Source: Planctomycetota bacterium (GTDB lineage Bacteria > Planctomycetota > Phycisphaerae > Phycisphaerales > SM1A02). Taken from it: a stretch of 32,687 bases of DNA. The stretch is from positions 1 to 32,687 of the forward strand of contig JADFIM010000003.1 in NCBI GenBank assembly GCA_022566725.1. The letters are read 5' to 3'. This document shows positions 1-32,687 of the stretch, piece after piece. The translations under genes were made by a program, and so were the position numbers. The number at the start of each line of letters is the position of its first letter. The first letter of the stretch is position 1. The notes under the pieces are model-generated. The model searched no databases and had not been told where the DNA came from. It worked only from the letters and a program-made list of their open reading frames with translations.

Positions 1-1841
1 CGAGGGGCCGGCATAGCAGGACCTTCCCGACTGCCGACATCGCAGCCGCCAATGTTCTGCGAATGATTCAGCAGGAGCACGGCGCGGACTGGGTGCAGGT
101 GGCGACGTTCATCTACACCGACGGCCTGGGGCGAGAGGTGGCGCGCGTGCTGCGCTATGAGCCGCCGGACCGCGGCCCGAAGAAACTGAAACAACTGCGG
201 CCGATCCATTGCGACGGCGGGAGCTGGTCAATCGGCGATCCGGCCGGGCAATGGCCGCTGTACCGGCTCGCGGACTTGAACGGCTCGCAGCGCGTCTTCA
301 TCGTCGAGGGCGAAGGAAAGGTCGATGCACTGCGATCGCTTGGACTTAGCGCCACGACTTCGGCCCACGGCTCGAAGGCCGCGGCGAAGACGGACTGGCA
401 ACCACTCGCCGGCCGCGATGTCGTGATTCTGCCAGACGCTGATGATGCCGGCCAGCACTACGCCGAGACGGTCGCACGCATCCTGAATCGAGTTCGTTCG
501 CCGGCAATGGTTCGCATCCTACACCTGCCGGATCTACCGCCGGGCGGCGACATCTGTGAGTTCATAGAGGATCGGCGCACCGACGCGAAGGACGATCTTG
601 CAATCCGCACCGAAATCGAAGACCTGGCGGCGCTGGTCACGGAGTATGTGCCTGCGGCCGAGGGTGACCAGGGTGAGGGACCGCGCCCAGTCATGGTCCG
701 CTTGTCGGATGTGCAGCCAGAGCCGGTGCGCTGGCTCTGGCCGGGTCGGATCGCGCTGGGAAAGGTCGCGATAATCGTCGGTGATCCCGGCTTGGGGAAG
801 TCGTTCATCACGTTGGACATGGCGGCACGCATCTCAAGGGGAACGCCTTGGCCGGATGCGCAGAGTGAGGCGAATCCCGTCGGTGGCACTGTGCTACTAA
901 GCGCCGAAGATGACATCGCCGACACGATCCGGCCACGATTGGATGCAGCCGGCGCAGATGTATCGCGCATCGTTGCGTTGCGCGCGGTGCAGCATGGTGA
1001 GGGTGCGGCCCGCATGTTCAACCTAGCGACCGACCTGGAGGCGCTGGAGCGCGCAATCCGCGAGTGTGAAGACTGCCGGCTCGTGGTGGTCGATCCGATC
1101 ACCGCTTACCTAGGCAAGATCGACAGCCACAAGAACGCCGACATCCGCGGTCTGCTCGCACCGTTAGCGGAAATGGCCGGCCGGCTTGGCGTCGCCATTG
1201 TGGCGGTATCGCATCTGAACAAGAGCGGTACTGGGCCGGCGATGTATCGCACGATGGGAAGTCTGGCGTTTGTTGCAGCCGCGCGTGCTGTCTGGGCCGT
1301 GACCAAGGACAAGGAAGATCCCACACGGCGTCTGGTCCTGCCGGTCAAGAACAACCTGGCCCCGGACAAGGGCGGGCTCGCGTACTCACTGCTGAACGAT
1401 GATGACGGCATTCCCCGCGTCTTCTGGGATGCCGAGCCTGTGTCCATGACTGCGGATGAGGCGTTGAACGATGACGGCGAGGACGAGCGGTCGGAGCGCG
1501 AAGCAGCGGCGGAGTGGCTGCGCGATGCCCTGGCCGCTGGTCCGATGCCGGCAAAGGACGTGAAGGGCGAAGCCAAAGAGAACAGCATCGCCGAACGGAC
1601 GCTGAAGCGGGCGAAGAAGGACATCGGCGCGGAGGCCCGACGACTCGGATTCGGCCAGGGGGCAACGTGGTACTGGGCACTTCCTGGGACCTGGGATTCT
1701 CATAGGGGGCCAAGCGAAGCCATAGGGGGCCAACCCCAGGACGTGGCCCCCTATGGGGAAGTTGGCCCCCTTCGTGATAAACCGGCCGATCGCGGCGGCG
1801 GGGACTCCCCGAATCATTCTGAAATGGGTGCTTTACTATGA
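1..1841 (+). CDS. Toprim + RepA/AAA_25-like ATPase, primase-helicase-type replication protein (5' truncated by window edge)
   Basis: Frame stays open upstream of the listed ATG at 63 to the window edge (RGRHSRTFPTADIAAANVLRMIQQEHG...), so the true start is probably outside. Toprim-like VFIVEGEGKVDALRSLG and VVILPDADDAGQHYA; Walker A GDPGLGKSF; Walker B-like LVVVDPITAYL. Confidence 0.85.
   Translation, partial: RGRHSRTFPTADIAAANVLRMIQQEHGADWVQVATFIYTDGLGREVARVLRYEPPDRGPKKLKQLRPIHCDGGSWSIGDPAGQWPLYRLADLNGSQRVFIVEGEGKVDALRSLGLSATTSAHGSKAAAKTDWQPLAGRDVVILPDADDAGQHYAETVARILNRVRSPAMVRILHLPDLPPGGDICEFIEDRRTDAKDDLAIRTEIEDLAALVTEYVPAAEGDQGEGPRPVMVRLSDVQPEPVRWLWPGRIALGKVAIIVGDPGLGKSFITLDMAARISRGTPWPDAQSEANPVGGTVLLSAEDDIADTIRPRLDAAGADVSRIVALRAVQHGEGAARMFNLATDLEALERAIRECEDCRLVVVDPITAYLGKIDSHKNADIRGLLAPLAEMAGRLGVAIVAVSHLNKSGTGPAMYRTMGSLAFVAAARAVWAVTKDKEDPTRRLVLPVKNNLAPDKGGLAYSLLNDDDGIPRVFWDAEPVSMTADEALNDDGEDERSEREAAAEWLRDALAAGPMPAKDVKGEAKENSIAERTLKRAKKDIGAEARRLGFGQGATWYWALPGTWDSHRGPSEAIGGQPQDVAPYGEVGPLRDKPADRGGGDSPNHSEMGALL
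1701..1772. repeat. Nested direct/inverted repeat array, unit ~CATAGGGGGCCAA
   Basis: CATAGGGGGCCAA at 1701-1713 and 1721-1733; reverse complement TGGCCCCCTATG at 1744-1755 (perfect 12-bp stem with 1721-1732, 11-nt loop); TTGGCCCCCTT at 1762-1772. Confidence 0.85.
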
Positions 1842-2092
1842 AGAAAGTGTCGGGTATCCTGTCCATCATGTCCGCGATCTACGATGCCGTCCGCAAGGCC
1901 ATCGCCACGAGTCGGAAGTCCCGGTATCGGCTGTGGCAGGAAACGGGCATCTCGCAGGCCCAGCTGTGCGAGTTCCTGCACGGTCGGCGCGGCATGAGCA
2001 TGGAGAGCTTGGAAACGCTGGCTGAAGCCCTCGGATTGGAAATCATGGTCCGGCCTGTGAAGCGCAAGCCGGTGAACAAGAAGGGACGCTGA
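1838..2092 (+). CDS. XRE-like helix-turn-helix protein
   Basis: ATGA overlap with the upstream stop; SRYRLWQETGISQAQLCEFLHGRRGMSMESLETLAEALGLEI is a Cro/CI-type HTH. Alternative start at 1868. Confidence 0.75.
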   Translation: MKKVSGILSIMSAIYDAVRKAIATSRKSRYRLWQETGISQAQLCEFLHGRRGMSMESLETLAEALGLEIMVRPVKRKPVNKKGR

Positions 2093-2095
2093 ATC

Positions 2096-3436
<1,341 letters not shown>

Positions 3437-3481
3437 CCAAGTTCCTTGGTGTGTGCGAGTCTATCGGCCGGCCGGATTGGG

Positions 3482-5161
3482 TCAAGCCTTTCGGGTCGAG
3501 GCAGTGGTCGGTCGGAGCAGACAGCAGCCGGTCATCGCCGCGGGTTGTTGCAGCCCGAGCATGGCCAGCACGGTGGGGGCGATGTCGGCCAGCCGGCCGG
3601 CGGAGTGCAACGACCGGCCCTTGAACGCCTCACCGATTACGATCAGCGGCACGTCGTAGGTGGTGTGGGCGGTGTGAGGACAATCGTTCTCGGGGTCCCA
3701 CATCTGCTCGGCGTTGCCGTGGTCCGCGGTCACCATGAGCGAGCCCCCGCGCGCCAGCGCAGCGTCAACAATTCGCCCGACACATTCATCCACGACCTCG
3801 ATGGCGCGGGTCGCCGCGTCGAGGTTGCCGGAGTGGCCGACCATGTCCCCGTTGGCGAAGTTCACCACGATCAACGTTTCACAGTCGTTGGCGGCCAACC
3901 GCCCGAGCACCGCGTCACACACCTCGTAGGCCGACATTTGCGGCTTCTGATCGTAGGTGCTGACCTCACGGGGGCTCGGCGCCAGCATCCAGCTTTCGCC
4001 GGCAAACGGCTCCTCGCGGTAGTCGTTGAAGAACAAGGTGACGTGCGGGTATTTCTCGCTCTCGGCGCAGCGGAACTGTGTCAGTCCTGCCCGGCTGATC
4101 ACCTCGCCGAGGATGTCGGGCATCTTGGGAGGCTTTTCAAACGCGACGGCGGTCACCGGCAGGCCGGCTTCGTAGCCGGTCATCGTGCAGAAATACAGGT
4201 CGTCGAGCTTTGGGCCGCGGTCAAAGCCACCGCCTTGCACCTTGGCCCATTCGTGATCGTCGAGCACGAATGCCTTGGTCAGTTCGCGCGGCCGGTCACC
4301 GCGGAAGTTGAAGAAGATGACCGCATCGCCGGGTTGGATGCGGGACGGTCGATGATCGCCGGCGTCACCAGTGATTTGAGTGGGATCGATGAACTCATCG
4401 CCGCTACGGTTCGGCTCGGACGGCCGGTCGTAGTACTCTTGAACAGCCTGGGCTGCAGAGCTGGCAGTACGCGGCGCGCCGGCTACTGCCAACGATTCGG
4501 GGGTCCAGGCTGCGGTAAGGCATGTGTAGGCCCGGGCGACACGCCCCCAGCGGTGGTCGCGGTCCAATGCGTAGTAGCGACCCATGACCGTGGCGATGCG
4601 CCCGACGCTCGCTTCGGCCAGTTTGCGGTCCAGTCGTTCGATGAATCCCAGGCCGGTGTGGGGACCGGTGTCCCGTCCGTCGGTGATGGCGTGGACGAAC
4701 AGCCGCCCGGCCCCGAAGCCTTCTCCCGCAGCCAAATCAATCAAGGCAAAGAGGTGTTGGATATCGCTGTGAATCAGCCCGTCGCTGACCAGCCCCAGCA
4801 GATGCACGTTGCCGGAGGTTCGGAGTGCATGATCGAACGCTTGGCCAAGGGCGGCGTTGTTGAAGAACGAGCCGTCTTGGATCGCGCGGGTGATCCGCAC
4901 GGTCTCCTGCTCGACGATCCGTCCGGCGCCGATATTCTGATGCCCGACCTCGGAGTTGCCCATGGTTGCCGGCGGCAGGCCGACCTCTTCGCCGCATGTT
5001 CGGATCAAGGTGGCCGGCCATTGGTCCATGAGGCGATCGGCGACGGGGGTACAGGCGAGCTTGACGGCGTTGAAGCGATCGTGAGTTGAGTTGGGGTTCT
5101 CGCCCCACCCGTCGCGAATGATCAGGACGAGCGGCCTGTTTGTGAGTGCGTCTTGCGACAT
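3482..5161 (-). CDS. gpmI: 2,3-bisphosphoglycerate-independent phosphoglycerate mutase
   Basis: LVLIIRDGWGENP, MGNSEVGHQNIGAGRIV, HAITDGRDT, NFRGDRPRELTKAF, NGDMVGHSG, VTADHGNAEQM. Confidence 0.95.
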   Translation of the reverse strand: MSQDALTNRPLVLIIRDGWGENPNSTHDRFNAVKLACTPVADRLMDQWPATLIRTCGEEVGLPPATMGNSEVGHQNIGAGRIVEQETVRITRAIQDGSFFNNAALGQAFDHALRTSGNVHLLGLVSDGLIHSDIQHLFALIDLAAGEGFGAGRLFVHAITDGRDTGPHTGLGFIERLDRKLAEASVGRIATVMGRYYALDRDHRWGRVARAYTCLTAAWTPESLAVAGAPRTASSAAQAVQEYYDRPSEPNRSGDEFIDPTQITGDAGDHRPSRIQPGDAVIFFNFRGDRPRELTKAFVLDDHEWAKVQGGGFDRGPKLDDLYFCTMTGYEAGLPVTAVAFEKPPKMPDILGEVISRAGLTQFRCAESEKYPHVTLFFNDYREEPFAGESWMLAPSPREVSTYDQKPQMSAYEVCDAVLGRLAANDCETLIVVNFANGDMVGHSGNLDAATRAIEVVDECVGRIVDAALARGGSLMVTADHGNAEQMWDPENDCPHTAHTTYDVPLIVIGEAFKGRSLHSAGRLADIAPTVLAMLGLQQPAAMTGCCLLRPTTASTRKA

Positions 5162-5317
5162 CGATCAGTAGCGTAACGCATTCTGGTCGCTCAGTCTGGC
5201 GCGACCAAACGCCGTAAGCGGTATGCGAAGGAGGCCGAGTCTTCGGGCGGGTTGTGGGTTCCATGCCCAGCGCGTATGCTCAGGATCATGGCGGTCACAT
5301 CGCATGAGAGGGCGCAG

Positions 5318-6097
5318 ATGAAAGCTGATGCATCCCTGAAGCAGCGCTATGAAGCCGTTCGAGCGCGGATCGCTGCTGCGGCTGTTCACAGGGGTCATCG
5401 CGCCGACGACATTCTCCTGACGGTCGTGACCAAACTCGCCTCCATCGATCAGATTCGTGAGCTGATCGCGCTGGGGCACATGGACTTTGGCGAAAGCCGC
5501 GTGCAGACCCTGCTGCATCGTGCAGCCCAGATCGATGAGTTTATGCAACGGCACCGCCAACTGAGCAGCGGCAGGCTGGTCAATCTCCCTGATCAGGTGC
5601 GGTGGCACATGATCGGGCATTTGCAGCGCAACAAGGTGCGCAAGGTGCTCGGGATGGTTCGGCTCATCCATTCAGTCGATTCACTTCGCCTGGCCGAGGA
5701 GATTCAAGTCGCAGCGGCGCGGCGCGACGAACCGGTGGAATTGCTGGTTCAGGTCAACACGTCCGGTGAGAAGATGAAATCCGGCGTGGCCCCGGCGGCC
5801 GCGTGCCACCTGATCGAGCAGATCGACACGATGATGAACATTCGTCCGCGCGGACTCATGTGCATGGGCCCCCTGGTGCAAGACCCCCAGCTGGCTCGCC
5901 CCACTTTCGAGCGCTGCCATGAGATTTTCGAAGACATCCGCAGCGCCGAAGTCGGCGGCGAGCAGTTCGACATCTTGTCAATGGGCATGAGTAACGACTT
6001 CGAGGTCGCGATCGAATGCGGCGCGAACATTGTCCGAGTGGGATCGGCGATCTTCGGGTCACCATTGTCCGCGGAGGATCCGTCGGACATTCCCTAA
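5318..6097 (+). CDS. YggS/PROSC-family PLP-binding protein
   Basis: VTKLASIDQIRELIALGHMDFGESRVQ, WHMIGHLQRNKV, VDSLRLAEEI, LLVQVNTSGEKMKSG, LSMGMSNDFEVAIECGANIVRVGSAIFG. The ORF track starts at 5252; ATG at 5318 fits family length better. Confidence 0.92.
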   Translation: MKADASLKQRYEAVRARIAAAAVHRGHRADDILLTVVTKLASIDQIRELIALGHMDFGESRVQTLLHRAAQIDEFMQRHRQLSSGRLVNLPDQVRWHMIGHLQRNKVRKVLGMVRLIHSVDSLRLAEEIQVAAARRDEPVELLVQVNTSGEKMKSGVAPAAACHLIEQIDTMMNIRPRGLMCMGPLVQDPQLARPTFERCHEIFEDIRSAEVGGEQFDILSMGMSNDFEVAIECGANIVRVGSAIFGSPLSAEDPSDIP

Positions 6098-6153
6098 AGC
6101 GGTTGTGGCTCAAGTGTAGCGATTTGACGAGCCGCGCAGGTCAGCAATCGGCC

Positions 6154-6492
6154 CTACGGTCGGGCTCTGCGGAACAAGAAGTCGAGGCTCCCGCCATCTC
6201 GCAGGATGATTTGCCCCCGGCGGGCGTCCTCGATCTCATAGACCATCAGCACCTGATCGCGATTGTCAATCACATACAGCAGCTCATCAGGATCCGCATC
6301 GCCTCCGCGGCCCGAATTGGTGGTCATGATCGTGTAGTCGGCGCGGCTCGTGGTCATCTCGCCATGGGCCGTCTGACTTGGCAGCCGACCGGCCTGGACG
6401 ATCGTCAGAGCAGCGATCACCAAGGCCGAGGCCCACAATGCAGCGGCTGAATTGCTGATGTGTTGGGTACGACTCATAGAGTGCCTGCTCAA
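6154..6492 (-). CDS. Small secreted/anchored protein, paralog of 6499-6843
   Basis: N-terminal hydrophobic segment (ALWASALVIAALTIV) then RADYTIMTTNSGRGGDADPDELLYVIDNRDQVLMVYEI. Confidence 0.65.
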   Translation of the reverse strand: MSRHSMSRTQHISNSAAALWASALVIAALTIVQAGRLPSQTAHGEMTTSRADYTIMTTNSGRGGDADPDELLYVIDNRDQVLMVYEIEDARRGQIILRDGGSLDFLFRRARP

Positions 6493-6498
6493 ATGGTT

Positions 6499-6843
6499 CT
6501 AGCTGCCGGGTCGGGTCCGCACGCGCATCAGCCCGGCAGAATCGGCGGCAAGATTCCGGTAGCCGATTCCGCCAATGCGCTTGTTGCTCTGGCTGTAGGT
6601 CACGGCAATCAATTCCTGGTTGGACGTGTCAACGATGTATACGACTGAGCTATCGGCGCCGTTGGCGCGACCGGCGACCATCGTATAATCGCCTCGTCCC
6701 CTGTCTTGGGCAGCGACGGAAGGACCAAACGTGACCACCGCGAGCAACCCGAGCAAGACCGCATTGAGCGCCAGCAGAGCCATGAGTTTCGGCTCAGTCG
6801 GCGGCCTTTGACTCGCAATCACTCGCATGGCTGAAATCCTCAT
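6499..6843 (-). CDS. Small secreted/anchored protein, paralog of 6154-6492
   Basis: ATG at 6843 (MRISAMRVIASQ...); hydrophobic segment LMALLALNAVLLGLLAVVTFGPSVAAQ; RGDYTMVAGRANGADSSVVYIVDTSNQELIAVTY. Confidence 0.65.
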   Translation of the reverse strand: MRISAMRVIASQRPPTEPKLMALLALNAVLLGLLAVVTFGPSVAAQDRGRGDYTMVAGRANGADSSVVYIVDTSNQELIAVTYSQSNKRIGGIGYRNLAADSAGLMRVRTRPGS

Positions 6844-6908
6844 GAGACAACCTACTGAGGGCGCGTGGTGGCAATAAGAGATCCCCAAAAACCTGCGGAC
6901 AATCTTAT

Positions 6909-7139
6909 CTAGTCTTGGTGCCCGCGCTTCGACGGCATCAGGCTCACCAGCATTACCAGGGCCAGCAGGACAACGATGATCAAGTAGCCCAGCCACACTG
7001 GCTGGGAGCGCCGAAGGGTGGGCGGGGGCACCGTTTGCTGGGCCCAGGCAATGGCGGGCGCGAGGATCGCCGCTGAGATCGTGATCGCCGAGCCAGCCTG
7101 AACAACGAGTCTTGAGAAGCTGCGCATCGACTTTAGCAT
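6909..7139 (-). CDS. Small membrane protein with signal peptide
   Basis: 76 aa; signal-like AGSAITISAAILAPAIAWAQ and TM segment VWLGYLIIVVLLALVMLVSL. Confidence 0.55.
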   Translation of the reverse strand: MLKSMRSFSRLVVQAGSAITISAAILAPAIAWAQQTVPPPTLRRSQPVWLGYLIIVVLLALVMLVSLMPSKRGHQD

Positions 7140-7696
7140 AGCGCTTTGTCAGCGGCGTCGCAAGCCGGCTGTATTGTCTGTGGGCGTCGGGCCGAGAACG
7201 GCTGGCTGATCCGCTTGAACGCCTCGGCGGGCACATACACTGTGCGCCATTTGCTTGACCGCCTCACCATCGACTGACTGTACGCATCCAACCGGACCTC
7301 CCGCAACGCATACCACTTTGTGCCGAACTCGAAGAGTTCCTCGAACAGCGCATCGGGAGGCTGCCGGCGAAGGCAATAGGCAAACACGAAGACCGCCTCG
7401 AAGCCCGGCCCAAAAAGCTTCTGCCAGCGCTGCAAGCCTCGGATATCGTCATCCGTGACCCAGCTCTCGAACTGCCGGCTCCTGCCAGTTGCTGAGCCGT
7501 ACATTCGACCCTTGACATCCACCAGCAGATTCCTACCGGGCGCGTAAACCACGAAGTCGAACGACTTGATCGCCTTAGGCGATTGCCCGGCGGGCATCAG
7601 CGATTTCTTGGCCTCATCAACGGCAACGTATGGCACCCGGTTCGCACGGAGGTAATGCTCGAATGCCTGCTCGTAATGGAATCGGCGCTGTGCCAC
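7133..7696 (-). CDS. HYExAFE-family protein, PD-(D/E)XK nuclease-like
   Basis: N-terminal RRFHYEQAFEHYLRANRVPYVAVDEAKKSL matches the HYExAFE motif; FDFVVYAPGRNLLVDVKGR resembles a D...D-x-K nuclease core. Confidence 0.8.
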   Translation of the reverse strand: MAQRRFHYEQAFEHYLRANRVPYVAVDEAKKSLMPAGQSPKAIKSFDFVVYAPGRNLLVDVKGRMYGSATGRSRQFESWVTDDDIRGLQRWQKLFGPGFEAVFVFAYCLRRQPPDALFEELFEFGTKWYALREVRLDAYSQSMVRRSSKWRTVYVPAEAFKRISQPFSARRPQTIQPACDAADKALC

Positions 7697-7833
7697 GGTG
7701 GGAGAGTACCGGTCGTCAATGCTTCAGATCTCTGACTACCAGGATAACGTTCCATGCGCGGCACTGCGAGGCTGCTTCTTGATTTGTCCGCAGATTTGTG
7801 GCGTCCCGAGGCTCCCGTCGCGAGCTTGGGCAC

Positions 7834-8748
7834 CTATCGAAGATCAGCAGAGTCCTTTGCTCCAAGAGTGCGGTAGATCTCGGTCGTTGCATCGGACTGG
7901 TTGAGAGTATAGAAGTGGATACCTCGTACATCGTGGTCGATGAGGTCGCGGCACTGCTCCGTGGCCCAGTGGATCCCCACCCGCTTGACCGCTTCGGGGT
8001 CATCCTGGCAGCGGTAGATCTGCTTCAGAAGCGGCGCGGGGAAGCGTGTGCCGCCGGCCAGCTCAGCCATCCGATGTAACGTCTTCACCGAAGTAATGGG
8101 CATGATGCCTGCGACCAACGGCACCTTGATTCCCACCAGGTCACATCGGGCGCACCAATCGTAGAACGCGCGATTGTCGAAGAACATTTGCGTACAGACG
8201 TAGTCCGCCCCGGCATCAACCTTCGCCTTGAGATGATCGAGGTCTTTCAGGGCGTTGGGGGTGTCGGGGTGCCCTTCGGGGAACCCGGCGACGCCGACGC
8301 CGAAGCCGCGGGAATCGGGGTGACGGCCGCGCTCGCTAAATCGGCGGATGCACTTGACCAGATCAATAGCGTACTTGAACTCATCATTTGAACGGTCGTA
8401 GTTGAGCATTCCCTGCGGTGGGTCGCCGTGCAGGGCGACGATGTTGGAGATTCCGCGCTGAGCATAGCGGTCGAGGATTCGTTGGATCTCGTCGGCGGTA
8501 TGGCACACGCAGGTCAGGTGGGGCGCAGGATCGAGGCTGGTGCTTTCGGTCAGCCGAACGACCAGATCGTGGGTTTGCTCTCGGGTGGAGCCGCCGGCTC
8601 CGTAGGTCACCGAGACGAACGACGGCCCCAGCGCCTCGAAGTCACTGATCTTTCTGAACAATGCCTCCCAGCCGGTGTCAGATTTTGGCGGGAAGAACTC
8701 GAAGCTCAAGGTGATCGAGTCCCGCTGGAAGATGTCGTTGATGTGCAT
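7834..8748 (-). CDS. metF: Methylenetetrahydrofolate reductase
   Basis: SFEFFPPKSDTGWEALF, VSVTYGAGGSTREQTHDLV, HLTCVCHTADEI, ALHGDPPQG, GVAGFPEGHPD, VDAGADYVCTQMFFDN. Confidence 0.96.
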   Translation of the reverse strand: MHINDIFQRDSITLSFEFFPPKSDTGWEALFRKISDFEALGPSFVSVTYGAGGSTREQTHDLVVRLTESTSLDPAPHLTCVCHTADEIQRILDRYAQRGISNIVALHGDPPQGMLNYDRSNDEFKYAIDLVKCIRRFSERGRHPDSRGFGVGVAGFPEGHPDTPNALKDLDHLKAKVDAGADYVCTQMFFDNRAFYDWCARCDLVGIKVPLVAGIMPITSVKTLHRMAELAGGTRFPAPLLKQIYRCQDDPEAVKRVGIHWATEQCRDLIDHDVRGIHFYTLNQSDATTEIYRTLGAKDSADLR

Positions 8749-8844
8749 AGACCACCATCGTAGACAGTTGCGAGCCGCTTCGATGCGCAGAGACTACGGA
8801 GTGATACACTGCTGGTCAGCCAACACCCCAAGGTACCGCCGACA

Positions 8845-9525
8845 ATGCCCTCTCGCGCCAGGATTCCCCGTCCGACTGTCAAGCGGCTGAGCCTGTATCT
8901 GCGCGAGCTTGAGTCGCGGGTCGAGCTGGACCAACAAACCATCAGCTCGAAGCAATTGGGTGATGCCCTCGGACTGACGGACGCGCAGGTTCGAAAGGAC
9001 CTGGCGTACTTCGGTCAGTTCGGCCACCCCGGGATCGGCTATCGAGTGAGCGAGCTCACCGAACGCCTTCGCCAGATCCTCGGAACGGATCGGAAATGGA
9101 ATGCCGCAGTGATCGGGGCGGGAAACATCGGCCGGGCGCTGATGGCGTATCAGCGGTTCCGGCGCAAAGGCTTCGAGATCGTCGCGGTGTTTGATAATGA
9201 CGCCGACGTCATCGGCCGGGTGATTTCGGGGCACCGCGTTCGGCCGATGGAGGATCTGCCGGACCTGGTTCGGGAGCGGGATATCAAGATCGGCATTGTG
9301 GCCGTGCCGGCCGGGGCCGCACAAGAAGTTGCTGACGCGCTGATCGACGCGGGGGTGCTGGGCATTCTGAACTTTGCCCCGATCCGCCTCGACGTGCGCG
9401 ACGCGGTGAGCATCACCAGCGTGGACTTCTCGGTTTCACTTGAACAGCTCGCGTTCCAGATATCGCTGGGGCTGACTGGATCGCTCGATGAACGCGATGA
9501 GCCGACGGCGCCACGCGAGGGATGA
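8845..9525 (+). CDS. rex: Redox-sensing transcriptional repressor Rex
   Basis: PRPTVKRLSLYLREL, SSKQLGDALGLTDAQVRKDLAYFGQFGHPGIGY, VIGAGNIGRALMAY, Rossmann fold, VDFSVSLEQLAFQI. Confidence 0.95.
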   Translation: MPSRARIPRPTVKRLSLYLRELESRVELDQQTISSKQLGDALGLTDAQVRKDLAYFGQFGHPGIGYRVSELTERLRQILGTDRKWNAAVIGAGNIGRALMAYQRFRRKGFEIVAVFDNDADVIGRVISGHRVRPMEDLPDLVRERDIKIGIVAVPAGAAQEVADALIDAGVLGILNFAPIRLDVRDAVSITSVDFSVSLEQLAFQISLGLTGSLDERDEPTAPREG

Positions 9526-9572
9526 GCCGCGGCGTCCTCGCCCCCGGAGGTCCAACAACCGGAGCAGCGCCC

Positions 9573-9944
9573 ATGAAGCACAAGACATGGTTCCGGCTGA
9601 TGATCAAAGCGATTGGCGTGCTGCTCATTGGCTTGTCGCTCCCAGGACTCGCAACGTTTGCCGGTCTGATCATTGTGCTGCTTACCGCCACCCCATTCGG
9701 GGCAACGGGATTGGTTGGCCAATCCGGATAGATGTGGTCGATGTATCTCGCGCCCTACAGTGGTAGCATCGTTCAACTCGCCATCGGCGTCTACTTGCTC
9801 TTCGGCGGCAAGTGGATCGTCAACCTGTGCATTCCATCCAACCGGCCGTACTGCCCGGAATGCGGCTACGACTTGTCCAAGGCAACCAGCGCGAACTGCC
9901 CGGAGTGTGGCGTGAAGCTGCCACGCGATAATTCGACCGGATGA
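9573..9944 (+). pseudogene. Membrane protein with C-terminal zinc ribbon, apparently split by an in-frame TAG (9729-9731)
   Basis: MKHKTWFRLMIKAIGVLLIGLSLPGLATFAGLIIVLL... stops at TAG 9729-9731; the same frame resumes at ATG 9732 with TM segment and CPECGYDLSKATSANCPECGVKLP. Confidence 0.5.
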
Positions 9945-10045
9945 GGCAAGCCACCACGCGGACGGTGGCGGAGAAGTGATCCGCGGATGGCCTCGGGGTC
10001 TCTATATCAAGTTCTCACCAACGGCTCGGGACCTCTCGGTGTGCA

Positions 10046-11050
10046 TCACAAGTTCGGCACGTGCATGAGCATCGGCCTCTGGACGCGGGTACCGCGACTG
10101 GGGCGGCGCCGGTCAACCAGCTCGTTGAGCGGCTCACCGTTCACCAGGCGCGCAGGGAACCGTCTCATCAACTCATCGACCTGGGGACTGTAAAGACCGC
10201 TCTGCGGATCGATGGCCGTGCGATCAAACACGCCGACGGTCACGCTGCTCAGTTGCTTGTCATCGTCGTGGTGGAAGTAGGCCTCGAGCCCCGCAGCGCG
10301 GAGCCGGGCGACATATCCCTCAGCTTGCCGGTGAATCTCTGCCAGCGTCAATTGGCCGCTCTCGAAGTCGCCCCACACTGCTACCTCAAGCGTGTACAGC
10401 GGATCAACGTTGGGATAGCGCTTTCGGACCGAAAGAAGTTCAAGGGGATGGAAGCGCCCCTGGGCGGACCGCAGGTTGATGCGGCTGAGCATCGCGCGCG
10501 GAAATACTCGGCGACCGCGACTGGTGATCTGCTTGATCTGTTGCAGGTCTCGCTGAGCAGCGGGGCTCCGAGGGCTCTCGTACTCCCCGTAGACCACGAG
10601 AGACCCCTTGGAGGTTCTATGAACGCGGGGTGTGGCCAGCTCCGGGGCGAGGGTTCGCAGCTGTTGAATCATGCTGGCCGCCGCGGCGGCATGTCCTTCC
10701 TCGGCGAAGGTGGCAAGGACGACGGTCCAAACGCGCGTCGGTATGGTGCCGCGAGCAGCCGTCCGCTGGGCCCGCTGCCCGGCTTGTGAGCGAGGGGCTG
10801 GCGGCTGCCCCGCACCGGGCCTACCGCTCGACAACGGCCTGAGTCGGGCCCAATCGTCACCCCAATCATCGCCCCCCCACGTTGAACCATTGTGGCCCGA
10901 TGAGGCTGTTGCGCCCTGGGGCAGGCTTCGGGGGTGAGGGGCGAGGCCGGAGTGGGCCAACGGAGCTTGATTGCACGCTCCGATCACGCATACTGAGACG
11001 CCGGCCGCAACGGCGTAGCAGACGTTTTTATAGGGTCTTGATTGGTTCAT
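10046..11050 (-). CDS. Lipoprotein with two SPOR-like segments
   Basis: Start MNQSRPYKNVCYAVAAGVSVCVIGACNQ (lipobox-like VIGAC); RVWTVVLATFAEEGHAAAAASMIQQLR and LYTLEVAVWGDFESGQLTLAEIHRQAEGYVARLRAAGLEAYFHHD resemble SPOR repeats. Confidence 0.6.
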   Translation of the reverse strand: MNQSRPYKNVCYAVAAGVSVCVIGACNQAPLAHSGLAPHPRSLPQGATASSGHNGSTWGGDDWGDDWARLRPLSSGRPGAGQPPAPRSQAGQRAQRTAARGTIPTRVWTVVLATFAEEGHAAAAASMIQQLRTLAPELATPRVHRTSKGSLVVYGEYESPRSPAAQRDLQQIKQITSRGRRVFPRAMLSRINLRSAQGRFHPLELLSVRKRYPNVDPLYTLEVAVWGDFESGQLTLAEIHRQAEGYVARLRAAGLEAYFHHDDDKQLSSVTVGVFDRTAIDPQSGLYSPQVDELMRRFPARLVNGEPLNELVDRRRPSRGTRVQRPMLMHVPNL

Positions 11051-11293
11051 GGTCGCACGCAGCTCAGGCAACACGCCGGGGCGATTCGTCCGCCGCCCGC
11101 TACACTCCCAATGATAGGTTCATCTAACGAAGCTGCTGATGATGCACCAATGTGGCGGATCGGCCGAAATTTCAAGCAAAACAGCTCGCGCCGACGATAA
11201 GCACGACGTGGTCGTCGGGCTTCGCGGCCACGCCTCAATACCGCAAGACCGGCTGGCGTAGCGCGGCTTGGCGGCTGCAATGGAGCTGTACTG

Positions 11294-11581
11294 ATGCCCG
11301 ATATCTCGTCCATTGGGCACGGCTCGGTGGGACCAATTGATCGAGCGACCGGCGCCTCGGGCGACCCAGGCGCGATCAAGGCCGGCGATCTCGGTGAACG
11401 TCACGGCGATCGCGTCGAGCTGTCCCAGCACGTCAGGCTGCTGGATCGCCTCCGGCAGATGCCGAATGTGCGCATCGAACTCGTTGAAGAGATCCGCAGC
11501 GCAATCAACAAGGGACGGTACGAGACGCTGGAGAAACTCGAAACCGCCGTCCAGCGGTTGCTCGAGGAGTTGCACGAGTAG
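11294..11581 (+). CDS. flgM: FlgM-like anti-sigma factor
   Basis: GDRVELSQHVRLLDRLRQMPNVRIELVEEIRSAINKGRYETLEKLETAVQRLLEEL resembles the FlgM C-terminal sigma-binding region. Confidence 0.7.
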   Translation: MPDISSIGHGSVGPIDRATGASGDPGAIKAGDLGERHGDRVELSQHVRLLDRLRQMPNVRIELVEEIRSAINKGRYETLEKLETAVQRLLEELHE

Positions 11582-11690
11582 GTAGATCGGCGAGTCCCCT
11601 TCGCGATCAGATGCCGAGTCCATGCACCGCCGGCATCTCAGGGCTGTGGCTGCAAGAGTGGACGGCCTGGCGCTGCGACCCACGCGCCGG

Positions 11691-13097
11691 TCATTCGGAA
11701 AGCAATCCAAGCTGGCGATATTTCTCGCGGTACTTGCGATACAAGGTCTTGTGGCGATTGCACAGGTCGATGCGGCGCCCATCGATGAATGCGACAAGGA
11801 TGTCCGTAGTGATCTGCAACGGATCGCCGGTGGTGATGATCAAGGTCGCGGCCTTGCCTTCTTCGATGGAGCCGTGCGATCCGCCGAGACCGAGGACCTG
11901 GGCCGCCTCAATCGTCACCGCCCGCAGCGCCGCACCTCTGGGCAGACCGAAAGCAACGGCCGTCGCAGCGTTCTGGCTCAGGCTGCGCTCGTGAGCCGGC
12001 GAAGACCCTGAGGCAATCACAAAGCGTATTCCCGCTTCGTGGAGCTTAGCCGGCAATGTGAAGGGGCTGTCGAATGGAGCGTGGCGCTGCCGAGGTAGGC
12101 GGTGCAGGCCGGTGATTACCACCGGTACGTTGTGCTTGGCAAGCAGCGGCATCGCGCGATCCGCCTCCCGGCCGCCGACGATGACAATGCGAAGATTCCG
12201 CCGAACGGACCAGGCGACCGCTGATTCTATCTGTCCTGGCGAGGAGGCGCGCACGAACACCGGCTTCTCGCCGCCGAGCACAGCTCGCATCGCTTCAAAG
12301 CGCAGATCGGTGGACTGCGTGGGGTCGGCGTCGCGGGCCTGTATGTACGCAGCGGCGTCATCAAAGAGACGCTCGATAGCCTCGAGGTTCTCCTTGATCT
12401 GCTTCCTTTGCTCCTTCTCGCTGGGGCTGTCTGCCCGGCCGCGGCGCGTTGGCTCGGTGCGCGGCCAGTGAATCACCAGACCGGCTTCGGCATCGATGGC
12501 CATTTGCTCCCAAGTCCAGCCGTCAAGGCGAATCGTTGAGCAGCGGCCGGAGACCAGCCCGCCGCGAGGAAAGACCAGCGCGGTCAGGATTCCGCTCGCT
12601 CGAGCCACCGGGATGAGATCCGAATCGGGATTGATCGCTACCGCAGCCCGCACCTCCGGAGTCACGCGGCCATACTCGGTATGGTCGATCGTCACCGCAA
12701 CCGCTTGGGTCTCCACCAGTCCGAGCGTCGTGTCAGCGGAGATCAACCCAGGGTAAACGTGCAGTCCCTCGGCGTTGATCACTGTCGCGTTTTCAATCTG
12801 CGGGTGATCGCCTTGGCCAACATCGGTGATCCGCCCCTCGCGGAAGACGACGTAGCCGTCGGCCAGCGTTGGGCCTGAGATGGTGTGGATGGTGGCGCCG
12901 GCCACAACAATGGGCCGGCTCTGGGGCGGGGCCGGAATCTGGCGCGATTGGGCAAACGCTGAGGTGCTGGCCACAAGCGCCGCCACCGCCGCGACGAAGA
13001 CCAGCGGCAGCTCGTGAAGCAGGGCACAGAGGCGACACCCGGGAGCCGCCCGGCCGGGTAACGGGTGAATACCGATCGTCATGTGATGAATGCTCAT
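11691..13097 (-). CDS. Exported amidohydrolase-fold protein lacking the HxH motif
   Basis: Signal peptide; TISGPTLADGYVVFREGRITDVG; VYPGLISADTTLG in place of PGxIDxHxH; C-terminal ATVEAAQVLGLGGSHGSIEEGKAATLIITTGDPL-type segment. Confidence 0.8.
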   Translation of the reverse strand: MSIHHMTIGIHPLPGRAAPGCRLCALLHELPLVFVAAVAALVASTSAFAQSRQIPAPPQSRPIVVAGATIHTISGPTLADGYVVFREGRITDVGQGDHPQIENATVINAEGLHVYPGLISADTTLGLVETQAVAVTIDHTEYGRVTPEVRAAVAINPDSDLIPVARASGILTALVFPRGGLVSGRCSTIRLDGWTWEQMAIDAEAGLVIHWPRTEPTRRGRADSPSEKEQRKQIKENLEAIERLFDDAAAYIQARDADPTQSTDLRFEAMRAVLGGEKPVFVRASSPGQIESAVAWSVRRNLRIVIVGGREADRAMPLLAKHNVPVVITGLHRLPRQRHAPFDSPFTLPAKLHEAGIRFVIASGSSPAHERSLSQNAATAVAFGLPRGAALRAVTIEAAQVLGLGGSHGSIEEGKAATLIITTGDPLQITTDILVAFIDGRRIDLCNRHKTLYRKYREKYRQLGLLSE

Positions 13098-16000
13098 TCG
13101 TCCTGACTCCAGCAGCAGGAGTAGGGTGGGTCGGGATCGTTCCGTTTGATGTCGGGTTCGGTTGCAGGCTGCGTCTTCGGTTGCGTTGCCGGCTCCTGAG
13201 GCGGCTTCGGTTTGCCGTGGGCATCCTTGAGAATCTTTTGAATCAGGCGTTGGCGCTCAGCCTCGGCCCACAGCCGAAGCGCCTGGTCGTGGTCGAGATC
13301 AAAATACTTGGCCCCCTCAATCCAAGTTTGCTCGCATCGGGCGTAGGAGCTCAACGGGCTCTCCGACCAGATCACAAAATCCGCATCCTTGCCGACTTCG
13401 AGTGATCCGATGCGATGGTCGATGCGCAGTTGCCTTGCCGGATTGATCGTGACAAATTTCAAGGCCTCGTCCTCACCAAGTCCGCCGTAGCGGACGGCCT
13501 TGGCGGCTTCGGTGTTCATTCGGCGGGCCAGCTCCGACGAATCGGAGTTGAACGATACCAACACGCCCACGTCGTGCATGAGCGTCCCGTTGTAGGGGAT
13601 GGCGTCCATGACCTCGACCTTGTACGCCCACCAGTCGCTGAAGGTGCTGGCGCCGGCCCCGTGGGCGGCGATGGCCTCGGCAACCTTGTACCCTTCCAGC
13701 ACGTGCTGAAAGGTTCCGATCGTGAAGCCGAACTCCTCGGCCAGGCGAATGAGCATGAGGATCTCGTCCTGGCGATAGCTGTGACAGTGCACCATGCGTT
13801 GACCGCTGAGAATCTCCACCAGCGCGTCCAACTCCAGGTCGCGCGCCGGCGGCATGGTGTGTGTTCGGTCGTCCTCCTTCATTGCTCGATACCGATCCCA
13901 CCGAGCTTGGTAGTCACGGGCGGCGGTGAACGAATCGCGGATGATCGCCTCGACGCCCATGCGAGTATTCGGGTAGCGATCTTTGGATCGTTTTACGTTC
14001 TCACCCAGGGCGAATTTGATCCCGCCGATGGCGTCGTGGATGCGGAAGTCGTCGGCGCTACCCGACCATTTGAGCTTCACCACACTATTTTGACCGCCGA
14101 TGGGATTGGCTGATCCGTGCAATTGATTGGCCGCGGTCAGCCCGCCGGCGAGTTCGCGGTACCAGTTGATGTCGTCTGGATTGACCACATCACCGATGCG
14201 CACCTCGGAAGTGATCGCTTGCGTCCATTCGTTGATGCCGCCGCTGACACCAGTGTGGGAATGGCAATCGATGAGACCGGGCGTGACGTGCTTGCCGGTC
14301 CCGTCGATGCTCTGATCATAGTGACCACCCAGTTCGAACGCGCCGGATCCGATCGCGGTGATCTTGCCATCGACAGCTGCCAGCCAGCCGTTCTCGATGA
14401 CACCGCCCGATCCGCAGGTCCAGATGGTTGCATTGGTAATCAGGATTGATCGAGGTTGCGGGTGCTCGGTTAGCCCGAAGGCTCCCAGGGGATGGACGAG
14501 TTGCTCCGGCGGCGGCTCGATCGCCTCCTCTTCTTCCTCGTCCTCTTCGTCTTCCTCTTCGTCGCCCTCGCCTTCTTGGTCGTCTTCAGTCTCCTCGCTC
14601 TCGTCATCGTTGTCAGCATCGAGCTGATCGTTAGGGTCCCAACCAACGGGAGCCGGTTGAGCTTCCTCGTCGATGGGTTCAGCGTCGCCGTCTTCTTCGG
14701 TGGACGGTGCAATCGTGAAGGCGAATTGTTCGCCGTCAGGCAAGACGCCCGCGCCGACAATCGTGCCTTCGGTCAATACACCTGCCAGCCGAACATAGCC
14801 TTCGATTTCAAAGACCCGGCCGTCCATTACGAACGACAGACGATCATGCTGGAAGACGACCTTCTTGGCCTTGACCTTGGAGCCGTCCGGCAGATGGAGG
14901 GTCAGCTTGGCCTTGATGGTGTCGATATCGACGGGCGCCTCTACACCCCGGTCGGTGCGCAAGATCGCCTTGCCCACAAGCTTGAGATCCGGATCCTTTG
15001 ACACTTCATGCCGACGCCCATTGATCCAGGTGTCTCGGATCTTCGGTTTGCGTTGGAACAGCGAGCCTTCGACCACCACGAGATTGGCGACCTTTCCCTC
15101 CTCGATCGTGCCCATGATGCGGTTTAGCCCCAACAACTTCGCTGGGGTAGTCGTCAGGGCGGCCAGCGCATCATCCTCACTGAGCCCGTACCGGATCGCC
15201 TTTCGCAGTGCAGAAAGAAAGTCGCTTCGCTTCTTGAGCCGATGCGTGGTGAGTGCCACCATCGCACCCGCGTCCAGGAGACGACGAGCGTTGGTCGGCG
15301 CCTGCTCCCACGTCATCATCTCACGAAGAGTGACGTCGTCCGCTTGAAGCGGAGACGAGACCTCAGGCCGGTCGGGATATTTCAGCGGCACGATGATCGG
15401 CAGCCCCGTAGCGACGATCTGCTCAAGGCGACGGAACTCAACGCCGCTGCCCAGAAACATCGCATCGAGGTCAAACTCACGGGCGATTCTGGCGGCCCGT
15501 TGCGCATTGTGCTCATCCGTGACGTCAAACAGCACCGGCTGGCTGCGCCTAATCACGTCGCTGAGAGCCTCAAGTGCATCGGCGCGGATCGGAGGCTCGT
15601 GTCCCAACGGGTCGGCCTGCCAGACCCGCTGGCATGCTGCGTGCCACTGCGCATCGTAGAGCGTCTGGCGGATCAGCGCGATCGCGCCCATCAGCGAGCC
15701 GGGGTAGGTCGCGCTGTCCCAACTGCCGCCGTGGTCAAAGCCGATGGCCATAGCGGCGCGCTCGCGATAGGCCAGAACGTGTTCGTCCTCATCCGCCAGC
15801 GCGACCACGACGCCGCTGCCGCGGAGCACGCCGGCCGATGGATAGACGGCCGCAGCCGTGAACCCCAAGCTCCGCAGATCCTTACGCAACGAACTATCCG
15901 GGGCCGGCTGATCGACCATCTGTACTTGTGGATGAACGCGCTGGTTCCAATGCGCGCCAACTCCATCGGGAATCTTCTCGACATCGACCAACAGCGCCGC

Positions 16001-16276
16001 GTCGATGAGACCGGGGTAGACCGTCATGCCATCCCCCGGCCAGATGCGCGCTTCAGGAGGAATATCGAGATCATCGCCCACGGCCTCAATCACGCCCGCG
16101 CGGATGACGATCGACGCGTTCTCGATCCGTTGTCCGGGCGCGATGACGACCGTCGCGCCGATGATGGCATGGGTTCTCAGATCAGCCGGTCGAATCCCGT
16201 TGACCGGAGCGGTCTGGGCCAAGCTCGGCGCTGCCGCCGTCATCACCACGAAGATGCTCAGGATTCTCCAGCGCAT
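13094..16276 (-). CDS. Exported two-domain amidohydrolase with acidic linker
   Basis: Signal peptide; domain 1 VYPGLIDAALLVD (no HxH); acidic linker DNDDESEETEDDQEGEGDEEEDEEDEEEEE; domain 2 VTPGLIDCHSHTGVSGG, VHCHSYRQDEIL, VSFNSDSSELARR, GSLEVGKDADFVIWSESPL. Confidence 0.9.
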   Translation of the reverse strand: MRWRILSIFVVMTAAAPSLAQTAPVNGIRPADLRTHAIIGATVVIAPGQRIENASIVIRAGVIEAVGDDLDIPPEARIWPGDGMTVYPGLIDAALLVDVEKIPDGVGAHWNQRVHPQVQMVDQPAPDSSLRKDLRSLGFTAAAVYPSAGVLRGSGVVVALADEDEHVLAYRERAAMAIGFDHGGSWDSATYPGSLMGAIALIRQTLYDAQWHAACQRVWQADPLGHEPPIRADALEALSDVIRRSQPVLFDVTDEHNAQRAARIAREFDLDAMFLGSGVEFRRLEQIVATGLPIIVPLKYPDRPEVSSPLQADDVTLREMMTWEQAPTNARRLLDAGAMVALTTHRLKKRSDFLSALRKAIRYGLSEDDALAALTTTPAKLLGLNRIMGTIEEGKVANLVVVEGSLFQRKPKIRDTWINGRRHEVSKDPDLKLVGKAILRTDRGVEAPVDIDTIKAKLTLHLPDGSKVKAKKVVFQHDRLSFVMDGRVFEIEGYVRLAGVLTEGTIVGAGVLPDGEQFAFTIAPSTEEDGDAEPIDEEAQPAPVGWDPNDQLDADNDDESEETEDDQEGEGDEEEDEEDEEEEEAIEPPPEQLVHPLGAFGLTEHPQPRSILITNATIWTCGSGGVIENGWLAAVDGKITAIGSGAFELGGHYDQSIDGTGKHVTPGLIDCHSHTGVSGGINEWTQAITSEVRIGDVVNPDDINWYRELAGGLTAANQLHGSANPIGGQNSVVKLKWSGSADDFRIHDAIGGIKFALGENVKRSKDRYPNTRMGVEAIIRDSFTAARDYQARWDRYRAMKEDDRTHTMPPARDLELDALVEILSGQRMVHCHSYRQDEILMLIRLAEEFGFTIGTFQHVLEGYKVAEAIAAHGAGASTFSDWWAYKVEVMDAIPYNGTLMHDVGVLVSFNSDSSELARRMNTEAAKAVRYGGLGEDEALKFVTINPARQLRIDHRIGSLEVGKDADFVIWSESPLSSYARCEQTWIEGAKYFDLDHDQALRLWAEAERQRLIQKILKDAHGKPKPPQEPATQPKTQPATEPDIKRNDPDPPYSCCWSQDE

Positions 16277-16379
16277 CGACAGACTCCGTCCCGGACAAAG
16301 AGAGCAATCCTAGCAGAGTCCGCGGGTGTGATGTGCCGTCTCAGCCGGCGGATTGACCCAAACGCCCGGCCTTCGCTTC

Positions 16380-17360
16380 CTAGGAGCAGGTGCCGCAGGG
16401 GTTGCCGCCGGCGACAGAGCACCACTCGCCCAGCAGCTTCGTCAGGTCGTGCGAATCCACGCACCCATCCGGGAAGCTATCCGCTCCTGAGATGTCCGCG
16501 AGGGCGAGATTCGCTGGCGTGCAGTTCTCGCAGGGCGGGCTCGGCGGGTTCGGATCGTTGACGGCGGAGCACCACGCGCCGAGCATGGCCACGAGGTCAG
16601 ACCCGTCAACGCATCCATCGGGCACATCGCCCGGCCCGGTAATGTCGGCCGGGAAGGGCGAGATCGAGGTGAAGTAGAAGTTGTAGTAGGGGAGCACGTC
16701 ACCAAGAAGACCTGCGATACCCCACTGAATGTTGGCGAAGCCCCGGATGTGCTCGCCGTTGGCGACGTTGAATTGGGCCACCAGGACGCGGCCGTTTCGA
16801 TCCGGCTCGCCATAGGGTGCCGGCGGGATCGTCACCACGGCCTGATTGTCAAGGGTCCAGGCCCAGTCCGGAGGAAAGGTCAGACCCCAGCCGAAGATGT
16901 ACGGGCCGTCAGTGTCCGGATTAATGACGGGGGTGTAGCCCGCCGCGTTGCCGATGGTCATGAACGTGTCGAAGATTAGGCCTGTCGGGTTAAAGCTCCA
17001 GCCGGAGGAGTTGTCGGCGATGGGGCCGCCACCGTCCCCTGCGCCGCCGAACAGCGCCTCATACAAGCCGCTGCCCGGAGTTATGCCGTCGGCCAGCACG
17101 TTCTCGATGGTCATCGGCGTGCCATCGAGCGCCACCCCGATGGCCGTCATCCGGTCGTTGGGATCATTGAAGTGGGCGTATACGCGGTACACGTCACGAA
17201 GTTGGCCGTCGGGGATGTTGCCGTCAAACTCCGCATCGGATGTGTTCCAGTTGTTGGCGAACAGTTCGACTGTGAGCATGACGAAATCTGCCGAAGCCGT
17301 GCCCGCGAGCATAAACACGCCACAGATACCTGCGATCGCGGGAGCAATGATCTTCTTCAT
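16380..17360 (-). CDS. Secreted protein with two C-terminal dockerin type I-like repeats
   Basis: Signal peptide MKKIIAPAIAGICGVFMLAGTASA; repeats DITGPGDVPDGCVDGSDLVAMLGAWCS and DISGADSFPDGCVDSHDLTKLLGEWCS. Confidence 0.8.
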   Translation of the reverse strand: MKKIIAPAIAGICGVFMLAGTASADFVMLTVELFANNWNTSDAEFDGNIPDGQLRDVYRVYAHFNDPNDRMTAIGVALDGTPMTIENVLADGITPGSGLYEALFGGAGDGGGPIADNSSGWSFNPTGLIFDTFMTIGNAAGYTPVINPDTDGPYIFGWGLTFPPDWAWTLDNQAVVTIPPAPYGEPDRNGRVLVAQFNVANGEHIRGFANIQWGIAGLLGDVLPYYNFYFTSISPFPADITGPGDVPDGCVDGSDLVAMLGAWCSAVNDPNPPSPPCENCTPANLALADISGADSFPDGCVDSHDLTKLLGEWCSVAGGNPCGTCS

Positions 17361-17910
17361 TTCGCGGACCTCCTTTGCTTGAGCTCAATGACCGCAACAA
17401 GATTCAGCGGGCCGCAGTCGCGTCGCTGCTGCCGTCTCTCAACACTGTATCCAACATACCGCGATTGCGGGTAGAGTCAACACGCAAATGGGGTGTTTTC
17501 GCCATCGATATTCTGCAAGAGGGTAGAACTTTCAGTGTCCGGTCGGGCCTGTCGTGGAACCCGCTGTGGCGGAAGGTCCGGGCAATTGGGAACGACTTCC
17601 TGCGGCCATCATCTTCGTGCTTCCGGGCGGATGATCCTCATGGCGCGCGTCGATCATGCTCAGGGGTGACGGCTTCTATGCCGCCTCTCTCTTTGTGCGG
17701 CCGACCCCGTGCGCTCACCGGGGGCTTCTTGGTTTCGGCGCGCGCACGAAACGGGTTGGTCGGATAATTCATCTCGATTTTTTTCGACGATCCTTTCTGT
17801 GAACCGGCGGTGATTGCACGATCTGCGGACGCGGCAGCGCGCGCCAGGTGTGCCTTGGGCCCAAGGGTGAAGAGCGAACCGTTCCGCACCGCCTTTGGAA
17901 GGTTGCTGCA

Positions 17911-19446
17911 ATGGCGTACGAGCTTGCACCGTTTGGTTCGATCCCGCTTGACGAGGCGTTGCTGGAGCTGCTCATCGAAGAGCACGAGTCGATCACGCTG
18001 CCCCGCCTCGGACGGTTATGGAGCTATTACCGCAACGCGCTGGCTGAGCCGGATGAATTCGGCGGGTCCAATGGTTCGCCGGCACAGGCTGTCGGCCTGC
18101 CGAGACGGCTGATCGAGCGGACGCGGGTTGATCGTGATGATCGGTTTCAGCGGGAGATCGTCATCGAGAACGACATTGCCTGGCGCATCCACACGCTGGT
18201 GGACTTCATGTTTCCCGCGAGTCCAAAGATCGTGAGCCACGCGGTGAATACGCAGCTGCGCCGTGAGATCGAATCGATTCTTGAGGCGACGTTCGACGCC
18301 AACGGCGGGACGGGCCTTTGGCAGACCGCGGCGTTGATGGGATCGGTATACGGGCACGTGGATTTCCTGATCAGCACCCACGGGCTCGCGCAGGTGGCGC
18401 GGGCACGGGCCATCAAGAAGCCATCGCCCGGGGAGGCCCCGTCTAACCCCTCTGTTTATGACCTCACTTCGCGTGTTGCGTCCAACGTGGTCATCGAGAC
18501 GGTCGAGGCGCCCCGGGCGATCCCGCTGCTGAATCGGTCCGACTACCGAAAGCTCGACGCGTACATCATTCACTACCGGCAACTGATTCACGATGTAGAA
18601 CGTGGCGGGCTGCTGGCTCGGCTCAGTCGGGCGGTCTCGCCCCGGGTGCGGGTGGGCGCCCGCCGGGCCTCGATGACGGTGACCGAGATCCATTCTGCAA
18701 CACATTTCCAGCGGTACGAAGACGGTCAACTGGTCATGGAGAGGACCAACCGCCTCGGTCGGCTACCCGTTGTGCACATCCAGAATCTGAGTCAGCCGTT
18801 GTTCTACGACGGCCTGAGCGACGTTGAACCGCTCATTCCGCTTCAGGATGAACTCAACACCCGCCTCAGCGATCGAGCCAACCGCGTCACGATGCAAAGC
18901 TTTCGCATGTGGCTGGGAAAGGGCATCGACGGCTTCACCGAGCGCCCGGTCGGTCCCGGACAAATGTGGGTGACCGACAATCTCGACGCCTCCATCGAAG
19001 GGTTCGGCGGTGATGCCGACAGCCCCAGTGAGAGAGCACACATTGAAGAGCTCCGTGAGGCGCTGGACAAAGCGTCCGGGGTGACGCCGGCCGCGGCCGG
19101 ACACATCAAGGCGAAGGTCGGAAACCTCAGCTCCGAGAACGCGCTACGCATCTCGCTCATGGGCACCATCGCCAAGGTCAACCGCAAGCGCGTCACCTAT
19201 GGGGCGGCAATCGAAGGCCTCTGCGAACTGATCCTGCACGCACTTGATGTCTACGGCGTCTACCGCACCGCCCCAGCGGATCGGCGTGTCGAAGTGGCCT
19301 GGTCGGATTCGCTGCCGATCGACGAGAGCCGCCGGATCAGCGACGCACTGGCCAAGGCGCAACTTGGCATACCCACGAGTGTCTTGCGAGCCGAGTTGGG
19401 GTATCCCGATGAAGCAGGCCTTCAGCCACAAGGCGTGAGTGTTTAG
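17911..19446 (+). CDS. Phage portal protein (SPP1 gp6-like)
   Basis: RLGRLPVVHIQNLSQPLFYDGLSDVEPLIPLQDELNTRLSDRANRVTMQSF and SGVTPAAAGHIKAKVGNLSSENALRISLMGTIAKVNRKRVTYGAAIEGL are portal-type segments. GTG at 17848 is an alternative start. Confidence 0.85.
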   Translation: MAYELAPFGSIPLDEALLELLIEEHESITLPRLGRLWSYYRNALAEPDEFGGSNGSPAQAVGLPRRLIERTRVDRDDRFQREIVIENDIAWRIHTLVDFMFPASPKIVSHAVNTQLRREIESILEATFDANGGTGLWQTAALMGSVYGHVDFLISTHGLAQVARARAIKKPSPGEAPSNPSVYDLTSRVASNVVIETVEAPRAIPLLNRSDYRKLDAYIIHYRQLIHDVERGGLLARLSRAVSPRVRVGARRASMTVTEIHSATHFQRYEDGQLVMERTNRLGRLPVVHIQNLSQPLFYDGLSDVEPLIPLQDELNTRLSDRANRVTMQSFRMWLGKGIDGFTERPVGPGQMWVTDNLDASIEGFGGDADSPSERAHIEELREALDKASGVTPAAAGHIKAKVGNLSSENALRISLMGTIAKVNRKRVTYGAAIEGLCELILHALDVYGVYRTAPADRRVEVAWSDSLPIDESRRISDALAKAQLGIPTSVLRAELGYPDEAGLQPQGVSV

Positions 19447-19509
19447 CGATCAATTACTTCGCGAGCGGCGCTTGCCTGCCGCAATGATTCAAGCACTACG
19501 GAGCTGACA

Positions 19510-20106
19510 ATGAGCGAACAAGAGACCGTCCCGCCAGACAACGATGTGAAGTCGGAGAATGAACTGCTCGAAGTGGCCGGCGAAACCGCTGACCAGAATC
19601 TCACGGCTCGCACTCACCAAGGCCCCCTCCCAGCGGGAGACGCAACTCGAGGCGACAGGCTTGTCCCGGTCAGCGAGGCGAAGAAGTATCGCAAGCGGGC
19701 CCAGGCCGCTGAGAAGATCTTAGCGGATCTGAAAGCCGAGCTTGGGGAAAGAGACAGGAAGCTGCAGGAGCAGCAGCGGGTGATCAGTGACCTGCAGCGC
19801 CGCGAGCAGATTAGCGAGCTGCTGCAGGAAGCGGGCGCAATTGATCTTGAAACAGCAACGTTGCTGACGGAGATGGCGCTCGCGGAGACAGACGAGCCGG
19901 ACGTGGAGCAGACGGTGTCGGACTTGCGCCGACGAAAGCCGTTTCTGTTCCGATCCAACGCTCGCGGGGCGGCGGTGCTCGGGCCCAAGATCGACAACGA
20001 TCGCTCCCCAGCCGCCGACGTCCTGGAGCGTGCCGCGGTCGAGGCGCACACAACGGGCAGCCGGAGCGCCCTGCTGCGATATCTGCGTTTACGCCGGCAC
20101 ACCTAG
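19510..20106 (+). CDS. Phage capsid scaffolding-like coiled-coil protein
   Basis: Lies between portal and major capsid genes; PVSEAKKYRKRAQAAEKILADLKAELGERDRKLQEQQRVISDLQRR coiled coil, then GAIDLETATLLTEMAL and VSDLRRRKPFLF. Confidence 0.7.
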   Translation: MSEQETVPPDNDVKSENELLEVAGETADQNLTARTHQGPLPAGDATRGDRLVPVSEAKKYRKRAQAAEKILADLKAELGERDRKLQEQQRVISDLQRREQISELLQEAGAIDLETATLLTEMALAETDEPDVEQTVSDLRRRKPFLFRSNARGAAVLGPKIDNDRSPAADVLERAAVEAHTTGSRSALLRYLRLRRHT

Positions 20107-20233
20107 CCGTATCCACGGCCGGGACCTCGGCGGATACCGCTGGATCTTCGACCAACGCTTCACTGACCGAACCAGAGCACCCGTGAATCGGCTCATCAAT
20201 TTCAACCTTTCGATCCATCTGGAGACTTAGACC

Positions 20234-21406
20234 ATGCCATTTACCGGAAAGGCCACCTACTCCGCTGGGGCCACCCTGCCTGAAATCGCGGAAGACGTAA
20301 GCGACATCATCGCGCTCGTGAGTCCGTATGAGACACCGCTGCTGGATCACCTCGGCGACCCACAGCGATCAGCAATGAGCACCGTACACGAGTGGTTGGA
20401 GGACAGCCTGCTGCCCAACACCGACGCTGTGAACGACCAGACCATTACCGACCCGCCGAACGAAACGATCTTCACGGTTGACAACGGTGATCGGTTCAGC
20501 GTCGGCGATCAAATCATGCTGAAGGGTAAAGATGAGGTCATGTTGGTGACAGCTGTCAGCATCAACGACCTCACCGTGGTTCGCCAGTACGGCGGAAGCC
20601 CCTCGGCGTCCCTGGCTGACAATGACGTGATCATCATCATCGGCAACGCCGCCCTCGAAGGCGACGACGCCCCATCGACGCGGTTCACCAATCGTGTGCG
20701 GAAGCAGAACTACACCCAGATCTTCACCGCCACCGTCGAGGTCTCGGGCAGCCAGCTTGCGGCGCAATCGATCGGTTTGGACGACGAGATGGACTACCAG
20801 AAGCAGGAGCGGCTCCGCGAGCTGTTACGCGACCTTGAGAACTGCGTGATCAACGGCTTCGCCGCGTCAAGTGACCCACAGGGTGACACCAGCACCCGGC
20901 GCACGATGCGGGGGGTCATTGCATCGATCGCGACGAACTCCTTCGCGCCCGATACCGGGCCTATCCCGCCCGGCGACGGCGTGGGCAACGACTTGCTCAA
21001 TGAGGCCGTGCTCAATGCGGCTCTGCGTGAGGTGTGGGAGCAGAGCTCCGGCACCATCGACACCATCGTCTGTGGGGGCTTCCAGAAGCGGCAGATCAAC
21101 GGGTTCATCTCGACCTCGCAGCGGTTCATCGGCCACGAGAAGCAGTTCAGCTCGATGGTGGAGGTGTACGAGTCGGACTTCGGCGTGTGCCGGGTCGTCA
21201 TGAGCCGTTGGGTTCCGCAGGACATGCTGCTGCTACTGGACGGCTCGCGGATTGACGTGCCACCGCTGGCTGGACGCAGCTTCCACTTCAAGCCCCTGGC
21301 TAGCCAAGGCGACGCTGAGGTCGGCCAGGTGATCGGCGAGTACACGCTGGAGTTCCGCAACGAGAATGCTCACGCCCTGCTCAAGAACCTCGCCACCACC
21401 TCATAA
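20234..21406 (+). CDS. Major capsid protein (SU10/DUF5309-like, HK97 fold)
   Basis: VSDIIALVSPYETPLLDHLGDPQRSAMSTVHEWLEDSLLP, FTNRVRKQNYTQIFTATVEVSGSQLAAQ, IDTIVCGGFQKRQINGFIS, VVMSRWVPQDMLLLLDGSRIDVPPLAGRSFHFKPLA. Confidence 0.85.
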   Translation: MPFTGKATYSAGATLPEIAEDVSDIIALVSPYETPLLDHLGDPQRSAMSTVHEWLEDSLLPNTDAVNDQTITDPPNETIFTVDNGDRFSVGDQIMLKGKDEVMLVTAVSINDLTVVRQYGGSPSASLADNDVIIIIGNAALEGDDAPSTRFTNRVRKQNYTQIFTATVEVSGSQLAAQSIGLDDEMDYQKQERLRELLRDLENCVINGFAASSDPQGDTSTRRTMRGVIASIATNSFAPDTGPIPPGDGVGNDLLNEAVLNAALREVWEQSSGTIDTIVCGGFQKRQINGFISTSQRFIGHEKQFSSMVEVYESDFGVCRVVMSRWVPQDMLLLLDGSRIDVPPLAGRSFHFKPLASQGDAEVGQVIGEYTLEFRNENAHALLKNLATTS

Positions 21407-21556
21407 GCCTTTCTCCTCCCGTCACTGGTCGGCGGCGTCGCCGTCGCCGGCCGGTTTTCAGTGCAGCGATCACAGGCCGCCGGCTAAAGAGGCACTTGGT
21501 CATCCGCCGAGCGCTGACTAGCCCGTCCCGGCCGCTCATCGTCTAGGAGTCCAACC

Positions 21557-22216
21557 ATGGCCATGATCACCGACCGCGACCTGCTGACGATCGAGCCGAG
21601 CATCTTCGTCGATGCTCAGGGCGAAGGTACTCTGCTTACTGAAGCCAGTGATGCCATCGTCACCCGCTCGAACAGAAGACTCGATAGCGCCTCGAGCGAC
21701 TTCATCAGCGATGGTATCACCACTTCCCACGTGGTCGTCGTGACCTATCCCACCAGCGACAATCAGGTCCTCGAAATCACCAGCGTTTCCAGCACTACCA
21801 CCATGGTCGTCTCAAGAATCCGAGCTCAACCCAGCGACCCCGCCATCAAGCCGCAGGACGGCAGTGCCCTGCCGATCACGATCATCACCTTCCAGCGGGC
21901 CATCGACCAGGCCCAGGCTTGGGTGCTCGGCGCCCTGGGGATGGTTGACACCGGGCAGGTCGACGACCTCGATGAGACCGACATCACCAATCCCGAGGAT
22001 GTCAAGCGGATGATCGCCACACTTACGATCGCTCGCGTTTTCGCCGGCGCCGCCGCCGGCACCCCCGCCGACGCCGGTCTGGCCGCACAATCCGCCCTCT
22101 ATTCGACTCGGGTCAAGGAAACGGCCCACCAGACCAGGGTTCTGATCGATCTCGACGGTGACGGCCTGCCTGAGGCCACACGGCGCATCGATGTGCTGGC
22201 TCTGGTGAGAGATTAA
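21557..22216 (+). CDS. Head-tail connector-like protein
   Basis: Directly downstream of the MCP: MAMITDRDLLTIEPSIFVDAQGEGTLLTEASDAIVTRSNRRLDSASSDF; called on context and length. Confidence 0.5.
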   Translation: MAMITDRDLLTIEPSIFVDAQGEGTLLTEASDAIVTRSNRRLDSASSDFISDGITTSHVVVVTYPTSDNQVLEITSVSSTTTMVVSRIRAQPSDPAIKPQDGSALPITIITFQRAIDQAQAWVLGALGMVDTGQVDDLDETDITNPEDVKRMIATLTIARVFAGAAAGTPADAGLAAQSALYSTRVKETAHQTRVLIDLDGDGLPEATRRIDVLALVRD

Positions 22217-22236
22217 GCGGGAGTCCCAGCGTCATC

Positions 22237-22509
22237 ATGGTCGACGGCACAGTGACGGTCCTCACGCAGTTCGGAGCAGCCGGTCTCATCGGGATGCTGT
22301 GGGTCTTCGAGCGTCGCCACGCCGCCACCCGAGACCGGCAACTCAATGAGTCACATCAGAAGCTCGTGGGGCAGGAACGCGAGCTGGATGCATTGCTTAC
22401 CGTGGTCAAAGAGAATACCAGGGCGATCAGTACGCTTGAACAGGGTCAGCGGCGACTGATTGATCTGCTAGAGCACCTGCGCCGCAGCAAGTCTGCCGAT
22501 GCGGCCTAG
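22237..22509 (+). CDS. Small membrane-anchored coiled-coil protein (holin-like position)
   Basis: N-terminal TM LTQFGAAGLIGMLWVFERR followed by amphipathic helices ELDALLTVVKENTRAISTLEQGQRRLIDLLEHLRR. Confidence 0.5.
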   Translation: MVDGTVTVLTQFGAAGLIGMLWVFERRHAATRDRQLNESHQKLVGQERELDALLTVVKENTRAISTLEQGQRRLIDLLEHLRRSKSADAA

Positions 22510-22547
22510 GCCTACCGCGATAGTCCGTGTATCGGTATCCTGCATGG

Positions 22548-23072
22548 ATGCGATTGAGCGGCGTGACGGTCATCTTGGTGCTGGGCCTGCTTTGCGCCTG
22601 GGGATGTGCGCGTAGTCCTATCCCATCTACACCGGGCTCTGGGCACGGCCTCCGCACGGCCGGGAATGGGAACCACCGTCCCGGCTCAACCACCGCATCC
22701 TGGCCCTTCTGGCCAGATCGAATGCGCATTCACCCGCTGAGCCGACGGGCTACCGATCGAGACTCCGGCCGGCCTTACATTGAGGCGCGAATCGAGTTCT
22801 TCGACGCGTTTGGCCACACGTGCAAGGGCGTGGGCCAGATTCGTATCGATCTGCTTGCGGTCGGGCCGGCGAAGAATTCGTTGCAACGAATCACGACGTA
22901 CGCTAAGGACTTTAGTGACCTGTCGATCAACCGAGATCACTATGACGACGTGACCCGCACCTATCGCTTTCACCTGGAGCTTGATCGGGAGGCTCTCCCT
23001 GAAAGGTTGGAGTTGCGAGCCTGTTTTCTCTCTGCCAACGGGCAACGACTTGAAGCGACGTACTGCTTGTGA
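22548..23072 (+). CDS. Putative lipoprotein
   Basis: MRLSGVTVILVLGLLCAWGCARS lipobox-like N-terminus; conserved-looking globular C-terminal part. Confidence 0.55.
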   Translation: MRLSGVTVILVLGLLCAWGCARSPIPSTPGSGHGLRTAGNGNHRPGSTTASWPFWPDRMRIHPLSRRATDRDSGRPYIEARIEFFDAFGHTCKGVGQIRIDLLAVGPAKNSLQRITTYAKDFSDLSINRDHYDDVTRTYRFHLELDREALPERLELRACFLSANGQRLEATYCL

Positions 23073-23149
23073 TGCTGGTCTCGGCGTAGACTTTCGCACC
23101 TGACCCAACCCCGATCATCGTCGGCATTACTGGTCGGGGGATTCATCCA

Positions 23150-23449
23150 TCACATCGAGTCCTGTCTCGACGAATCTGGTCCAGTGTTGCGTGGCTCGGG
23201 CACCTCCTCGATCACCGTGTATCGGTCAAGATTCAGGATGACCAGTTCGCCGCTGTCTAATCGCAGCTCGAGACGGTCCAGCCAGAGCTGGTCATCTTTG
23301 ACGTGGGCGAACCACGAGCCTGTCTTGGTCTGCTGACAGCGGGTGACCGCCCCTTCGATCGTATTCGTCCACGGCCGTTCCCGATGAGGCAATTGCTGGG
23401 TGACGCGAACGCGCATACCGGGTTGGGGCGACATTATCCACAACGGCAT
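23150..23449 (-). CDS. Conserved small protein of unknown function
   Basis: MSPQPGMRVRVTQQLPHRERPWTNTIEGAVTRCQQTKTGSWFAHVKDDQLWLDRLELRLDSGELVILNLDRYTVIEEV. Confidence 0.65.
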   Translation of the reverse strand: MPLWIMSPQPGMRVRVTQQLPHRERPWTNTIEGAVTRCQQTKTGSWFAHVKDDQLWLDRLELRLDSGELVILNLDRYTVIEEVPEPRNTGPDSSRQDSM

Positions 23450-23521
23450 GGCAGCAGTGTACACAGGTTGGACAAAGGCCACCCTAGACTCTCGCAGCCC
23501 ATCGACCCTGGGATCGACGTG

Positions 23522-24772
23522 TCAGTGAGCGGGTACCGCCAACTCGACCTTCCCGATCGAAGCCACCGTGAACTCGCCGAATACCCGCGACTGGAGGTAG
23601 GCGTTGAGCTGATCGATGGTGACGGCGTCGACCTCACGAGCCAGCTCATCTAATGATCTGGCCCGTCCAAGGCGAAACTGGTCGTGCCCAATCGCCACGG
23701 CCCGTGCGGGGGTGGACTCGCCTCGCATGATCAGGTGGCTTTTCAGGCCGGCCACCGCCCGCTTGAGTTCCTCTTCGCGTACGCCCTCTTGCAACCGCTC
23801 AATTTCAGCGAGGCATACCTCCAGGGTTTCGTCTGCGCGCTCGGGCGTGGTGCCGACGTACAGCGCGACCAGGCCGCTGTCCCGCCCAGCATGGAACGAC
23901 GCCCCCACGCTGTAGCAAAGCGATCGCTTCTGCCGCACCTCGGTGAATAGGCGAGCACTTGTCCCCCCGCTGAGCACGCCGACAGCGAGCCGTTCCAGCA
24001 TCGAGCGGGGGTCTGCTTCGCGAGGAGCGTCGTAGCCCAATCCGATGTGCACCTGGGCCGTATCCTGCTTGATGTACGCCCTGCCACGGAGAGGCGGGCG
24101 CTGCTCCACCGGCTCGCGATGCTCACCGGACCAGCCGGCAAGCAAGGCGTCGAGCTGATCGGCCAGCGAATCCGGGTCAACAGCGCCTGCTGCGGAGAAA
24201 ATCGACCCGACCGGCGTGCAACGGCTCATCCACGCCTCACGAATGGCCTCGATTGAACAACCCTCCAGTACTTCACGGCACCCATAGCCGTGGCGATTGA
24301 ACGGTGCGGGGAGATGACGTTGACGCAGGCACAACATCACGAGGTGCTGCGGGTCATCGTCCAGCGAGTCGAGAGATTGCAGACAGAGGCTTCGAACCGC
24401 TTCAAGCCCGTCGGCGGGCAGGGCCGGCTCGCGCACCATGGCGGTCATCAGCCCCAATGCCTCGCTCAGGCGATCGCCCAGGAGCGTCGCACCCAGCCGC
24501 AGGTGATACGTCAGCACCCCGCTGGAGCGCTGCACACCCAGACGATCAAGCGCATCACTGTGGCCTCGACTGTTCAGTCCGCCGGCTCCGCGGAAGATGA
24601 GCTCACTGAGAATCGCCGGGATGCCGTCGCCCTCAGGGGGATCGGTGGCCGAACCAACGGGCAGAAGCCAGCTCAGCGCGACTGAAGCGACGTTCGGAAC
24701 CGGTTCAACGACAAGGGTCGCACCACAGTCAAGTTGAGTTGTGTGGATATCGCTCATTCCAGGGACGCCCAT
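23522..24772 (-). CDS. M16-family (insulinase-like) peptidase homolog, zinc motif not preserved
   Basis: GATLVVEPVPNVASVALSWLLPVGSATDPPEGDGIPAILSELIFRGAGG; AGAVDPDSLADQLDALLAGW; QDTAQVHIGLGYDAP; VLSGGTSARLFTEVRQKRSLCYSVGASF. Confidence 0.88.
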   Translation of the reverse strand: MGVPGMSDIHTTQLDCGATLVVEPVPNVASVALSWLLPVGSATDPPEGDGIPAILSELIFRGAGGLNSRGHSDALDRLGVQRSSGVLTYHLRLGATLLGDRLSEALGLMTAMVREPALPADGLEAVRSLCLQSLDSLDDDPQHLVMLCLRQRHLPAPFNRHGYGCREVLEGCSIEAIREAWMSRCTPVGSIFSAAGAVDPDSLADQLDALLAGWSGEHREPVEQRPPLRGRAYIKQDTAQVHIGLGYDAPREADPRSMLERLAVGVLSGGTSARLFTEVRQKRSLCYSVGASFHAGRDSGLVALYVGTTPERADETLEVCLAEIERLQEGVREEELKRAVAGLKSHLIMRGESTPARAVAIGHDQFRLGRARSLDELAREVDAVTIDQLNAYLQSRVFGEFTVASIGKVELAVPAH

Positions 24773-24993
24773 CGCCGAACAGGCCTCAATGCATCATAGC
24801 CGACGCCGATCCAGCGCCGGCTTGATCCCCGTGGGTCGCAGTGCCGCGCGATGCAAGCCGAGCAATATGCCCAGCCCGCACAACCCGACCTGATTCTCGC
24901 CCAAATTCAACACCTCAATGAGCAAGGAGGCGCTTGAGTCCGATTACCCAGCAACGGAGCATCGACGCGCCGCGTACCCGCAGCGCTACAACC

Positions 24994-25482
24994 ATGCGAA
25001 TCATGATCTACAGTCTGGTTGCCTTGATGGTTGCGAGCGTTGTCGCCGGCGTGGTCTTCTATGGCCGTGCTGCACGGGGGATGGAGCAACGGATCGTCCA
25101 GGCGCGTGCGGAGGTCCGCCGCTTCCAGAGTCAGATCATGCTTCAAGCGGGCTTGGAACAAGCCGAGCTGACGGTGCGAGGGTATCCGGCAGCGGTCGAC
25201 CCGGAATGGTTTCACGGCGACTTGCCCACGAACCCACTACTTGGCCCAGGGCACCCCTGGCTGGGCATTGCCGATGATTCGCACAGCGACCTCGAACATC
25301 CAGTGAACTTGACCGCTTCGGACCACAGCCTGGCGCAGTTCTGGTACAATCCGTATACGGGTCAAGTGCGAGCCCGGGTGCCGGCCGGGATCTCCGACGC
25401 GGCGGCGCTTGGGTTGTATAATCGCGTCAACGACTGCAACCTGCCTGATTTGTTTGAAAGTGCGAGGGCCGTCGAACGGTGA
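24994..25482 (+). CDS. Membrane-anchored hypothetical protein
   Basis: MRIMIYSLVALMVASVVAGVVFYGRAARG N-terminal TM, coiled segment, then a globular part (PWLGIADDSHSDLEHPVNLTASDHSLAQFWYNPYTGQVRARVP). Confidence 0.55.
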   Translation: MRIMIYSLVALMVASVVAGVVFYGRAARGMEQRIVQARAEVRRFQSQIMLQAGLEQAELTVRGYPAAVDPEWFHGDLPTNPLLGPGHPWLGIADDSHSDLEHPVNLTASDHSLAQFWYNPYTGQVRARVPAGISDAAALGLYNRVNDCNLPDLFESARAVER

Positions 25483-25535
25483 TCTGGGGCTTGGCACTGG
25501 GCACAATGGTCGAAGAACGTTCAATCTGAGCGGGC

Positions 25536-26243
25536 TCAGGGCTGATTGGAAGCAGGCAACCCGAGGGCCTGCTCGATCGTGTATAGGCCCGGCGCTTGAC
25601 CGTGGAGCCAGGCGGCTGCCCGCAGCGCCCCGCGTGCGAAGAGATCGCGGCTGGTTGCGATATGGCAAAGTCTGATGCGCTCCCCGTCGGCGGCGAATTC
25701 GACGGTATGTTCCCCCACGACGTCGCCGCCCCGAATGGCGTGGATTCGATCGGCGGGCAACTCGATGCCGGCGTCCCGCCTCAGCCTTTCGGCGATCCGC
25801 AGCGCCGTTCCCGAGGGTTTATCGCGCTTGCCGGCGTGGTGGACCTCGGTCAGATTCACGTCGTAGCCGTCCCCGAGCAGCCGGGCGGCCTGGGTCGCCA
25901 GGTGAGTCAACACCGCCACACCGAAGGAGGTGTTCGCGGCGACCATCGCCGGGACCGAGCCAGCCGCAACATCAATAGCACTGAGCGTTTGGGACGATAG
26001 GCCAGTTGTCCCAACGAGGATCGCTAGGCGGTGCTCGATGGCGAATCGGGTCGCGCTGCGGGTGCCCTCATCGGAGGAAAAGTCGATGATCGCGTCGGGC
26101 GACACATCGGCGGTTCGAGTGGTCGTCGGGTCGATCGCCGGGTCGATCTGGGCCACCAGGTCGAAGCGCGGATCGTCGCGCGCGAGGGTGCAGATTCTCG
26201 CGCCCATGCGCCCGGCGGCACCGTAAACAGCAAGTCGAATCAT
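25536..26243 (-). CDS. dapB: 4-hydroxy-tetrahydrodipicolinate reductase
   Basis: MIRLAVYGAAGRMGARI, IDFSSDEGTRSATRFA, ILVGTTGLS, NTSFGVAVLTHLA, EVHHAGKRDKPSGTALRIAE, IRGGDVVGEHTVEFAADGERIRL. Confidence 0.95.
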   Translation of the reverse strand: MIRLAVYGAAGRMGARICTLARDDPRFDLVAQIDPAIDPTTTRTADVSPDAIIDFSSDEGTRSATRFAIEHRLAILVGTTGLSSQTLSAIDVAAGSVPAMVAANTSFGVAVLTHLATQAARLLGDGYDVNLTEVHHAGKRDKPSGTALRIAERLRRDAGIELPADRIHAIRGGDVVGEHTVEFAADGERIRLCHIATSRDLFARGALRAAAWLHGQAPGLYTIEQALGLPASNQP

Positions 26244-26391
26244 GGTAGATTCCCCATCGAGGCACTGGCGTCGCTGAGCAATTTCTGTCAAGATACTTCC
26301 ATTGGAGGTCCGATAGATGTACAAAATCCTCCGGCGGTCGTACCGCCATCAATCTGCTCCGACAAGGTAACCCAAACAGGAGGTTATTCCA

Positions 26392-26640
26392 ATGGCAAAA
26401 AAGAGACGCGCCACGAAGAAGAAGGCCGCCAGGAAAAAGACGGCCAAGAAGAGGACTGTAAGAAAGGTTAGACGAAAGAAGGTCACCAGAAAGAAGGTCG
26501 CTCGCAAGAAGAGGAAGACCAGAAAGAAGAAGGCCACTACCAAGAAGAAGGCCACTCGAAAGAAACGGAGGAAGAAGGCGACCAAGAAGAAGGCCACCCG
26601 CAAGAAGGTCAGAAGGAAGAAGGCCAGAAAAAAGAAGTAG
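26392..26640 (+). CDS. Lys/Arg-rich histone H1-like low-complexity protein
   Basis: 82 aa almost entirely [45 protein letters not shown]...; upstream aggaggt SD-like sequence. Confidence 0.8.
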
Positions 26641-26646
26641 CGATCA

Positions 26647-26667
26647 ACGCCCCCGTTCAAGGGGCGT
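26647..26667. terminator. Hairpin downstream of the histone-like gene
   Basis: Perfect 7-bp inverted repeat ACGCCCC (26647-26653)/GGGGCGT (26661-26667), 7-nt loop, 7 bp after the stop; no clear T-tract. Confidence 0.4.
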
Positions 26668-26833
26668 ACCGATACTTCGAATGGCAGGATCTGATGGGGC
26701 TGGCATTGATGCCGGCCTCTTTCTATGCGCGCAAGGCGACCAGGCAGGACCCTGTTGCCGGTTCCGTACACATCGACTGCTACAATCGGAAACCCAGGGT
26801 TCAGGGCTTGGAGGGACACCGAGGAACCGTGCC

Positions 26834-27100
26834 ATGACCCACGTCATCGGGGAAACCTGTATCAACACCAAGGACGCTTCCTGCGTGGATGTCTGCCCCG
26901 TCGATTGCATTCACCCAACCAAGGACGAGGCGGAGTTCCAGGAGGCGGAAATGCTGTACATCGACCCGGACACGTGCATCGACTGCGGCTTGTGCGTCGA
27001 TGAGTGCCCGGTTCAGGCGATCTTCCCTGAGGAGGACCTACCGGAGCAATGGCTCAACTACATCCAGATCAACTCGGAGTGGTACCAGAAGCAGGCGTGA
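26834..27100 (+). CDS. fdxA: FdxA-like 3Fe-4S/4Fe-4S ferredoxin
   Basis: [27 protein letters not shown] and [30 protein letters not shown]. Confidence 0.9.
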
Positions 27101-27186
27101 TCGCGATCACCCCAGCCCATGTGCTGTGGCGCCAACATGTGCATGCCCAGGCAGGTGAGCTGCAAGCGCGGCAGTAGCACCGCCGG

Positions 27187-27618
27187 TCAATCCCCGGGAT
27201 ACTCCTCATCCTCCTCGGAGTCGCTCACCTTGCTGACACCGCTAGCGGCGTCCGGCCGTTCCGTCCAGTCCTCGACCCGGGCCCCGAGATTCAGCTCGCT
27301 GGTCATTGTCTTGCGGTAGCCCAGTTTTCGAATCACCTCCAGCACTTCGGTCCAGGTCGGAAACGTCAACTCGTTGACGCGCTTGAAGCTGTCGATGGCC
27401 ATGATGAACATGAACTGCTCTTGCGTCATTTCGCCTTCTTCAGCCGCTCGCATGAAGTCGGTGCGGCGGCGTCCCGGCCCGCGTCTCCGTTCGAGATTGG
27501 TTGCCGTAGCGATCGGGCGCGCCTCCCTTTGATCAATGCCGTGCCGTCGATCAACAACACTTTTTCTGCGACTTGAGCCGCGCTGGACCTGCTCATCTTC
27601 CTGGTCGTGTTCAGCCAT
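27187..27618 (-). CDS. Conserved hypothetical protein
   Basis: RRGPGRRRTDFMRAAEEGEMTQEQFMFIMAIDSFKRVNELTFPTWTEVLEVIRKLGYRKTM core with acidic tail. Confidence 0.65.
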   Translation of the reverse strand: MAEHDQEDEQVQRGSSRRKSVVDRRHGIDQREARPIATATNLERRRGPGRRRTDFMRAAEEGEMTQEQFMFIMAIDSFKRVNELTFPTWTEVLEVIRKLGYRKTMTSELNLGARVEDWTERPDAASGVSKVSDSEEDEEYPGD

Positions 27619-27762
27619 GACTTGCTCCGGCCGTCCACAGCTGCCCAATGCGGGTACACTACGCCCGACCTGGGCGACTGCGAAGAACTGCCGACGCATG
27701 CCAATCGAGCCGCATGGGACGGCGATAAGCTGAGAATCGAGTTACTCCTCAACCCGCAGACC

Positions 27763-28245
27763 ATGTCCATTTCGACCAAATCTGACTGGCAATTCACCCC
27801 ATCGAACGCGATTCTCGCGTGGGTCTGGCCGGGGCTCGGACATATCAGCCTCGGCCACCGCAGACGCGGTCTACTCGTAATGTTTGGAGTCCTGTTCCTG
27901 TTCCTCGGCGGCGTGCTCATCGGGGGGATCGATGTTGTGGACCGCAAGGAAGATCGGCTGTGGTTCTGGGCCCAGGCCCTTTGCGGACCGATCGCGCTCG
28001 CTGTGGATTTCACAAATCAGACCTTCCTCAAGACGTGGCCGCCTGACGGGGCGGAGCGATCCGACGAGAGGGACTCCAGGGCCATCGTTCAGCTGGGCCG
28101 CAAGGGCCTCGGCCGCGTCAATGAGATGGGCACACTCTTTTGCGCACTGGCCGGATTGATGAACCTCGTCGTGATTCTCGACGCGCTTCACCATCCGTCC
28201 AGAAGAGTTGCGGATCGGCGGCGGCGCGGCAGCGCCGAACCATGA
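27763..28245 (+). CDS. Conserved multi-TM membrane protein (DUF6677-like)
   Basis: NAILAWVWPGLGHISLGHRRRGLLVMFGVLFLFLGGVLIGGIDVVDRKEDRLWFWAQALCGP...VNEMGTLFCALAGLMNLVVILDAL. Confidence 0.65.
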   Translation: MSISTKSDWQFTPSNAILAWVWPGLGHISLGHRRRGLLVMFGVLFLFLGGVLIGGIDVVDRKEDRLWFWAQALCGPIALAVDFTNQTFLKTWPPDGAERSDERDSRAIVQLGRKGLGRVNEMGTLFCALAGLMNLVVILDALHHPSRRVADRRRRGSAEP

Positions 28246-28493
28246 TCCCCGTGCTCGCCTACATTCCGTTTCTCGACCCGATCAATGCGGTACACGATTG
28301 GTGGTATCTGCTGCTGGTCCCATTGTCGTTCAGCGTGTCCGTGATCTACCTGGCGCTGCGGATGCCCAGTCTCGACCATTACTGGCGACGAGTGTTGTTG
28401 ATGACCGTGCAGATCGTAGGGGCAATCGCCGCCCTGGCGATCGTACTTGTGGTGCTTGTCCAGGTGGTTATTCCCTGGTTGCCGGTGGATTAG
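28242..28493 (+). CDS. Small two-TM membrane protein, translationally coupled to the upstream gene
   Basis: ATGA overlap at 28242-28245; WWYLLLVPLSFSVSVIYLALRMP and VLLMTVQIVGAIAALAIVLVVLVQVVIPWL. Confidence 0.65.
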   Translation: MIPVLAYIPFLDPINAVHDWWYLLLVPLSFSVSVIYLALRMPSLDHYWRRVLLMTVQIVGAIAALAIVLVVLVQVVIPWLPVD

Positions 28494-28550
28494 CGCAATT
28501 GCGGGCGAATGAGCTTCGAAGCGATCTGCACCCTCCAGGAACCCGTCGGG

Positions 28551-29330
28551 TCACTGCCCCACCCTTCGCATCACGTATGCGGCGGCGTACATCCCGCCGA
28601 TGTCCTCGCGATCGACGGACGTCGGCGGGTACTTGTTGTTCAGCGGCTGCAGGCGGATCGTCCGGCCATCGTCCTCGATGTAGATGCGCTTGAAAGTGGT
28701 CTCGTTGTCGCGCAGGAGGCGCACAAAGCAGTCCGATCCCGACGGCGTGAGCAGGGCGGGTGAGAAAATCACGATCTCGCCTTCGCGGTAGCCCGGCTCC
28801 ATTGAGTCGCCCACGACCCGCGCCGCGAACGCCTGTGGGTCGGTGACATCGGGGCAGGCGATGTGCTCGTCGGCAATCGACGCTGGATAGTCCAGGTCGG
28901 TGAACTCCCGGGGATACCCGGCGGCAACCTGGTTGATGACCGGGATCTGCCGACCTAACGGAAGGGGCTCGTCCACGTTGGCGGTGAACTGCTCGATGAT
29001 CTCCCGCAGCTCTCCGGTGCGAAACAGCTCGTCAAGGCTCTCGCCTCGACGGGCCGCCTGCCTCAACCGCCCAGCCAGGGCCTGTGAGGTTGCCACGCGA
29101 GCCTTGACCTCGGCCGGCGTGCTGTCCCATTGCAATGCCGCAATCAATCGAGCATCGGTGATCCCCAGGGCCGACTCAATCTGACGGGCCTTGGACGCCG
29201 AGACCGTCCGCTGGCCGGACTCCATCAACGACAGATGCGACTTGCTGCACCGGAGCACCTTGGCCAATGCCTCCTGGGTCATCCCGGCCTGTTTCCGCTC
29301 GTCGCGGATCAGGCGGCCAATGGTCGCCAT
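28551..29330 (-). CDS. XRE HTH + S24 peptidase phage repressor (CI/LexA-like)
   Basis: N-terminal GRLIRDERKQAGMTQEALAKVLRCSKSHLSLMESGQRTVSASKARQIESALGI; C-terminal VVGDSMEPGYREGEIVIFSPALLTPSGSDCFVRLLRDNETTFKRI. Confidence 0.92.
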   Translation of the reverse strand: MATIGRLIRDERKQAGMTQEALAKVLRCSKSHLSLMESGQRTVSASKARQIESALGITDARLIAALQWDSTPAEVKARVATSQALAGRLRQAARRGESLDELFRTGELREIIEQFTANVDEPLPLGRQIPVINQVAAGYPREFTDLDYPASIADEHIACPDVTDPQAFAARVVGDSMEPGYREGEIVIFSPALLTPSGSDCFVRLLRDNETTFKRIYIEDDGRTIRLQPLNNKYPPTSVDREDIGGMYAAAYVMRRVGQ

Positions 29331-29484
29331 GTGAACCTCCCGTCAAGATTCAAAAAGTTTACTAAAATGTGAACTCTGGGCTTGCTTTGCGCCTGCCAAT
29401 AGTGTAAACATTGTTCGATAGTTTGCAAGTATGAAAACTCATATTGGGCGTCGTTTCTTGTAACCCGTTTGTGGAGCGTTTATT
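29331..29484. promoter_or_regulatory. Divergent AT-rich promoter/operator region
   Basis: Between divergent repressor and HTH genes; imperfect dyad AGTTTAC-N6-GTGAACT (29356-29375) and TGTAAAC-N11-GTTTGCA (29403-29427). Confidence 0.6.
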
Positions 29485-29937
29485 GTGATATTCGAGGCGA
29501 GTGCCGACGAGGCCGCCAGGCTCCGCCAGCACCGTGGCCTGGCCGAGCGAATCCTGGATTATGTGGCCCCCCTTCGGACTGGGGATCAGGCCCTGCTGCG
29601 GGCAATCTACGACCGAGGGATGACGGCCAGCGACTTCGCCCGCGCTGTGGGCCAACGGCCTCGGACGGTGCGTCGGCGGGTCCAGAGGCTTCTGGAGCGG
29701 ATCGGCTCCGATCATTTTCAGTTGGTCCTGCGGCAGCGGCAAGATTGGCCGTCAACACGTCGCCGTGTCGCGGAACTCGTCTTTCTCCAGGGCGCATCGC
29801 AGCGGCAGACCGCTGCCTCCACCGGCCTAAGCCTGCATCAGATCAGGCAGGAGATCGCCCGCATCCGATTCTTGATCGACCACGATCTTCAGCGGCGCGG
29901 GCCGACGGGAGCGCTTGATGCGCAGCATCCGCGTTGA
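29485..29937 (+). CDS. Sigma-70 region-4-like double HTH protein
   Basis: GTG start; two HTH-like segments: LLRAIYDRGMTASDFARAVGQRPRTVRRRVQRLLER and LVFLQGASQRQTAASTGLSLHQIRQEIARIR. Confidence 0.6.
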   Translation: MIFEASADEAARLRQHRGLAERILDYVAPLRTGDQALLRAIYDRGMTASDFARAVGQRPRTVRRRVQRLLERIGSDHFQLVLRQRQDWPSTRRRVAELVFLQGASQRQTAASTGLSLHQIRQEIARIRFLIDHDLQRRGPTGALDAQHPR

Positions 29938-30574
29938 GCGCAGCGTCGCGACGGCTGTCCGTCCGTCACCGCGAGTGCTGGAGATGGCCGTCATGTTTGG
30001 GTTGGGCGTGGATGATCAACGGAGGTTGCAGGTTGTCCCACCGTGCGAGATCCCACTGCCGCAGGGCGCAGTGGTCTTCGTCACCGGGCCCTCCGGCGGC
30101 GGGAAATCCACGATCCTCGCGTTGATCGGGGAGCAGTGCGATATGAACAGCGTTGGCGTGATCCGTTTCGATCAACAGGCCTCTTTGCCTGAAGTGCCGC
30201 TGGTCGATGTGTTCGATCTTCCGTTATCACGGGTTACGTCGCTGCTGGCCATGGCGGGGCTTGGCGACGCCTTTGTGATGCTTCGTTGCCCCTGCGAGCT
30301 GAGCGACGGCCAGAGATACCGGCTTCGCCTGGCGCAGACGATTGAGCTGGCCGAACGTGAAGATGCGGGCGCTGTGATACTGGCCGACGAATTCGGGGCG
30401 ACCCTAGACCGCCAGACCGCCCAGATCATCGCCCGCAATGTGTACCGCTGGACCCGCCGATCCGGCCACACTTTCGTCGCCGCGACCAGCCACGATGATC
30501 TGCTCGAAGCGCTTCAGCCGCAGGTGCTCGTGTACAAGGGCCTGGGCGAGCAGATGGAGGTGGTGCTGCAATGA
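29918..30574 (+). CDS. ABC-type ATPase (COG2401-like ATPase half)
   Basis: Walker A FVTGPSGGGKSTIL; signature variant CELSDGQRYRLRLAQ; Walker B VILADEFGATLDRQTAQIIARNV; H-loop-like FVAATSHDDL; no TM segments. Confidence 0.8.
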   Translation: MRSIRVERSVATAVRPSPRVLEMAVMFGLGVDDQRRLQVVPPCEIPLPQGAVVFVTGPSGGGKSTILALIGEQCDMNSVGVIRFDQQASLPEVPLVDVFDLPLSRVTSLLAMAGLGDAFVMLRCPCELSDGQRYRLRLAQTIELAEREDAGAVILADEFGATLDRQTAQIIARNVYRWTRRSGHTFVAATSHDDLLEALQPQVLVYKGLGEQMEVVLQ

Positions 30575-31407
30575 TCGACGGAGCTTGCAGCCCAGCCGTA
30601 TGTGACAACCCGCGGGAATCACTTCGCCAACGTTTCGAGCGCCTTCCCGCAGCATCAATCGTCCAGAAGCTGCGCACCGAAGCCGGCACGTTCGCCGACT
30701 ACAGGCACCTTTCACCATTCCATTACAAATCAGGCCAGCCGGGCGCCGTCACCAAGGTCTACCGTCTCGTTTACAGGGCACCGACGGTGGTCGGTCGATT
30801 CCGGCGTCGGCACAACGAAACCACAGTCGTCGGCGTCCTGCTACGGTCACTTCCGTCTCTCGGCTGTCAGCTTCGTGACTACGCGACGAACAATCGCTAC
30901 CGAGGCATTGGAGACAGGGCAACGGCAGCCATGCTCAACCACGAGTTCCGCACCATCAATCGAGTCGTGATCGACCCGCGATGGCGCGGGTTGGGGCTGG
31001 CGGTGCAACTGGTCCGCCATGCCCTGGAGCATCCAGAGACGATCTTTACCGAAGCGCTGGCCGCGATGGGGCGGGTTCATCCCTTCTTCGAGCGAGCCGG
31101 CATGACCCGCTACGACCGTCCGCCGAGGCCCGAGTACGCCCGGCTGATCGACGCGTTCGATCGGCTGGAGGTTCCTCCTGGGCTGCTTGCCTGCCGACGG
31201 CTGGTCCGTGACGCCCTTGACAAGCATCGCCCAGAGGACCAGCGATGGATCGAAATGGAGCTCCGACGGTGGCATCGCATCGCCTTTCGCACGCCAAAGC
31301 ATCGGCTCAACGCTCTCGCGCTCGACGATCTGCTGGTCGCCGCTCGTGATCGGCTGATGTCGCAGCCGGTGTATTACCTCTACCACCACAACGATACGGA
31401 GGCATGA
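30571..31407 (+). CDS. GNAT-like (Mom/COG2401 acetyltransferase-half-like) protein
   Basis: ATGA overlap with the ATPase; INRVVIDPRWRGLGLAVQLVRHALEH resembles the GNAT acyl-CoA-binding motif; RVHPFFERAGMTRYDRP. Confidence 0.65.
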   Translation: MIDGACSPAVCDNPRESLRQRFERLPAASIVQKLRTEAGTFADYRHLSPFHYKSGQPGAVTKVYRLVYRAPTVVGRFRRRHNETTVVGVLLRSLPSLGCQLRDYATNNRYRGIGDRATAAMLNHEFRTINRVVIDPRWRGLGLAVQLVRHALEHPETIFTEALAAMGRVHPFFERAGMTRYDRPPRPEYARLIDAFDRLEVPPGLLACRRLVRDALDKHRPEDQRWIEMELRRWHRIAFRTPKHRLNALALDDLLVAARDRLMSQPVYYLYHHNDTEA

Positions 31408-31476
31408 GAAGGAATCGGTGACGGGAGCCCAACCGCTTCGATCTTGTAACGCAACTGCGTCTGGACCCTCCCAGCC

Positions 31477-32064
31477 ATGCCGAACATCCCACTCGACCGG
31501 CTCGACGAACATCCCGGCAACGCGAACCGCATGGGCGAGAGCCTGCTGGAGAAGCTCATCGCCCATCTGGGCGAGTCAGGGGACTATCCGCCGCTGATCG
31601 TTCGGCCCCACCCCGCAAAGAAGGACCGGTACCAGATTCTCGACGGCCATCATCGAGCCAAGGCGCTTCGCCGGCTTGGCCATCCGCACGCTCGGTGCGA
31701 GGTGTGGGAGGTAGACGATCAACGTGCTGACTTGCTGCTGGCGACGCTTAACCGGTTGCGCGGCGATGATGATCCGTACCGTCGTGGAGAGCTCCTCGCA
31801 CGCCTCGCAGGTTCGATGGGCGTCAAAGCGTTGGCCTCTCACCTCCCTGAGGATGTCAGCCGCATTGGCAAGCTCATCGCGGCCACTCAGCCACCACCGG
31901 CGCCTGCACAGCCGCCCGACCTGGCGACGATGCCCCAGGCGGTGACGTTCTTCCTTACCGCCGGCCAGCGTGATCGGCTGTTTAAGAAGCTCAGACCTCT
32001 CACACGGGATCGAAGCGCAGCGCTGGTGGAGTTGCTGGCTCTGGATGAGCCAACAGGAGCTTAG
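31477..32064 (+). CDS. ParB/Srx-fold nuclease-like protein
   Basis: NIPLDRLDEHPGNANRMGESLLEKLIAHLGESGDYPPLIVRPHPAKKDRYQILDGHHRAKALRRLG. Confidence 0.85.
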   Translation: MPNIPLDRLDEHPGNANRMGESLLEKLIAHLGESGDYPPLIVRPHPAKKDRYQILDGHHRAKALRRLGHPHARCEVWEVDDQRADLLLATLNRLRGDDDPYRRGELLARLAGSMGVKALASHLPEDVSRIGKLIAATQPPPAPAQPPDLATMPQAVTFFLTAGQRDRLFKKLRPLTRDRSAALVELLALDEPTGA

Positions 32065-32141
32065 CCGCCGCTGCAAGTCCGCGGGCCCAACCCCCGCATA
32101 TCCATGCGGAGCCATGACACAAGCATGAGGCGAAATCGTTG

Positions 32142-32573
32142 ATGTCAGCGCCACAAAGGCCGCGTCGAAAGTGCAAAGCGTTTGACGAGCATGTGATCGC
32201 GCGGATTGTCGAAGCGGATCTATCGCCCGCGGAGTTGGCCAGGGAGCTGGAGATGAGCTTGTTCGAGCTGTCCGAACGGGCGGCGCAACCCTCGAACGTC
32301 AAGGCATTGGAGGCATTGGCCAGGCTCTCGGACGTGCGGACCCAGATGCTGTTGAGTCAATATCGTGCGAATGCGGCCATCCGGTTGATTGAGATCGCAT
32401 TAGCCAAGGAACCTACGGAGGCATCGCGCAGAGCCTGCGTGGATCTGCTGCGGGCCGACCTTGACGTCTTTGAGCAAACGTGTCAACCTACCGGCGAGTC
32501 GCAGGACGCGGCGCCGCCAAGCGAAGAGACAATTCTGGCGGCCTTGGAGCGGCTGGGCGAACAGCAGCCATGA
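32142..32573 (+). CDS. Terminase small subunit-like / HTH helical protein
   Basis: ARIVEADLSPAELARELEMSLFELSERAAQPSNVKALEALARLSDVRTQMLLSQYRANAAIRLIEIA; helical HTH-type protein immediately before the next ORF. Confidence 0.4.
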   Translation: MSAPQRPRRKCKAFDEHVIARIVEADLSPAELARELEMSLFELSERAAQPSNVKALEALARLSDVRTQMLLSQYRANAAIRLIEIALAKEPTEASRRACVDLLRADLDVFEQTCQPTGESQDAAPPSEETILAALERLGEQQP

Positions 32574-32687
32574 TCGCAGCCCCCATTGCCCCACGGTTTG
32601 GGCACAGCCGGCAGGAAGCAGACATCGCCGTGAGGCGAGCGCTGCGGTTGGTCGGACCGGCGACCTCAAATCAAGTGGCCCCCTATA
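32570..32687 (+). CDS. Truncated ORF (possibly terminase large subunit by position)
   Basis: ATGA overlap at 32570-32573; open to the window end: MIAAPIAPRFGHSRQEADIAVRRALRLVGPATSNQVAPY. Confidence 0.35.
   Translation, partial: MIAAPIAPRFGHSRQEADIAVRRALRLVGPATSNQVAPY

Follow-up and report, generated by a model that had tools for sequence, protein, structure and literature searches.

The gene transfer agents (GTAs) RcGTA, BaGTA and BhGTA are classed as viriforms (PMC9662315), and the RcGTA activator GafA carries a sigma-like domain (PMC6363796). The GTA lineages characterised to date are few and come mainly from Alphaproteobacteria, and it is still debated how widespread GTAs are (PMC11841831). 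The terminase large subunit (TerL) of a planctomycete prophage lies near RcGTA-like TerLs (PMC7947584); a search of open-licence papers returned no GTA report for Planctomycetes, Planctomycetota or Phycisphaerae. Pairs of an ABC ATPase and a GNAT protein have been the subject of an earlier prediction of DNA base acylation, which is cited in a passage of PMC7824862. A literature search for COG2401 found nothing.

The locus described here lies in a stretch of 32,687 nucleotides (hereafter the window), which is the entire contig C247 of a Planctomycetota MAG that is 82% complete; the genomes with which it was compared are mostly MAGs. An initial annotation had read five of its genes as a phage cassette for DNA modification or for licensing of packaging. 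On the evidence presented below, these genes are probably the island that holds the control and packaging functions of a domesticated GTA-like element of Phycisphaerae, one that is passed on vertically. The genes of this element are split between two single-copy chromosomal islands, A (packaging) and B (head). The ABC-GNAT pair, its predicted role and GTAs as a kind are already known; what appears to be new, as far as the literature was searched, is the GTA-like chromosomal setting in Planctomycetota.

Organisation of the packaging island

The five co-directional open reading frames of the initial annotation are indeed open at their coordinates. Together with their family assignments they confirm a tight operon, HTHsig-ABC-GNAT-ParB-TerS, which faces a divergent CI-like repressor. 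Island A comprises:

28551..29330, minus strand: CI-like repressor, HTH and S24 autopeptidase (family searches, conserved residues)
29357..29374, between the CI gene and the operon: operator-like near-palindrome GTTTAC-N6-GTGAAC (sequence match only)
29485..29937, plus strand: HTHsig, a candidate activator with two HTHs resembling sigma-70 region 4 (family searches, homologues)
29915..30574, plus strand: stand-alone ABC ATPase (family searches, conserved motifs)
30571..31407, plus strand: GNAT acyltransferase paired with the ABC ATPase (PHROG match, invariant residues, AF2 model)
31477..32064, plus strand: small protein of the ParB/Srx fold with a GHHR motif (family searches)
32139..32573, plus strand: terminase small subunit (TerS) family protein (matches of aligned family members)

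The operon had been described as lying immediately before the packaging genes. In the window these would fall outside the sequence, since the contig ends 114 bases past the TerS-like frame. The description does hold for the homologous loci, where TerL lies 3' of the module in 31 of 35 (the loci that have both ABC and GNAT, the window being counted and one spurious ABC match excluded). The block CI(-) / HTHsig-ABC-GNAT-ParB-TerS-TerL(+) is repeated across families of the window's order, and the same gene order in several families indicates that the arrangement has not arisen by chance. When the operon was scanned for promoters and terminators, the results were no better than chance or fell below it.

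The TerS-like frame of the window has no convincing family match by itself, and the assignment comes from its family, 3 of whose 16 aligned members match the PHROG terminase small subunit (best value 8e-8). The TerL assignment is uniform: all 14 members scanned match the PHROG terminase large subunit, and the family conserves the Walker A motif WANRGGGKT, a Walker B motif and the acidic residues of the nuclease.

Regarding control, most members of the CI family keep the A-G cleavage site, the GDSM serine and the TFK lysine, and the repressor is therefore predicted to be an SOS-cleavable switch. A similar sequence, GTTCAC-N6-GTGAAC, occupies a corresponding position in loci L109 and L124 of family f95. 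The first gene of the operon encodes two HTHs resembling sigma region 4, and HTHsig homologues were found in 31 loci.

The ABC-GNAT-ParB module

The ABC protein scores 30.5 bits against ABC_tran (cut-off 25) and matches phrog_293 at 1.8e-27; its family conserves Walker A, the LSxG signature, the DE of Walker B and the D-loop. The GNAT protein matches phrog_886 (2.2e-12) and, at the cut-off of that family, Acetyltransf_1. H51 and Y52, R102, R131, R139, E161, M166 and A176-G177 are invariant in the GNAT family, and G142 is kept too. A GNAT active site that is not conserved, which the initial annotation had named as a refuting result, was not what was observed: the acetyl-CoA motif of the GNAT is conserved, as are the catalytic motifs of the ABC protein. 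Island A carries an intact ABC ATPase adjoining a GNAT with its acetyl-CoA motif. The ParB-like protein matches phrog_723 (4.4e-13).

The structure of the GNAT as predicted by AlphaFold2 (pLDDT 80.5, pTM 0.72) matches many GNAT folds, TmcA and NAT10 among them, at low TMq (about 0.3 for generic GNATs, about 0.35 for TmcA/NAT10); these weak matches are common to generic GNATs, and kinship with TmcA/NAT10 was rejected. Kinship with Mom is not claimed either, the hhalign profile comparison giving a probability of 3%. A defence-island reading was likewise set aside: the PADLOC matches, mad3 and mad8, look like generic ABC ATPase hits, and the GNAT had no match.

The module is found ahead of the terminase in Pseudomonas phage nickie, Rhizobium phage RHEph10 and Gordonia Sourvirus phages, so that the cassette is not unique to this locus. 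In nickie and RHEph10 the run is ParB, a second ParB-like protein, ABC, GNAT, a DNA-binding protein, TerL and portal, with small genes interspersed. The record of Salmonella phage SSU5 closes with ParB, ParB, ABC and GNAT. Genes 1-4 of Gordonia phage BiggityBass are ParB, an ABC frame long enough to include a GNAT, a methyltransferase and the terminase, and in Streptococcus phage Javan523 a ParB-like gene and an ABC gene lie a few genes ahead of TerL. Single-sequence searches of viral_contigs with the GNAT and with TerS found no relatives; an alignment search of IMG/VR with the GNAT found 62, of which 60 were scored as fused to an ABC domain. TerL is on the fragment in 45 of these 62 loci, in most cases immediately upstream of the fusion gene, and ParB lies within 2.5 kb in only 5. 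From these three counts, it is the ABC-GNAT pair next to TerL that forms the stable unit, and ParB is optional. ParB is also the least constant part of the module in the loci of the order: it reaches the cut-off in 1 of 35 genomes of family f2, where TerS too is partly lost. The expectation that these families co-occur beside terminases elsewhere is therefore borne out in phages, in viral contigs and in the loci of the order.

What the module does is a separate question from what the element is. The DNA-modification idea of the initial annotation agrees with the ABC+GNAT prediction as it is cited in PMC7824862, which also qualifies the statement that no function is established for this exact set of genes. 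Base modification by ABC-GNAT is a plausible prediction. Another reading of the mechanism, to which I give a substantial but minority share of belief, is that the module regulates packaging rather than altering bases, for example through acetylation of the terminase, the scaffold or some host protein, or through remodelling of the complex between DNA and terminase. The linkage of the module specifically to the terminase gene, in the 45 viral loci as in nickie, RHEph10 and the Gordonia phages, speaks for such a role, as does the lack of detectable kinship between the GNAT and Mom. It is countered by the pairing of ParB-fold proteins with Mom-type acyltransferases, as in Microbacterium phage Pickles13, where a Mom-type gene accompanies a ParB-like gene, and weakly by the presence of the nucleobase acetyltransferases TmcA/NAT10 among the fold neighbours.

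The head island and the genes between the islands

Island B precedes island A in the window and is separated from it by host genes:

17848..19446, plus strand: portal protein, SPP1 type (SPP1_portal match)
19510..20106, plus strand: putative scaffold (position and conservation)
20234..21406, plus strand: major capsid protein (SU10_MCP, 1.6e-88)
21557..22216, plus strand: putative head completion/connector protein (position)
22237..22509, plus strand: small conserved protein, possibly lysis-related (weak spanin match in a relative)
22527..23072, plus strand: conserved protein whose N-terminus resembles that of a lipoprotein
23150..28493: intervening host genes (a small one with a csrA-like label, an M16 peptidase, dapB, a ferredoxin, DUF6677 and their neighbours)

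The order of the intervening host genes is the same in near relatives and is partly kept in other families, and the host order around island B is kept down to about 71-79% capsid identity in near relatives. In some of these, island A was not found in the stretch examined around island B. Where both islands are on one contig (35 genomes) they are 10-646 kb apart, with a median of 38.5 kb; in f95 genomes the gap holds an Mrp-type antiporter operon and an aminotransferase. DUF6677, w28140 and/or w27187 adjoin island A at its TerL end in families f2, f3, f94 and f95, and at its CI end in the window, which belongs to f1. This difference suggests that the island was inverted in place.

A tail-like module (c14 and c21, labelled tail genes by position alone) is present in f3 and in part of f4 only. 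No homologues of c14 or c21 were detected in the window genome, 82% complete as it is, in the f95 and f2 genomes tested, or in G246, G331 and G315. Without these genes in the window lineage, f95 and f2, gene content does not establish a complete transducing particle. They bear directly on an alternative in which the element is a domesticated phage that no longer transfers DNA, its head-only capsids and terminase having been kept for some other host use such as intracellular DNA packaging, lysis or phage interference. This would account for the lineages in which tail-like genes were not found (the window's, f95, f2 and some of f4) and in which capsid, portal and TerL are nonetheless under purifying selection. 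It accounts less well for the retention of the TerL nuclease and ATPase motifs together with the portal, and of the tail-like module itself in f3 and part of f4; moreover, a tail locus may have diverged or been relocated in the other lineages. I consider loss of transfer unlikely, and the GTA-like reading preferable.

Distribution and inheritance

A relative of the GNAT occurs in 48 of 297 Planctomycetota genomes. Within the window's order the capsid is found in 70 of 121 genomes and the GNAT in 71, almost always in single copy. The two markers go together: 66 genomes have both, 4 the capsid only, 5 the GNAT only and 46 neither (Fisher 7e-23, a value that overstates independence because the genomes are related). 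In f1, the family to which the window belongs, at least 20 genomes lack both, which counts against the GTA-like reading.

Island genes differ from those of the closest relatives by a dS of about 0.05-0.13, similar to that of neighbouring host genes. Portal and capsid have a dN/dS of 0.05-0.18 in the same comparison, and median values inside genera g233 and g3 are mostly 0.13-0.4. Overall, dN/dS for capsid, portal, TerL, ABC and GNAT is mostly 0.05-0.4, indicative of purifying selection. Trees of the two islands in 24 genomes have 17 of 21 splits in common (Mantel 0.90), and the host tree (uvrB+recA) has 14 of 21 splits in common with island B and 11 of 21 with island A, against a random maximum of 3. 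Some horizontal exchange apparently occurs, to judge from w21557 of island B, which is far more diverged from its counterpart in L163 than the neighbouring genes are.

A search with the capsid alignment yielded 313 relatives among genome contigs, versus 7 among 2.9 million viral contigs. The best 80 of the 313 belong to Phycisphaerales, Phycisphaeraceae, Sedimentisphaerales and similar planctomycete records, one being labelled Vicinamibacteraceae. The tyrosine integrase of the window, used as a query, had no relative in 80 capsid loci with flanks of up to 10 kb. Taken together, the host neighbours, the dS values, the trees, the distribution of the capsid and the lack of a match to the window's integrase are more in keeping with a domesticated element inherited with the host than with a phage. 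If the locus were instead an ordinary temperate phage or prophage carrying a DNA-modification or packaging cassette, this would explain the CI-like switch, the TerS/TerL genes and the occurrence of the same module in real phages. Such a phage would however have to be reconciled with head and packaging islands that are separated by host genes instead of forming a contiguous module, with one copy per genome throughout the order, with the scarcity of capsid relatives in viral contigs and, above all, with conserved host neighbours and host-congruent trees, which argue strongly against it; this reading is very unlikely. The phage setting proposed by the initial annotation is accordingly not supported, and the operon is better read as one of a pair of chromosomal islands that belong to a domesticated element with vertical inheritance. 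Least credible of all are decaying prophage remnants caught in passing, which the patchy absence in f1 and the interrupted capsid gene of G315 and G379 might suggest, given the low dN/dS of portal, capsid, TerL, ABC and GNAT in separate genera, the conserved catalytic residues and the presence of the genes in many genomes of several families.

A proposed mode of action

The GTA-like element probably packages the DNA of the cells that carry it. From what is known of the protein families, DNA damage would lead to cleavage of CI, after which HTHsig would switch on both islands. Heads would be built from the proteins of island B, and TerS/TerL would load them with cellular DNA. With lower certainty, ABC-GNAT, helped by ParB where present, may carry out an ATP-dependent acylation of DNA bases or of some other substrate of packaging. 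This step would take place just before or during packaging, and the packaged DNA would thereby be marked or protected.

A bolder version may be put forward as a speculation that I hold to be doubtful. It would see here an ancient, class-wide GTA lineage of Phycisphaerae of independent origin, divided between a packaging island under SOS control and an island for the head, in which packaged DNA is chemically marked via ABC-GNAT-ParB, which works in several lineages as a tail-less, head-only machine, and into whose capsid gene other capsid-encoding elements integrate.

A split, vertically inherited head and packaging system of this kind throughout the Phycisphaerae would represent a further candidate GTA lineage, in a little-cultured class and with a defined gene set. 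The orphan ABC-GNAT-ParB module, for its part, gains a setting in which its link to packaging can be tested, including the marking of DNA before delivery.

Comparison with known systems

Like GTAs, the element has genes for heads and packaging that are of Caudoviricete type, lie at more than one locus of the chromosome, are inherited vertically and evolve under purifying selection. Its candidate activator is sigma-like and in this respect can be compared with GafA of RcGTA and its sigma-like domain (PMC6363796). It differs from the known GTAs in its bacterial class, its SPP1-type portal, its SU10-type capsid, its additional ABC-GNAT-ParB module and the lack of tail-like genes in many lineages.

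The GNAT of island A shares with Mom of phage Mu the GNAT superfamily and an HY motif in the N-terminal region, and a Mom relative is also found beside a ParB-like gene. The two are set apart by the hhalign probability of 3% and by the RGxG motif of the island A protein, which is not conserved in the Mom alignment; no ABC ATPase partner was noted for Mom. The cytidine acetyltransferases TmcA and NAT10 likewise couple an ATPase to a GNAT and are among the top fold matches of the GNAT model. Their ATPase is however not of the ABC family, their substrate is RNA and the similarity is generic.

A further parallel is the phage ABC+GNAT system predicted to acylate DNA, as cited in PMC7824862, with which island A shares an ABC ATPase adjoining or fused to a GNAT, phage-derived DNA and intact motifs. 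Here, by contrast, the pair is chromosomal and vertically inherited, and ABC and GNAT are separate genes; modification is a prediction in both cases. The modules of nickie, RHEph10 and SSU5 have ParB, ABC and GNAT in one transcriptional direction, as island A does, and in nickie and RHEph10 the module is followed by genes for a DNA-binding protein and TerL (in SSU5 the stretch examined holds no TerL). These three are true phages and differ in having two ParB proteins ahead of ABC; compared with island A, their ABC proteins are about 40% and their GNATs about 20-27% identical.

Insertions in the capsid gene of head island B

In two genomes of different families, G315 and G379, the SU10-type major capsid gene of island B is broken near codon 60 by an inserted element of about 11.5 kb:

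L105:181-11766, inserted element within the island B capsid gene, G315
L347:1487-13069, inserted element within the island B capsid gene, G379

The insert carries genes for a large serine recombinase, the copies of which are 63% identical between the two genomes, for an AAA ATPase and for a DNA methyltransferase. It also has a capsid gene of its own, of Phage_capsid_4/Mu gpT-like type. It is thus a mobile element that encodes a capsid, and its integration site appears to be the island B capsid gene. The capsid gene of a further genome, G224 (L348, G224:C41:50001-66000), is likewise split, with the N-terminal piece on the opposite strand.

Genes associated with island B and the contig start

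window 23150-23482, small conserved gene adjoining island B
L090:4433-11282, minus strand, six-gene module c13-c23-c14-c42-c21-c32 (also in L128, L101 and L100)
window 3-3397, gene group opening the contig (primase/helicase, a small HTH gene, tyrosine integrase)

The small conserved gene, a counterpart of which lies directly upstream of the portal gene in other families, found no match in family searches. The six-gene module, present in family f3 and part of f4, is located between the connector gene and w22237, a small island B gene. Family searches with the module returned almost no matches; its members are candidate tail genes, and searches for c14 and c21 found no homologue in the lineage of the window. 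The gene group at the contig start, which adjoins gpmI at its end, is the end of a separate integrative element.

ABC-GNAT and ParB-GNAT pairings elsewhere

In f28, a distant planctomycete family (L054, L058, L059), ABC and GNAT are fused in one gene of about 440 codons immediately upstream of the terminase large subunit gene, and each of 13 f28 genomes contains a single match. These fused loci possibly represent another domesticated lineage. In Microbacterium phage Pickles13 (L282:2469-3621), a Mom-type acetyltransferase gene is overlapped by a ParB-like gene, a ParB-GNAT pairing without the ABC ATPase.
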